Shown piece by piece: positions 1 to 64,000 of a DNA stretch of 64,000 bases; within the stretch, counting starts at the first letter, position 1; every line of letters begins with the position of its first letter. The notes under the pieces are model-generated. The model saw nothing but the letters and a program-made list of their open reading frames with translations, ran no database searches and was not told where the DNA came from. A program made the position numbers and the translations under genes. This DNA comes from Actinomycetes bacterium (lineage in GTDB: Bacteria; Actinomycetota; Acidimicrobiia; Acidimicrobiales; Bog-793), in assembly GCA_021798985.1 (NCBI GenBank), contig JAJZBI010000001.1:1-64000 (forward strand), written 5' to 3'.

Positions 1-50
1 TCGGCGAGCTTGCGGATGATCTGCTCGGGGCTGTGCTGTCGGCGCTTCAT
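1..50 (-). mobile_element. IS3-family transposase OrfA, N-terminal start only
   Basis: The complement of the first 50 bases reads ATG and then 15 further complete codons, MKRRQHSPEQIIRKLA, before the window ends. The pattern HSPEQIIRKL at the extreme N-terminus is the helix-turn-helix opening typical of IS3-family OrfA transposase subunits. The rest of the gene lies outside the window, so it is unknown whether the element is intact. Its promoter and terminal repeat should lie between 51 and the hydrolase start at 138, but I could not pick out a convincing inverted repeat there. Its position beside other broken genes fits an insertion hot spot. Confidence 0.6.
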
Positions 51-137
51 TCCGTGCTGTCCTCCATCCCCACATCGTGGGTCTCGGACTCGCACAACGG
101 GTGGATCAGCTCACGGGGGCCCGGTCAACTGCATAGC

Positions 138-1103
138 ATGCTCGGCGTGGCTGTTCCCCTCGAGCCGAGCGAGTTCGGCTACCTCGATGTTGGCGACGGG
201 CACCTCGTCTACTGGGAGACCGTCGGCTCCCCCGGTGGGCTGCCGGCCGTTTGGCTGCATGGTGGCCCCGGCGCGCCGCCGTCTCCTCGCACCAGGGGGA
301 ACGTCGACCCCTCCCGCTACCGGCTCGTCATCTTCGACCAGCGGGGCTGTGGTCGCAGCCGACCGCTCGCGAGCGAGCCTGACGTTGATCTCGCGACCAA
401 TACCACCCACCACCTGATCGCCGATATCGAGCGATTACGCGTCCACCTCGGTATCGACCGGTGGGTCGTCATCGGCGGCTCATGGGGTGTCACGCTCGGC
501 CTCGCGTACGCGCAGCGCTACCCCCAGCAGGTTCTCGGGTTGGTGCTCGCCGCGATCACGTCGGGGCGCTGGAGGGAGACGCAATGGATCACTCGTGACA
601 TGGGGCGGGTCTTCCCGCGCGAGTGGGATCGCTTCGTCGACCTCGTACCAGAATCCGAGCGCGCCGGTGATCTCGCCGCCGCCTATGCCCGCCTCCTCGC
701 GAACCCGAATGTGGCGGTGCGGGAGGAAGCGGCTCGCCGATGGTGCGAATGGGAGGACACCCACACGTCGCTCGCCCCAGGATACGAGCCGCATCTCAGC
801 ATCCGAGAGCTCTCCTGGCAGCTGGTCTTCGCCCGCTTGGTCACTCACTACTGGGGGCACGGCTGCTTTTTGGCCGACAACGAGGTGCAGACCAACGTCG
901 AGAAGATCGCCCACCTCCCGGCCACGCTCATCCACGGGGCCTACGACATCTCCGGACCCCTCGACACCGCCTGGGAGCTTCACAAGGCATGGCCAGCCAG
1001 CCGGCTCATCGTGGTCGATGATGCCGGCCACTTCGGCGGAAGCATGGGCGAGCAGTTCACCGCTGCGATCACCGCCATGGCGGACGCGCTTCGTCCGACC
1101 TAG
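138..1103 (+). CDS. Alpha/beta hydrolase, proline iminopeptidase-like (S33)
   Basis: A 321-residue alpha/beta hydrolase, probably cytoplasmic, resembling prolyl aminopeptidases that remove N-terminal proline from peptides. Visible motifs are the oxyanion-hole HGGPG (residues 41-45), FDQRGCGRS (66-74) and the nucleophile elbow GGSWG (113-117, Ser115). The acid is probably the Asp of GAYDISGP and the base the His of DDAGHFGG near the C-terminus. HGGPG together with GGSWG is characteristic of the S33 peptidase family, and the length matches (about 310-320). I chose the ATG at 138 because homology starts soon after it; an in-frame start at 33 would add an unlikely leader. The true substrate could be another ester or amide. 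It lies between an IS3 fragment and a decayed segment, so it may be horizontally acquired cargo. Confidence 0.8.
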   Translation: MLGVAVPLEPSEFGYLDVGDGHLVYWETVGSPGGLPAVWLHGGPGAPPSPRTRGNVDPSRYRLVIFDQRGCGRSRPLASEPDVDLATNTTHHLIADIERLRVHLGIDRWVVIGGSWGVTLGLAYAQRYPQQVLGLVLAAITSGRWRETQWITRDMGRVFPREWDRFVDLVPESERAGDLAAAYARLLANPNVAVREEAARRWCEWEDTHTSLAPGYEPHLSIRELSWQLVFARLVTHYWGHGCFLADNEVQTNVEKIAHLPATLIHGAYDISGPLDTAWELHKAWPASRLIVVDDAGHFGGSMGEQFTAAITAMADALRPT

Positions 1104-1281
1104 GACGGTGCCGCTTGCGGCCGCTGAGGAAGACCCCCAGCATCGGCATCGGGATGCTCCAGTCGGGAAAGCGCGTGCTGCTCATCGTCCAACCTCACAA
1201 CACCTTGAACCTGCGTTCACCCCGGGGAGCGCGATCGCTTCGGCCCCGGCGGTTCTCCAAGGCGTTGCTAGTTTGATCACA
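1104..1281. other. Intergenic sequence with nothing recognised
   Basis: Between the hydrolase stop and the tRNA-like repeat at 1282 I see no gene, clear terminator or repeat. Short open frames run through the stretch on both strands but have no recognisable product or ribosome-binding site. The same is true of 1301-1499. Confidence 0.5.
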
Positions 1282-1300
1282 TGGCAGCGCCAACGGGATT
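1282..1300 (+). repeat. Copy of the tRNA-Glu 3' end (possible attachment-site repeat, left)
   Basis: The 19 bases TGGCAGCGCCAACGGGATT match 2989-3007, the CCA end and T-arm of tRNA-Glu, at 18 of 19 positions and in the same orientation. Integrases of actinobacterial elements commonly recombine at tRNA 3' ends, restoring the tRNA and leaving a short copy at the other end. The pair brackets about 1.7 kb that contains only decayed or accessory genes and no integrase, so this would be the scar of a largely deleted element. The match could also be the remnant of a lost second tRNA gene. Confidence 0.5.
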
Positions 1301-1499
1301 AGGGCGTGCCCCTGAGTCGCGTTCTCCCAGTTCAGACGGAGTACGGCGCCCGTGCGGTTGTGTCAAATTGCACCCTTCGCGCCAGAATAGATGGACAAAA
1401 CGATGAACAAGATCGGCCGCGCTTGCCCCGGTCAGTTGCCCCGCGCACCATACTCGTGCGGCGCGCGACGGCCGGGCGTCCGGCTCGCGGGCGATCAGG

Positions 1500-1878
1500 C
1501 ACCCGGGGGAGGTCGGAGCGGACCATGCGTGCGGCGAGGGTGACGAGCCGCTCGACTGCCGTCACGGCGCCGAGCCTCGGCTTCGGTCATCGGCGTCGGG
1601 TCGCAGTCGGCTTTGTGCTTGAGAGGAAGGAGCTGGCGGAGCTGGCGCGCCGCTGCTCGTCCATCGCCGCCGATTGCCTCGAGATGCCGGCGGCATCCAC
1701 ATGCTCGCCCTGAGAAACAGCGCCGACGAGGGCCGCCGAAACCGCGTCGCTCGCCGAGATGCCCGCGTGCACGGCATTGCCGGTGGCCGCGGGTTCGATT
1801 GCCGATCTCCAGCGCATCGTGCGCTGCCTTGAGGAACTCCTTCGCCTTGGCGAGGTAGGCGAGCGCGTCGGCCGCCGT
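1500..1878 (-). pseudogene. Frameshifted HEPN-domain protein (toxin partner of the MNT gene)
   Basis: Reading the minus strand in three frames gives successive pieces of one small actinobacterial HEPN protein: AADALAYLAKAKEFLKAAHD, then AATGNAVHAGISASDAVSAA, then ARQLRQLLPLKHKADCDP followed by MTEAEA, then VTAVERLVTLAARMV. Frame changes fall near 1800, 1690 and 1565. At least three indels are needed to rebuild it, so it cannot make the family product of about 115 residues. The expected start is ACG at 1878-1876, preceded at suitable distance by AAGAGGAGA, suggesting an ATG that mutated. It sits about 35 bases downstream of the MNT gene on the same strand, the usual order of MNT-HEPN pairs. 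The C-terminal boundary is approximate. Confidence 0.7.
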
Positions 1879-1913
1879 GGCTGTTCTCCTCTTCGCCCGG
1901 CCGCGCGGCACCT

Positions 1914-2537
1914 TCAAGCCGCTGCTGCAAGCTCGGCGAGCGAGGAGCCCGCGAGGATAACGCCGTCTGATTCGATCGAGCGGAAGAGGCCGCCTTGGAC
2001 GCGATCTCGGAGCAGCAACGGGAGCTCCTCCATGCCAACAACGAGCAACTCGACGGGGTTGCCCGTTACGTGGCGTGCGGCGCGCTCCCAGACGCCGAGC
2101 GCATCGAGCCATGCCTCCGCGTCAGCCGCCACCCCCGCACCCCTGACCGCGAGCACGTCAAGATCGCTCTTGGCGTTGGCCTCGCCCCGTGCGAAGGAGC
2201 CGAAGACGATGAGGCTCGCAGGCGCCGGCGTGATCGCCCGCGCCAACGCCCCAAGGCGGTCCAGCGTCGATCGGCGCAGGTCCGCTAGCTCGAGCACCGC
2301 CCTCGCGGCATCGCTCTCCCGGTCGAGCGCCACGAGCGCCGCAGAGCCGGCCTCCCGCCGCGTGACGAGACCGAGGGCCACCAGACGGTTGACGACCACC
2401 GTTGCCTGCTGCGCACTTACACCCGCGAGGCGAGCCGCGGTCCTGATCGTCATCTCCGCCTCGGTGCGCGCCAGCACGCCCAGGACGCGCCCCTGCACCC
2501 CTGGGATCACCGCCTCGATCGGCTGCGCGTAGTCCAC
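1914..2537 (-). CDS. Winged-HTH plus MNT nucleotidyltransferase protein (antitoxin-like)
   Basis: A 207-residue protein with two parts. Residues about 10-65 form a winged helix-turn-helix (AARLAGVSAQQATVVVNRLV) expected to bind DNA. Residues about 105-180 form a minimal nucleotidyltransferase with the signature GSFARGEANAKSDLDVL, in which G113-S114 and the two metal-binding aspartates D125 and D127 are intact. MNT proteins of this kind pair with HEPN RNases; some antitoxins of the class inactivate the HEPN partner by adding AMP. Here the HEPN gene downstream is broken, leaving the MNT gene orphaned. I start at GTG 2537; TTG 2540 is one codon upstream. A perfect 20-bp palindrome 20 bases upstream is a likely autoregulatory operator. 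Confidence 0.8.
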   Translation of the reverse strand: MDYAQPIEAVIPGVQGRVLGVLARTEAEMTIRTAARLAGVSAQQATVVVNRLVALGLVTRREAGSAALVALDRESDAARAVLELADLRRSTLDRLGALARAITPAPASLIVFGSFARGEANAKSDLDVLAVRGAGVAADAEAWLDALGVWERAARHVTGNPVELLVVGMEELPLLLRDRVQGGLFRSIESDGVILAGSSLAELAAAA

Positions 2538-2556
2538 CAAGAGAGCGTATCCGCTT

Positions 2557-2576
2557 TACCGGACACGTGTCCGGTA
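2557..2576. promoter_or_regulatory. Perfect 20-bp palindrome, probable operator of the MNT gene
   Basis: TACCGGACACGTGTCCGGTA reads identically on both strands. It lies 20 bases upstream of the GTG start of the HTH-MNT gene, where a dimer of its winged-HTH could block transcription. On the minus strand it is preceded by TGATAT. The centre GACACGTGTC is symmetrical enough to suggest a homodimeric regulator. No other regulator gene is adjacent, so autoregulation is the simplest reading. Confidence 0.6.
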
Positions 2577-2650
2577 TATCAGGCCGACTCGGGAAGGCAC
2601 GGGAAAGGCAAACCTCCGTCGAAGGACGCGACCGGCTTGATCAGTTGTAG

Positions 2651-2910
2651 AGCCTGGTCGAGCAAGCTTGTCGGGGCTGGAACCTCGTGATCATGGGCGT
2701 GCCGTATCACGGAGGGGTCTGCGGTTGGGTCGCGCCAGTTGAGTGTCCGAGCGGCGATGCCGTTCTCAAGATCACTTGGCTACACGCTGAAGCAGCGACC
2801 GAGACCATCGCGCTGCGCTGGTGGGATGGTACCGGCGCAGTCTGGCTCCTGGCCGAGAACCCCGACACCTGGACGATGTTGGTCGAGCGCTGCCAGCTGC
2901 GCGGGAGATC
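2651..2910 (+). pseudogene. Truncated aminoglycoside/hydroxyurea resistance kinase fragment
   Basis: One frame encodes LVEQACRGWNLVIMG, then HGGVCGWVAPV, GDAVLKITW, ALRWWDGTGAVWLL and TMLVERC. This order (glycine-rich strand, ATP-binding VLK, then LRxWDGxGAVxLL and LLERC) is the N-lobe of the streptomycin 6-kinase/hydroxyurea kinase branch of aminoglycoside phosphotransferases. The frame meets an in-frame TAG at 2648, and resemblance ends near 2910, long before the catalytic loop, so roughly two thirds of the gene is missing. It therefore cannot confer resistance. The break lies just before the tRNA-Glu end at 2989, consistent with truncation when an element inserted or was deleted there. Confidence 0.6.
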
Positions 2911-2988
2911 GATGGACAAAGGATGGACAATCCCACAACCTTTGTCACCTTGCTGCCAGAATAAAGTGCCGCTTAACTGCGCTTTTAG

Positions 2989-3007
2989 TGGCAGCCCCAA
3001 CGGGATT
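2989..3007 (+). repeat. tRNA-Glu 3' end, right partner of the possible attachment repeat
   Basis: TGGCAGCCCCAACGGGATT, seen on the plus strand, matches 1282-1300 with one mismatch. As the functional tRNA end, it would be the retained attachment site. Confidence 0.5.
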
Positions 3008-3064
3008 CGAACCCGTGTCTCCACCTTGAGAGGGTGGTGTCCTTGGCCTCTAGACGATGGGGCC
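2989..3064 (-). tRNA. tRNA-Glu (anticodon CTC)
   Basis: The minus strand folds as a standard cloverleaf: acceptor GGCCCCA with TGGGGCT, anticodon stem CCACC/GGTGG with loop CTCTCAA giving anticodon CTC, a GGTTCGAATCC T-arm and an encoded CCA (TGG at 2989-2991 on the plus strand). It decodes GAG. It follows tRNA-Gln and gltX on the same strand, so enzyme and substrates may be co-transcribed. Its 3' end is the possible target of the decayed element to its left. Confidence 0.95.
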
Positions 3065-3149
3065 GTGCTGCCGGCGAGCCGGCGAGCAGCGCCGGGGCGA
3101 TGCCGACCAGACGAGACGCGCTCGCCTAGTCTGCTCGCTCCGAACTTCG

Positions 3150-3221
3150 CTCGGGGGGGAGGACTCGAACCCCCAATAACAGGGCCAGAACCTGTCGTGT
3201 TGCCGATTACACCACCCCCGA
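3150..3221 (-). tRNA. tRNA-Gln (anticodon CTG)
   Basis: Acceptor TCGGGGG pairs with CCCCCGA. The anticodon stem ACAGG/CCTGT encloses loop TTCTGGC with anticodon CTG, reading CAG. The T-arm is GGGGG-TTCGAGT-CCTCC with one G:U pair. CCA is not encoded. It lies 64 bases after gltX and 85 bases before tRNA-Glu on the same strand. In bacteria that lack glutaminyl-tRNA synthetase this tRNA is first charged with glutamate by GltX and then amidated by GatCAB. Confidence 0.93.
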
Positions 3222-3285
3222 AAGATGGCCACGACATGCTAGCCGCTCGCGAGGCCGCCCCACCAACAGCCCGGCAGGGCAGCGC

Positions 3286-4725
3286 TCAGAGGCTGCCCAG
3301 CCGCCCGAGCGCCACCTTGAGGCGCTCAAGGGTGCGCTCGCGGCCGAGTGCCTCAAGGGACTCGAACAGCGGCAGCCCAGTCGCTCGGCCCATGGTGGCG
3401 ACGCGAATCGGCGCCTGCGCCTTGCCGAGCTTGCGGCCGGCCCGCTCGGCAACCTCCTCGATCGCCTGGCGGAGCGCGGCAGGGGAGAACTCGACGGACT
3501 CGAGCGCAGCGATCGTCGCCTGGAGGATCGGGCCGGCCCCGACGTCGGAACTGATGGCCTTGGCGAAGGCGTCCGCGTCCGGCTCGAAGGGCTCGACGAA
3601 CAGGAACGCGACGAGCCCGGGAACCTCGCCGAGCGTGCCGGCGCGCTCTTGGACCAGCGGCGCCAACGCCGCGAAAACGGACGCGTCGAAGCGCCCAGGC
3701 GCCCAGGGCACGTGCTCGCCTTGAAGGAAGGGGCGGGCGTGCTCGATGAACTCGGCTTGGCTGAGTCCCCGCAGGTAGAGGCCATTGAAGTGGAGCAGCC
3801 GCCGCTCGTCGAAGAAGGCGGGCGAGCGGAGCACGTCCTCGAGGCGAAACTCCTCGATCATCTCCTCACGGCTCAGCACCTCGCGACCGTCCGCCGGCGA
3901 CCAGCCGAGGAGCGCGAGGTAGTTCACCATCGCCTCGGGGAGGTAGCCGAGCGCCCGGTAGTCCTCCACCGCGACGCGGTCTCGGCGCTTGGAGAGCTTC
4001 TGGCGACGCTCGTTCACCAGCACCGGGACGTGGGCGAACGCTGGCAACGGGCGGCCGTCGGCGAGCGCATCCCACAACAGCACGGCCTTGGGCGTGGTGG
4101 GCAGGTGCTCCTCGGCGCGAATCACGTGGGTGATCGCCATGTCGAGGTCGTCCACGACGACGGCCAGGACGAAGAGCGGATCGCCGTTGGACTTGACGAT
4201 GACGAAGTCCTCGATGGTGGCGTTCTGGAACTCGACGTCACCCCGCACGAGGTCGTGGACGACCGTCATCCCCTCGTCGGGCACGCGGTAGCGCAGCGCC
4301 CGGCCGCGCTCGAAGGCGAGGCCCCGGTCGCGACAAAAGCCGTCGTAACCGGGGGTGGCGCGCTGCTCGGTGCGGGCCCGCACCGCCTCGGGGGAGCAGT
4401 CGCAGGCATAAGCGCGGCCTTCGGCGAACAGCCGCTTGGCTGCCGCGTCGTAGAGGTGGCGGCGCTCGGACTGGAAGAAGGGACCCTCGTCCCAGGTGAT
4501 GCCGAGCCAGGTGAGCGCCGACAAGATGCCTTCGGTCCATGCCGGGTCGCTGCGCTCTCGGTCGGTGTCTTCGATCCGCAGCACGAAGCGACCACCGAGG
4601 CGGCGGGCGAGGAGCCAGTTGAACAGCGCCGTCCGGGCGCCACCGACGTGGAAGTAGCCGGTCGGTGACGGGGCGAAGCGCACCCGCGGTGCGAGAGGGG
4701 CAGAGGGATCGCTGATGGCGCTCAT
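3286..4725 (-). CDS. gltX: Glutamyl-tRNA synthetase
   Basis: A 479-residue class I aminoacyl-tRNA synthetase that attaches glutamate to tRNA-Glu. In most actinobacteria it also mischarges tRNA-Gln for later amidation. The HIGH-type signature is FAPSPTGYFHVGG (HVGG at 26-29) and the KMSKS-type loop is KLSKR at 243-247. The C-terminal helical anticodon-binding region is present and the length is normal for the family. The ATG at 4725 begins MSAISDPSAPLAPRVRFAPS; open frame continues upstream but is unlike the family. Immediately downstream on the same strand are tRNA-Gln and tRNA-Glu, the two tRNAs this enzyme is expected to charge. The GH18 gene diverges from it with about 100 bases between starts. 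Confidence 0.96.
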   Translation of the reverse strand: MSAISDPSAPLAPRVRFAPSPTGYFHVGGARTALFNWLLARRLGGRFVLRIEDTDRERSDPAWTEGILSALTWLGITWDEGPFFQSERRHLYDAAAKRLFAEGRAYACDCSPEAVRARTEQRATPGYDGFCRDRGLAFERGRALRYRVPDEGMTVVHDLVRGDVEFQNATIEDFVIVKSNGDPLFVLAVVVDDLDMAITHVIRAEEHLPTTPKAVLLWDALADGRPLPAFAHVPVLVNERRQKLSKRRDRVAVEDYRALGYLPEAMVNYLALLGWSPADGREVLSREEMIEEFRLEDVLRSPAFFDERRLLHFNGLYLRGLSQAEFIEHARPFLQGEHVPWAPGRFDASVFAALAPLVQERAGTLGEVPGLVAFLFVEPFEPDADAFAKAISSDVGAGPILQATIAALESVEFSPAALRQAIEEVAERAGRKLGKAQAPIRVATMGRATGLPLFESLEALGRERTLERLKVALGRLGSL

Positions 4726-4823
4726 CGGTGCCGGAAGCGTAGCCACCGGGCGCGGGCTCGGTGCCCGCAGCCGACCCAAGCGCGGCAAGGCGGCGCAGCG
4801 GCGAGCTTGTACGCTCCGGGATC

Positions 4824-6134
4824 GTGGCTGCACGCAAGCGGCGCATGCGCGCCCTCGTCGCCGCGCTCGTCGGGCTCATCGCGATCGGATTCGCAACAGC
4901 AGGCGGGCTCGGGGCCTTCAGCGGCCCCTCGCCTCAGCAGATCGCCGCCGAGCGGGCGGCGGCCCGAGCCGCCGCGGAGGCGCGCGCCCGGGCCCGGCTC
5001 CTCAAGCAGGAGAGTGCAATGGCGAGCCGCGCCGCCGCCTCGGTCGCCGTGGACCTCCCCGACCGCGTCGGCGCCCGCGCACCGAAAACGCCGCCGACGC
5101 TGTTCCGACGAGCGGTCCCCCGCCACCTCGTCCTCGGCTACGTGCCGTACTGGTCCCTCGGGGGCCTCACGCCGGCGGACTACGCGGACGCCACCGTGCT
5201 CGCCTACTACGGGGTCACGATCACCCCAAACGGCAGCCTGGAGACCGGCGACCCCGGCTGGAAGGGTTTCGCCAGCCCGAGCTTCGCGGCCTTCCTCGCC
5301 CGGGCGCATGCCGCCGGCGACCGGGTGCTCCTCACCGTGACCCAAGACACCCCCTCGCGCATCGCTGCGCTGCTCGCCTCCCCGCGGGCGCACGCCGCGA
5401 GGCTGGCTGGGGCACTCATCCCCTTGCTGCGCGCCGATCGGCTGGATGGCATCGATATCGACATCGAAGGCACGAAGACGAGCGAGCGCACCGCCTTCGT
5501 TCGCTTCGTCGGCGAGCTCGCGGCGGGCCTGAAGCGGGTGGATCCGCGCGGCGAACTCGTGCTCGACACCTACCCCCAGTCCGCGGTGGACCACGGCTTC
5601 TTCGCCATCGGCTCGCTCGCGCCCCTCGTCAGCCAGATGTTCGTGATGGGCTACGACATGCAGTCGAACGCTGCAGCGACGCCCGATGCCCCGCTCGCGA
5701 GCCCCTCGCTCGGCCTGAGCGACGTCCAGGCGCTGCTGCAGTACGAGGCCGTGGTGTCCCCCGCCAAGCTGATCTTGGGCGTGCCGTTCTACGGCTATGA
5801 CTTCACGACGATCGACGAGACGCCTGGCGCGCCGACGGTGAAGCGCGATCCGGTGGCCGTGAACTACTCGGCAATCGTGAGCGCTGCCCACCCGGCGTAC
5901 TGGGACCCGGGTTCGTCGACGCCGTACACGCGCTTTCACTACCAGGGAGGCGACCACCAGACCTGGTACGACAATCCGGTCTCGATCGCGCTGAAGACCG
6001 CTCTGGCAATGGACGAGCACCTCGCCGGCGTCGGGGCGTGGGCCTTTGGGGCCGAAGGCAGCCAGCAGGCCATGCTCCAGGCCCTCGACGGCACGCAGCC
6101 GCCGGCGAAGCTGGCCCTGGTGCCCGCCCCGTAG
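4824..6134 (+). CDS. Membrane-anchored glycoside hydrolase family 18 protein
   Basis: About 436 residues. A basic N-terminus and one hydrophobic segment (RALVAALVGLIAIGFATAGG) suggest an uncleaved signal anchor, followed by an alanine/arginine-rich stretch that may form a coiled coil. The rest is a GH18 TIM barrel beginning at LVLGYVPYWS. The family signature DGIDIDIE (208-215) carries the catalytic glutamate E215, and QMFVMGYDMQ and the late WAFGAEG match barrel strands 6 and 8. Such proteins cleave N-acetylglucosamine polymers, for example chitin, peptidoglycan or spore wall. No chitin- or wall-binding module is visible, so the substrate is unknown. I prefer GTG 4824, just before the basic and hydrophobic segment; ATG 4845 and ATG 4761 are alternatives. 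Confidence 0.82.
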   Translation: MAARKRRMRALVAALVGLIAIGFATAGGLGAFSGPSPQQIAAERAAARAAAEARARARLLKQESAMASRAAASVAVDLPDRVGARAPKTPPTLFRRAVPRHLVLGYVPYWSLGGLTPADYADATVLAYYGVTITPNGSLETGDPGWKGFASPSFAAFLARAHAAGDRVLLTVTQDTPSRIAALLASPRAHAARLAGALIPLLRADRLDGIDIDIEGTKTSERTAFVRFVGELAAGLKRVDPRGELVLDTYPQSAVDHGFFAIGSLAPLVSQMFVMGYDMQSNAAATPDAPLASPSLGLSDVQALLQYEAVVSPAKLILGVPFYGYDFTTIDETPGAPTVKRDPVAVNYSAIVSAAHPAYWDPGSSTPYTRFHYQGGDHQTWYDNPVSIALKTALAMDEHLAGVGAWAFGAEGSQQAMLQALDGTQPPAKLALVPAP

Positions 6135-6143
6135 GGCGCTGCG

Positions 6144-6419
6144 CTAGCTCGCGCTCTTTGCGACCAGCTCGTTGATCCGCCGCATCAGGCGGGACTTGCG
6201 CCGGGCAGCCTGGTTCTTGTGGATGACGCCCTTGGTCGCCGCCTGGTCGATCCGGCGGACCGCCGCGCGCAGCAGCTCCGGCGTCTCCTCAGCGCTCGCC
6301 TGAGCGGAGCCGAGCACCCGCTTGGTGCGGGTCTTCAGCTCCGAGCGCACGGCCTTGTTGCGCTCGTGTCGCCGCTCGTTCTGGCGGTTCCGCTTGATCT
6401 GACTCTTGATGTTCGCCAT
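6144..6419 (-). CDS. rpsT: Small ribosomal subunit protein bS20
   Basis: A 91-residue, lysine- and arginine-rich protein that binds 16S rRNA early in 30S assembly. The start MANIKSQIKRNRQNERRHER and the later TKGVIHKNQAARRKSRLMRR are diagnostic of S20. GAGGACCC precedes the ATG. It is transcribed away from lepA, a neighbour relationship seen in many bacteria, and its 3' end faces the GH18 gene with only nine bases between, so the two probably converge on one short termination region. Confidence 0.97.
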   Translation of the reverse strand: MANIKSQIKRNRQNERRHERNKAVRSELKTRTKRVLGSAQASAEETPELLRAAVRRIDQAATKGVIHKNQAARRKSRLMRRINELVAKSAS

Positions 6420-6522
6420 GGGTCCTCACGGGCGCGATCGGTAACGAGTGCAGCATGCTAGCAGCGAGAGCAGTGCCTTCTGGCTGGACCGGACCGGCCT
6501 GGGGAGATGGCACGATGGTCAG

Positions 6523-8306
<1,784 letters not shown>

Positions 8307-8310
<4 letters not shown>

Positions 8311-9281
8311 GGGCGGCCGGTTCGCCCTTCGCGGCCTTGCGCGACGCGGCCATCGTGGCGCTGCGCGAGGGGCTCGGGGTGGGGCCGAGCGACGCCGAGC
8401 TCGACGAGTACCGCGAGCCCGCCGGCGACCCCGGGCTGTTCGGGCCCGGCTCGCTCGTCTGGCGCGTGCACGCCGATCTCCCGGTCATGTTGATCGGGGG
8501 CTTCTCCGCCCTCATGCTGCAGACGCTGCACCCGCTCGCCATGGCGGGCGTCGCCGACCATTCCCGCTACCGCGAGGACCCACTCGGGCGCCTCCAGCGC
8601 ACCGCGCGCTATGTCGCCGGCACCAGCTTCGGCGGGATGCCGCTCGTCGAGGAGTTGATCGGCACGGTCAAACGGGTGCACGTGCACGTGCACGGGGTGA
8701 CGACCGACGGCCGGGTGTACACCGCGGCTGACCCGGACCTCCTGACCTGGGTCCACACGACCGAGATGTGGAGCATCCTGCGCTCCTACCAGCGCTACTC
8801 GCTGCACCCCCTGCTCGCTGAGGAGAAGGACCGCTACCTCGCCGAGGTCGCCGTGCTCGGCAAGCGCCTCGGCGGGCGGGGCATCCCCGAGCGCGTGGCG
8901 TCGGTGCGGGCCTATTTCGCCTCCGTCCAACCCGAGCTCGCGGCCACTCCTGCCGCAAAGGAGGCGGTCGCCTTCCTCCGCCAGCCGCTCGGCAGCTCCC
9001 TGTCGGACCTGGCGGCGCACCGCGTCATCACGGCCGCCGCGATCGAGCTCCTGCCGGCCTGGGCGCGGCGACTGCTCGGGCTGCGAGTGTGCCCGCCGAA
9101 CTCCGCCGGCATCGTGCCGATCGCCGGGCCGCTGCTCACCCGCGCTGTCGCCCTCAGCCTCGGTGGGCTGCTGCGAGGCGTCGTCGGCCCCTCGCTCGTG
9201 CGCGCCGTGGCCACCGAGCGCGTGCGTACCCCCGCCGCGTGCGCACCCCGCCTGGCCAGGCCCGGGACTGGCCGGACCTGA
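8307..9281 (+). CDS. Oxygenase MpaB-family protein (DUF2236)
   Basis: A 324-residue protein of the MpaB/latex-clearing (DUF2236) family. Characterised members are haem proteins, and one fungal member cleaves a terpene chain oxidatively. Recognisable blocks are [18 protein letters not shown], then [35 protein letters not shown] and WVHTTEMWS. The conserved histidines of the first and third blocks are present and could bind the cofactor. The ATG overlaps the lepA stop (ATGA), which ties its expression to lepA, although no functional connection is known. The actual substrate cannot be inferred from sequence. Confidence 0.78.
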
Positions 9282-9289
9282 GCGGACGG

Positions 9290-9316
9290 CTGGCACTTAG
9301 TAGAATCGAGTGCCAG
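9290..9316 (+). promoter_or_regulatory. CIRCE operator of the hrcA-dnaJ operon
   Basis: The arms CTGGCACTT and GAGTGCCAG are separated by exactly nine bases, the 9-9-9 geometry of CIRCE (consensus TTAGCACTC-N9-GAGTGCTAA). One further G:C pair extends the palindrome. The spacer contains TAGAAT, a plausible -10 hexamer, so HrcA binding would cover the promoter. It lies 68 bases before the hrcA start, indicating autoregulated heat-shock control of hrcA and dnaJ. Confidence 0.88.
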
Positions 9317-9384
9317 CGATGACCACCCATCGGCGCGATCGGTGCCGCCAGGGGGCGGTGGCGTGCGTCGGAACGAGGAGCGAC

Positions 9385-10401
9385 GTGGAACAGCTCGACC
9401 CAAGGAAGTCGGCGATTCTCCGACGAGTGGTCCGCGAGCACATCGAGACCGCCCAGCCCGTCGGCTCGGCGCACGTGGTCCAGGACCCCTCCATCGACGT
9501 CTCGCCCGCCACGGTGCGGGCGGACATGTCCGCGCTCGAGCGGGAGGGCTATCTCACCCACCCCCACACGAGCGCCGGCCGGATCCCCACCGAGAAGGGC
9601 TACCGTTACTTCGTCGACCACATCGGCGACCCTGAGGCGCTCGACCCCGCCCGCCAGATGCAGGTCTCGGACTTCTTCGCGCGAGCCCAGGGCGAGCTCG
9701 AGCGCATGCTGCGCGACACCACCCAGCTGCTCGCGCGCCTCACGGACTACGCCGCGGTCGTCGTCGCCCCCTCTCACGCCGGCTTCAGCGTGCGATCTTG
9801 CCTGCTCACCGGCCTGTCGCCGGGCGTGGCGCTCCTCGTGGTCGTGCTGTCGAACGGGGCCGTGGAAAAGCACGTCGTCCACATCGACGAGGACACCGAG
9901 GACGGCCAGATCGACGCGGCGAGCCGCCATCTGCGTTTGCACCTCGAGCACCAGATGATCGGCCAGATCTCCTCCCCGGCCCCAAGCGGCGACCCGGCGA
10001 TCGACCGGATCGTCAATCGCTGCTGCCTGGCCCTGGCGGGCAGCGTCACCCCGCACCAGCGCGTCGGCGACGAGGTCTTCGTGGGGGGCACCGATCGGGT
10101 CGCCGAGCAGCTCGGTGCGGTCGAGAGCGTCCGCGCCGTGCTGTCGATCCTCGAGCAGTCCTTCGTCGTCGTCTCGCTGCTCCAGGGCGTACTCGGCCAG
10201 AGCCAGGGGGTCGCGATCGGCAGCGAGACCGGCCTCGACTCGCTCGCCGAGTGCTCGCTCGTGGTCGCGCCCTACAAGGTGAGCGACGCCGTGGTCGGCA
10301 CGATCGGCCTGCTCGGGCCGACGAGGATGAACTACCCACAGGCGCTCGCGGCGGTCGCGGTGGTTGGCGAGCAGCTGAGCCAACGGCTGGCGGCCCAGTG
10401 A
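9385..10401 (+). CDS. hrcA: Heat-inducible transcription repressor HrcA
   Basis: A 338-residue repressor of chaperone genes that binds CIRCE and is kept active by GroEL. The N-terminal winged helix begins LDPRKSAILRRVVREHIETA and contains the signature VSPATVRADMSALEREGYL followed by HTSAGRIPT. The central GAF-like region and the C-terminal NRCCLALAG and EQLSQRL segments follow. GTG 9385 is preceded by GAGGAG at good distance and starts directly at the conserved domain. A matching CIRCE element lies just upstream. The stop codon overlaps the dnaJ start, so the two proteins are made from one message. Confidence 0.95.
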   Translation: MEQLDPRKSAILRRVVREHIETAQPVGSAHVVQDPSIDVSPATVRADMSALEREGYLTHPHTSAGRIPTEKGYRYFVDHIGDPEALDPARQMQVSDFFARAQGELERMLRDTTQLLARLTDYAAVVVAPSHAGFSVRSCLLTGLSPGVALLVVVLSNGAVEKHVVHIDEDTEDGQIDAASRHLRLHLEHQMIGQISSPAPSGDPAIDRIVNRCCLALAGSVTPHQRVGDEVFVGGTDRVAEQLGAVESVRAVLSILEQSFVVVSLLQGVLGQSQGVAIGSETGLDSLAECSLVVAPYKVSDAVVGTIGLLGPTRMNYPQALAAVAVVGEQLSQRLAAQ

Positions 10402-11522
10402 GCCCGGCACGCAGCTACTACGAGATCCTCGGCGTCCGTCCCGACGCCGATGAGCAGGAGCTCAAGCGCGCCTACCGCAAGCTCGCCCGAGAGCTGCACC
10501 CGGACGCGAACGGCGGCGATCCCGAGGCCGAGGCGCGATTTAAGGAGGTCACCGTCGCCTACGAGACGCTGCGCGACCCCGAACGGCGGCGCCGCTACGA
10601 CCTGTTCGGCGCCGACGGGCCGCGGGCGGGCGCCGGGCCGAGCGATCCCTTCGGCGGCGGCCTCGGCGACATCTTCGAGGCCTTCTTCGGCGGCGGCGGC
10701 GGGTTCGGCCCGCCGCGGCGCAGCGGCCCCCGGCGCGGCGACGACATCGAGGTCGTCGTCGAGCTGCGCTTTGAGGAGGCGGTCTTTGGCGCCGAGCGCC
10801 CCGTCACCTTGCGCGGCCCGGTCGCCTGTGGCACCTGCTCGGGTAGCGGTGCCGCTCCGGGCACCCACCCCACCACCTGCGCGCAGTGCTCGGGCACCGG
10901 CCAGGTGCGCCGCGTCCGCCAGTCGATCCTCGGCCAGGTCGTCACCACGACCGACTGCCCGCGCTGCCAGGGCCTCGGCGAGGTCATCGAGCAGCCCTGC
11001 CCGAGCTGCCACGGCGACGGCCGCCTGCTCGATGAGCGCACCGTCGAGGTCGAGGTCCCCCCGGGCGTGGACGACGGCACGACGCTGCGCGTCACCGGCG
11101 CCGGCGGCGCCCCCGCCCGCGGCGGGGTGAACGGCGACCTCTACGTGCATCTGCGCGTCGCCCGCCACGAGCGCTTCGAGCGCTCGGGCTCCGACCTCGT
11201 CACCGTGCTCCACCTGTCGATGGCCCAGGCAGCGCTCGGCGCCGAGTGCACGATCGAGACCCTGGACGGCGCCGCCGAGACGATCGCCGTCCCCCCGGGC
11301 ACCCAGAGCGGCAAGGTGGTCCGCCTGCGCGGCAAGGGGGTCCCCTTCGTGCGCGGCCGCGGGCGCGGCGACCTGCACGTGCAGCTGGTCGTCGACACGC
11401 CCACCGAGCTCACCAAGGAGCAAGAGCAGCTGCTACGCCAGCTCGCGGCGCTGCGGAGCGAGGAGGTGGCAGCGCCCAACGACGGCGGCTTCCTCTCGCG
11501 GCTGCGCTCCAGTCTCGGCTGA
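10398..11522 (+). CDS. dnaJ: Chaperone DnaJ (Hsp40, type I)
   Basis: A 374-residue type I J-protein that delivers unfolded clients to DnaK and stimulates its ATPase. Order of domains: J domain (SYYEILGVRPDADEQELKRA, with the catalytic HPD in ELHPDAN), a glycine/phenylalanine-rich linker (GGGGGFGPPRR), four zinc-binding CxxCxGxG repeats (CGTCSGSG, CAQCSGTG, CPRCQGLG, CPSCHGDG) and the two beta-barrel client-binding domains. The GTG start overlaps the hrcA stop. dnaK and grpE are not in the window, so this is probably the second DnaJ that many actinobacteria pair with hrcA. CIRCE control is expected through the shared transcript. Confidence 0.96.
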   Translation: MSPARSYYEILGVRPDADEQELKRAYRKLARELHPDANGGDPEAEARFKEVTVAYETLRDPERRRRYDLFGADGPRAGAGPSDPFGGGLGDIFEAFFGGGGGFGPPRRSGPRRGDDIEVVVELRFEEAVFGAERPVTLRGPVACGTCSGSGAAPGTHPTTCAQCSGTGQVRRVRQSILGQVVTTTDCPRCQGLGEVIEQPCPSCHGDGRLLDERTVEVEVPPGVDDGTTLRVTGAGGAPARGGVNGDLYVHLRVARHERFERSGSDLVTVLHLSMAQAALGAECTIETLDGAAETIAVPPGTQSGKVVRLRGKGVPFVRGRGRGDLHVQLVVDTPTELTKEQEQLLRQLAALRSEEVAAPNDGGFLSRLRSSLG

Positions 11523-11526
11523 GGCC

Positions 11527-12246
11527 GTGGTCGACGATCGTCTGCGGCGCGCTGCGGCGCTCGTCTTCGTCGAGGACCTCGCCACCCCGCGCTGCTCGTC
11601 CGAAGACGAGCACCATCTGCGCCACGCCCTCCGGCTGAGAGACGGCGAGATCGTCGCCACGAGCGACGGCCACGGCGCCTGGCGCCTGTGCCGCGTGGTC
11701 GTTCCGGACCGCGCGGATCGCCACCGGAGCGACGGGGCGCTCGCGCTCGAGCCCGCCTCGGCGGTGATCACCGATCCGCCGCCACCCGAGCGCGCCGCGG
11801 TCGGCTTCTGTCTGCAAAAGGGCGATCGTGCCGACTGGACGGTGCAAAAGCTCACCGAGCTCGGGGTAGACGAGATCATCCCGCTGCTGAGCGAGCGCAC
11901 CGTCGTCCGCCTCGACGACGACGACCGGCGCCGCCGCGGCGACCGGCTGCGGCGCATCGCCCGGGAGGCTGCCGGCCAGTCGCGCCGGACCAGGCTGCCC
12001 CTCGTCGGCGATCCCGTGCCGCTCGCCACGGCCCTCGTCGAGCTCGCCGCCCGCTACCCCGTGGCGCTCGCCGAGCCTGGAGGCGGCGCACTCGACGGCG
12101 CCCGGGCGGTCCTCGTCGGCCCCGAAGGCGGGTGGTCGGCCGCCGAGCTGGCGAGCGCGCCGCGCCAGGTCGACCTCGGTCGCCAGGTCCTACGCGCCGA
12201 GACCGCCGCGATCGTCGCTGGCGTCCTGCTCACGAGCGTGGCCTAG
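11527..12246 (+). CDS. rsmE: 16S rRNA m3U1498 methyltransferase
   Basis: A 239-residue SPOUT methyltransferase that methylates N3 of U1498 of 16S rRNA. The N-terminal PUA-like part includes HHLRHALRLRDGE. The knotted catalytic part includes VQKLTELGVDEIIPLLSERT, LVGPEGGWSAAEL and the final LRAETAAIVA, which bind S-adenosylmethionine. It begins with GTG four bases after dnaJ ends, the common dnaJ-rsmE order of Gram-positive genomes, so it probably belongs to the hrcA operon. Confidence 0.93.
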   Translation: MVDDRLRRAAALVFVEDLATPRCSSEDEHHLRHALRLRDGEIVATSDGHGAWRLCRVVVPDRADRHRSDGALALEPASAVITDPPPPERAAVGFCLQKGDRADWTVQKLTELGVDEIIPLLSERTVVRLDDDDRRRRGDRLRRIAREAAGQSRRTRLPLVGDPVPLATALVELAARYPVALAEPGGGALDGARAVLVGPEGGWSAAELASAPRQVDLGRQVLRAETAAIVAGVLLTSVA

Positions 12247-12307
12247 GGTCCGAGAACGGGGAAGCGAGTAGCCTGTGGGCCGCCAACTCGAAGGGGGAGT
12301 CGACGAG

Positions 12308-12841
12308 ATGCCCGAGGAAGCTCCCGTGGTCTCGCCGGAGCAGCGCTCGACGTACGCCGCGGTCGTCGGCGCGCGGTTGCGCGCGGTCCGGCGCCAGAAG
12401 CGGATGTCCCTCCAGGCGGTCGAGGCTGCCTCGGGTCAGGAGTTCAAGGCCTCGGTCCTCGGCGCCTACGAGCGTGGCGAGCGGGCCATCTCGGTCCCCC
12501 GCCTGCAGCGCCTCGCCCGCCTCTACGACGTCCCCGTCGACCAGCTGCTGCCCGAGGACATGGCGGCGCAGGCCAACGGCCACCTCGCCGATGCCGGGGC
12601 GCGCGGTGCGCGCTCGGGGGCCATCCGCATCAACCTCACGGCGCTGCGCGAGGCGCCGGGCGAGCAGGCCGCCGCGCTGCGGCGCTTCTTGGCGGCGATC
12701 CAGGTCGAGCGCCAGGACTTCAACGGCGAGGTCCTCACGATCCGCGCCGACGACCTGCGGGTCATCGGCGCGACGTTCGGCCTGGGCACCGAGGAGATGC
12801 TCACCAGCCTCGACGACCTGGGCGTCGTCCAGCACCCCTAG
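12308..12841 (+). CDS. bldD: BldD-like c-di-GMP-responsive transcription regulator
   Basis: A 177-residue homologue of BldD, the Streptomyces master repressor of development. The N-terminal XRE-type helix-turn-helix covers about residues 20-83 (GARLRAVRRQKRMSLQAVEA, YERGERAISVPRLQRLA). After a linker, the C-terminal domain (about 105-177) keeps the c-di-GMP-binding signature RxD-x8-RxxD as R135-Q-D137 and R146-A-D-D149. In BldD a tetramer of the dinucleotide glues two C-terminal domains so that the dimer binds DNA; retention of both half-motifs suggests the same switch here. The ATG at 12308 follows AAGGGGGAG. It is separated from rsmE by 61 bases and abuts hemW. Function outside sporulating genera is inference. 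Confidence 0.85.
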   Translation: MPEEAPVVSPEQRSTYAAVVGARLRAVRRQKRMSLQAVEAASGQEFKASVLGAYERGERAISVPRLQRLARLYDVPVDQLLPEDMAAQANGHLADAGARGARSGAIRINLTALREAPGEQAAALRRFLAAIQVERQDFNGEVLTIRADDLRVIGATFGLGTEEMLTSLDDLGVVQHP

Positions 12842-13990
12842 GTGGACGCGACGCCCGGGCCGGGCGTGTACGTCCACGTCCCCTTCTGTGCCACGCGTTG
12901 CGACTACTGCGCGTTCGCGACCTGGACTGACAAGGTGCACCTCGTCGACGCGTACGTCGCAGCGGTGCTCGAGGAGATCGCCGCGGCGGCCGAGCAGGAG
13001 GACCTCGGCCCGGCCGCCACCGTCTATGTCGGCGGCGGCACGCCCTCGCTACTCCCGCCGAGCGCGCTCTGCACGATCATCGAGGCGATCGAGCGCCAGG
13101 ACGGCGCCGAGGTCACCGTCGAGTGCAACCCGGAGTCCACGACCAACGAGCTGATGGCGGCGCTCGCCGACTGCGGCGTGGGTCGCATCTCGCTCGGCGT
13201 GCAATCCACCTCCCCCCGGGTGCTCGCCTCCCTCGGCCGGAGCCAGCACCCCGGATCGCTCCGCCGCGCCGTGTCGGCGATCGCCGACGCGGGGATCGGC
13301 CGCTACAACGTCGATCTCATCTACGGCGCCGCCGACGAGCACGACGCCGACTTCGCCGCCAGCCTCCGCGACGTCTTCGCCCTCGACCCCGCCCCGAGCC
13401 ACCTCAGCGCCTACGCGCTCACGATCGAGGCGGGCACGCCGCTCGCGAGAGACCCCCACCGGCACCCCGACGACGACGCCCAGGCGCGTCGCTACATCCT
13501 CGCCGACGAGGCCGCCGAGGCCGCGGGCTTGTCGTGGTACGAGATCTCCAACTGGGCCGTGCCCGGTCACGAGAGCCGCCACAACCTGGACTGCTGGCGC
13601 CAGGGCGACTACCGGGGCTTTGGCTGCGCGGCGCACTCGCACCGCGGCGGCCGGCGCTTTTGGAACACCGTCTCTTTCGAGCGCTACCTCGCCGCGATTC
13701 GCGAGGGCAAGACGGCGGTCGCCGGCGAGGAGCGCCTCGACGCGTCGCGTTACGCCGAGGAGGCCCTCGAGCTCTCGCTGCGGACGCGCTGGGGCGTGCC
13801 CGAGGGGGCAGTATCGCCGGACGACCGTCGCCTGCTCGTCGAGGAGGCCCGACTGCTCGAGCCCCGCGACGATCGCCTCGTGCTCACCCGCAAGGGGCGC
13901 ATTCTCGCCAATGAGGTCGCGGTGCGCCTGCGCGTGCCGGAGCCCGAGCACCTGAGCGCGCCAAAGGTGCCGAGTGTGACCAACAGGTGA
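12842..13990 (+). CDS. hemW: Radical SAM haem chaperone HemW
   Basis: A 382-residue radical SAM protein related to oxygen-independent coproporphyrinogen oxidase HemN. The iron-sulfur signature is CATRCDYC (C16, C20, C23), following VYVHVPF. Family blocks VYVGGGTPSLL, EVTVECNPES, RISLGVQS and YNVDLIYG are all present. HemW proteins bind haem and help insert it into target proteins rather than decarboxylating coproporphyrinogen. The C-terminal HemN-like domain is shortened, as in HemW. GTG 12842 directly follows the stop of the BldD homologue with no gap, implying translational coupling. Confidence 0.9.
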   Translation: MDATPGPGVYVHVPFCATRCDYCAFATWTDKVHLVDAYVAAVLEEIAAAAEQEDLGPAATVYVGGGTPSLLPPSALCTIIEAIERQDGAEVTVECNPESTTNELMAALADCGVGRISLGVQSTSPRVLASLGRSQHPGSLRRAVSAIADAGIGRYNVDLIYGAADEHDADFAASLRDVFALDPAPSHLSAYALTIEAGTPLARDPHRHPDDDAQARRYILADEAAEAAGLSWYEISNWAVPGHESRHNLDCWRQGDYRGFGCAAHSHRGGRRFWNTVSFERYLAAIREGKTAVAGEERLDASRYAEEALELSLRTRWGVPEGAVSPDDRRLLVEEARLLEPRDDRLVLTRKGRILANEVAVRLRVPEPEHLSAPKVPSVTNR

Positions 13991-14050
13991 CGGGGTGCGC
14001 CGAAAGGGCGCCAACTGACTACCACGGCGCATCGGGGGTACGAGAAGTGC

Positions 14051-14284
14051 ATGGAAGCAACGCCCCAGTGGATCAGCTCCAACGAGGCCGCTCGCTACCT
14101 CGGCGTCAACTTGAGGACGCTGTATCGCCTGATCGACGAGGGAGCGATCCCCGCCTACCGCTTCGGTCGGGTGATCCGCTTGCAGGCGCGCGACCTCGAG
14201 GGCTTCATCGAGCAGTCGAGGATCGTCCCGAGCGCCGCGCCCGCCGAGGCAGCCGGGCCGCCGCGCCTGCACGCCGCCAGCTGA
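14051..14284 (+). CDS. Small excisionase/MerR-type DNA-binding protein
   Basis: A 77-residue protein made almost entirely of one excisionase-family winged helix: WISSNEAARYLGVNLRTLYR is the helix-turn-helix and DEGAIPAYRFGRVIRLQARD the wing, followed by a short alanine-rich tail. Despite the family name, chromosomal copies such as this usually act as architectural or transcriptional regulators; BldC is a well-studied relative in Streptomyces. No integrase or recombination site adjoins it, so a phage role is unlikely. Its targets are unknown. Confidence 0.75.
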   Translation: MEATPQWISSNEAARYLGVNLRTLYRLIDEGAIPAYRFGRVIRLQARDLEGFIEQSRIVPSAAPAEAAGPPRLHAAS

Positions 14285-14312
14285 GCGGCCCGCCCGTCCG
14301 GCGGACGGCGCG

Positions 14313-14657
14313 GTGAGCGCGTGCCTGTTCTGTGAGATCGTGGCGCGCCGGGCGCCGGCGCAGATCTGCGCCGAGGACGACGAGACACTCGCCTTCGCCG
14401 ACCTCGCCCCGCAGGCGCCCGTGCACGTGCTCGTCGTCCCCAAGCGTCACATCGAGCACTTCGGGACGCTCCAGCCACAAGACGGCGAGCTGCTCGGCCG
14501 CCTCGCCCAGACCGTCCAGCTGGTCGCCGGCCAGGCGGGCCTGGCGCCACGCGGCTACCGGGTCGTCTGCAACGTCGGGAGCGATGCGGGCAACAGCGTC
14601 CCGCACCTGCACCTGCACGTGCTCGGTGGCCGGCGGCTCGCCTGGCCGCCCGGCTAG
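14313..14657 (+). CDS. HIT-family nucleotide-binding hydrolase
   Basis: A 114-residue histidine-triad protein. It opens with CLFCEIVARRAPAQ, contains VHVLVVPKRHIEHF and ends with the triad SVPHLHLHVLGG, whose central histidine attacks the alpha-phosphate of nucleoside phosphoramidates and similar substrates. The two N-terminal cysteines plus a later histidine could bind zinc, as in HINT-type members. Length fits HinT (about 115). It precedes phoH by 49 bases, an arrangement that recurs in actinobacteria; the physiological substrate is not known. Confidence 0.9.
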   Translation: MSACLFCEIVARRAPAQICAEDDETLAFADLAPQAPVHVLVVPKRHIEHFGTLQPQDGELLGRLAQTVQLVAGQAGLAPRGYRVVCNVGSDAGNSVPHLHLHVLGGRRLAWPPG

Positions 14658-14706
14658 CCGAGCGCGCGCCGATGGGCCGCGGTGCTGGTAGCGTCACGAG
14701 GTCACC

Positions 14707-15675
14707 GTGACCGCCAACCACCTCGACTTCCACGTGCCGGGCAACGACTTGATGATCGGCTTGCTCGGGCAGCGGGACGAGCTGCTCCGCCTCATCGAGC
14801 GCGAGTTCTCCGACACGGCGATCCACGTCCGCGGCAACGCGATCACCATCGACGGTCCGAGCGCCGGCGAGGTGCGCCAGGTCTTCGCCGAGCTCGTCGT
14901 CTTGCTGGAGGCCGGTGAGAGCCTCGACGAGGCCGGGCTGCGGCGGGCGATCGAGATGGTGCGGGCGCACGAGCGCCCCTCCGAGGTCCTCACCGCCGAG
15001 GTCCTGCGGGGCGCGCGGGGCAAGGCGGTCCGCCCGAAGACGCCCGGCCAGAAGCGCTACGCGGAGGCGATCGCCAAGAACACCGTCACCTTCGGCATCG
15101 GGCCGGCGGGCACGGGCAAGTCCTACCTCGCGGTGGCGCTCGCGGTGCAGGCCCTGCAGGCCAAAGAGGTGAGCCGGATCCTGCTCACCCGCCCGGCCGT
15201 GGAGGCGGGCGAGCGCCTCGGCTTCCTCCCGGGGGACCTGATGGCCAAGGTCGACCCCTATCTCCGGCCGCTCTATGACGCCCTGTACGACATGCTCGAG
15301 CCCGAAGGCACCCAGCGGCTCCTCGAGCGGGGCACCATCGAGGTCGCGCCCCTGGCCTTCATGCGCGGCCGGACGCTCAACTCGAGCTTCGTCATCCTCG
15401 ACGAGGCGCAGAACACGACGCCGGAGCAGATGAAGATGTTCCTCACGCGCATCGGCTTTGGCTCCAAGGCGGTGATCACCGGCGACGTCACCCAGATCGA
15501 CGTGCCAGGCGGCCGTTCGGGGCTCGTCGGCCTCGAGTCGATCCTGTCGGGCATCGAGGGCCTGGCCTTCGTTCGCCTGCAGCGCGCCGACGTCGTCCGC
15601 AACCGCATCGTGCGCGACATCGTCTCGGCCTATGAGGTGCACGAAGCGAGCGCCTTCAGCGATCGCGAGGGCTGA
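14707..15675 (+). CDS. PhoH-like ATPase (YbeZ)
   Basis: A 322-residue P-loop ATPase of the PhoH/YbeZ family, thought to act with YbeY in rRNA maturation. An N-terminal KH-like region (FSDTAIHVRGNAITIDG) precedes the ATPase core with Walker A GPAGTGKSY near residue 133, the TRPAVEAGERLGFLPGD block, Walker B SSFVILDEAQNTTPEQMKMF and ITGDVTQIDVP. The GTG start follows the HIT gene. The ybeY gene starts one base after its stop codon, strongly suggesting coupled expression. Confidence 0.93.
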   Translation: MTANHLDFHVPGNDLMIGLLGQRDELLRLIEREFSDTAIHVRGNAITIDGPSAGEVRQVFAELVVLLEAGESLDEAGLRRAIEMVRAHERPSEVLTAEVLRGARGKAVRPKTPGQKRYAEAIAKNTVTFGIGPAGTGKSYLAVALAVQALQAKEVSRILLTRPAVEAGERLGFLPGDLMAKVDPYLRPLYDALYDMLEPEGTQRLLERGTIEVAPLAFMRGRTLNSSFVILDEAQNTTPEQMKMFLTRIGFGSKAVITGDVTQIDVPGGRSGLVGLESILSGIEGLAFVRLQRADVVRNRIVRDIVSAYEVHEASAFSDREG

Positions 15676-15676
15676 G

Positions 15677-16207
15677 ATGGCGGCCCGGGTCTTCGTCGCC
15701 AACGAGCAGTCGCAGCGGCCGGTCGACTGCGCCACCTGGGCGCGCCTCGCCGAGCAGGCGCTCGCCGCCGAAGGCGTCGAGGAGGGCGAGCTCAGCGTGC
15801 TCTTCGTCGACCGCGAGACCATCACCTCCCTCAACGAGCGCTTCCTCGGCCACGACGGGCCGACCGACGTCCTCTCCTTCCCGATCGACGAGGTCAACAG
15901 CGGCCCCGCCGCGCCCGAGCCGAGCGCGCCGGGCAGCCACCGCAGCCGCGACGCGGACGACGAGGATGGCGGTGATGCCCCGGTGCTCCTCGGCGACGTG
16001 GTGATCTGCCCCGACGTCGCGTTCGCCAATGCCCCCGAGCACGCCGGCACCTACGAGGACGAGCTCGCCCTTCTCCTCGTGCACGGCATCTTGCACGTGT
16101 TGGGGCGCGATCATGAGATCGAGGAGGAGGCAGAAGCGATGGAGGCCCGCGAGCGAGAGCTGCTGTCGGCCTTCCACCGACCTGGGCAAGCGCCCCTCGC
16201 CCCGTGA
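15677..16207 (+). CDS. ybeY: Endoribonuclease YbeY
   Basis: A 176-residue zinc-dependent endoribonuclease involved in 16S rRNA 3'-end maturation and ribosome quality control. The metal-binding signature HGILHVLGRDH is complete, and LNERFLGHDGPTDVLSFPID is the conserved core strand. Residues about 75-97 form an acidic, serine-rich insertion (PAAPEPSAPGSHRSRDADDE) that lengthens the protein beyond the usual 150-160 residues. ATG 15677 follows the phoH stop directly, and TGATG overlap connects it to the corC-like gene. Confidence 0.94.
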   Translation: MAARVFVANEQSQRPVDCATWARLAEQALAAEGVEEGELSVLFVDRETITSLNERFLGHDGPTDVLSFPIDEVNSGPAAPEPSAPGSHRSRDADDEDGGDAPVLLGDVVICPDVAFANAPEHAGTYEDELALLLVHGILHVLGRDHEIEEEAEAMEARERELLSAFHRPGQAPLAP

Positions 16208-17574
16208 TGCTCGCCGCCAGCCTCGGCGCCGCCGACGCCGGGCTGCTCATCGCCGTCGTCGTCCTGCTCGGCCTCTCGGCGATCCTGGCGCTCGCCGAGA
16301 CGAGCCTCGTGCGCACGACGCGGGGCCGGGCCCGGGCGCTCGAGGAATCGCACCGCCACGGCGCGCGCAGCCTCGCCCGCCTCGTCGAGGACCCCGAGCG
16401 CTTCCTCGCCCCCGTGCTGCTGCTCGTCCTCGTCTGCCAGCTCGTCGCCGCCACCCTGGTCGGCGTCGTGGCCTCGCGCCTGTTCGGCGCGGCGGGGGTG
16501 GCGATCGCCACGGCGTTCGAGATCGTCGTCATCTTCGTAGTCGGCGAGGCGGTCCCCAAGCAGTGGGCGGTGCGCCACCCTGACCGGGCGGCGCTGTTCA
16601 CCGCGCCGCTCGTCACCGCGCTCACCCGCTTCCCCCCGATCCGGGCCGTCTCGGCGCTGCTGATCGCGCTGGCGCGCCGGCTCACGCCCGGCGGCGCCGG
16701 CACCTCCAACGAGCCCGACGTGAGCGAGTCCGAGCTGCTCGCCTTGGCCTCGGTCGCCGTCGACGAGGAGGTCATCGAGCGCGAGGAGCGCCAGCTCATC
16801 TCGCAGGTCTTCGACTTCGGCGACACGATCGTGCGCGAGGTGATGCGCCCGCGCCCTGACGTGGTGGCGGTGGAGTCCTCGCTCCCCGCCGGCGCGGCGC
16901 TCGAGCGCGCCATGGCTGCCGGGCTCTCGCGCCTGCCCGTGTACGCCGGCAACGTCGACAACGTGCTCGGCATCGCCTACACCCGCGACCTCATGCGGGC
17001 GATCCGCGACGGCCACGAGCTCGTCGCCGTCGGCGAGCTGGCGCGGCCGGCCCACTATGTGCCCGAGACCAAGCGCGTCGCCCCCCTGCTGCGCGAGATG
17101 CAGCAGGGCAAGTTCCATCTCGCCGTCGTCGTCGACGAGTACGGCGGGACCGCCGGCCTCGTCACGCTGGAGGATCTGATCGAAGAGCTCGTGGGCGAGA
17201 TCGCCGACGAGTACGACGTCGAGGAGCCCTTGATCGAGTCCCTCGGCGACGGCGCCTACCGGGTCTCGGCCAAGATGCCCGTCGATGAGGTGAACGAGCT
17301 GATCGCCGCCGACTTGCCGGTCGGGGACTGGGACACGATCGGCGGCTTGGTGCTGCATCTGCGCGGCCAGGTGCCACAAGAGGGGGAGGCGGTCCACTGG
17401 GACGGCTTCGAGCTCGTCGCCGAGCGCGTGCAGCGCCGCCGGATCGGCGCCGTGCGCATCACGCGCACCGCCGAGGAGGACGACGAGGGCGCAAGCCCCG
17501 AGGCCGCCAGTCGGCACGAGGACGAGCCGAGCTCGCCGGGTGCGGCGGTCTCGCCGGTGCGAGAGCTGCAGTGA
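16207..17574 (+). CDS. CorC/HlyC-type membrane protein with CBS domains
   Basis: A 455-residue protein of the CNNM/CorC family, linked to magnesium or other divalent cation export. The DUF21 (CNNM) membrane domain covers about residues 1-190 with four hydrophobic segments, including LLIAVVVLLGLSAILALAET and FEIVVIFVVGEAVPKQWAVR. Two CBS domains follow (VMRPRPDVVAVE; DEYGGTAGLVTLEDLIEELV), which in relatives bind ATP, then a CorC_HlyC C-terminal domain (YRVSAKMPVDEVNELI). ATG 16207 overlaps the ybeY stop and its own stop overlaps era. The phoH-ybeY-corC-era order is a widely conserved cluster. Confidence 0.9.
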   Translation: MLAASLGAADAGLLIAVVVLLGLSAILALAETSLVRTTRGRARALEESHRHGARSLARLVEDPERFLAPVLLLVLVCQLVAATLVGVVASRLFGAAGVAIATAFEIVVIFVVGEAVPKQWAVRHPDRAALFTAPLVTALTRFPPIRAVSALLIALARRLTPGGAGTSNEPDVSESELLALASVAVDEEVIEREERQLISQVFDFGDTIVREVMRPRPDVVAVESSLPAGAALERAMAAGLSRLPVYAGNVDNVLGIAYTRDLMRAIRDGHELVAVGELARPAHYVPETKRVAPLLREMQQGKFHLAVVVDEYGGTAGLVTLEDLIEELVGEIADEYDVEEPLIESLGDGAYRVSAKMPVDEVNELIAADLPVGDWDTIGGLVLHLRGQVPQEGEAVHWDGFELVAERVQRRRIGAVRITRTAEEDDEGASPEAASRHEDEPSSPGAAVSPVRELQ

Positions 17575-18425
17575 GCGCGTTCCGCTCGGGCTTCGTCTCG
17601 GTCGTGGGTCGGCCAAACGTCGGCAAGTCGAGCCTCGTCAACCGCATCTGCGGCGCCAAGGTCTCGATCACCTCGGCGAGCCCGAACACGACGCGCACCC
17701 GCGTGCGCGGTGTGCGCACCGAGGCGGGCTACCAAGCGGTGTTCGTCGACACTCCCGGCATCCACAAGCCGCGCACCGCGCTCGGCGAGCGGCTCAACGA
17801 CACCGCCGCCGAGACCCTCGAGGACGTGGACGTCTGCCTGCTCGTGGTCGACGCCACCCAGACCATCGGGCCCGGTGACCGCTTCGTCGCGGCGCGGGTG
17901 CCAAGCGACGCCGTCGTCGCGCTGAACAAGGTCGACGCCACTCGCCCCGCCCAGGTGCTCGAGCAGCTCAAGCGCGCCGAACGGGAGCTCGCGATCCCCA
18001 GGGCAGAGTACTTCCCGATCTCCGCGCGCACCGGCGCCGGGGTCGAGGACCTCGTCGCCCACCTGGCGAGCCGCCTGCCCGAAGGGCCCGCCTACTACCC
18101 CCAAACGACCGTGCGCGACCTCCCCGAGCCCTTCTTCGTCGCCGAGCTCGTGCGAGAACAGCTGCTGCGCCAGGCGCGCGAGGAGCTGCCCCACTCGATC
18201 GCGTGCACCGTGACCGAGTGGGAATGGCCCTACATTCGCTGCGAGATCCTCGTCGAGCGCGAGTCGCAAAAGGCGATCGTCGTCGGCAAGAAGGGAGCCG
18301 TGCTCAAGGCCGCCGGGTCGGCGGTGCGCGCCATGCTTCCTCCCGGCGCCTATCTCGACCTCCACGTGCGCGTCGAGCGCGACTGGCAGCGCCACCGAGA
18401 GATGATCGAGCGCCTCGGCTACTGA
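17571..18425 (+). CDS. era: GTPase Era
   Basis: A 284-residue essential GTPase that binds the 3' end of 16S rRNA during 30S assembly. G1 is GRPNVGKSS (about 10-18), G2 lies in TSASPNTTRTRVRGV, G3 DTPGIHKP and G4 NKVD. The C-terminal KH RNA-binding domain shows VVGKKGAVLKAAGS. The GTG start overlaps the upstream stop codon, completing the phoH-ybeY-corC-era run of genes that all serve ribosome maturation except corC. It converges on the dinG-like helicase gene. Confidence 0.96.
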   Translation: MSAFRSGFVSVVGRPNVGKSSLVNRICGAKVSITSASPNTTRTRVRGVRTEAGYQAVFVDTPGIHKPRTALGERLNDTAAETLEDVDVCLLVVDATQTIGPGDRFVAARVPSDAVVALNKVDATRPAQVLEQLKRAERELAIPRAEYFPISARTGAGVEDLVAHLASRLPEGPAYYPQTTVRDLPEPFFVAELVREQLLRQAREELPHSIACTVTEWEWPYIRCEILVERESQKAIVVGKKGAVLKAAGSAVRAMLPPGAYLDLHVRVERDWQRHREMIERLGY

Positions 18426-18454
18426 GACCATCGCGACCACACGCGCGATCGGTC
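18426..18454. terminator. Hairpin between convergent era and helicase genes
   Basis: GACCATCGCG and CGCGATcGGTC pair around an eight-base loop with one bulged C, immediately after the era stop and before the helicase stop. There is no U-tract, so it may only weakly terminate or mark both 3' ends. Confidence 0.4.
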
Positions 18455-18465
18455 CCCGCCGAGCT

Positions 18466-20411
18466 TTAAGACGGGGCGTCGCCGACGGCCGGCGCGCGCA
18501 GGGCGCGCAGGAAGTCCTCGGCCTCAGCGCGCACCTTGGTCCGCCGTAGCGGCGGCAGCGCGCGGACGAGGTCCCAGCGGTAGGTGGCGGTGGCGAGGCG
18601 CGAGTCCAAGACCGCGACGACGCCCCGGTCCTCGCCGTGGCGGATCAGCCGCCCCGCCCCCTGGGCGAGCAAGCTGGCCGCCCGCGGCAGGTCGACCGCC
18701 CCGAAAGCTGCCGTGCCGGCCCGCTCGCGCCGTGCGGCGATGAGCGGGTCGTCTGGACGGGGGAAGGGGATCCGGTCGATGATCACGCACGACAGGCTCG
18801 AGCCCGCCACGTCGACCCCCTGCCAAAAGCCCATGGTCGCGAACAGGCAGGTCTCGTCCTCGGAGGCAAAGCGGGCGAGCAGCGAGCCCTTCGGGCCTTC
18901 GCCTTGGCTCAAGATCGGCACCGACAGGCGCGCTCGCATCGCGGCGGCGGCGCGCTCCATCACCACCCTGCTGGTGAACAGCGCCAGGCTGCGGCCGCCA
19001 GCCGCCTCGATCAGCGCGGCGATCTCCTCGTGCACCGCCCGCTCGCTGTCGCTCCGGCGGCGATCGGGCAGGTGGGCCGCGCAGTAGAGGAGGCCGAGGC
19101 GCTCGTAGGCAAAGGGGCTGCCAACGTCGATCTCGTCGGTCTCGCCCGGCGGCGCACCGAGCCGGGCGGCGAGGCCGGGGGGGATCGTGGCGCTCGTCAG
19201 CACGACGGTCCGCTTGGCAAAGACCCGCTCGGCAAGGTACGGCGCGACGTCGATGGGCGCCCGGACGAGCGCCGGGCGCCCTCCACCGGCGATCCAGCAG
19301 ACGTCGTTGTCGCCCCGGCCGAGCAGTTCGCCGACGTCCTCGCGCAGCCGTCCGGCGACGAGCAGCGCCCGGCTGAGGGCGCCCTGCACCGCGACGTCGC
19401 CGCCGCCCGCCGCCTTGGCCGCCTCGTTCGCCTGGCGCAGGCGGTCCTCGAGCGCGGCGATGCGCTGGCCGAGCAGCCCGAGCAGCTCCTCGAGCTCGGA
19501 CTCGGTGCGGGAAAGGCGCGCCTCGCCCCGAGCGGCGAGCGCGGCCTCGAGCGCGTCCGCGCTCTTCAAGAGGTCGTCGGCCGCCGGCTCGGTGGCGCCG
19601 CGACGGCGGCGGCCTCCCGCCGCGGCCGCGCTGTTGGCGAGGGCAGCGGCTGCCCGGATGCGCCCGGGTGACAGGACCGCTCCCAAGCAGTCGGTGACGA
19701 TGTCCTCGAGCGCGTGCGCCTCGTCCACCACGAGCGCGTCGTAGTCGTCGAGCACCGCGCCGAGGGCCGCGATGTCGGCACCGAGCAGGTGCAGGTTGGT
19801 GACGACGACATCGGCCGCCGCCGCCTCGGCGCGGGCGCGCTCGGCGAAGCAGGACTCCCCCGACGGGCAGCGGCTCGCCCCGGGACACTCCTCGGCCGAC
19901 ATGGCAAAGCTCGACCACACGGCGGCGTCGATCGGCTCGGTGAGCTCGGACTGGTCGCCGCTTGTGGTCGCCTCGGCCCACTCGAGCAGGACTCGCACCT
20001 GGCGCGCCCGCCAGGACGGCTCGCCTGCCGGCACGACCAGCTGGCCCTGCGCCCCGAGCGCACCCGACTCGGCGATCCGCTGACGGCAGAGATAGTTCGA
20101 GCGCCCCTTCAAGACGGCGAAGGAGAGGGTGCGCCCCATGGCCGTGGCGAGCAGCGGCAGGTCCTTTCCAGCGAGCTGGTCCTGGAGCGCCTTGGTCGCG
20201 GTGGCCACGACGACCCGCTTGCCCGAGCAGATCGCCGGCACGAGATAGCCAAGCGACTTGCCGGTCCCGGTTCCCGCCCGCACGATGAGGTGCCGCCCGG
20301 AGGCCAGCGCGGCCTCGACGGCGACGGCCATCTTGGTCTGGCCCTCACGTGGCTCGCCGCCTCGCGGCAGCCGGGAGACGACCTGCGCCAGGACGTCGGC
20401 TGCCGGCTCGC

Positions 20412-20415
<4 letters not shown>
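18466..20415 (-). CDS. DinG/XPD-type ATP-dependent DNA helicase
   Basis: A 649-residue superfamily 2 helicase, probably 5'-to-3', acting on forks, R-loops or repair intermediates. Walker A is RAGTGTGKSLGY, followed by VVVATATKALQDQL; motif II is LVVDEAHALED, and the late motifs include ATMGFWQGVDVAG and LAQGAGRLIRHGED. Four cysteines suited to a 4Fe-4S cluster lie between motifs I and II (one in NYLCRQRI and three in CPGASRCPSGESCF), as in DinG and XPD. The ATG at 20415 overlaps the addA stop (ATGA), so it is the last gene of the addB-addA run. It could equally be called a YoaA-type helicase. Confidence 0.88.
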
Positions 20416-23680
<3,265 letters not shown>

Positions 23681-23684
<4 letters not shown>

Positions 23685-26674
23685 GGCGCTTGACCCTCGA
23701 CCATCGTCACGTACCCACCGAGACGTTCGTCGCGCCGCGCCGTCTCCCACTGGCGGCGGCGGTCGCTCGGGCAGACGCCGGTGTAATCGCAAAAGCGGCA
23801 GTTCTCGAAGTCCTCATTGCCGGGTGCCCCGGGGCGCATCGGGAAGACGCCGGCTTGGATGCCGCCGGTGATGACCTCGAGCACCTCGCCAAAGCGCGTG
23901 GTCGTGACGGAGTCCAAGCTGACCTCGAACTCGCCACGGCTGCGTCCGACCATGCGGTAGGCCGCGCGCACGGCGGTGGTGGGCGCGCCGAAGGCCGTCC
24001 GGGCGGCGAGCGCGTAGATCGGCAGCTGCAAGTGGCGTCCGCGGTTGACCGGATCCTGACGCAGGCCACGGTAGGGATCGGGCGAGCCGGTCTTGTAGTC
24101 GATGACGAGGAGCGTGCCGTCCGCAGACCGGTCGACGCGGTCGATGCGGCCCCGGAACTCCACCGGCGCGCTCGAGGAGGGCCAGCTGACCGGAGGGACG
24201 CCGCCGTAGCCGAACGCGTGCTCGACGGCAATCGGGACCGTTCCATCGCGCCGGCGCTCGGCGAGCGCCTCACGCTCGTCGTCGAGCCAGGAGAGGATCT
24301 GGCGCTGCTCGTGCTCCCACAAAAGCGCCTTGCCCGTGAGCCCTCGCCGCTCGAAGCGCCGGAACTGCTCGCGGGCGATGTCTGCGAGCCGCTCCTTCGA
24401 GCCTGGCGTGGCGGCGTCGCCATCGGCCTCAGAAGCGGCTTCAAGCTGCTCGGCGACGAATCGCTGCAAGATGTCGTGCACGAGCACGCCGCGGTCTTTG
24501 GGCTCGAGGGCGAGGCGCCGCTCGGGCTCCTCGAGCACCTCGCAGCCGAGCACCGAGCGCAAGAAGTAGCGGAAGGGGCAGGCCGCGTAGTGCTCGAGCG
24601 CGGTGGCCGAACCCAGCCGGGGCACGGGCGCACCGAGCGCGGCGACGTCGCCCGAGTAGCGGCCAAAGTGCCGGGCGGCGCGGGCGGCGAGCGCGTCCGC
24701 CTGCTCGGACAGGCCGAGCGCGGCGACGAGCGCCGCGCGGTCGGCCTCGGGGGCGGCGGGAGCGGCGAGCGCGAGCACCGCCGCCTCGCGCGCCGAGACG
24801 GGGCGCTGCTCGTCCGCGGCGGCGCCGAAGTCCCCGAGGGGCTGGAGGGGGGCTGGGGCGGGTCCGGCCAGCCAGCGGCAGGGCTGGCGGGCCCTGCCGT
24901 CGCTTTGGGGATAGCTGACGAGCGAGGTCGACGCACTCGCCAGCGCGAGCGCCAGCCGACGGCGCTCACGGGCGAGCAGGGGAAGGTCATCGGTCTCCAG
25001 CTGCTCTTGGATACCGCTGGCGAGCAGCGAGTGCCGCGCGCTCCGGGCCGGAAGGTTGCCCTCGGCGGCTCCGAGCACGACGACGAGCTCGAAGCTCCCA
25101 CCCACGCCGGCATCGAGGTCCCCGATGAGCAGGCCGCAGCCCGGCCGCCCGCGCGAAGTCGTGCGGCGCCGCGCCGACCGGGAGAACGCGGCGGCGTACT
25201 CATCTGGGCTCGGGGATCGGTCGATCCCCTCGAGCGCCGCGAGCGTATCGAGCAGCTCCAGCACGCCCTCGTGCCCGACGGGCGGTTCGCCAGGTGGCAT
25301 CGCCGAAGGGGCGAGGTAGCGCGCCAGGGCGCGTCGTGCCCACGCGCTCCGCTCCGCCCAGCCTACGTCGGCACGCCACCCGCCGGCGTCGGCGGCGAGC
25401 TGCTCGATGACGTCCGCAAGCGCCTCGCAGTCCGTCGCGAGCGACGGATCGCCGCGCTCGCGCGCCTCGGCGGCCGCTCCCTCGAGCTGCCAACGCCACT
25501 GGGCTGCCGGGCCGGCCACGATCCCCGCCAGCCGGCTGCAGCGCTCCCACGCACCGAGCACCGCCGCTCCCGGCGCCGTGCCGGGTGAGGCCGCCAGCAG
25601 CTCGAAGACGGCGCGGCGCTCGAGGACCTCGTCGCTTCCCAAGGCGAAGAGGCGCTCGAGCACGACGGCACTCGGCGAGCCGGACAGCGGCACGCCCGAC
25701 GGCCCATGAGCCGGAACGCCCACGCCGTCGATGTCGAGCGCCGCGAGCTCGTTCCAGATGAGGCTGAGGTAGGGCTCCGGGCTCGCGTACAAGAGCGCGC
25801 AGCGTTCCGGCGCCGCCCCGCGCTCGAGCGCCGCGAGGACGCTGGCGAGCCCGGCGCGCACCTCGGCAGCGGGATCCTTGGCGACGCGGATCGCCGGGGC
25901 GCTAAGCGGCGCGGCGAGCGCCAGCGCGTCGGGGCGCACCGCGGCGAGCGGTGGCAGCCCGGCAAGACGCGCGGCGAGATGTTCGACAGCCATATCTCCG
26001 GCCACGTCGCCGCAGCGCGCGAGCACCACCACGACGTCGTCTCGCGTGCTCAGAGCCTCGAGCAGGGTCAGCTCCCGGGGGCGCAGCCGCTCGGGGAGAT
26101 AGGCGATCACCTGGCCAGCACCCGCCCACGAGCCGCCGTCCAAGAGCCGCTCGCTCGCCGCGGCACAGATCTCCGCGTCGTCATAGAAGCCGTCGGCAAG
26201 CAGCGCTTCGGCGGCGCGGAACCACCGTGCCAGCTCGCCGCCGAGGCCGCGGGTCGCCGCGAGCTGCTCGAGGAGCGCGGCGCCTCCCCACCGCAGATCC
26301 TCATACGCATCGACGAGCGCGTCCTCCGTCGAGCCGTGCTCGGCGACAGCGGCCAGCGAGCCGGGGGTGCTGCGCAGCACGCGACGCAGCGCGCCAGCGA
26401 GCACGGGGCGGCTGAGGCGGCGGCGCCCCGTGGCCAGCAACGTCGGCTCGGCGAGGCGACGGGCGAGGTCGACCGCCGTCTCGAAGCTCACCCCGACCAG
26501 CGCGCGCCGCGCGGTGCCGACGAGCTGCTCGCGCACCAGCATCGCCGTCGCCCGGCTGCGGGTGAGCACGCGCACCGGCGCCGGCAGGCCGTCTGGTTCG
26601 GGCCGTCGCTCGAGGAGGGTGCCGAGCTGGGCGGGCGCGCGATCGATGCGCACGATGTCGATGCGGGCCGGCAC
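23681..26674 (-). CDS. addB: AddB-type helicase-nuclease subunit
   Basis: A 997-residue partner of AddA. The N-terminal part resembles a degenerate UvrD fold without an obvious Walker A, as in AddB, where the subunit scans for Chi rather than driving translocation. The C-terminal nuclease has FRGRIDRVDR and LLVIDYKTGSPDPY. Four cysteines expected to hold a 4Fe-4S cluster across the nuclease are present: one in YAACPFRYF and three in ENCRFCDYTGVCPSD. The gene begins 10 bases after the small upstream ORF and overlaps addA. N-terminal identity is low between AddB families, so the exact subtype is uncertain. Confidence 0.8.
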
Positions 26675-26684
26675 GCCGGCGATG

Positions 26685-27005
26685 CTACGACCCGGCTGTT
26701 GCGTTCTTTGGCCCGAACGCCGCGATCCGGCGGCCCAGGCGTCCGGCGAGCGCCTCGGCGAAGTGCTCCCACGTCCGATCTCCCATGACCCACAGCCAGC
26801 TCTCGTAGGCGAGCTCGGAGAGCACCGTGGCGAGCAGGCACGGCGTCACCACCGCGCCATCAAGACGGCCGAGCGAGGGTCCCAGGCGATCGCAGAGGCA
26901 GCTCACGATCTGGCCTCGAGCGGCGATCGGATCCTCGCCGGCGAGGCGCCGCAGTGCGGCCCGCGCATCGGTCGGCTCTGGCGGCGACCACCCGAGCGCG
27001 CTCAT
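26685..27005 (-). CDS. Hypothetical protein between the redox and AddAB genes
   Basis: A 106-residue protein I do not recognise. It is predicted soluble, with a likely helical N-terminal half (ARAALRRLAGEDPIAARGQI) and the aromatic stretch ELAYESWLWVMGDRTWEHF. Two cysteines occur at SCLCDR and a third at TPCLLA. The ATG overlaps the stop of the F420-type subunit by four bases, and addB starts ten bases after its stop. It is therefore translationally coupled to both and may serve either the sulfur enzymes or the nuclease; sequence alone does not say which. Confidence 0.65.
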   Translation of the reverse strand: MSALGWSPPEPTDARAALRRLAGEDPIAARGQIVSCLCDRLGPSLGRLDGAVVTPCLLATVLSELAYESWLWVMGDRTWEHFAEALAGRLGRRIAAFGPKNATAGS

Positions 27006-28252
27006 CGGCCCGCCCAGCGCGGCGCCCGCTCGCCGCCCTCGTAGAAGGCGGCGTGCTCGGCGTAGTCGATGAACATCGGCCCGTCGACTTCAAAGGGGCG
27101 GGAGAGCGCGCCGTCGGCGACCCGGCGATCGAGCGCGTCCAGCTTGGCGAGCGCCTCGGGCCGCGCGATCGGCTCGACCTCGACCTCGGCCGCGACCCGT
27201 GCGAACGCGGATGCTCCCCGCTCGGTCCGCACCAGCACGCTCGACCACCCCGTGGGACTACCGACGCTGCCGACCGAGAGATCGGCGGCCCGCCCGAGGA
27301 AGTCGGCGCACTCGTCGCAGCCCTTCAGCGCTGCGCCGTGGAAGCCCTTCACGGGCTCATCGAGGATCACCGATCCCTGTCGGTCGAGCACGACGAGGTG
27401 GCCATGGACGACGTCGACCTTGCCGATCGCCCCGAGGTCGATGCCGCGTTCGGTAGCAAGCGTCTGCACCATCAAGCGCTCGTAGTCGAAGCTCTTCGAG
27501 CACAGCAAGGCGACCGTCAGCACCACGGCGTCGACGCGAGAGCTCCCTCGCTGCCAGGCGCGGCGCTGCAGCGCCGTGATCCCTTGGATCTCGCACGGCG
27601 TCCCGACCAGCGCGATGCGCGCCCCGCTCGACAATCCGGCGCGCTCGAGGTCGAGAGCGCCGAGCGCGAGCGTCTGGTTGTAGAAGCTGCCGGCCGACTG
27701 GCGCAGCTCCTCGGCGCTCGTCGCCACGTAGGGCACACCGCGCCACGGTGTATCGGGGTCCTCTCTCGCGACGAGCGCGCCGTCGATTGCCCCACATTCG
27801 AGCGCGGCGATCAGCACCGCCGAGACGAAGCCGCCGTCTTGGGCTCCCGGCGCCCGCAGGCGCGAGCCCGCTCGCACCCGCACCGCCGCCTGCTCGCGAA
27901 CCTCGCCGAAGTCGGCGGCAATCCCGCCGACGCGCCCGGCGTCGAAGCAGTCGGGCGCGGGAGGCGCCGGTGCGGACCGGTGCCACGTCGTCTCGTAGCG
28001 CAGACCACCACGGGGGCAGAAGTCCCAGCACAGCGAGCAGCCGGTGCACATCTTGACGAGGTAGGGCAGGTCCTTGCTCGACACGCCGATCGAGTCGGAC
28101 GGGCACGCGGCGATGCATGCCCCGCAACGGACGCAACGATCGGCGTCGATCACGGCCGCCGCGAGCTCGAAGAACCAGGTCTTGCCGGGAGCCTCGGCAA
28201 TCCCATTCATCGACTCGCGGATGCGAAACGGTGCCGGCGCGAGGTTGGTCAT
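27002..28252 (-). CDS. FrhB-like F420/ferredoxin oxidoreductase subunit
   Basis: A 416-residue iron-sulfur flavoprotein of the coenzyme F420 hydrogenase/dehydrogenase beta family. Two 4Fe-4S motifs lie at the N-terminus: CVRCGACIAACP (C40, C43, C46, C50) and CTGCSLCWDFCP (C69, C72, C75, C79). Then come the FrhB N domain (GGFVSAVLIAALE), LVGTPCEIQGITAL and the C domain (CDECADFLGRAADLSVGSVG). Relatives oxidise F420H2 with FAD and pass electrons to iron-sulfur centres. The ATG overlaps the stop of the sulfite reductase gene, so it is probably that enzyme's electron donor; the same two modules are fused in methanogen F420-dependent sulfite reductase. Donor identity (F420H2 or ferredoxin) is not proven. 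Confidence 0.82.
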   Translation of the reverse strand: MTNLAPAPFRIRESMNGIAEAPGKTWFFELAAAVIDADRCVRCGACIAACPSDSIGVSSKDLPYLVKMCTGCSLCWDFCPRGGLRYETTWHRSAPAPPAPDCFDAGRVGGIAADFGEVREQAAVRVRAGSRLRAPGAQDGGFVSAVLIAALECGAIDGALVAREDPDTPWRGVPYVATSAEELRQSAGSFYNQTLALGALDLERAGLSSGARIALVGTPCEIQGITALQRRAWQRGSSRVDAVVLTVALLCSKSFDYERLMVQTLATERGIDLGAIGKVDVVHGHLVVLDRQGSVILDEPVKGFHGAALKGCDECADFLGRAADLSVGSVGSPTGWSSVLVRTERGASAFARVAAEVEVEPIARPEALAKLDALDRRVADGALSRPFEVDGPMFIDYAEHAAFYEGGERAPRWAGR

Positions 28253-29934
28253 CGTGCTTGCCCCTCATCTCGTTGTCCTTCGAGCGCGGCGCGCAGCTCG
28301 AGGGGCGAGCGGCGACGCACCCAGGTGGTAAAGCGCTCGCCGCCGCGGCGCTCGGCGACGTGTCGCCCGACGAGCGCGTGCAGGGCAGCAGGCACGTCGT
28401 CGACCGGCAACGCCCCGACGATCCAGTCACCAAAAGCAGCCTCGGCGCCGAGGCTGCCGCCGAGGGCGATGTCGACCGCCTCGACGATCATGTCCCCGAC
28501 GTGAGCCGTCTCCCCTCGAAAGCCGATGTCGGCGATCTGGGGCTGGGCGCAGGAGGCCGAGCAGCCCGAAAAGTGCATGCGCACCACGGACGTCTCGGGT
28601 CGGTCCACCGACCCGGCAGGGCCGCCGAAGTGCTCGGCGAACTCCGCGTCGAGGCGCTCGGCCCACTGCTGCGCCCGCGCCTTGGTCTCGACGATCGCGA
28701 AGCGGCAGAACTCGTTACCGGTGCAAGCCACGACGCCGCGCGAAAAAGGGCCCGGGAAGGGCGAGTGCCGGCTGAAGAGCTCCTCGCCGAGCGCGGCGTC
28801 GAGGTGCTCCTCGCCGATTCCCGTAAAGATCAGGTTCTGGTCCGTCGCGAGCCGCAGCCCGCCGTCTCCGTACGCCTCAGCGATCCGGGCCGCCTCGATC
28901 AGGTCCTCCCCGCGCAAGCGGCCCACGGTGACCGAGCAGCCGACCGACACGCGACCTGCTCGCCGCTCCGCGTGCACCCCGACGTGGTCGCCGCGGTACC
29001 TGCGGGTGAGGGACTCCCCGGCGGGCTCGAGCTCGCATCTCGCGCGCGCGACAAGCGCCGCGCGAAAGCCTTCTGGACCGAGCTCCTGGACGAGGTAACG
29101 CATCCGGCTGAGCCCACGGTTCTCCCGGTTACCGAGTTCGCCGAAGACCTGAGCGATCGCCCGAGTGCACTCGACCGCCTGATCGAGACCGACGAAAACG
29201 TCGATGTCGCTCGCCATGCGGGCACCGTCTGACAGGCCCCCGCCGACGAACAGGTTGAATCCGTAGCGCCCATCCCGCCCTCTCGCGGGCAGCATGCCGA
29301 CGTCGTTGATCTCGGCCTGGGCGCAGTCCTCGAGACAACCCGTCACGCTCAGCTTGAACTTGCGGGGGAGGTTGGCATACTCCCGATTGCCGGTGAAATA
29401 CGCCGAGATCGCGTCGGCCACTGGCGACGCGTCGAAGGCCTCCTCGGCGTCTAGGCCGGCGAGCGGACAGCACAAGACGTTGCGCGCCGAGTCACCGCAC
29501 GCCTGGACGGAGGTGAGGCCGACGTCCTCGAGCTGATCCCAGATCCGTGGCACATCTTCGATTCGCACCCAGTGCAACTGGATGTCCTGACGGGTGGTGA
29601 GATCGCAGTAGCGGTCCCCCCACTTGGGATGGGCCGCAGGCCCTCTGGCATGGCGCTCGACGATCTCGCCGATGCGACGAGCCTGTGTCGCGCTCAGACG
29701 CCCTCCGGGGATCTTGACCCGGAGCATGAATGCATTTCCGCCCTGGCGCTGTGGGTATAGGCCCACCCACTTCAAGCGCTCCGCCTCTCCCTCGACCCGG
29801 GCAATGGCAGCAGCGCCCTCGATGGCGTAGACGCTGCGCACCGCCGCCTGGACCTCGAGGGGGTGCCGTTCGAGCTTCAGCCGCTCGATCGCGTTGAGCT
29901 CGCCGGTGTGGCGGAACGGGGAGACGAAGTCCAT
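28249..29934 (-). CDS. Siroheme sulfite (or nitrite) reductase, ferredoxin type
   Basis: A 561-residue assimilatory reductase performing the six-electron reduction of sulfite to sulfide (or nitrite to ammonia). Two ferrite-reductase half-domains and two siroheme/4Fe-4S modules are recognisable. The cluster ligands are C404-x5-C410 (CTGNEFC) and C458-x3-C462 (CSASC), and siroheme contacts include YCDLTTRQDIQLHW and KFKLSVTGCLEDC. Neighbouring cysH and siroheme synthesis strongly favour sulfite as substrate. ATG 29934 is 14 bases after the cysH stop. It resembles mycobacterial SirA more than NADPH-dependent CysI, so it needs a separate electron donor, which the overlapping FrhB-like gene could supply. 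Confidence 0.9.
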   Translation of the reverse strand: MDFVSPFRHTGELNAIERLKLERHPLEVQAAVRSVYAIEGAAAIARVEGEAERLKWVGLYPQRQGGNAFMLRVKIPGGRLSATQARRIGEIVERHARGPAAHPKWGDRYCDLTTRQDIQLHWVRIEDVPRIWDQLEDVGLTSVQACGDSARNVLCCPLAGLDAEEAFDASPVADAISAYFTGNREYANLPRKFKLSVTGCLEDCAQAEINDVGMLPARGRDGRYGFNLFVGGGLSDGARMASDIDVFVGLDQAVECTRAIAQVFGELGNRENRGLSRMRYLVQELGPEGFRAALVARARCELEPAGESLTRRYRGDHVGVHAERRAGRVSVGCSVTVGRLRGEDLIEAARIAEAYGDGGLRLATDQNLIFTGIGEEHLDAALGEELFSRHSPFPGPFSRGVVACTGNEFCRFAIVETKARAQQWAERLDAEFAEHFGGPAGSVDRPETSVVRMHFSGCSASCAQPQIADIGFRGETAHVGDMIVEAVDIALGGSLGAEAAFGDWIVGALPVDDVPAALHALVGRHVAERRGGERFTTWVRRRSPLELRAALEGQRDEGQAR

Positions 29935-29948
29935 CGTGGCTCCCCGGC

Positions 29949-30671
29949 TCAACCGTGCAAGCCGCATTCGGTGCGGCTCGATCCGACCCAGCGCCCCGAT
30001 CGCAGGTCTCCGCCGACAAGCGGCGGCGCGGTCGTCGGTGCGCAGCCGATCGAGGTGTAGCCAAGGGCGTTCAGGGGATGACGGGGCAGGCCCCTCGCGT
30101 CGACGTACGCGGCGACGTCATCCTCGCTCCACGCGACGATCGGGTTGACCTTGACGACGCCCTTGGCGTCGTCCCATGCGACGGTGCGGGCGGCGGCTCG
30201 CGTCGGGGCATCACACCGCTTGAGGCCAGTAACCCAGGCGGCCGCTCCGACGAGGCACCGCTGGAGCGGCCCCACCTTGCGCAGCTCGCAGCACGAGGCG
30301 GTGCCGCAGGGATGCTCGTCGTCGGGAAGGCCGGCGCTCACGACCTCGACGTCGATGGGCAACACGCGCTCGACCCGGCGGAGATAGGCGAGGGTCTCGG
30401 GGAAGTGGAAGCCCGTGTCGAGGAATACGACGCGCACCCCCGGGCGGACGCTCGCCGCCAGATCGGCGAGCACGCAGTCTTGGAACGAGGACGTCACGAC
30501 CACGCCGTGGCCGAAGCGCTCGAAGACCCAGGAGAGCGCCGCGGCGGGATCGGCCCCTTCGAGGGCGGCGTCAGCGACAGCAAGCTCGTCTAGCAAGGCC
30601 TCGAGCTCCCGACCAGCGGGGCGGCTCCGTGGCGCGCGGGGCGCCAACGCGCCCGTCGCCTGCTCGATCAT
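29949..30671 (-). CDS. cysH: APS/PAPS reductase (CysH)
   Basis: A 240-residue enzyme reducing (phospho)adenylyl sulfate to sulfite. Blocks VVTSSFQDCVLADL, VVFLDTGFHFPETL, CCELRKVGPL and RSGRWVGSSRTECGLH are typical; C236 is the catalytic cysteine. APS-type enzymes hold a 4Fe-4S cluster with CC and CxxC. Here CC (127-128) is present, but the second pair reads C210-A-P-T213, so one ligand is replaced by threonine. Additional cysteines occur at 122, 138 and 153. Whether a cluster still forms, and thus APS or PAPS preference, is unclear. ATG 30671 is chosen; GTG 30680 is possible. It is first in the minus-strand sulfur/repair run, behind two tandem operators. Confidence 0.88.
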   Translation of the reverse strand: MIEQATGALAPRAPRSRPAGRELEALLDELAVADAALEGADPAAALSWVFERFGHGVVVTSSFQDCVLADLAASVRPGVRVVFLDTGFHFPETLAYLRRVERVLPIDVEVVSAGLPDDEHPCGTASCCELRKVGPLQRCLVGAAAWVTGLKRCDAPTRAAARTVAWDDAKGVVKVNPIVAWSEDDVAAYVDARGLPRHPLNALGYTSIGCAPTTAPPLVGGDLRSGRWVGSSRTECGLHG

Positions 30672-30706
30672 CGTGCGCACACGGCCTCGCTCTCGGGTCG
30701 TAACCT

Positions 30707-30731
30707 ATATCTGACCATATCGGTCAACAAT
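30707..30731. promoter_or_regulatory. Tandem Rrf2/IscR-type operator, copy 1
   Basis: The core TGACC-ATATC-GGTCA is an inverted repeat. Over 25 bases it agrees at 21 positions with the E. coli IscR type 1 consensus ATASYYGACTRWWWYAGTCRRSTAT. It lies 36 bases upstream of cysH and overlaps TTGACC on the minus strand, a likely -35 element. No Rrf2-family gene is in the window. Confidence 0.6.
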
Positions 30732-30733
30732 TT

Positions 30734-30758
30734 ATACCTGACTGAATAAGTCAACAAT
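30734..30758. promoter_or_regulatory. Tandem Rrf2/IscR-type operator, copy 2
   Basis: The core TGACT-GAATA-AGTCA, again followed by ACAATT, matches the IscR type 1 consensus at 23 of 25 positions. Its centre is 27 bases from that of copy 1. It sits in the unusually A/T-rich gap between divergent cysH and the siroheme gene, where one repressor could control both directions. Confidence 0.65.
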
Positions 30759-30823
30759 TGGCACCGTCGAGAAAAGCTCCTGAACTGGGAAATTCCCCTC
30801 CGGAGCCGCGTGAGGAAGGCCAG

Positions 30824-31477
30824 ATGGAGCGTCCCGAGCCCAGCTACCCCGTCGCCCTGCGACTGGCGGGGCGGCCCTGTCTCGTCGTCGGCGGGGGCGA
30901 GCTCGCGGCGCACAAGGCCGCCGGTCTCCTCGCCGCTCGAGCCGCGGTCACGGTGGTCGCCGAGGAGCCCGAAGCGGCGATGCGCGCGCTCGCGGTGCGC
31001 CTCCTCGAACGCCCCTATCGGCGCACGGACCTCGCGGGATGCTGGCTCGCCTTCGCCGCTTCGGGCAGCGCCGCGCTCGACCGCGCCATATTCGCCGACG
31101 CCGAGGCGGCGGGCGTCTTCTGCAACGTGCCCGACGATCTGAGCGCGTGCGCGTTCCATCTGCCGGCGATCGCGCGCGCCGGGTCGGTGAGCATCGCCGT
31201 GAGCAGCGACGGGACAAGCCCGGCGCTGTCCTCGCTGGTGCGCGACGAGCTCGCGCTCGGTCTCGGCGACGCGATCGCCCAGGTTGCGGACGTCCTCGGC
31301 GAGACCAGGGCGACGCTGCGCCAGGAGGGACACCCCCTGCACGGCCTGCCGTGGCGCGCGCTCGCCACCGAGCTGGTCAAACACGCGCGTCGGGGCAGCT
31401 CGCTCGCCGCGCTTATGCGGTGCGCCGAGCACTGGAAGGCACGAGCCAGCCCCCTCGGCGACCTGTCGGCCGAGTAG
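30824..31477 (+). CDS. Precorrin-2 dehydrogenase/sirohydrochlorin ferrochelatase
   Basis: A 217-residue protein equivalent to the N-terminal half of CysG or to yeast Met8p. It oxidises precorrin-2 with NAD and may insert iron to give siroheme, the prosthetic group of the sulfite reductase encoded across the promoter. The NAD-binding strand is LRLAGRPCLVVGGGELAAHK, followed by the FCNVPDDLSACAFHLPAIAR active-site block and SIAVSSDGTSPALSSLVRDE. The ATG at 30824 is preceded by GAGGAAGG. No uroporphyrinogen methyltransferase domain is attached. Sharing the tandem operators with cysH would coordinate cofactor and enzyme. Confidence 0.87.
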   Translation: MERPEPSYPVALRLAGRPCLVVGGGELAAHKAAGLLAARAAVTVVAEEPEAAMRALAVRLLERPYRRTDLAGCWLAFAASGSAALDRAIFADAEAAGVFCNVPDDLSACAFHLPAIARAGSVSIAVSSDGTSPALSSLVRDELALGLGDAIAQVADVLGETRATLRQEGHPLHGLPWRALATELVKHARRGSSLAALMRCAEHWKARASPLGDLSAE

Positions 31478-31487
31478 TTTCGCCGGT

Positions 31488-32210
31488 GTGGCAACCGGCG
31501 ACATCGACCTCGGCCGAGTGCCGCGCCACATTGGCTGCGTCATGGACGGTAACGGCCGCTGGGCGCGCCAGCGCGGCCTGCCCCGGACCGAGGGGCACGC
31601 CGCCGGTGAGCTCGCCATGCTGGAGGCGATCGACGGCGCCCTCGAGGTTGGCGTCCAGTGGCTCTCGATGTACGCGTTCTCGACCGAGAACTGGCGCCGG
31701 CCGGCGGACGAGGTCCGCTACCTCATGCACTTCAACGAGTCGATCCTGCAACGCCACCGTGACCAGCTGAACGCCAAGGGCGTCCGGATCCGCTTCTCGG
31801 GTCGTCGAGATTGGCGCGTGCCCCGACGGCTGCTGCGGAACATGGACGAGGCAATCGCCCTCACCGCCCACAACCGCACGATGACGCTCACGATCTGCTT
31901 CAACTACGGGGGGCGAGCCGAGATCGTCGACGCGGTGCGGCGTCTCGTCGCCGAGGGGGTGCCGGCCCATCGGATCGACGAACGGGCGATCCACAGCCGC
32001 CTGTACTTTCCCGACATGCCCGACCCCGATCTCGTCGTCCGCACCTCAGGCGAGTACCGCATCTCGAACTTCTTGCTGTGGGAGCTCGCCTATTCCGAGC
32101 TCGTGTTCAGCGACGTCCTTTGGCCCGACTTCACTCGCGAACACCTGTTCGAAGCGATCCGGGAGTTCCAGCGCCGAGACCGCCGCTACGGCGGCGTGCA
32201 GACGCGATGA
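31488..32210 (+). CDS. uppS: Isoprenyl (undecaprenyl) diphosphate synthase
   Basis: A 240-residue cis-prenyltransferase that makes the polyprenyl lipid carrier of cell-wall precursors from isopentenyl diphosphate. The pyrophosphate-binding VPRHIGCVMDGNGRWARQRG contains the catalytic Asp. YAFSTENWRRP and the dimer-interface LVVRTSGEYRISNFLLWELA are conserved. GTG 31488 begins 10 bases after the siroheme gene. Its stop overlaps the next ATG. Chain length (C50 or C55) cannot be read from the sequence. Confidence 0.93.
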   Translation: MATGDIDLGRVPRHIGCVMDGNGRWARQRGLPRTEGHAAGELAMLEAIDGALEVGVQWLSMYAFSTENWRRPADEVRYLMHFNESILQRHRDQLNAKGVRIRFSGRRDWRVPRRLLRNMDEAIALTAHNRTMTLTICFNYGGRAEIVDAVRRLVAEGVPAHRIDERAIHSRLYFPDMPDPDLVVRTSGEYRISNFLLWELAYSELVFSDVLWPDFTREHLFEAIREFQRRDRRYGGVQTR

Positions 32211-32599
32211 GCAGCTCGACGTCGAGCCCCGGCGCCGACGAGCAGCACCAGCCGCACGTCGAGCCGACCCCGGCAGCGGCGACCGAGTCGGCCGGCTCGC
32301 CACCAGCCAGCCCGGCCGTCGGCGCGCCGGAGCGTCCCGCCGCAGGCACGCCCGCAGCACCACCAGCACCCCCCGGCCCAACGGTTGGCGAGGTGTCAGG
32401 CGCGCGCCCCGCCGTCTCCACGCGCCGTTGGCTGTGGGACCACATCGGCAGGATCTCGGGGGTCGTCCTCGGGCTCATCGTCGTAGCCGTGCTCTGCCTG
32501 CTCATGGCCGCTGGCTACAGCGCGGCCGGATTCCTCCTCTTGCTCGTGCTCGGCGGCATGGTGATGATCGCCGTCGGGGGCCGCATCCACGGGAGGTAG
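32207..32599 (+). CDS. Proline-rich membrane protein, function unknown
   Basis: A 130-residue protein with two distinct halves. Residues 1-70 are rich in Pro, Ala, Ser and Gly and probably disordered. Residues about 78-126 contain two hydrophobic segments, ISGVVLGLIVVAVLCLLMAA and AGFLLLLVLGGMVMIAVGG, predicted to form a membrane hairpin. No family was recognised. The ATG overlaps the uppS stop and recO starts two bases after its stop, so it is translated with them. Possible link to lipid-carrier metabolism is only positional. Confidence 0.7.
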   Translation: MSSSTSSPGADEQHQPHVEPTPAAATESAGSPPASPAVGAPERPAAGTPAAPPAPPGPTVGEVSGARPAVSTRRWLWDHIGRISGVVLGLIVVAVLCLLMAAGYSAAGFLLLLVLGGMVMIAVGGRIHGR

Positions 32600-32601
32600 C
32601 G

Positions 32602-33354
32602 GTGGCGCAGTATCGCGACGAGGGCGTCGTGATCCGCACGATCCGCCTCGGCGAGGCCGACCGCATCGTCACGATGGTCTCGCCCGAGCACGGCAAGATC
32701 CGCGCCGTTGCCAAGGGGGTGCGCAAGACCAAGAGCAGGATCGGCGCCCGGCTCGAGCCGCTCAGCCACGTCTCGCTGCTCTGCTGGCAAGGGCGCGAGC
32801 TCGACGTGGTCACCCAGGTGGAGCTGATCGACGCATTCCGCCCCGTGCGCGAGGACCTCCATCGCCTCGGGGCGGCGATGACGATGCTCGAGATCGTCGA
32901 GCAGTTCTCGCTCGAGCACCATCCGATGCCCGAGCTGTTCACGATGCTCGTCCGCGCGCTCGAGACGCTCGAGCGCACCGCTGCGCCGATGCTGCTCGGC
33001 GCCTTCTGCTGGAAGGTGCTCGCCCTCGAGGGCTTCGCTCCGGTCGTCGACAGCTGCGCCCGCTGTGGCGAAGACGGCGAGCTCGTCGCCTTCGATGCCG
33101 CCGATGGCGGCTTTTTGTGTCGGCGCTGCCGCCGCGGCCAAGCCGTCTCGCCCGGCGCCGTCGAGCTGGTGCGCCGGGTGCTCGGCGGCGGGCTCGCCGG
33201 GGTGCTCGGCGAGCCCGCAGGGCCCGCCGCCCAGGAGATGGAGCACCTCGCGACCAGCGCGGTCGAGCTGCACCTCGATCGCCGGTTGCGGACGACTCGC
33301 CATCACCTCGCCGAGCCGAGCGCCTCGTCGGCACCGGGCGGCCAGGGGGCCTGA
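32602..33354 (+). CDS. recO: DNA repair protein RecO
   Basis: A 250-residue recombination mediator that, with RecR, loads RecA on SSB-coated DNA. The N-terminal OB fold includes YRDEGVVIRTIRLGEADRIV and GKIRAVAKGVRKTKSRIGAR. The helical C-terminal half has the zinc cysteines CARC and CRRC, residues typical of RecO. GTG 32602 follows GGGAGGTAGC. It is one of two recombination modules in the window, the other being AddAB on the opposite strand. Confidence 0.92.
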   Translation: MAQYRDEGVVIRTIRLGEADRIVTMVSPEHGKIRAVAKGVRKTKSRIGARLEPLSHVSLLCWQGRELDVVTQVELIDAFRPVREDLHRLGAAMTMLEIVEQFSLEHHPMPELFTMLVRALETLERTAAPMLLGAFCWKVLALEGFAPVVDSCARCGEDGELVAFDAADGGFLCRRCRRGQAVSPGAVELVRRVLGGGLAGVLGEPAGPAAQEMEHLATSAVELHLDRRLRTTRHHLAEPSASSAPGGQGA

Positions 33355-33425
33355 ACCGAGGGAGCACCGCCTCGATCGCCGAGCCGGGCACCGAGCAAGT
33401 GAGCCAGGCGGTACCTTGCCTGTCC

Positions 33426-35465
33426 ATGGCGATCGCCGACGAGGACGTCGCCCAGGTGCGCGCCGCCACGGACCTCGCCGCGCTCATCGGCGAGCACACG
33501 GCCTTGAAGCGCGTCGGACGTCGCTATGTCGGCCTCTGTCCCTTCCATGCCGAGCGCTCGCCGTCCTTTTCGGTCAACGCCGAGGAAGGCCTCTACTACT
33601 GCTTCGGCTGCCAGGCATCTGGCGATGCGATCAGCTTCGTTCGCGCGACGGAGGGGTGCGATTTCGTCGAGGCGGTGGAGCGGCTCGCAGGACGTGCGGG
33701 CATCACCTTGCGCGAGACCAACGATCCCGCCGCCGCGCGCGAGCGGGGGCGGCGCCAGGAGCTGCTCGCCGTCATGGAGGCCGCGGCCAACCTCTACCAC
33801 GAGCACCTGCTCTCCCACCCCGCTGCCGCCGCGGCACGCCAGTACCTGAGATCGCGGGGATATGACGGCGAGGTGGTCCGCCAGTTCAAGATCGGCTTCG
33901 CGGCGCCGAGCGGTGACATGCTCGTGCGAGCCCTTCGGCGGCCCTCGGCCCTCCTGCGCGAGGCGGGTCTCGCCTATGAGTCCACCCAGGGCGCGGTGCG
34001 CGACAGCTACCGCGAGCGCATCATCTTCCCGATCTATGACGCCTCTGGACGGGCGATCGCGCTCGGGGGCCGGGTGTTGCCCGAGGCGGCCCGCAAGCTG
34101 CGCGGCGATCCCGGGCCGAAGTACCGCAACTCCCCCGAGTCGCCCATCTACAAAAAGCGCCGCACCTTGTACGGCCTGAACTGGGCGAAAGGCGACATCG
34201 TGCGCACCGGCGAGGTCGTGATCTGCGAGGGCTACACCGACGTGATCGGCTTGTTTCGAGCCGGCGTGCCCCGGGCGGTGGCCACCTGTGGAACCTCGCT
34301 GACCGAGGACCACGTGCGGCTGCTCGGGCGCTTCGCCAAGCGCATCGTCCTCGCCTTCGACGCTGACGGCGCCGGACAGAATGCGGCCGCCCGCCTCTAT
34401 GAGTGGGAGCGCCGCCACGAACTCGAGCTGCGCGTGGCACGGCTCCCGCCCGGTAGCGACCCGGCCGAGCTCGCGGGGCGCGACCCCGCCGCACTGGCGG
34501 TGGCGATCCGCGATGCCCGTCCCTACCTCGGCTTTGCGGTCGAGCGCGCCCTCGACGCCGCAGACCTGTCGACCCCCGAGGGCCGGGCGCGCGCGGCAGC
34601 GAGCGCCCTGGCCGTCATCGCCGAGCACCCCAACGAGCTCGTCCGAGACGAGTACCTGCTGGTCGTCGCCGACCGGACCCGTCAGGACCCCGATCGCCTC
34701 CGACCGCTCCTCGAGCGCCAGCGGGCGAACGGCACCAACGCCCCAGCGCCACCTTCGCACCGGGCGCGCCCCGAGGCGGGCGCGCGCAGCGCCGAGGCGG
34801 GCACGCGCAGCGCCGAGGAGCCTCCGCCCCTCGGCGACGACGGACGCTATGACGACGACAGCGACGAGCACGGCGACCCGAGCGCGCCAGCCCGGCGTCG
34901 CCCTGCCCGCCGCGACCAGCGCGCCGTTGGCCGACTCGATCCCGAAGGGCCGCGCCCGGGGCGCAACGCGCTGCTGCTCGCCGTGCACCGACCCGCCGAG
35001 GTCGCCGAGCTGCTGGACGCGGCGTGCTTCGTCGACTTGCGCCAGCGGGCGGCGTTCGAAGCGCTCGGCAGCGCCTCGCACCTGGCGGAGGCGATCGCCA
35101 GCGCGACGCCCGAAACGGGCGAGCTGCTGTCGCGCCTCGCCAACAGCGACGGCGCCGACGAGCTCGACGTCGGCGGGACCGTCGTCCAGCTCGTGCGATC
35201 GGCAGCCGAGGCGGCGCTGCGCGGCCTGATGGCCGAGCTGCGCGAGCAACAACGTGCCGAGCCGGCAGTCGAGCTTGGCGACCGGCTCGGGCCGCTCATC
35301 GAGACCACCACGTGGCTGACGAGCTCGCTGAAGAAAATGAACGAGCTAAGCGCCGCAGAAAGCGACGCGGCGGCCGCGCTCGCCGAGGCGGAGCGGTTGG
35401 TAGCGTGGCTGATACACAACGAGGCGCAGCAATCTCCGGGCGCCGGCCAGAGGGTGGAGGCCTGA
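33426..35465 (+). CDS. dnaG: DNA primase
   Basis: A 679-residue primase that makes RNA primers for replication. The N-terminal zinc-binding domain has [13 protein letters not shown] and [16 protein letters not shown] (a CHC2-type site). The catalytic domain has [17 protein letters not shown], then [11 protein letters not shown], the TOPRIM metal-binding aspartates. A long disordered linker rich in Arg, Ala and Pro (about 435-500) includes a 21-bp tandem duplication. The C-terminal helicase-interaction domain follows. The ATG at 33426 begins [20 protein letters not shown], the normal DnaG start. Its TGA overlaps the ATG of the sigma factor, recalling the rpsU-dnaG-rpoD macromolecular-synthesis operon. 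Confidence 0.95.
34773..34814 (+). repeat. 21-bp tandem duplication in the DnaG linker
   Basis: Two adjacent 21-base copies beginning GAGGCGGGC differ at one base and encode EAGARSA and EAGTRSA in the disordered linker of DnaG. Being in frame, copy-number change would only alter linker length. Confidence 0.7.
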
Positions 35466-36535
35466 TGGCGCAGAGCATCGAGCCGCGCACGACGGCGGTC
35501 CGGCCGGCAGGCCGGTCGCGGCGTTCCGGCCATAGCGAAGAGCTCGAGGGCGACGAGGCGTTGCGTGAGCTACGGTCCGGCGCCGGTGTCCGCTCTGCCC
35601 CAGGTGCCGCAGATCCGGTGCGGTCCTACCTGCGTGAGATCGGCCGCGTCTCGCTCCTCTCAGCAGAGCTCGAGGTCCTGTGCGCAAAGCGCATCGAAGC
35701 CGGACACGAGGCCGCCGCTCGCCTCGAGCAATGGCGAGCGTCCGGCGAGCTCGCCAGCGTCGCACCCGCCGAGCGCCGTCGCGCCGAAGAGGAGATCGCC
35801 CGGGGCCAGGAGGCGAAAGACCTCCTCACCGAGGCGAATCTTCGCCTCGTCGTCTCGATCGCCAAGCGCTATCGCAACCGTGGAATGGCGTTCCTCGACC
35901 TGATCCAGGAGGGGAACCTCGGCTTGATGCGGGCGGTCGAGAAGTTCGACTATCGCCGCGGGTTCAAGTTCTCGACCTATGCAACCTGGTGGATCCGCCA
36001 GGCGATCACCCGGGCGGTGGCCGACCAGGCGCGCACGATCCGCATCCCGGTGCACGTCGTGGAGACGATCAACAAGGTGGTGCGCGTGCAGCGCCAGCTC
36101 TCCCAGCAGCTCGGCCGCGAGCCCACGGTCGAGGAGATCGCCGAGCGAATCGAATTCCCCGCCGAACGCGTGCGCGAGATCCAGCGGATCAGCCAGGACA
36201 CGGTGTCCCTCGAGCAGCCGCTTGGCGAAGAGGACGACTTCACGCTCTCGGACCTGATCGAGGACCAGGGCGCCGAGGTGCCCGTGGACGCCGCCACGAG
36301 AGTGTTGTTGAACGAGGCGGTCCACCGTGTGCTGCGCGAGCTGTCCGAGCGCGAGCAAGAGGTCATGCGCTTACGCTTCGGGCTGGACGACGGCAGGATC
36401 CGCACGCTCGAAGAGGTCGGCAAAATCTTCGGGGTGACCCGCGAGCGAGTGCGCCAGATCGAGACCAAGACGCTCGCCAAGCTCCGCCAACCGACGCTCG
36501 CGCGACCGCTGCGCGACTACCTGGAGGCGGATTGA
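35465..36535 (+). CDS. rpoD: Primary-type RNA polymerase sigma-70 factor
   Basis: A 356-residue sigma factor. Region 1.2 ([20 protein letters not shown]), regions 2.1-2.4 ([60 protein letters not shown]), region 3 and region 4.2 ([20 protein letters not shown]) are all present. The -10 recognition helix with its aromatic residues fits a group 1 factor. It is short because the long acidic region 1.1 is missing, so it could instead be a group 2 (SigB/HrdB-like) paralogue. Position directly after dnaG argues for the housekeeping factor. Confidence 0.88.
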
Positions 36536-36571
36536 ACCGCCCTTGTCGGGGCCCACGTCGCACTGCGATCC

Positions 36572-36600
36572 TTGTCCGAACGGCGGAACCGTCGTATAAC
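36572..36600 (+). promoter_or_regulatory. Sigma-70-type promoter before acs
   Basis: TTGTCC and TATAAC are separated by 17 bases, near the consensus spacing. Start of transcription would be near 36607, leaving a 5' leader of about 120 bases before the acs GTG. The leader has no riboswitch I recognise. Confidence 0.55.
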
Positions 36601-36728
36601 TGCACTGAACGCGCGGCCAGCGCATCGCTCGATTGAGGGAGCGGGCGATGCCAATTGAATCTGCAGGGCACCGGCAGGCGGAGGACGCGCCGATCGGCGT
36701 TGAGTGAAGACAAGAGGGGGAGGCTGAC

Positions 36729-38720
<1,992 letters not shown>

Positions 38721-38769
38721 GATCTGGCGGGAGCTGGGGACGACCGCCGTCAGGGCCGTCAGATGACGG

Positions 38770-38799
38770 CTGCGCACCGTGAACGTCGTCGGTGCGCAG
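38770..38799 (+). other. Intercistronic hairpin between acs and satP
   Basis: CTGCGCACCG and CGGTGCGCAG form a perfect 10-bp stem with a 10-base loop. There is no U-tract, so it may be a processing or stability element, or a weak terminator lowering satP expression relative to acs. Confidence 0.5.
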
Positions 38800-38887
38800 A
38801 GAAAGGAGCAAGACAGGCAAGAGGCGGTACCCGACTGGCGAGCTCAGCGGGAGCTCGCGGTCGGCAGGCAAAGGAGGGGGAACCCCA

Positions 38888-39589
38888 TTGTCACAGACAC
38901 CAGCCGACGCCGAGCGAGTCGCGTCCGAGCCCGATGTACTGACGAGCTCGCCGCGATCGGTCACTGCGCTCGTCGAGTCACCGATCGGCGACCCGGCCCC
39001 ACTCGGGCTCGCCGGATTCGCAATGACCACGGTGCTGCTGAGCCTCGTCAATGCCGGCGTGATCGGAGGCAGCGCGGTCAACGCGGTGCTTCCGCTCGCC
39101 CTGTGCTACGGCGGTGGTGCCCAGTTGCTCGCCGGGATGTGGGAATTCAGGAACCGCAACACCTTCGGAGGCCTGGCATTCAGCTCCTACGGGGCGTTTT
39201 GGATTTCCTTCTACGTCTTGATCCGCTGGTGGGCGCCGTCGACCGCGGGTGCGACCAACGACGCGCTCGGCTTCTTCCTGCTCATGTGGGGCATCTTCAC
39301 GCTCTACATGTTCATCGCGTCCTTCGGGACGAACGTGGCCGTCATGCTCGTCTTCTTCTCCTTGACCGTGACCTTCTTCGTCCTCGCCGCCTCCTACTTC
39401 GGCGGTCAGACGGGCGGGTACTTCCAGGTGAAGGAGGTCGCCGGCTACTGCGGCCTCGTGACCGGTGCGCTGGCGTGGTACACGAGCTTCGCCGGGGTCC
39501 TCAACGCCACCTGGAAGCGCGTGGTGCTCCCTGTCGGGCCATTGACCAGGACGGCACCGCTGCCGGCGACGCGGCGCGCCGCGGCGTGA
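38888..39589 (+). CDS. satP: Acetate/succinate transporter (GPR1/FUN34/YaaH family)
   Basis: A 233-residue membrane protein with six predicted transmembrane segments. The family signature near the N-terminus is GDPAPLGLAGFAMTTVLLS, matching NPAPLGL. The selectivity region NTFGGLAFSSYGAFWISF follows. SatP-type proteins import acetate or succinate in hexameric complexes. The TTG at 38888 is preferred because AAAGGAGGG lies at ideal distance; an upstream in-frame start at 38792 would run through the hairpin. It follows acs on the same strand, and the two form an acetate-assimilation unit. Confidence 0.88.
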   Translation: MSQTPADAERVASEPDVLTSSPRSVTALVESPIGDPAPLGLAGFAMTTVLLSLVNAGVIGGSAVNAVLPLALCYGGGAQLLAGMWEFRNRNTFGGLAFSSYGAFWISFYVLIRWWAPSTAGATNDALGFFLLMWGIFTLYMFIASFGTNVAVMLVFFSLTVTFFVLAASYFGGQTGGYFQVKEVAGYCGLVTGALAWYTSFAGVLNATWKRVVLPVGPLTRTAPLPATRRAAA

Positions 39590-40076
39590 GTCGACCGGCA
39601 AGGATGGTCGCGGAATCGTAACGGGACCGATGGCAGGCTTTCTCGGTCAGCGGGGCAAACTACAGCTACGGCGATTCCGATACGCCCTGAATCACCGGCC
39701 GAGGCCGCCTGTCCCGGCCGCCAAGACCGCGGCCTGCCGACGAGCAGCCGAGAGTTCACCCACCAAGCGAGGAGCGGAAGGGGGTGATGCGACGAGATGC
39801 TGAGCACCCCGGAGCTCTCCGGACGGCACCCGTCACTGAGCAGCGACCATAGTTGGTCGCGTGGAGAGGAGCGGGCGCCTCCGGTCGCGGAGTCCCGCAG
39901 CAGGACTACGACAGCACAATGATCCGTCGGCGGGCGTGCCGGCGGGGAGTGGAGCTCAGCGAGCTGGTTCGCCGGCAGCCGGGCGCCCTACCCCGTTGGT
40001 GCGCCCGCCGAGGACCGTCTGGGGTGCCGTGACCCACCGGCCCAAAACCGGGCCCCAGGCGGCGTGGAACCGCGGT
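39590..40076. other. 487-base gap with only small structures
   Basis: No recognised gene lies here. One hairpin is clear: GCGACCA-TAGT-TGGTCGC at 39843-39860. A 21-codon frame (39787-39852, + strand) follows AAGGGGGTG and ends inside that hairpin; its product MRRDAEHPGALRTAPVTEQR has no known likeness, so I do not call it a gene. Confidence 0.4.
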
Positions 40077-40325
40077 TCAGGCGGCGCGCCGGGCGCTCAG
40101 CACGAGCCGCAGCAGGTCCCGGCCCCGCTCTCGGCCGAGCACCGCGATCGCCCGGGCCTTTTCGATCACCTCACCAGGGTCGACGCGGCCGGCCTCGCCG
40201 TAGCCCCGGTCCGCGTCGCGCCGCCCGACGCCACGGAACGAGGCGAGCGAGCTCATCGAGTCCCGGGCGCGCCAGCCGATCCAGATACCGAGGCCGGTCG
40301 CCACGAGGACGCGGGTCTTGCGCAT
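40077..40325 (-). CDS. Small membrane-anchored hypothetical protein
   Basis: Predicted 82-residue protein. A basic start (MRKTR) and a short hydrophobic stretch VLVATGLGIWIGWRA suggest an N-terminal membrane anchor; the rest is basic and soluble (EVIEKARAIAVLGRERGRDL). No family recognised. No strong ribosome-binding site precedes the ATG at 40325. Similar anchored short ORFs occur widely, so it could be real, but confidence is limited. Confidence 0.45.
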   Translation of the reverse strand: MRKTRVLVATGLGIWIGWRARDSMSSLASFRGVGRRDADRGYGEAGRVDPGEVIEKARAIAVLGRERGRDLLRLVLSARRAA

Positions 40326-40435
40326 GGCGGACGTTCTAGCGCCCCGCACGCCAGCCCCACAAGGCGGACACGACACCTCGCCCGTTCGGCCACCTGCCGG
40401 CTCTGGGGGACCGCGCCGGGTCCTGAGCTGGGGCT

Positions 40436-40464
40436 CGTTACGACCCGCCGCGCTGGGATATAAC
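40436..40464 (+). promoter_or_regulatory. Promoter before tRNA-Asn
   Basis: TATAAC at 40459-40464 lies 19 bases before the tRNA-Asn 5' end, a normal distance for a tRNA promoter. The -35 (CGTTAC) at 17-base spacing is weak. Confidence 0.45.
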
Positions 40465-40482
40465 ATCGCCGCGACAACGCGT

Positions 40483-40555
40483 TCCGGGGTAGCTCAACTG
40501 GCAGAGCATGCGGCTGTTAACCGCAGGGTTGAGAGTTCGAGTCTCTCCCCCGGAG
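40483..40555 (+). tRNA. tRNA-Asn (anticodon GTT)
   Basis: Acceptor TCCGGGG pairs with CCCCGGA. The anticodon stem TGCGG/CCGCA holds loop CTGTTAA with anticodon GTT. The T-arm is GAGAG-TTCGAGT-CTCTC. CCA is not encoded. It reads AAC and AAU. Confidence 0.95.
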
Positions 40556-40583
40556 CTCTTTCTGCTCCCGACAGCGCGGGCGC

Positions 40584-40656
40584 GGGGTCGTAGCTCAGTG
40601 GTCAGAGCAGGGGACTCATAATCCCTGGGTCGCAGGTTCGATCCCTGCCGGCCCCA
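40584..40656 (+). tRNA. tRNA-Met (anticodon CAT)
   Basis: Acceptor GGGGTCG pairs with CGGCCCC (one U:G). The anticodon loop CTCATAA gives CAT, and the T-arm is GCAGG-TTCGATC-CCTGC. A normal first pair and AGGGGACTCATAATCCCT stem favour elongator tRNA-Met over initiator; a lysidine-modified tRNA-Ile with the same anticodon cannot be excluded. It lies 28 bases after tRNA-Asn. Confidence 0.9.
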
Positions 40657-40735
40657 CCCACGCGCCCAGCGGCCTGGCGCGTCCCCTCCTGCCGGCGTGC
40701 CCGTCGGGCGGCCTCGGGGCACCGCGGCACCCGTT

Positions 40736-40784
40736 TGCATCAATCAAGGCGCGCGGGCGCCACGCCTGATGCAGCTTCTTTTTC
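40736..40784 (+). terminator. Probable intrinsic terminator after the tRNA pair
   Basis: TGCATC plus AGGCG pair with CGCCT plus GATGCA (an 11-bp stem interrupted by a five-base bulge), followed by CTTCTTTTT. It lies 80 bases after tRNA-Met. Confidence 0.5.
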
Positions 40785-40958
40785 CGGGTTATTTCTCAGC
40801 GTTGTACGCGCGGTCGGCCCGATTCGTTTGCGCGGCATGGACGCGGCAATCAAACACCGCGTCAACTTGGAAACACGCGCCAATTGGGGCCGCGCTGTTG
40901 CAATTACCATTGCATGTATATTGGAAATGGCAATGCTGTTCAACGCGAGGAGCCCCCT
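40785..40958. other. Locally A/T-richer gap
   Basis: This gap is visibly lower in GC than its surroundings, with runs such as AATTACCATTGCATGTATAT. It probably holds the promoter of the following gene; no exact element stood out. Confidence 0.4.
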
Positions 40959-41264
40959 TTGCCCGCAAAGATTGTTGTGACCCCCTATCGCGGTGGTAGC
41001 CGCGTTTCTCTCATTGGCGTGAGTGGCCGGGAATTGCTGACGTCCAAGGTGTTCCACGAGCCGCGCGCCAAAGGCGCGACCGTCCGTTCGCTGCGCGGCC
41101 TGCTCGGCGACAACGTCGAGGTGGACGACCGCACCGTCACCCCGCGGGCCCAGGCGACCAAGTCGACCACCGCGGCCACTCGGACCCCGAGGAAGCCTGC
41201 AGCCCGGACCCCAAGAAGGCCGGTGGCCCGCGCGGCGAGGCCCCGCGCGACCGCAAAGCCCTGA
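40959..41264 (+). CDS. DUF1508/YegP-like small protein with basic tail
   Basis: A 101-residue protein. Residues 1-60 (KIVVTPYRGGSRVSLIGVSG, then RELLTSKVFHEPRAKGATVR and SLRGLL) resemble a YegP-type beta-hairpin repeat, in which a strand-turn-strand is followed by a helix. The tail from about residue 67 is rich in Thr, Ala, Pro, Arg and Lys (TPRKPAARTPRRPVARAARP), like histone-type tails on actinobacterial DNA-binding proteins. TTG 40959 follows CGAGGAG; other starts lack a ribosome-binding site. The family assignment is tentative, and a nucleic-acid role is inferred only from the tail. Confidence 0.55.
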   Translation: MPAKIVVTPYRGGSRVSLIGVSGRELLTSKVFHEPRAKGATVRSLRGLLGDNVEVDDRTVTPRAQATKSTTAATRTPRKPAARTPRRPVARAARPRATAKP

Positions 41265-41350
41265 GGCCGCGCCCGGCGACCTCTTTGGCAGAACAGGCAC
41301 CGATCGCAATCGACGTGCTGGCGCCCGGAAGGGGCCGCTAGGCTACTGAT

Positions 41351-41402
41351 GACGGCGATGGGGCTCGCCGAAACCGCCTTGATGGGCTGATGGCTCCTGC
41401 CT
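41351..41402 (+). ncRNA. Fluoride riboswitch (crcB motif)
   Basis: GGCGATGGGGCTCGCCGAAA followed by CCGCC and then GGGCTGATGGCTCCTGCC contains all conserved blocks of the crcB RNA: the GGxGAUGGxxCUCxCC stem-loop, the AACCGCC stretch and the GCUGAUGxCUCCUxCC downstream element. It lies 43 bases before the first crcB start. Fluoride binding would stabilise the pseudoknot and allow exporter expression. No terminator is evident between it and the gene, so control may act on translation (the GGGAGGTAGGAGAG site is 30 bases downstream). Confidence 0.92.
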
Positions 41403-41445
41403 TGCATCGACCAGTTCCTGCTGGCGACCACGGGAGGTAGGAGAG

Positions 41446-41958
41446 TTGAGCCTGAGTGCGGAACGATCGGCGGAGGTGGGCGCGCTCCCGGTCGATCCCG
41501 ATGTCGGCGGCCGGGGGGTCGCCGCTGGCCGCCGCCACGGCGCGCAACGCACCATCCTGCTCGCCGTCGCGTTTGCCGGCGCGGCCGGCGCGCTGGCGCG
41601 CTATGGCATCGGGCTGCTCCTGCCCTGGGGCGCGGCAGCGGTTCCCTGGTCCGTCGTGTTGATCAACCTCACGGGGAGCTGCCTGCTCGGCGTCGTGCTC
41701 GTGCTCGTCACCGAGCGATTTCCCCGCGCCCGCCTCGCCCGTCCCCTCCTCGCGACGGGGTTCCTCGGCGCCTACACGACCTTTTCGACCTATGCGGTCG
41801 GGGTGGACCTGTTGCTGCGCCGCCATGACTTCGCGTCCGCTGGCCTGTACTGCGGCGTGAGCCTGGTCGGGGGAATGGTCGCCGCGATCCTCGGCATCGC
41901 CGCTGGCCGCTTCCTCGTGCACTTGGAGGCACGGGTCGACGACCAGCTGAGCAGCTGA
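41446..41958 (+). CDS. crcB: Fluoride channel subunit CrcB/Fluc 1
   Basis: A 170-residue membrane protein with four transmembrane segments after a 35-residue polar N-terminus. Fluc signatures VLINLTGSCLLG and LATGFLGAYTTFSTYAV include the asparagine and the phenylalanine/threonine residues that line the fluoride pore. It exports fluoride as part of an antiparallel dual-topology dimer. TTG 41446 follows GGGAGGTAGGAGAG. The downstream crcB copy begins three bases after its stop, so the two probably form a heterodimer. Confidence 0.9.
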   Translation: MSLSAERSAEVGALPVDPDVGGRGVAAGRRHGAQRTILLAVAFAGAAGALARYGIGLLLPWGAAAVPWSVVLINLTGSCLLGVVLVLVTERFPRARLARPLLATGFLGAYTTFSTYAVGVDLLLRRHDFASAGLYCGVSLVGGMVAAILGIAAGRFLVHLEARVDDQLSS

Positions 41959-41961
41959 GCG

Positions 41962-42342
41962 ATGACGGCCGCCGTCGACGTGCTGTTCATCGCGCTCGGC
42001 GCGTTCGTCGGCGCGCCGGCGCGCTTTCTCGTGGACCGCTACGTCACGGACCGCACGCAGACCTCCTTTCCCCTCGGCACGCTGCTGATCAACCTCAGCG
42101 GGAGCCTGCTGCTCGGCGTGCTGACCGGCATCGAGCTGCGCGGGCACCTGCCCGCCGAGCTGACCGCGCTGCTGGCGACGGGCTTCTGCGGCGCCTTCAC
42201 GACCTTTTCGACCTGGAGCTTTGAGACCGTCCGCCTCATCGAGCAGGGCGAGACCACCCACGCCCTCACCAATGCCCTCGGCAGCGTCGTCCTCGGGCTG
42301 CTCGCGGCGGGCGCCGGCCTGGCGCTCGTCTTGTCGCTCTAG
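41962..42342 (+). CDS. crcB: Fluoride channel subunit CrcB/Fluc 2
   Basis: A 126-residue, four-segment Fluc subunit, shorter and without the polar N-terminal extension of its neighbour. LLINLSGSLLLGVLTG and LATGFCGAFTTFSTWSFETV contain the pore residues. Adjacent crcB pairs usually encode subunits locked into opposite orientations. Expression should depend on the upstream fluoride riboswitch through the shared transcript. Confidence 0.92.
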   Translation: MTAAVDVLFIALGAFVGAPARFLVDRYVTDRTQTSFPLGTLLINLSGSLLLGVLTGIELRGHLPAELTALLATGFCGAFTTFSTWSFETVRLIEQGETTHALTNALGSVVLGLLAAGAGLALVLSL

Positions 42343-42370
42343 GGCACCGGCACGGACGGGCGGCACGCCG

Positions 42371-42946
42371 TCAGAGCGGCGCGCCAGGGCCGATGGCCTT
42401 GTCGAGGACGACGAACTCGAGGTCGTCTCGACGGGGAATCCCGAAGCGTTCGTCGCCGTAGGGGAAAGGGAGGCGCTCGCCCGTGCGGCGATAGCCGCGC
42501 CGCTCGTACCACGCCACGAGCTCGGCGCGCTGGGCGATCACGGACATGCGCATGCGGCGCGCTCCGAAGCGGGAAGCGGCCAGGTCTTCGGCGTAGGCGA
42601 GCAGCCGTCGTCCGACCCCGCTCCCCTGGCGGTCCGGGCGCACCGCGAACATCCCGAAGTAGGCGAGGCCGGCACCCTCGTCGCTCAGCTGGCAGCAGGC
42701 GAGCAGCTCGGCCGCCCGGCTGGCGAGCACGACGATGGTGCGCGGGCCGGCGATCGCCTCGGCGACCGCCGCCGCGTCGGTCCGCTGGCCATCGAGCAGG
42801 TCGGCCTCCGTGGTCCATCCGGCCCGGCTCGGCTCGCCCCGGTAGGCAGACTCGACGAGCGCCACCACGGCCGGGGAATCGGCCGGCGAGGCGATCGCGA
42901 AGACGAGCGGGTCGTCGACCCGCTCCTGCTCAGCGGGCTCGTGCAC
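42371..42946 (-). CDS. GNAT-family N-acetyltransferase
   Basis: A 191-residue acetyltransferase. The acetyl-CoA pyrophosphate-binding motif is GMFAVRPDRQGSGVGRRLLA (RxxGxG/A type), followed by VAWYERRGYRRTGERLPFPY typical of GNAT motif B. Starts at GTG 42946 by homology; other in-frame starts upstream lie in shadow of the DUF3039 gene. Substrate unknown. It converges on the crcB pair. Confidence 0.85.
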   Translation of the reverse strand: MHEPAEQERVDDPLVFAIASPADSPAVVALVESAYRGEPSRAGWTTEADLLDGQRTDAAAVAEAIAGPRTIVVLASRAAELLACCQLSDEGAGLAYFGMFAVRPDRQGSGVGRRLLAYAEDLAASRFGARRMRMSVIAQRAELVAWYERRGYRRTGERLPFPYGDERFGIPRRDDLEFVVLDKAIGPGAPL

Positions 42947-43033
42947 GGCCGCAGGATAGCCACGCTGCCGGCTGGGGCAGTTCCCGCGCGATCCTGGTGG
43001 GGACGGCCCGCCCTCGGCCGACAGGAGGAGACG

Positions 43034-43330
43034 ATGAGCGACACCGAGCTGCAGCGCGCCCCAGCCGTCGAGACGATCGAAGTCCTCGAACCGGTGCTCG
43101 ACGGGGATCACGAGCGGATGAGTCACATCGTCCTCGAGGGCTTCACGCCAAAGGGCGGGGACTTCGTCTCGGTGGGGAACTCGGTCGTCGAGGGCATGGT
43201 GAACGGCACGCCCGTGAAGGCGCTCTGCGGCAAGATCTGGACCCCGGGGCGCGATCCCAAGCGCTATCCGCTGTGCCCGACGTGCGCCGAGATCGCCACG
43301 GCGAATGGCTGGAAGCTCCCCGCCCGTTGA
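43034..43330 (+). CDS. DUF3039 protein
   Basis: A 98-residue member of DUF3039, a family nearly confined to actinobacteria. The conserved core is VKALCGKIWTPGRDPKRYPL followed by CPTCAEI; the single cysteine plus CxxC pair could bind zinc. Function is unknown. ATG 43034 follows ACAGGAGGAG. It is divergent from the GNAT gene, and a strong hairpin lies 33 bases after the stop. Confidence 0.85.
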   Translation: MSDTELQRAPAVETIEVLEPVLDGDHERMSHIVLEGFTPKGGDFVSVGNSVVEGMVNGTPVKALCGKIWTPGRDPKRYPLCPTCAEIATANGWKLPAR

Positions 43331-43363
43331 GCCATGGCGGGGCGCACCGACGGGCAAAGCCAT

Positions 43364-43401
43364 GAGAGGCGGGGCGCGCTCGCCCGCGCGCCCCGCCTCT
43401 C
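43364..43401. terminator. Strong bidirectional hairpin
   Basis: GAGAGGCGGGGCGCGC and GCGCGCCCCGCCTCTC form a perfect 16-bp stem with a six-base loop, located between the convergent DUF3039 and HtrA genes. There is no long U-tract, but the stability suits a two-way terminator in a high-GC genome. Confidence 0.7.
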
Positions 43402-43437
43402 GACCCCGACGCCGCCGAAGCGGCGCCGCGCCGACCG

Positions 43438-45012
43438 CTACTTCGGCAGGCCGGTCAAGGTGACGCCGACCGTGTGGCTCGTGCCCGAGGTGTCGACGTA
43501 GGTGACCTTGATCCGCTGCCCGGGCTTGTCGGCCTGGATGATCTTGGTGAGCGACGACCAGCTCGGCGTGCGCGTGCCGTTCACGGCGGTGATGGTGTCG
43601 CCCGCCGCAAGCCCAGCCTTCTGCGCCGGGCTGCTCGTGACGACGTCATAGATCACGACGCCGGCGACCGAGGTGCCTGAGGTGCCCGAGGTGCCCGAGG
43701 TGCCCGAGGTGCCATAGCCGGGAAGGCCGCTGAAGCCGCCGCCAAAGGCGTTGGGCTGGCTCGCGCTCGGCACCTCGTAGATGCCAAGGAACGGCGACGT
43801 CCCCATGATCACCGTGCCCGAGGCCTTGCCCGCCTCGATCTGCTCGACGATGGCGCGGGCGGTGTTGATCGGGATGGCGAAGCCCAAGGTTCCGCCGTCG
43901 CCTGAGGCCGCGGCGGTGTCCATGCCGATCACCTGGCCGCTCGAATTCACGAGCGGGCCGCCCGAGTCGCCGGCAGCGATCGGGGCGTCGGTCTGCAACA
44001 TGCCGTGCAAGGTCTCCGAGCTCGTCGTGGCGCTCGCGTCACTGGCCGTGATCGTCCGGTTGAGCGCCGACACGACACCGGTGGCGATCGAGGGCGAGCC
44101 ACCGAGGCCGTACGCGTTGCCGATGGCGATCACCGAGTCGCCGAGGGCGACCTTGGAAGAGTCGCCGAGCGTCACGTAGGGCAGGTCCTTCGGGGCGTTC
44201 ACGATCTGCAGCAGCGCCACGTCCTTGGTGGGGTCGACCCCGAGCACCCTCGCCGCGTACTGCCCGTGGTGGGGCACGTCGACGTGGATCGACATCGCGT
44301 TCTCGACCACGTGGTTGTTCGTCAGCACCTGGCCCGAGGAGGTCACGATCATGCCGGTCCCGGCGGCCTGCTCCTGGGCGCTGCCCGCGGCGCTCGCGAC
44401 CGAGACGTTGATGTCGACCACCGAAGGCTCAACGGCTGCCGCGATCGCCCCGACGCTGTGCTTGGGGGAAACCGAGGCCACCCGCGACTTCGGCAGCCGG
44501 GCGATGCCGCCACCGCTCGCCTGGCCGCCACCGCTCGAGGAGTTGCCCGACAGCGCCACGCCGAGGCCGGCGCCGAGGCCTCCGGCGACGAGCGCCACGG
44601 CGGCGGCGCTGGCGAGCAGGGCGCGGCGGCCGCGGTGGCGTGGCGGGGCCGGCTCGGGGCTCGGGCCGCCGGAAGGCCACGCCCACCCATAGGGGGGGGA
44701 GTAGGGGGGCTGGCCTCCCGGCGGCATCCCGGCACCGGCGCCCGGGGGGGGCATGCTGGCGCCAGAACCGGTTGTTGGCTCTCCACTGCCTGGGGCCGGC
44801 GCCGGAGCGCCAGCCAGGTCAGGCGGGAGCGGCGGGTAGCTCGACGTCTCCGGGCGTCCCGGTGGCGTCCAAGCGAGGTCGGGGGGCAGCGGCGGCCACA
44901 TCCGCGCCCCGGCGTCGTTCGGGTTGGGCACCGAAGGCGTCATGTCCTCGGCGCCAGCTGCGTCGGGCGCTCCGACCGCTCGGTCCTCAGGGCGCTGTTC
45001 CCTCGGCTCCAT
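43438..45012 (-). CDS. Membrane-anchored HtrA-type serine protease (S1C) with PDZ
   Basis: A 524-residue envelope protease. Residues 1-130 are proline/glycine-rich and cytoplasmic; about 132-155 (ALLASAAAVALVAGGLGAGL) is one membrane segment. The trypsin-like domain has the catalytic triad H234 (TNNHVVENA), D264 (DPTKDVALL) and S350 (GDSGGPLVN). A C-terminal PDZ domain (VTSSPAQKAGLAAGDTITAV) recognises exposed C-termini. A run of five Gly-Thr-Ser repeats interrupts the start of the PDZ domain. HtrA proteases degrade or refold damaged extracytoplasmic proteins. The gene stands alone, convergent with DUF3039. Confidence 0.92.
   Translation of the reverse strand: MEPREQRPEDRAVGAPDAAGAEDMTPSVPNPNDAGARMWPPLPPDLAWTPPGRPETSSYPPLPPDLAGAPAPAPGSGEPTTGSGASMPPPGAGAGMPPGGQPPYSPPYGWAWPSGGPSPEPAPPRHRGRRALLASAAAVALVAGGLGAGLGVALSGNSSSGGGQASGGGIARLPKSRVASVSPKHSVGAIAAAVEPSVVDINVSVASAAGSAQEQAAGTGMIVTSSGQVLTNNHVVENAMSIHVDVPHHGQYAARVLGVDPTKDVALLQIVNAPKDLPYVTLGDSSKVALGDSVIAIGNAYGLGGSPSIATGVVSALNRTITASDASATTSSETLHGMLQTDAPIAAGDSGGPLVNSSGQVIGMDTAAASGDGGTLGFAIPINTARAIVEQIEAGKASGTVIMGTSPFLGIYEVPSASQPNAFGGGFSGLPGYGTSGTSGTSGTSGTSVAGVVIYDVVTSSPAQKAGLAAGDTITAVNGTRTPSWSSLTKIIQADKPGQRIKVTYVDTSGTSHTVGVTLTGLPK
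43670..43714 (-). repeat. Five 9-bp repeats encoding (Gly-Thr-Ser)5 in the HtrA protein
   Basis: The unit GAGGTGCCC (plus strand) occurs five times head to tail with single-base changes in the first and last copies. Each unit encodes Gly-Thr-Ser at the junction of protease and PDZ domain. Copy number could vary by strand slippage without a frameshift. Confidence 0.85.
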
Positions 45013-45210
45013 CTTGGCTCCTAACCCGGCTGCCTGCCGACAGCCATCGTCTCGACGCGGGTGAATGCCTCACCCGCCGGTGCCCGCTTCGCACCTGATG
45101 TGGTTCATCTTGACCCCGCTCGTTCGGACGGATCTGGACGAGCACTGAGCGTTCCCTGTGAATGTCGCGCACTGCCCGGCTGGCCGGGCGTCGCCTGGCG
45201 CCACATCCGA

Positions 45211-46812
45211 TCAGGCGAGCGCGATCAGATCCGCGAACTCCTGGCTCCAGTGGTCCTCGACCCCGTCGGGCATGAGCAGCACCCGCTCAGGTGCGAGCGC
45301 CTCGACCGCCCCCGGGTCGTGGGTCACGAGCACCACGGCGCCGCGGTAGTTCCGCAGCGAGTTGAGCACCTCGGTGCGGCTCGCCGGGTCCAGGTTGTTC
45401 GTCGGCTCGTCGAGCAAGAGCACGTTCGCCGAGGAGACGACGAGGGCGGCGAGGGCGAGGCGCGTCTTCTCGCCACCCGACAGGGTGCCGGCGGGCTGGT
45501 CCATCCGGTCGCCGCCGAAGAGGAAGGCCCCGAGCACGCCGCGCAGCTCGGCGTCGGTCATCTGCGCCGGCGCGGCCAACCGCAGGTTGGCGAACACGCC
45601 GGCATGGGGATCGAGCGTCTCGTGCTCTTGGGCGTAGTAGCCGAGCTGCAGGCCATGGCCGTGGATGACCTCGCCCGTGTCGGGCGCATCCACGCCGGCG
45701 AGGATCCGCAGCAGGGTTGTCTTGCCGGCCCCGTTCAGGCCGAGGATGACGACGCGACTGGCGCGGTCGATCGAGAGGTCGACGTCGGAGAAGACCTCGA
45801 GCGAGCCGTAGTGGCGGCCAAGGCCGCGGGCCGAGAGCGGGGTGCGGCCGCACGGCGCCGGCTCGGGGAAGCGCAGCTTGGCGACCTTCTCCTTCTGGCG
45901 GACCTCGGCGAGGCCCTCGGCGAGGCGGCCGGCCCGGCGATCGAGCTGGTGGGCGGCGCGCGCCTTGGTGGCGGTGGCGCGCATGCGATCCGCCTGGGCG
46001 CGCAGCACGGCGATGCGCCGCTCGGCGTTCGTGCGCTCCCGGTGGCGCCGGCGATCGTCGGCCGCCTGCTGCTCGAGGTAGCGCGTCCAGCCGACGTTGT
46101 AGACGTCCAGCTCCTGGCGGTTGGCGTCGAGGTGGAAAACGCGGTTCACCGTCGCCTCGAGCAGCCCGGTGTCATGGCTGATCAGCATCAGGCCGCCCTC
46201 GTAGCCGCGCAGATAGGTCCGCAACCAGGCGATCGAGTCGGCGTCGAGGTGGTTCGTCGGCTCGTCGAGCAGCAGCGTCGCGGCGCCCGAGAACAGGACG
46301 CGGGCGAGCTCGACGCGACGGCGCTGGCCGCCCGAGAGCGTCCGCAGCGGCTGGTCGAGGACCCGCGTCTCGAGCCCGAGGCTCGAGGTGATGGACTCGG
46401 CCTCGGCCTGGGCGGCCCAGCCACCAAGGGCATCGAAGCGGTGCTCGGCGCGCTCGTAGCGGCGCATCGCCTCCTCCCGGCCGGCGTCGTCCGCCGTCCC
46501 CATCTTCGCCGCGGCGTCGGCCAGCTCGTCGGCGAGCCGGTCGAGGCCGCGCGCCGAGAGGACCCGGTCGCGGGCGAGGACGTCCAGGTCACCGGTGCGC
46601 GGATCCTGAGGCAGGTAGGCGACGGGCGCCGAGCGCCGCACCTCTCCGCCGCTCGCCATCGCCTCGCCCGCCAGCACCTTGGTCAGCGTGGTCTTGCCGG
46701 CGCCGTTGCGACCGACCAGGCCGACGCGTTCGCCCGGGCCGACGCGAAAGGACACCGGGGACACGAGCGTGCGGCCGCCGACGCTGATCTCGAGTTCATG
46801 GGCGCTCAACAT
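45211..46812 (-). CDS. ABC-F family ATPase
   Basis: A 533-residue protein with two ABC ATPase domains and no membrane segment, the ABC-F layout. Walker A motifs are GLVGRNGAGKTTLTKVL and ILGLNGAGKTTLLRIL; signatures are LSGGQRRRVELARVL and LSGGEKTRLALAAL; Walker B motifs LLLDEPTNHLDADS and LLLDEPTNNLDPAS. Between them a charged linker (about 240-310) contains the P-site tRNA-interacting region. ABC-F proteins act on the ribosome, in translation quality control or antibiotic protection. No resistance-type hallmark could be assigned. It is monocistronic as far as I can see. Confidence 0.9.
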   Translation of the reverse strand: MLSAHELEISVGGRTLVSPVSFRVGPGERVGLVGRNGAGKTTLTKVLAGEAMASGGEVRRSAPVAYLPQDPRTGDLDVLARDRVLSARGLDRLADELADAAAKMGTADDAGREEAMRRYERAEHRFDALGGWAAQAEAESITSSLGLETRVLDQPLRTLSGGQRRRVELARVLFSGAATLLLDEPTNHLDADSIAWLRTYLRGYEGGLMLISHDTGLLEATVNRVFHLDANRQELDVYNVGWTRYLEQQAADDRRRHRERTNAERRIAVLRAQADRMRATATKARAAHQLDRRAGRLAEGLAEVRQKEKVAKLRFPEPAPCGRTPLSARGLGRHYGSLEVFSDVDLSIDRASRVVILGLNGAGKTTLLRILAGVDAPDTGEVIHGHGLQLGYYAQEHETLDPHAGVFANLRLAAPAQMTDAELRGVLGAFLFGGDRMDQPAGTLSGGEKTRLALAALVVSSANVLLLDEPTNNLDPASRTEVLNSLRNYRGAVVLVTHDPGAVEALAPERVLLMPDGVEDHWSQEFADLIALA

Positions 46813-46931
46813 CGCGGTTCACCAAGCCTGCCCGCGTGCGAGCGGGCTCAAGAGCGGGGCGGCCGGTCGCGCCCGGCGAGAGGCGGACCGCCTGCGCACC
46901 ACCGTAGCGGGCACCCCGTCAGGGGCCGCGC

Positions 46932-47909
46932 TCAGGGCTCGGCGAGGGCGACGCGCGCGCGTTGTGCCGGCGTCGGGAGGCGCACGCTCGAGGCCAGGTG
47001 GCAGCGGGCGAGCAGCGCGATGACCATCCAGGAGATGTCGAGCTGGGCACGTTCGAGGCCGTGGCGCGCCGAGCGGGGGAAGGCGTGGTGGTTGTTGTGC
47101 CAGCCCTCACCGAAGGTCAAGAGCGCGACGACCCAGTTGTTCCGACTCTCATCGCGCGCCGCGTAGGGGCGCCGGCCGAAGGTGTGGCAGATCGAGTTGA
47201 CCGAGAAGGTGGCGTGCTCGAAGGCGAAGATCCGCACCAGCCCGGCCCAGACCATCACCTCGAGCGCGCGTCCCGTGCTCCCCGTCGCCGCCAGGCCGAC
47301 GAGGAAGGGGAGGCCGACCGAGGCCAGGACCCAGACCAGGTACAGGCGGTCGACGAGACGGATCGCCCGGTCCTCATAGAGGTCTCGCCCGTACAGCTCG
47401 CCGCGCTCCATGCCCTTTTTGGAGAAGAGCCAGCCGACGTGGGCGTGAGCGAGGCCCCGGATGGTGCCGAGCACGCCGGGACCCGACAGGTGTGGCGAGT
47501 GCGGGTCGCCCTCGGCGTCCGAGCGGGCGTGGTGCTTGCGGTGGTCGGTCACCCACTGGGTCACCGGACCCTGCAGCGTCATCGCCCCGAGGATCGCCAG
47601 TGCCACGCGGATCGGTTGTGGCGCGTCGAAGGAGCGGTGGGTGAACAGGCGGTGGTAGCCGACGGTGATCCCGAGCCCCGTCGCCACGTAGAAGCCGAGG
47701 AAGCACCACAAGTCGAGCGGCCGGAAGGCGACGCCCCAGGCCAGGCCGGCCGCCGAGAGCACGCCGCCGGCCGGCACGATCACCGCCACCAAGGTGATCA
47801 GCTGACTGAGCCGGCTGGTGCGGGCGCGCACCGTGCCGACGTCGAGCGCATCGGCGTCGAGGGCCGGGGCGCTCGCCTCCGCCTCGATCTCCGGCAGCAC
47901 GGTGCTCAT
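46932..47909 (-). CDS. Fatty acid (acyl-CoA) desaturase
   Basis: A 325-residue integral membrane di-iron desaturase. The three histidine boxes are HRLFTHRSF, HRKHHARSD and HNNHHAF, matching the stearoyl-CoA delta-9 type. Hydrophobic segments flank the boxes. It introduces a double bond into acyl chains to adjust membrane fluidity. The ATG at 47909 starts MSTVLPEIEAEASAP. An electron donor (ferredoxin or rubredoxin-like) is not encoded nearby. Confidence 0.92.
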   Translation of the reverse strand: MSTVLPEIEAEASAPALDADALDVGTVRARTSRLSQLITLVAVIVPAGGVLSAAGLAWGVAFRPLDLWCFLGFYVATGLGITVGYHRLFTHRSFDAPQPIRVALAILGAMTLQGPVTQWVTDHRKHHARSDAEGDPHSPHLSGPGVLGTIRGLAHAHVGWLFSKKGMERGELYGRDLYEDRAIRLVDRLYLVWVLASVGLPFLVGLAATGSTGRALEVMVWAGLVRIFAFEHATFSVNSICHTFGRRPYAARDESRNNWVVALLTFGEGWHNNHHAFPRSARHGLERAQLDISWMVIALLARCHLASSVRLPTPAQRARVALAEP

Positions 47910-47994
47910 CGTCTTCGGCTCACTCCCTGGTTCGTCTCGTCCCGGCAGCCACACCACCGGGCCTCCCATCTTCGCAGGTCCGTCGGCGAGCAGT

Positions 47995-48813
47995 TCACGG
48001 CGCGGCGGGCCCCGGTTCCGGTCCCGCTGGCGCCGGCGGCTCACCGGGCGGCGGAGGCCGGTGGGGCGGTGGTTGCGGCGCGGGAGGGCCCGGCACGGCG
48101 GCGATGCCCTGGGGCGGGGTGAAGGGCGCGCCCGCGGCGCGCGCCGCATCCACCACCGAGCGGTCCTTGGCCGGGTACTGGCCCACCGCGGCAGCGAGCA
48201 TCGCCGAGTTGGGGACCTTGAGCACGCCCCCTTCGACGAACAAGGTGACATAGGTCAGGCTCGTCCCGAGCACCACGCCGTCAAAGGGGCCGTTCAAGGC
48301 GCCGGCGCGCACCCGGACGTGGTCGCCGACCGCGAAGGGGCGGGCGACGGAGAGCACGAAGCCGGCGAAGACGTTCGAGAGGCTCTGCTGGGCGGCGATG
48401 CCGAGTACCACCCCGGCCACCGTGCCGCCGACGAGGAGGCGCCCGGCGTCGATGCCGATCAGGCCGAGGCTGCCGAAGAGGACGACAAGGTAGCCGACCG
48501 CCGTCACGAGGAGGCGCACCGCCGCCCCCGCGGCGCGCGCCGCCCGCACCGTCATCAGCGCGGCGGTTGCCTTGGCGATCCGCCGCGTGGCGAGCATGCC
48601 GAAGATCAAGAACGCGGCGAGACAGACCCCCGTGATGACGTTCTTTTCGACCTCGCCCTCATGAAAGCCGTGCTCGGTGGACCCGAGCGCCAGCCCGGCG
48701 ATCGCAACGGCACCGTAGAACAAGGAGAAGGCGAGGTGCACGCGCCCGGCGCGCCGGTTCTCCTTGGAGAGGCCAAGGCGCGCCCCACGGCCCTCAGTCG
48801 GGCGCGCGCTCAT
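47995..48813 (-). CDS. MscS-family mechanosensitive channel
   Basis: A 272-residue protein with about five hydrophobic segments; the pore-lining helix lies in DAGRLLVGGTVAGVVLGIAA followed by QQSLSNVFAGFVL, which matches MscS TM3. The beta domain follows (FAVGDHVRVRAGALNGPFDG). The C-terminal 45 residues are proline-rich, an atypical tail. Such channels release solutes on osmotic downshock. It lies 85 bases upstream of the desaturase start on the same strand, so a common transcript is possible. Confidence 0.85.
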   Translation of the reverse strand: MSARPTEGRGARLGLSKENRRAGRVHLAFSLFYGAVAIAGLALGSTEHGFHEGEVEKNVITGVCLAAFLIFGMLATRRIAKATAALMTVRAARAAGAAVRLLVTAVGYLVVLFGSLGLIGIDAGRLLVGGTVAGVVLGIAAQQSLSNVFAGFVLSVARPFAVGDHVRVRAGALNGPFDGVVLGTSLTYVTLFVEGGVLKVPNSAMLAAAVGQYPAKDRSVVDAARAAGAPFTPPQGIAAVPGPPAPQPPPHRPPPPGEPPAPAGPEPGPAAP

Positions 48814-48866
48814 CTGCCCTTGCCCTCTCCGCCGTCATCGTTCCTCCGGGAGCAGCGAGTCGCACG

Positions 48867-48900
48867 CGCCCGGTGGGCGCCACGACGCGCCCACCGGGCG
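48867..48900 (-). terminator. GC-rich hairpin before the MscS gene
   Basis: CGCCCGGTGGGCG and CGCCCACCGGGCG form a perfect 13-bp stem with an eight-base loop, between the stop of the small coiled protein and the MscS start. Confidence 0.55.
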
Positions 48901-48955
48901 TCGAGGCTAGCGCTCGACTCCCGCCACGGTGCTGATGGCGGCGGGGGGCCTGCCG

Positions 48956-49249
48956 CTAGGCGTCCGGGGGCGTCTCGCCGTCGGCGCCGTGGATCGGCTC
49001 GTCGAGCGATCCGTACTCCGCCTCGTACTGACGGAGCTGCTCAACGAGGTCGCTCATCTTGCGGTCGTCGCCCGGGGTCCCCTCCCCGGTCCGCGCCCGG
49101 TAGGTCAGCCGGCCGAGCTCCTCGCAGAGATGGTCAGCCTTGCGGCGAGCCTGGAGCGCCTCGAGCTTGGCCTGCCCGGCCTTGCCCGCCTCCTGGGCTC
49201 GCTCGGCAAACTGGCTCGCCTGCGCCTTGAGCTTGTCCATTACGCCCAT
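48956..49249 (-). CDS. Small helical hypothetical protein
   Basis: A 97-residue, highly charged and predicted helical protein. MDKLKAQASQFAERAQEAGK and ALQARRKADHLCEELGRLTY look like an amphipathic or coiled-coil helix, and the tail is acidic. Similar short proteins are frequent in actinobacteria but have no assigned function. The ATG at 49249 has GGAGG five bases upstream. Confidence 0.7.
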   Translation of the reverse strand: MGVMDKLKAQASQFAERAQEAGKAGQAKLEALQARRKADHLCEELGRLTYRARTGEGTPGDDRKMSDLVEQLRQYEAEYGSLDEPIHGADGETPPDA

Positions 49250-49339
49250 CACTGCCTCCAAAGGGGCGCCACCACCCCGTGGCGTCGCCCAGGACCAAGG
49301 CTAGTGATCGCCGCGGCCTCGCGGGGCCGAAGTCCTAAC

Positions 49340-49858
49340 TCAGCCGGTCGTCGCGGCGAGCTCTCGCCAGCGGCCCTTGCCCAGCGCGAGCTCGGCGGCG
49401 GGCAGCTTCAAGGTGTCGTCGGACAGGCTGGCGGCGACGGCCCGCTGGTCCCAGTAGTCGTGGCTCACCCCGGCAAAGAGCCGGCGACGCAGCTCGACCA
49501 GCTCGGTCGGGGCCGTGTCGAGGAAGCCGAAGAGCCCGAGGACGGCCTCGAGGTCGGTGGCGACCGGAGCGCGACCAAAGAGCGCGGCCCGGCGCATGGC
49601 GAGCATCACCGCCCCGACCAAGACGTCGTGCTCGCGCTCCCCCTCGCTCAGCACGAGGCGGTCGGCGAAGCGCCGGGCGAGACGGAGGGCGTAGCCCTGG
49701 TCCGGTCCCGGGGCTCCGGCCCCGGCACGCAGCGCGCGCCGTCCGGGGCGATGCTCGGCCGGCCGGTGCTCTGGCGTCCAGGCCCGCGACGTCGGCAGCT
49801 GGTAGCCGGGGCGGACATTGTCCTCGAGGGGAATGGGGACGTACTTGGGCTGCGTCAT
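49340..49858 (-). CDS. Conserved actinobacterial hypothetical protein
   Basis: A 172-residue soluble protein that I do not recognise beyond general actinobacterial likeness. It opens with MTQPKYVPIPLEDNVRPGYQ, contains EGEREHDVLVGAVMLAMRRA and ends with ELALGKGRWRELAATTG. The ATG overlaps the cimA stop by four bases, placing it last in the leuB-ilvE-cimA run and under the same attenuator. A role in amino acid synthesis is possible but only positional. Confidence 0.7.
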   Translation of the reverse strand: MTQPKYVPIPLEDNVRPGYQLPTSRAWTPEHRPAEHRPGRRALRAGAGAPGPDQGYALRLARRFADRLVLSEGEREHDVLVGAVMLAMRRAALFGRAPVATDLEAVLGLFGFLDTAPTELVELRRRLFAGVSHDYWDQRAVAASLSDDTLKLPAAELALGKGRWRELAATTG

Positions 49859-51624
49859 GACCGCTTGGAGATGCTAGTCGCCCCCACGGCGGCGGCCCGG
49901 AGGAGCCCGTAGACGATGCCGTCGACGAGCGCCTCCCAAGAGGACTCGATGACGTTCTCGGACACCCCGATCGTCGACCAGCTCCCATCGGCGTCGGTCA
50001 CGTCGAGCAGCACCCTGGTCACCGCGCCCGTGCCCTTGGCCGTGTCGAGGACGCGCACTCGGTAGTCGGTGAGGCGCATGTGCTCGAGCTCGGGGAAGAA
50101 TGCGCCGATCGCCTGGCGCAGCGCCTGGTCGAGGGCGTGGACCGGGCCGTTGCCCTCGGCGGTCGCCACGACCCGCTCGTCACCGACGCGCACCTTGACC
50201 GTGGCCTCGGTGACGAGCGCGCCCGGGGCTGACCAGGGATGAACCAGCTCGGCGGCCTCCTCGTTGCGATGCCCACGACCGGGCGGGTCCGCTCGCCAGT
50301 CGGTGGTCACGCGGTAGGACTCGATGGTAAAGAAGCGGTCGAGCGGGCCGTCCGAGCCGGCCGCCGCCCGCATCAACAGCTCGAGCGAGCCGTCGGCGAC
50401 CTCGAAGTGGTAGCCCTCGTGCTCGAGGCGCTTCAGCGTCTCGACCACCTCGCCGGCAGCAGTGGAGTCGAGGTCGATGCCGAGCTCGGACGCCTTCAGG
50501 GAGATCGTCGACCGCCCCGACAGCTCGCTCACCACGACCCGGTTGCCGTTGCCGACGAGCTCGGGGCGGATGTGCTCGTAGGCCTCGGGCAGCCGGGCGA
50601 TCGCCGAGGTGTGCAGGCCTGCCTTGTGGGCGAAGGCCGCGGTGCCCACGTAGGGTCGCTGCGGGTCGAGCGCGACGTTGACGACCTCGGCGACGTGGCG
50701 GGCGACCGGCGTGACGAGCTCGAGGCGCTCGCGCGGGATCGTCTCGACGCCCATCTTCAGGCTCAAGTTGGCGATGGTCGCCGACAAGTCGGCGTTGCCG
50801 GCGCGCTCGCCGTAGCCATTGACGCAGCCCTGGACCTGGGTTGCCCCGCGGCGCACCGCGATCAGGCTATTGGCGACGGCGCAGCCCGAGTCGTTGTGGA
50901 AGTGCACGCCGAGCCCGGCGCCGACACGGGCGCGCACCGCGCTCACCACCGCCTCGACCTCATCAGGCAGGGTGCCGCCGTTGGTGTCGCACAAGACGAG
51001 GGCCTCGGCCCCGGCGGCCTCGGCCGCTGCGAGCACCGCGAGGGAGAAATCCGGGTCCGCCCGGTAGCCGTCGAAGAAGTGCTCGGCGTCGAGCATCACC
51101 CGGCGACCCTCGGCGCGCAAGAACGCCACCGAGTCGGCGACCATCGCCACGGCCTCCTCGGGCGTCGTGCGCAGGGCCATCCGGACCTGCAGCGCGGAGG
51201 CCTTGGCCACCAGGCAGACGACGTCGGTCTGGGCGGCGAGCAGCGCACCAAGCCCGGCATCCGCGCCGGCGGTGATGCCCGCCCGGCGCGTCGATCCGAA
51301 GGCGACGAGGGTGGAGTGGGCGAGCTTCAGCTCATCGCGGGCCCGCTGGAAGAACTCGTCGTCCTTCGGGTTGGCGCCTGGCCACCCGCCTTCGATGTAG
51401 GCGACGCCGAGATGGTCCAGCTGCTCGGCGACCTTCAGCTTGTCGTCGACGGTGAGCGACATCCCCTCTTGCTGGGAGCCGTCGCGCAGCGTCGTGTCGT
51501 AGACCTCGACCGCACGGGGCAGCTCGGACGGCACCGTCGCGTCGTGGTGGCCGCCCGCAGCGCCGTGGTGGTGGCCAGGCGATGCCACGGGGGCGTCGTG
51601 GTGCTCGTGGGGCTCATGCGACAT
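49855..51624 (-). CDS. cimA: (R)-citramalate synthase
   Basis: A 589-residue enzyme condensing acetyl-CoA with pyruvate to citramalate, opening a threonine-independent route to 2-oxobutyrate and isoleucine. The HMGL-like barrel starts VEVYDTTLRDGSQQEGMSLT, with metal ligands in VHFHNDSGCAVANS and the GCVNGYGERAGNADL loop; the C-terminal regulatory domain (about 410-545) resembles LeuA's feedback domain. Homology to the CimA/AksA type is clearer than to LeuA. Residues 1-31 form an odd histidine-rich leader (HEPHEHHDAP, PGHHHGAAGGHHD). The ATG overlaps the ilvE stop by 11 bases. Downstream LeuCD and LeuB handle the citramalate products. Confidence 0.88.
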   Translation of the reverse strand: MSHEPHEHHDAPVASPGHHHGAAGGHHDATVPSELPRAVEVYDTTLRDGSQQEGMSLTVDDKLKVAEQLDHLGVAYIEGGWPGANPKDDEFFQRARDELKLAHSTLVAFGSTRRAGITAGADAGLGALLAAQTDVVCLVAKASALQVRMALRTTPEEAVAMVADSVAFLRAEGRRVMLDAEHFFDGYRADPDFSLAVLAAAEAAGAEALVLCDTNGGTLPDEVEAVVSAVRARVGAGLGVHFHNDSGCAVANSLIAVRRGATQVQGCVNGYGERAGNADLSATIANLSLKMGVETIPRERLELVTPVARHVAEVVNVALDPQRPYVGTAAFAHKAGLHTSAIARLPEAYEHIRPELVGNGNRVVVSELSGRSTISLKASELGIDLDSTAAGEVVETLKRLEHEGYHFEVADGSLELLMRAAAGSDGPLDRFFTIESYRVTTDWRADPPGRGHRNEEAAELVHPWSAPGALVTEATVKVRVGDERVVATAEGNGPVHALDQALRQAIGAFFPELEHMRLTDYRVRVLDTAKGTGAVTRVLLDVTDADGSWSTIGVSENVIESSWEALVDGIVYGLLRAAAVGATSISKRS

Positions 51625-52540
51625 AGTCCAGCCAGTCCTTGTAGCGCTCCTGCTCGCCCCGCACTGCCGCCAGGTACACCTCCTGGATCGCCTTGGTCAC
51701 CGGCCCGCGCTCGCCGGTACCGACCAGGTGGTCGTCGACCGAGGCGATCGGCACGACCTCGGCGGCCGTGCCGGTGAGGAAGGCCTCGTCGGCGACGTAG
51801 AGGTCCGCCCGACGCAACAGGCCCGGCTGGACCTCGAAGCCGAGGTCTCGAGCGATCCTCGTCACCGCATCGGCGGTGATGCCCTCGAGGGCGCCGACCG
51901 TCGAGGGGTTCGGCGTCGAGATCTTGCCGTCGCGCACGAGAAAGAGGTTCTCGCCCGTGCCCTCGGCGAGATAGCCGTCGGTCGTGCACATCAGCGCCTC
52001 GTCGTAGCCGGCACGCACGGCCTCCACCTTGGCGAGCGAGGAGTTGATATAAAAGCCCGTCGCCTTGGCGGCCGTCGGCAGCGCACGAGGGTCGTGGCGC
52101 GCCCACGAGCTGACCTTCAGGCGAATGCCCGAGCCGCTCGCGTGGTCGCCGAGGTAGGCACCCCAGGGCCACACCGCGACGGCGACGCGGGTCTCGCACG
52201 GCAGCGGGTTGAGCCCCATCTCGCCGTAGCCGAGGTAGGCGAGGGGACGGATGTAGCAGGCATCGAGCCCGCTCGCGCGCACCGTCTGCTTCACGGCGTC
52301 GGTCAGCTCGTCGAGCGAGTAGGGCATCTTCATGTCCAACAGGCGCGCCGAGCGGATGAAGCGCTCGAGGTGCTCGCGCAGGCGGAAGACCGCCGGGCCT
52401 GCGTCGGTGCGGTAGGCACGGATGCCCTCGAAGACGCCCGAGCCGTAGTGCAACGAGTGCGTGAGGACGTGCACGGTCGCTCGCTCCCAGTCGACGAGCT
52501 CGCCGTCCATCCAGATCTTGGCCGTCGGAGTGATCGGCAT
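51614..52540 (-). CDS. ilvE: Branched-chain amino acid aminotransferase
   Basis: A 308-residue class IV PLP aminotransferase that transfers amino groups to the 2-oxo acids of Ile, Leu and Val. MDGELVDWERATVHVLTHSL, then YGSGVFEGIRAY, and the Schiff-base lysine region KATGFYINSSLAKVEAVRAG, then EGTGENLFLV are typical. The ATG at 52540 begins after GGGAGG, which overlaps the leuB stop. It lies between leuB and cimA, so it takes products of both the leucine and citramalate routes. Confidence 0.93.
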   Translation of the reverse strand: MPITPTAKIWMDGELVDWERATVHVLTHSLHYGSGVFEGIRAYRTDAGPAVFRLREHLERFIRSARLLDMKMPYSLDELTDAVKQTVRASGLDACYIRPLAYLGYGEMGLNPLPCETRVAVAVWPWGAYLGDHASGSGIRLKVSSWARHDPRALPTAAKATGFYINSSLAKVEAVRAGYDEALMCTTDGYLAEGTGENLFLVRDGKISTPNPSTVGALEGITADAVTRIARDLGFEVQPGLLRRADLYVADEAFLTGTAAEVVPIASVDDHLVGTGERGPVTKAIQEVYLAAVRGEQERYKDWLDYVA

Positions 52541-52541
52541 C

Positions 52542-53567
52542 TCACACCCTCCCTGCGACGGCGTCGCCGATCGCCGTCGTCGTCCACTCGCCGCCGGCAG
52601 CGGCGATCTCATCTTGCAGCGCCAGCACCGCCTGCTCCACCCGCTGCGCGGCGTCGTGCTCCCCGAGGTGCTCGAGCATCATCCCCGCCGAGCGGATCGC
52701 CGCCAGCGGGTTGGCCTTCCCGGTGCCGACGATGTCGTGCGCCGCGCCGTGCACCGGCTCGAACATCGACGGGCCCGTGCGCGCCGGGTTCAAGTTGGCG
52801 GAGGCGGCGAGGCCGATCCCGCCCGTTACGGCGCCGGCGAGATCGGTGAGGATGTCGCCGAAGAGGTTGTCGGTGACGATCACGTCGTAGCGCTCGGCCG
52901 CCGTGGCGAGGTAGATCGTGGCGGCGTCCACGTGGTGGTAGCCGGTGCTCACCTCGGGGTGCTCGGTGGCGACGTCGTTGAAGGTCCGCTGCCACAGATC
53001 ACCGGAGAAGGTGAGGACGTTGGTCTTGTGCACCAAAGTCGCCGAGCGCCGCGGGCGGCGCTCGGCGAGCTCGAAGGCAAAGCGCACGCAGCGCTCGACC
53101 CCAAAGCGGGTGTTGACCGAACCCTGGGTGGCGACCTCGTTCGGCGTGCCTCGGCGCAACAGGCCGCCCTCGCCGACGTAGGGGCCCTCGGTGTTCTCGC
53201 GCACCACCGCAAAGTCGGCGCTCGGCGCGATCGCGCCCGGGACGCCGTTGAAGGGTCGCAGGTTGATGTACAGGTCGAGGCTGAAGCGCAGGCGCAACAG
53301 CAGCCCGCGCTCGAGCACGCCGGGGGGGACCTCACTCGAGCCGATCGCCGGGCCGATGGCACCGAGCAAGATCGCGTCGGTCGCCTGGAGCTCGTCGAGC
53401 ACGCTGTCGGGCAGGACCTCGCCGGTCCGCACGTAGCGGGCAGCCCCGAGGTCGTAGTCGACCGTCGAGAGCCGCACCCCGGTCGCCTCCACGACCTTCA
53501 GCGCCTCGGCGGTGACCTCGGGACCGATCCCGTCCCCGCCGATCACCGCCACCTTGTAAGCCGCCAC
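52542..53567 (-). CDS. leuB: 3-isopropylmalate dehydrogenase
   Basis: A 341-residue NAD-dependent decarboxylating dehydrogenase that converts 3-isopropylmalate to 2-oxoisocaproate; with citramalate feeding it also acts on 3-methylmalate. [20 protein letters not shown], then [43 protein letters not shown] and [10 protein letters not shown] are family blocks. GTG 53567 follows GAGGAGGAAGC. An attenuator with a Val/Ile leader peptide lies directly upstream. Confidence 0.94.
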
Positions 53568-53661
53568 CGCTTGCTTCCTCCTCAGCGCCCTGGACCGCCT
53601 CCAGCGGTCCGCATCCGATCCTGTGTGCCGCCCCACCCGGCGCCCAGTCGCCTCCGGGTAC

Positions 53662-53687
53662 AAAAAAAGCCGCCCCAGAGGGACGGC
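53662..53687 (-). terminator. Attenuator terminator of the leuB-ilvE-cimA operon
   Basis: On the minus strand GCCGTCCC and GGGGCGGC pair (one G:U) around a three-base loop, followed by TTTTTTT. It ends 95 bases before leuB, after the leader peptide and hairpin. Confidence 0.88.
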
Positions 53688-53688
53688 A

Positions 53689-53719
53689 AGCGACGCGACC
53701 CGAGACGGGCTGCGTCGCT
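53689..53719 (-). promoter_or_regulatory. Hairpin 1 of the leuB leader
   Basis: AGCGACGC and GCGTCGCT form an eight-base stem that continues with CCCG/CGGG inside. It starts within the leader peptide's stop codon and ends just before the terminator, the position of a pause or antitermination-competing hairpin in ribosome-mediated attenuators. Confidence 0.75.
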
Positions 53720-53751
53720 CAGGGAATTACGAAGACCTGCGGGGGCGTCAT
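53719..53751 (-). CDS. Leader peptide of the leuB operon ([10 protein letters not shown])
   Basis: A ten-codon frame reading [10 protein letters not shown] and TGA. The Val, Val and Ile codons near its end would stall the ribosome when these amino acids are scarce, which would prevent hairpin 1 and terminator pairing order and allow leuB expression. The content fits an operon that makes isoleucine via CimA. GGGAG lies about 12 bases upstream, rather far; translation may instead be nearly leaderless (see the promoter). Confidence 0.7.
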
Positions 53752-53759
53752 ACCTGGTC

Positions 53760-53788
53760 AGTCTCCCAAGTCCCTGCTGCGCCGTCAA
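53760..53788 (-). promoter_or_regulatory. Predicted promoter of the leuB leader
   Basis: TTGACG (53788-53783) and GAGACT (53765-53760) are 17 bases apart. A start site about seven bases after the -10 falls at or within a few bases of the leader-peptide ATG. The arrangement resembles the leuA leader promoter. Confidence 0.5.
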
Positions 53789-53833
53789 CTCGGGCGCGGG
53801 CCGGCGCCGCGCCGGGCGCGCGAACATGGACGG

Positions 53834-54292
53834 GTGACTCGGTTGCCGCCCGGTCGCCGCCAGCTTCGTGCCTCAGATGCCGAGCGGGACGCGGTCGTCC
53901 ACCAGCTGCGCGACGCCAGCGCGGCCGGTCGGCTCGAGCTGTCCGAGACCACCGAGCGGATCGAACGGGCACTTGAGTCCAAGACGCTCGGCGAGCTCGA
54001 CGACCTCGTCGCCGACCTGCCGCCCGCATCCGACTCGCCTGCTCCACCGAGCGCGCCCATCTCGGCGTGGCGCTCGCCCCGCCTGTGGTCGCGGGCCATC
54101 CAGCTCGTGATCTTGAACGCCTTCTGCCTGGCGATCTGGGCCCCGAAGGCCGGGCACGGCTTCTGGCCTGCCTGGGTGCTGCTCGCGAGCGCGCTGTGGT
54201 TCGCCCGCAGCGTGACGCGCCAGCTCGAGCGCGAGCGCCGTCGTCAGCGCCGGGCGCTGCGCCGGACGCTGCCGCCCCGCCTCGACCGCTAG
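53834..54292 (+). CDS. DUF1707 membrane protein
   Basis: A 152-residue protein. The N-terminal DUF1707 domain contains RASDAERDAVVHQLRDASAA and GRLELSETTERIERALESKT, an antitoxin-like helical hairpin common in actinobacteria. Two hydrophobic segments follow (AIQLVILNAFCLAIWAP; FWPAWVLLASALWFARS). The C-terminus is rich in arginine. GTG 53834 lies just over 80 bases from the leuB leader in divergent orientation. Function unknown, possibly envelope signalling. Confidence 0.82.
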   Translation: MTRLPPGRRQLRASDAERDAVVHQLRDASAAGRLELSETTERIERALESKTLGELDDLVADLPPASDSPAPPSAPISAWRSPRLWSRAIQLVILNAFCLAIWAPKAGHGFWPAWVLLASALWFARSVTRQLERERRRQRRALRRTLPPRLDR

Positions 54293-54354
54293 GCGAACCG
54301 CGGGGCGCCCTTGTGCCGAGACGCGCCGGTTCGCCGAAGCGATAACTTCGAGCA

Positions 54355-54822
54355 ATGAGCGAGACCCACCTCAGCCCCGAGGCGCACGGCCGCCTCGTCG
54401 CCGAGCTCGAGGACCTGACGACCCGGGGACGGATCGAGATCGCCAAGCAGATCGAGGCGGCACGCGCCCTCGGTGACCTCTCCGAGAACGGCGACTACCA
54501 CGCCGCCAAGGACGCGCAGGGAAAGATGGAGGCACGTATCCGCCAGATCCAGGCGATGCTCGAATCGGCGGTGATCGTCGAGCAGGCGGGCTCGACCGAC
54601 GGGACCGTCAAGGCGGGCGCGATCGTCGCGATCCGCTACGAGGGTGACGAAGACACCGAGCGCTACCTCGTCGGCTCGATCGAAGAGCGACGCGACGACG
54701 TCTCGGTGATCTCGCCCGGCTCGCCGCTCGGCCAGGCGCTGCTCGGCCACCGAGCCGGCGAGCTGGTGGAGTACGAGGCGCCGAACGGTCGGTTGCGCGT
54801 CGAGATCGCAACGGTCGAATAG
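54355..54822 (+). CDS. greA: Transcription elongation factor GreA
   Basis: A 155-residue factor that inserts a coiled coil into the RNA polymerase secondary channel and triggers cleavage of backtracked RNA. The tip acidic motif is [20 protein letters not shown], with the catalytic D and E in place. The C-terminal FKBP-like domain ends with [20 protein letters not shown]. It sits 23 bases before leuC, possibly on the same transcript. Confidence 0.95.
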
Positions 54823-54845
54823 CAGCGGGACAGGGGAACCGGGAC

Positions 54846-56252
54846 ATGGCAAAGACGCTGTCGGAGAAGATCTGGGAACGGCACCTCGTGCGCGCCGGCG
54901 ACGGCGCCGCCGAACCCGACCTGCTCTACATCGATCTGCACCTCGTGCACGAGGTGACCTCGCCACAGGCCTTTGAGGGCCTGCGCATGGCGGGGCGTCG
55001 TGTGCGCCGCCCGGACCTCACCGTGGCGACCGCGGACCACAACGTGCCGACGCTCGACATCGACAAGCCAGTCGCGGATCCCGTCTCGCGGCGCCAGCTC
55101 GAGGCGCTCGCCACCAACTGCGAAGAGTTCGGCGTCACCTTGTTCCCGATGGGCCACCCCAACCAGGGCATCGTGCACGTCATCGGGCCCGAGCAAGGCC
55201 TCAGCCAGCCCGGCATGACGATCGTCTGCGGCGACAGCCACACCTCGACCCACGGCGCATTCGGCGCCTTGGCCTTCGGGATCGGCACGTCGGAGGTCGA
55301 GCACGTCCTCGCCACCCAGACCCTCCCCCAGCAGCGGCCAAAGACCATGGCGGTCGAGGTCGAAGGCGAGGTCAGCCCCGAGATCAGCCCGAAGGACATC
55401 GTCCTGGCCATCGTCGGCCGCCTCGGAACCGGGGGCGGCATCGGCCACGTCATCGAGTACCGCGGCTCAGCGATTCGGGCGCTGTCGATGGAGGGCCGGA
55501 TGACGGTGTGCAACATGACCATCGAGGCCGGCGCGCGCGCCGGCCTCGTCGCGCCCGACGAGGTCACCTTCGCTTACCTCGAAGGCCGGGAGCACGCCCC
55601 CGGCGGCAAGGACTTCGACCGGGCGGTCGAGGCGTGGCGCTCGCTTGCGACCGACGAGGGCGCCCACTTCGACACGTTGGTGCGCCTCGACGCCGCCATG
55701 ATCGTCCCCAACGTCACCTGGGGGACCAACCCCGGCCAGGTGGTGGCGCTCGACGGCGCGGTCCCCGACCCCGACAGCTTCAGCGAAGCGCGCGAGCGCG
55801 AAGCGGCCGCCCGCGCCCTTGCCTACATGGGCCTGTCGGCGGGGACGCCGATGCGCGACATCCCGCTCGACGCGGTCTTCATCGGCTCGTGCACCAACTC
55901 CCGCATCGAGGACCTGCGCGTCGTCGCCGGCGTCGTCGCCGGCCACAAGGTGGCGCCCGGCCTGCGGGCGATGGTCGTCCCGGGCTCGCGGCGCGTGAAG
56001 GCCCAAGCCGAGTCCGAGGGGCTGCACGAGATCTTCACCGCGGCGGGCTTTGAGTGGCGCGAGGCGGGCTGCTCGATGTGCCTCGGCATGAACCCCGACC
56101 AGCTCTCGCCCGGCGAGCGCTGCGCCTCAACGTCGAACCGCAACTTCGAGGGGCGCCAGGGCCGCGGCGGGCGCACCCACCTCGTCTCGCCGGCGATCGC
56201 CGCCGCGAGCGCCATCGCCGGGCACTTCGCGAGCCCCGACCGGCTCGACTGA
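54846..56252 (+). CDS. leuC: 3-isopropylmalate dehydratase large subunit
   Basis: A 468-residue aconitase-type enzyme that, with LeuD, isomerises 2- to 3-isopropylmalate and can serve (citra)malate as well. The 4Fe-4S ligands are in [13 protein letters not shown] and the C-x2-C of [20 protein letters not shown]. Substrate-binding blocks include [20 protein letters not shown] and the [20 protein letters not shown] segment. ATG 54846 follows AGGGGAACCGGG. leuD begins 25 bases after the stop. Confidence 0.95.
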
Positions 56253-56277
56253 GCATCGCCAAGCGTCAAGGAGCCCC

Positions 56278-56874
56278 ATGGAACCCGTGCAGGCAGTGAT
56301 CGGCCGGGCGGTCCCCCTGGACCGCTCGGACGTCGACACCGACCAGATCATCCCGAGCGAGTGGCTGAAGCGGATCGAGCGCACCGGCTTTGGTGCCGGG
56401 CTGTTCGCCGAGTGGCGCGACGCGCGCGACTTCGTGCTCAACCGCCCTGAGTACGCCGGCGCGACGGTCCTCGTCGCCGGGCCCAACTTCGGCACGGGCT
56501 CGTCGCGCGAGCACGCCGTGTGGGCACTCGTCGACTACGGCTTTCGCGCCGTCATCAGCCCGCGGATCGCCGACATCTTCCGCAACAACTCGACGCGCTC
56601 GGGCCTCGTGCCCGCCGAGGTCGACCCCGAGCTCGGCCGGGCGCTGCTCGAGGCCGTGCGCGCCGACCCGGACCTCGAGATCGTGGTCGACGTGGAGCGT
56701 CGCCTGGTCGAGGCGCCGGCGGCGGGCATCTCCGGGCCGTTCCGCCTGGACGACTCCGCACGTGAGCGCTTGCTGCGCGGCCTCGACGACATCGGCGTCA
56801 CCTTGGCGCACGCCGAGGAGATCAGCGCCTTTGAGGCCGGACGGCCCGATTGGATGCCGGCGCTCAGCGCCTGA
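56278..56874 (+). CDS. leuD: 3-isopropylmalate dehydratase small subunit
   Basis: A 198-residue swivelling domain that completes the active site of LeuC. GRAVPLDRSDVDTDQIIPSE, then FNFGTGSSREHAVWAL (here PNFGTGSSREHAVWALVDYG), and FRAVISPRIADIFRNNSTRS are diagnostic. It follows leuC immediately, and the pair serves both leucine and citramalate pathways. Confidence 0.95.
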   Translation: MEPVQAVIGRAVPLDRSDVDTDQIIPSEWLKRIERTGFGAGLFAEWRDARDFVLNRPEYAGATVLVAGPNFGTGSSREHAVWALVDYGFRAVISPRIADIFRNNSTRSGLVPAEVDPELGRALLEAVRADPDLEIVVDVERRLVEAPAAGISGPFRLDDSARERLLRGLDDIGVTLAHAEEISAFEAGRPDWMPALSA

Positions 56875-56875
56875 A

Positions 56876-57418
56876 TCAGCGCGAGAAGCGAACCCGCGGC
56901 GTGCCGCCGCGGGTCACGTCGAACCAGTCCCACATCCCGTCGAGCTCGTGCGCAGTCACCAAGCAGGCGATGCGGTAGGTGCCGACACGCGAGGCGACGA
57001 AGGAGAAGGTCGAGGTCACCCCGTGGGCGAGGCCGTGGACCGGGTTCGCGCTGACCGAGCCGGGGAAGGCGAAGGGGGCGCCGCTCGTGCTCGGCGTGGC
57101 GTTGGTGACCACGGCGCACGAGTGCGTGAAGGTCGTCGACTCGTTCGTGCAGGTGACGTCGACCTTCCAGCCGACGGGCACGTCGATGGTCATCGCTCCG
57201 CTGCCGTAGCCGTCGAAGTTGAACCCCGAGTTCGCCGAGGTCAAGGCGGCGTCCAAGGTGAGATGGACGACGCGGGCATCCCTTGAGGACTTGAGGATCT
57301 GGCCGGCCGACAGCGGCGAGGACGCCGAGGACGAGCACGCCGAGGCGAGGGCGCCCGCTGCGAGCACGCCGGCGACGGCAACGCCGCGCCGGACGTGCCG
57401 CTCTGGCACCAGGCGCAC
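56876..57418 (-). CDS. Sulfocyanin-like blue copper lipoprotein
   Basis: A 180-residue secreted protein with lipobox LASAC (C28). The mature domain is a cupredoxin of the sulfocyanin type: NSGFNFDGYGSGAMTIDVPV and GWKVDVTCTNESTTFTHSC precede the copper site. Type 1 copper ligands appear as H99 and C152-x4-H157-x4-M162. Sulfocyanins carry electrons in archaeal and bacterial iron or sulfur oxidation at low pH. GTG 57418 begins seven bases after the leuA stop on the same strand, so the gene may lie under the leuA attenuator. Its redox partner is unknown; other cupredoxins are possible. Confidence 0.75.
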   Translation of the reverse strand: MRLVPERHVRRGVAVAGVLAAGALASACSSSASSPLSAGQILKSSRDARVVHLTLDAALTSANSGFNFDGYGSGAMTIDVPVGWKVDVTCTNESTTFTHSCAVVTNATPSTSGAPFAFPGSVSANPVHGLAHGVTSTFSFVASRVGTYRIACLVTAHELDGMWDWFDVTRGGTPRVRFSR

Positions 57419-57424
57419 CCGCGC

Positions 57425-59140
<1,716 letters not shown>

Positions 59141-59153
59141 TCAGTCAGGCAAC

Positions 59154-59185
59154 AAAAAACCTCCTGGCCGAGGCGGCACAGGAGG
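59154..59185 (-). terminator. Attenuator terminator upstream of leuA
   Basis: CCTCCTG and CAGGAGG (with inner GCC/GGC) pair around a loop, followed by TTTTTT on the minus strand. It lies 44 bases before leuA. Confidence 0.88.
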
Positions 59186-59188
59186 TAG

Positions 59189-59212
59189 CGGCGAGCGCGG
59201 TGGCGCTCGCCG
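59189..59212 (-). promoter_or_regulatory. Hairpin 1 of the leuA leader
   Basis: CGGCGAGCG and CGCTCGCCG form a perfect nine-base stem around a six-base loop. It begins directly after the leader-peptide stop codon and ends four bases before the terminator stem. Confidence 0.8.
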
Positions 59213-59251
59213 TCAGGTAAGGAGGAGCTGCTCGAAGGTGGGCTGGAACAT
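59213..59251 (-). CDS. Leucine leader peptide of leuA (MFQPTFEQLLLT)
   Basis: A twelve-codon frame ending CTC CTC CTT ACC TGA. Three consecutive leucine codons sit where a stalled ribosome would cover the start of hairpin 1. An in-frame GTG precedes the ATG directly. No strong ribosome-binding site is upstream, and the predicted start site leaves little or no 5' leader. The product explains leucine-dependent control of leuA. Confidence 0.8.
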   Translation of the reverse strand: MFQPTFEQLLLT

Positions 59252-59259
59252 CACCTAGC

Positions 59260-59289
59260 AGTGTGCGCGCGCCCACCGGCCGCCGTCAA
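59260..59289 (-). promoter_or_regulatory. Predicted promoter of the leuA leader
   Basis: TTGACG (59289-59284) and CACACT (59265-59260) are separated by 18 bases. Seven bases after the -10 lie at the GTG/ATG of the leader peptide, suggesting a leaderless leader peptide. Confidence 0.5.
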
Positions 59290-59348
59290 GGCAGCCCCGC
59301 GTCCCAGCGCTCAGCTGGTCGGTAGCCTGCGGCCGAGGAGGTCATCAC

Positions 59349-59621
59349 ATGAAGCTGCCAATTCGGCATGCCCCATCGTCGAAGGTGAAGCTCGGGCTCG
59401 CAGCGGGCCTGGCGAGCGGTGCGATCGCCGGCGTGCTGGCAATCGTCCAGCGCCGCCGGAAAAAGCGCGCCGAGCGCAACAACGCCGCCTTTGCTCGTGC
59501 CAGCGAGGGCCTGTGGCCACGCGACCCAGGACCCGAGGGCGAAGCGGTCAAGATCGCCGCCACCCGCGTCGCCGGCACGCCGACCCCGGCGCCCGACCCG
59601 GACGCGCCGAGCGCCGCCTGA
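59349..59621 (+). CDS. Small membrane-anchored hypothetical protein
   Basis: A 90-residue protein with one hydrophobic segment near the N-terminus (LGLAAGLASGAIAGVLAIV) preceded by basic residues and followed by RRRKKRAERNN, a positive-inside cluster that puts the C-terminus in the cytoplasm. The tail is Pro/Ala-rich. ATG 59349 has GAGGAGG at good distance. Function unknown. Confidence 0.65.
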   Translation: MKLPIRHAPSSKVKLGLAAGLASGAIAGVLAIVQRRRKKRAERNNAAFARASEGLWPRDPGPEGEAVKIAATRVAGTPTPAPDPDAPSAA

Positions 59622-59633
59622 GCGCACCTCGCA

Positions 59634-59661
59634 CCGCCGGGGCCGATCGGCCCCGGCGGTC
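59634..59661. terminator. Bidirectional hairpin
   Basis: ACCGCCGGGGCC and GGCCCCGGCGGT pair perfectly around GATC, seven bases from the aminotransferase stop and between convergent genes. It may terminate both. Confidence 0.65.
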
Positions 59662-59667
59662 GGAGGC

Positions 59668-60915
59668 TCAGTCGCGTGCTTGAGCGAAGAGGTCAGCGAG
59701 TCGCTCCACGCCACGGACGAGGTCCTCGTCGGAGAGCGCGTAGGAGAAGCGGGCATAGCCCGGCGCACCGAAGGCCTCGCCGGGCACGAAGGCGACCTTG
59801 GCCGCCTCGAGGGCAATCTCGGCGAGCTCGAGCGTCGAGGCGGGCCGGCGGCCGCACAGCTCCTTGCCGAGCAGGCCGGCCATCGAGGGAAAGGCGTAGA
59901 AGGCGCCCTCGGGTAGCAGGCACTGCACTCCGTCGATCGCGTCGAGCCCTGCGGTGATCGCTCGCCGGCGGCGGTCGAACGCGGCCCGCATCATCGCCAC
60001 GGCCTCGAGGTCCCCGCTCACCGCCGCGAGCGCGGCGCGCTGGGCGACGTTGTTCACGTTCGAGGTCTCCTGACTCTGCAGGTTCGTGGCCGCCGCCACG
60101 ACGTCGTTCGGCCCGATCAGCCACCCGACCCGCCACCCGGTCATCGCATAGGTCTTGGCGACGCCGTTGACCACGACGCAGCGGTCGGCGAGATCGGGCA
60201 CGGCGACGGGGAGCGAGACGCTCTTCACACCGTCATAGACGAGGTGCTCATAGATCTCGTCGGTGAGCACCCACCAGCCGCGCTCGAGCGCCAGGCGGCC
60301 GATCGCCTCGGTCTCCTCGGCGCTGTAGACGGCGCCGGTGGGGTTGGAGGGCGAGACGAACAACAGCACCTTGGTCCGCTCCGTGGCGGCACGCGCGAGC
60401 TGTTCGGGGGTCGTCTTGAAGCCGGTGGACGCGTCGGTGTCCACCGCCACCGCGACGCCGCCGGCGAGCGCGATCGCCTCGGGATAGGTCGTCCAGTACG
60501 GGGCGGGGACGAGGACCTCGTCACCAGGGTCGAGCAAGGTGGCGAACGCGTTGGCGATCGCCTGCTTGCCCCCGTTGGTCACGAGCACCTGGGAGGAGCC
60601 GACGACATAGCCCGAGTCCCGTGCCGTCTTCTCCGCGATCGCCTGGCGCAGCTCGGGAAGCCCGGCGGTCGGCGTGTAGCGGTGGTTGCGTGGATCCCGG
60701 CAGGCGGCAACGGCCGCCTCGACGATCGCCTCGGGCGTCGGGAAGTCGGGCTCGCCGGCGCCATATCCGATGACGTCGATGCCCTCGGCCTTCATCGCCT
60801 TGGCCTTGGCATCGATCGCAAGCGTCGCCGAAGGCGCCACGCCGCCGATGCGACGGGAGATACGGGGGTGAGCGACGCCGCCGTTGGGCGGCACGGGGGA
60901 GCCGGTGGCAGTCAT
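59668..60915 (-). CDS. Class I aminotransferase, aspartate aminotransferase-like
   Basis: A 415-residue PLP enzyme of subgroup Ib. Blocks include [66 protein letters not shown] and the Schiff-base lysine in [20 protein letters not shown]. It likely interconverts aspartate and oxaloacetate with glutamate, possibly with wider specificity. The ATG at 60915 is chosen over an upstream frame. serC diverges from it. Confidence 0.9.
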
Positions 60916-60999
60916 GGTGCAATGCTCCCACAGCCGGTCGGGGGGGTCGCCGGCGCCCCCCAGTAGCATCGGGCCTCACGGCGGCGAGACGAGGTGCGC

Positions 61000-62127
61000 A
61001 TGGCAGCGATCGCGATCCCCAAGGCACTGCTCCCGAGCGACGGCCGCTTCGGCAGCGGGCCGTCCAAGGTACGCGCCGAGGCGCTCGCAGCGCTCTTGGA
61101 GCGGGGCGCGGGCATCATCGGCACCTCGCACCGCCAGGCGCCGGTGCGCGACCTCGTCGGGCGCGTCCGGGCGATGCTCGGCGAGCTGCTCTCGCTCCCC
61201 GAGGGCTATGAGATCGTGCTCGGCAACGGCGGGTCGGCCTGCTTTTGGGACATCGCTACGTTCTGTCTGATCCAAGAGCACAGCCAGCACTGCACCTTCG
61301 GGGAGTTCTCAGCCAAGTTCGCCGAAGCCGTCGAGCGCGCGCCGCACCTCGGCGCGCCGGTGATCCGCAGCGCCACCTACGGCGAGCGGGTCGAGCCCGA
61401 GGCCGATGCGCGCGTCGACGCCTACGCGCTCATCCAGAACGAGACCTCGACGGGCGTGGCGAGCACGCCGCGCCGGCCACGCCACGCGGACGGCTCGGCC
61501 GCCTCCGGGCTCGTGCTCGTCGATGGCACCTCGGCCGCCGGCGGGATGCGTATCTGCCTCGAGGAGGTGGACGCGTACTACTTCGCGCCGCAAAAGTGCT
61601 TCGGCTCCGACGGCGGGCTCTGGCTGGCGGCACTGTCGCCCGCCGCGATCGAGCGGGCCGAGCGCCTGGCGACCGAGCGCTACGTCCCCGCCTTCTTGGA
61701 CCTCACCGTGGCGATCGACAACGCTCGGCTGAACCAGACCTACAACACCCCGGCGCTCGTCACCTTGCTGCTCCTCGCCGATCAGCTCGAGTGGATGCTC
61801 GAGCGCGGCGGGCTCGAGTGGGCGGCGCAGCGGGCCGAGCGCTCGGCCGCCCACCTCTACGGCTGGGCCGAGCGCTCCGACCTCGCCACGCCCTTTGTGG
61901 CCAAGGCCGACGACCGCAGCCCGGTCGTCGGCACGATCGACTTCGCTGCGGAGGTCGACGCCGCGGCCGTCGCCAAGGCGCTGCGCGACAACGGCGTCGT
62001 CGACACCGAGCCCTACCGCCGGCTCGGCCGCAACCAGCTGCGGATCGGCATGTACCCGACGGTCGATCCCGACGACGTCGCCGCGCTGACCGCCTGCATC
62101 GACCACGTCGTGGCGGCGCTCGCCTGA
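61000..62127 (+). CDS. serC: Phosphoserine aminotransferase
   Basis: A 375-residue aminotransferase of the Mycobacterium type, converting 3-phosphohydroxypyruvate to phosphoserine. It starts with PKALLPSDGRFGSGPSKVR; GTSHRQAPV and NGGSACFWDIATF are family marks, and the PLP lysine lies in YYFAPQKCFGSDGGLWLA. An RLGRNQLRIGMYP motif near the end binds the phosphate. ATG 61000 is preferred over GTG 60994. No other serine-synthesis gene is adjacent. Confidence 0.93.
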   Translation: MAAIAIPKALLPSDGRFGSGPSKVRAEALAALLERGAGIIGTSHRQAPVRDLVGRVRAMLGELLSLPEGYEIVLGNGGSACFWDIATFCLIQEHSQHCTFGEFSAKFAEAVERAPHLGAPVIRSATYGERVEPEADARVDAYALIQNETSTGVASTPRRPRHADGSAASGLVLVDGTSAAGGMRICLEEVDAYYFAPQKCFGSDGGLWLAALSPAAIERAERLATERYVPAFLDLTVAIDNARLNQTYNTPALVTLLLLADQLEWMLERGGLEWAAQRAERSAAHLYGWAERSDLATPFVAKADDRSPVVGTIDFAAEVDAAAVAKALRDNGVVDTEPYRRLGRNQLRIGMYPTVDPDDVAALTACIDHVVAALA

Positions 62128-62152
62128 CGGCGGCGTCCGTCAGCGGCGCGGG

Positions 62153-63217
62153 CTACGCGCCGCTGACGCGCACCAGCGGCTTCAAGATGGCCGGGTTGGC
62201 CTTGGCGGCGCCGAGCGCCTCCTCGGCGTGCTCGAGGTCGAAGGTCGCGTCCACGAGCTCGTCGAGATCGATGCGCCCCGACGCGATCAGCCCGATCGCC
62301 TCGGGGTAGGTGTGGGCGTAGCGGAAGGTCCCGGTCACCCAGATCTCTCGGTTCTGCACCCGCGCGACGGGCCAGGGGATCTCGGTCGCGGGGCACATCC
62401 CGACGAGCACCGCCGTGCCCGCCGGCCGCAGCGCGGCGATGCCGTCGGCGATCGCCTGGGGGTTGCCCGAGCAGTCGAGGAACACGTCCGCGTCCGCGCA
62501 CGCCTCGGCGAGGCCACCCGCGGCCGGGTCGACGGCGCCGGTGGCGCCGAGGGCGCGCACCCGCTCTCGGCGCTCGGGGACCGGGTCGCTGACGATCACC
62601 TCGGCCGCGCCTGCCGCCATCGCGACGAGCGTGGCCACGGCGCCGATCGGCCCAGCCCCGGCGATCGCGACCCGGCTGCCGATGCCGACCGCGGCCTTGC
62701 GGCACGACCAGATGCCGACCGACAGCGGCTCGCACAGCGCCGCCGCCGCGTCCGAGACGTGCTCGGGCACGGGGAAGGCGAAGTCCTCGTGGATCGTCAC
62801 AAAGCGCGCGAGTGCCCCGTCCACGGGCGGGGTCGCGAAGAAGGCGACGTCTCGGCACAGGTTGTAGCGCCCGGTGCGGCATTCGCGGCACTGGCCGCAG
62901 GGAACGCCCGGCTCGAGAGCGACCCGCTCGCCGAGGCGGTGCCGCGTCGCCTGCGCCCCGAGCCCGACGATCACGCCGGAGGATTCATGGCCGAGCACGA
63001 GCGGCGCGTTGACGACGAAGTCACCGATGCGGCCGTGCTCGAAATAGTGCACGTCCGAGCCACACACCCCGACGGCGCGGATCTCGACGAGCACCTCGTG
63101 CGGCCCGGGATCGGGCATGGGCCGGTCTTCGACGCGAAGGTCGCCGACGCCGTAGAGGACGGCGGCCCGATTGGCTGCCGTCCCCGGCGCGCACGGCTCG
63201 GAAGGCCGCTCAACCAC
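62153..63217 (-). CDS. Zinc-dependent polyol/sorbitol dehydrogenase-like
   Basis: A 354-residue medium-chain dehydrogenase/reductase. Catalytic zinc ligands lie in [12 protein letters not shown] and GHESSGVIV; structural zinc is [15 protein letters not shown]; the NAD-binding GAGPIGAV lies in the Rossmann fold. The GSDVHY motif is typical of sorbitol, xylitol and L-iditol dehydrogenases. GTG 63217 overlaps the ilvC stop. It may be cotranscribed with ilvC, but substrate and pathway are unknown. Confidence 0.85.
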
Positions 63218-64000
63218 CGGAGACCTCCTCGAGGCGCTGGCGGCCGGCCGTGATGAAGGGCATCATCGCCCGCAGCTCGGCGCCGATCTGCTCGATCTGG
63301 TGCGCCCGGCCCGCCGCGCGCAGCTCCTCGAAGTGCTTGCGTCCCGCCTCGTTCTCGGCGATCCACTCCTTGGCGAAGGCACCGTCACGGATCTCGCCGA
63401 GCACCTTGCGCATCTCCTCGCGCACGGCCGAGGAGATGATGCGCGGGCCGCGCGTGACGTCCCCGTACTCGGCGGTGTCCGAGATCGAAAAGCGCATCCC
63501 CGAGATGCCCTGCTCGTACATCAAGTCGACGATCAGCTTCAGCTCGTGCAGGCACTCGAAGTAGGCCGACTCGGGCGCGTAGCCCGCCTCGACCAGGGTG
63601 TCGAAGCCGGCCGTCACGAGCGCCGTCAGCCCGCCGCAGAGCACGACCTGCTCGCCGAACAGGTCGGTCTCGGTCTCTTCGGCAAAGGTCGTCTCCAGTA
63701 CACCGGCGCGCGTCGCGCCGATCGCGTCGGCGTAGGCCAACGCGAGCCCCATCGCGCCGCCCGACGCGTCGGCGGCCACGGCGATCAGCGCCGGGACGCC
63801 GCCGCCCTCGGTGTAGGTGCGCCGCACGAGGTGGCCGGGCCCCTTCGGGGCGACCATCGCCACGTCGATGCCCTCGGCGGGCGTGATCGTGCCGTAGCGG
63901 ATGTTGAAGCCGTGGGCGAAGAAGATCGCGTTGCCCTCGCTGAGGTGCGGCGCGATCTCCTCGCGGTAGATGCGCGGCTGCTCGGTGTCGGGCAGGAGGA
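63210..64000 (-). CDS. ilvC: Ketol-acid reductoisomerase (5' part outside window)
   Basis: The C-terminal 262 residues of ketol-acid reductoisomerase, the second step of Val and Ile synthesis. The frame continues beyond 64000 ([47 protein letters not shown]), so the N-terminal Rossmann start is missing. The knotted domain shows [20 protein letters not shown], the magnesium-binding glutamates and aspartate, and [20 protein letters not shown]. The class is the short bacterial type. ilvB and ilvN probably lie upstream. Confidence 0.95.

Follow-up and report, generated by a model that had tools for sequence, protein, structure and literature searches.

A predicted Val/Ile-coded attenuator upstream of leuB-ilvE-cimA in the Acidimicrobiales, with codon-matched sister leaders at leuA and ilvB

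Branched-chain amino acid (BCAA) biosynthesis is already known to be controlled by leader-peptide attenuation in proteobacteria, as it is at ilvB in actinobacteria. In Mycobacterium tuberculosis, the ilvB1 leader carries LVVI codons, and both reporter assays and deletion of the terminator support attenuation; in the model proposed there, the antiterminator is masked when a ribosome occupies the stop codon (PMC13236596). The actinobacterial survey of Seliverstov et al. (2005) described candidate ilvB leader peptides with terminators as well as a LEU element at leuA, and parts of the classical attenuator were missing for some BCAA operons (PMC1262725). The control codons of the E. coli leu leader are rare ones (PMC1183508), as they are in the leuB leader presented here. 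Our literature search, from which subscription papers were mostly out of reach, returned no report of an attenuator at leuB-ilvE-cimA or cimA, and none of attenuation in the Acidimicrobiia.

On the minus strand of the window (the entire 64,000-nt stretch of DNA that was analysed), a promoter, a leader ORF, a first hairpin (hairpin 1) and an intrinsic terminator with seven U residues succeed one another in this order, followed by leuB-ilvE-cimA. The initial annotation had described a TTGACG promoter, a ten-residue frame, a hairpin at its stop codon and a seven-U terminator ahead of leuB, and all of these were confirmed at the coordinates below; the names that it gave to the three genes likewise hold by curated NCBIfam cut-offs.

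53788-53783, minus strand: -35 hexamer TTGACG, read from the sequence; it recurs in related leaders
53765-53760, minus strand: putative -10 element GAGACT, with a 17-nt spacer from the -35 hexamer and a weak match to the consensus
53719..53751, minus strand: leader ORF of ten residues, from ATG at 53751 to TGA at 53721-53719; the frame is kept in relatives
53725..53736, minus strand: control codons GTC TTC GTA ATT (Val-Phe-Val-Ile), from the codon reading of the leader frame
53688..53720, minus strand: hairpin 1, starting on the second base of the leader stop codon; seen in the fold and in 130/130 related leaders, with compensatory changes
53662..53687, minus strand: intrinsic terminator GCCGTCCCtctGGGGCGGC-T7, with the stem-loop at 53687-53669 and T7 ending at 53662; from the fold and a terminator scan
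52542..53567, minus strand: leuB, the first operon gene (NCBIfam NF002898; 486 bits, cut-off 393)
51614..52543, minus strand: ilvE (NCBIfam TIGR01122; 414 bits, cut-off 246)
49855..51624, minus strand: cimA, citramalate synthase, overlapping the end of ilvE (NCBIfam TIGR00977; 632 bits, cut-off 450)

The terminator (53687-53662) thus lies between the leader ORF and the first structural gene, and is conserved in relatives; it is the sole terminator-like site in 53400-53950, where 0.1 would be expected. About 94 nt separate the end of its T7 tract (53662) from the GTG start codon of leuB (53567), which is preceded by AGGAGG. The leader as a whole (53760-53655; 106 nt) folds at -47.9 kcal/mol (z = -4.4), with none of 200 shuffles as good. 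The leader promoter was not called by a consensus promoter scan, GAGACT matching the -10 consensus at just three of six positions; TTGACG is matched at five or six of its six positions in 82/133 related leaders, where its spacing to the leader start codon is fixed (29-34 nt from the -35 hexamer in most relatives). As the end of GAGACT lies 8 nt from the leader ATG, the leader ORF is probably leaderless; a Shine-Dalgarno-like sequence is absent before it in 106 of the 133 related leaders. At the curated gathering score, the leader matches no Rfam family, be it T-box, riboswitch or leader; the Rfam matches in the window comprise four tRNAs and one fluoride riboswitch (RF01734; 41345-41406, plus strand; 53 bits). 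Divergent from the attenuator, and one small gene away from it, is a GreA-like transcription elongation factor gene (54355-54822, plus strand), named from its sequence only.

The occurrence of this leader in relatives was assessed by retrieving 30 loci with the LeuB protein of the window and reading the regions upstream of leuB: most present a TTGAC promoter, an ORF of 9-24 residues ending in Val/Ile, a stop-codon hairpin and a terminator. A covariance model, R1, built from 22 of these leaders, matches in 180/298 genomes and 125/172 genera of the order (Acidimicrobiales), and in 28 of 396 genomes of a phylum-wide sample, where 22 of the matches belong to the same order or class and the other six are weak. 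Among named genomes, 23 R1 matches fall in loci close to the window LeuB, their titles being mostly Acidimicrobiaceae, Acidimicrobiia, Ilumatobacteraceae, Microthrixaceae or Actinomycetes; there were zero matches in the Nocardioides, Nocardia, Nonomuraea, Corynebacterium and Microbacterium loci of the same scan. Inspection of 144 loci showed that the leader is followed by a gene for LeuB (127) or CimA (8), or by ilvB (7), and two matches with none of these downstream are probably false. The leader is missing before leuB in six family members, and at two further loci it has lost its pattern, reading VFR. The terminator core, CCGTCC..GGGCGG, is conserved in relatives; a genome pattern search using this core was uninformative (31 matches, as against 39 in the control). 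The comparison with relatives that the initial annotation had suggested therefore comes out in its favour: throughout the order, the leader has kept its peptide frame, its Val/Ile codons, its two hairpins and its target operon, and compensatory changes are found in hairpin 1.

Across 133 distinct leaders, the five codons before the stop are about 67% Val or Ile when read in frame, and 1.1% and 0.6% Val or Ile in the two shifted frames; the choice of stop and start codons in the survey favoured V/I-rich readings, such that the in-frame value is somewhat inflated, although its contrast with the shifted frames is not. In the rest of the peptide the Val/Ile share is about 5%, and Leu is rare. The control codons are mostly at positions -5 to -2 relative to the stop, and the synonymous codons vary across leaders, with ATC, ATT, GTA, GTC, GTG and ATA all in use. 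GTA nevertheless makes up 102/166 Val codons (61%) in leuB leaders versus 2/287 (0.7%) in eight window genes, and ATT makes up 107/251 Ile codons (43%) versus 3/129 (2.3%); the GTA and ATT of the window leader are, accordingly, rare codons in window genes. As judged from the gene assignments, this short ORF would encode amino acids made by the operon that it precedes, which comprises LeuB, a BCAA transaminase and citramalate synthase.

All 130 distinct leuB/cimA leaders, versus 20% of shuffles, have a hairpin with 7 bp or more whose start lies 0-4 nt from the stop codon's first base, and the mean fold z across these leaders is -6.0 (n = 130). When leaders of equal stem offset and length were placed in ungapped groups, hairpin 1 pairing held in 97-100% of cells, and in 5-15% when slid by one, values that lean toward structure since the stem positions were taken from each sequence's own fold; the independent part of the evidence is the compensatory changes on both sides, which occur at four to eight of the eight hairpin 1 pairs. 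RNAalifold, run on a MAFFT alignment, kept only three hairpin 1 pairs, which we think results from the stem starts shifting by 0-4 nt, and the ungapped grouping was used instead. Hairpin 1 and the terminator are separated by 0-6 nt in leuB leaders, 0-3 nt in ilvB leaders and 0-5 nt in leuA leaders. Within the leuB terminator, the fifth pair from the loop is a U-G wobble in 96/130 stems, although C-G would be stronger.

The leuB leader has sisters in the same genome, one of which, at leuA, lies within the window and had been passed over in the initial annotation; a further one precedes ilvB, a gene that is 0.9 kb beyond the window end.

59154..59289, minus strand: leuA sister attenuator (TTGACG, leader, hairpin 1 and terminator), matched by model R2, with Leu codons
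59251-59213, minus strand: leuA leader MFQPTFEQLLLT*, read from the sequence
59212-59189, minus strand: leuA hairpin 1, part of the sister attenuator
59186-59154, minus strand: leuA terminator with T6, part of the sister attenuator
57425..59110, minus strand: leuA, under the sister attenuator (NCBIfam NF002991; 876 bits, cut-off 455)
66683-66757 (contig positions, just beyond the window), minus strand: ilvB attenuator, with leader MATASIVVLLT*

In the order, a leuA leader is matched by R2 in 196/248 genomes, and Leu occupies codons -4, -3 and -2 in 30/30 of those examined. Matches to the ilvB model, R3, occur in 208/248 genomes, a few being leuB leaders; in the ilvB leaders (n = 30), Val is at -4 in 30/30, preceded mostly by Leu and followed by Val, Leu or Ile, and many of the ilvB leaders recovered here read L-V-V-I. 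At the eight loci where a leuB-type leader directly precedes cimA, Ile is found at -4, -3 and -2 in 8/8, with no Val, the leaders reading Ile-Ile-Ile(-Ile). Leu at leuA, Ile at cimA, Val plus Ile at leuB-ilvE-cimA and all three at ilvB is the distribution predicted if each leader senses the product of its operon. The leuB element is, as far as the sequences indicate, one of three codon-matched BCAA attenuators (leuA, ilvB and leuB/cimA) and not an isolated one. These matched leaders on the sister operons (LLL at leuA, L/V/I at ilvB, IIII at cimA alone) give good support to the initial proposal that Val and Ile, rather than Leu, would be sensed. Overall, we regard it as highly probable that the element is a ribosome-mediated transcription attenuator of leuB-ilvE-cimA, predicted to respond to charged tRNA-Val and tRNA-Ile.

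Several further features of the sister leaders are recorded here. The stem of the leuA terminator, CCTCCTG-Y-GCC..GGCCAGGAGG, keeps a bulged nucleotide that is nearly always a pyrimidine (e.g. 59186-59160), and GGAGGU, which is Shine-Dalgarno-like, occurs in both leuA and ilvB leaders within the 3' arm of the terminator. Related ilvB leaders are found in other classes of the phylum, and in the version of the ilvB leader outside the class, the stop codon is in or at the stem base, with a gap of 0-1 nt. The idea that the leuB and ilvB hairpins are recent copies within one genome was discarded, post-stop identity being 4.27 within and 4.56 of 9 between genomes.

Sensing of Val and Ile would suit an operon containing cimA. 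With these leaders, leuB-ilvE-cimA and cimA would be added to the set of operons controlled in this way, in keeping with isoleucine synthesis from citramalate. No protein scored above the TIGR01127 cut-off for threonine deaminase (best 286 bits versus 379); the best candidate locus is a 401-aa ORF resembling threonine/serine dehydratases, and since the function of this ORF is unsettled, we do not claim citramalate as the only isoleucine route.

The leading edge of a ribosome is taken to lie about 13 nt downstream of where its A-site codon begins. A ribosome at codon -4 would, therefore, reach just to the first nucleotide of the stop codon, one at codon -2 would cover some five bases at the start of the hairpin 1 5' arm, and one at the stop codon would cover that arm entirely, full masking being expected only there. 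From these edge positions, stalling would permit hairpin 1 and finished translation would forbid it. With ample Val and Ile, the ribosome would reach the stop codon and mask the 5' arm, the terminator would close and transcription would end; if either were short, the ribosome would stall two to five codons before the stop, with its edge before or just inside the hairpin, and hairpin 1 would fold, giving readthrough.

How a folded hairpin 1 would prevent termination was approached through pairing energies. In leuB, leuA and ilvB leaders, duplex energies of the ORF, the 5' arm, and the 3' arm plus linker with each terminator arm were compared with dinucleotide shuffles, a test that measures pairing energy and not folding kinetics. 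Upstream complementarity to the terminator arms was at shuffle level in leuB leaders (mean z -0.2 to +0.4) and gave no signal in leuA and ilvB leaders (mean z -0.2 to +0.9); folding from the hairpin 1 loop to the terminator 5' arm in 60/130 leaders likewise gave no antiterminator signal. By pairing energy, then, an antiterminator mutually exclusive with the terminator was not found in any of the three leader types, and the element is for this reason better called a variant that would work like a ribosome-mediated attenuator than a textbook member.

Given that no antiterminator pairing was found and that hairpin 1 does not overlap the terminator, we tentatively propose that the switching step is steric antitermination: once folded, hairpin 1 would sit directly against the base of the terminator stem and hinder closure of that stem in the RNA exit channel. 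Our literature search found no direct precedent for such a step, and we put it level in likelihood with a classical antiterminator that is hidden from folding energies, each being rather less likely than not. This classical alternative concerns the switching step only and could, for example, involve weak kinetic pairing of the hairpin 1 3' arm with the terminator 5' arm while the 5' arm of hairpin 1 is occluded by a stalled ribosome. All the other classical parts are present in the leaders, a mutually exclusive antiterminator is proposed in mycobacteria and predicted in Corynebacterium, and in several leuB leaders GUGUGCG of the 3' arm could form six pairs with CGUCCAC, leaving one mismatch. 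However, besides the shuffle-level complementarity described above, pairing of the 3' arm with the terminator 5' arm averages about -5.6 kcal/mol versus -17 for the terminator, and control codons at -5 to -2 would leave the edge of the ribosome short of the 5' arm or level with its start, such that a stall would mask the arm poorly. A broader generalization, which we hold to be somewhat doubtful, is that of an attenuator class that dispenses with alternative base pairing, in which the stop-codon hairpin would be a steric antiterminator removed only once a ribosome reaches the stop codon, operating at leuA, ilvB and leuB/cimA order-wide and at ilvB in other classes. The apparent lack of an antiterminator offers a testable case for the possibility that hairpin proximity by itself suffices for attenuation.

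Among relatives, many terminators have a short U tract (four to five U), and hairpin clusters that serve as terminators are on record (PMC8355165); hairpins 1 and 2 might thus form a composite double-hairpin terminator, weakened when hairpin 1 is opened in part by a ribosome that has stalled at the control codons. This appears improbable, as a stall at the first control codon would miss hairpin 1, whereas a stop-codon ribosome would unfold it fully, and the resulting polarity would be opposite to that needed by a biosynthetic operon. That GTA and ATT are strikingly favoured, and that GCGCACG..CGUGCGC recurs in hairpin 1 of leuB and ilvB leaders, might indicate an RNA or protein-binding motif (CGTAATTCCCTGA plus the hairpin) with an incidental ORF, but the codons vary synonymously and between Val and Ile with the frame kept, and the coded amino acid follows the operon (Leu, Ile or Val/Ile), leaving this reading very little credence. 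A constitutive terminator after an unrelated small ORF, with regulation absent, is just as hard to reconcile with the match between codons and operon in four operon types and with conservation over 125 genera.

If the ribosome-mediated reading is correct, an order of mostly uncultured actinobacteria apparently controls BCAA synthesis via operon-matched attenuators (Leu; Leu/Val/Ile; Val/Ile; Ile), and this codon-matched set constitutes a natural experiment tying leader codons to pathway product.

In comparison with known systems, the E. coli trp, his, leu, ilvGMEDA and ilvBN attenuators likewise have a short ORF with its control codons toward the 3' end, followed by a terminator and a biosynthetic operon; they differ in having alternative II:III antiterminators, and Val/Ile control of leuB-ilvE-cimA is not among the E. 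coli operon and codon combinations. The Corynebacterium ilvB-II motif, or ilvBNC uORF, is similar in that a conserved BCAA-rich uORF precedes a terminator stem (PMC10272879). There, however, the uORF covers most of hairpin P1, whereas in our leaders the stop codon marks the start of hairpin 1. The antiterminator predicted for Corynebacterium joins the P1 loop to the terminator (PMC10272879), a pairing of which there is no sign in our leaders. The set of Seliverstov et al. (2005) shares BCAA-coded leader peptides and terminators with ours, although it reports no leuB/cimA attenuator, and the Acidimicrobiia are absent among its genomes (PMC1262725). For leuA, a pseudoknot overlapping the Shine-Dalgarno site was described (PMC1262725), the base stem of this LEU element pairing Leu codons to that site, whereas an LLL leader and an intrinsic terminator are present here. 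The locus does not belong to the mycobacterial ilvB1 type, which precedes ilvB and reads LVVI; here VFVI precedes leuB, and the ilvB leader is separate. The target in M. tuberculosis is ilvBNC rather than leuB-ilvE-cimA, and a mutually exclusive antiterminator is proposed there that was not found here. In other respects M. tuberculosis ilvB1NC is alike: it comes from the same phylum, it has a short uORF with BCAA control codons that include GUA, and an intrinsic terminator stands before the gene (PMC13236596). Moreover, the proposed polarity is the same, the structure so controlled in M. tuberculosis ilvB1 being the antiterminator (PMC13236596).
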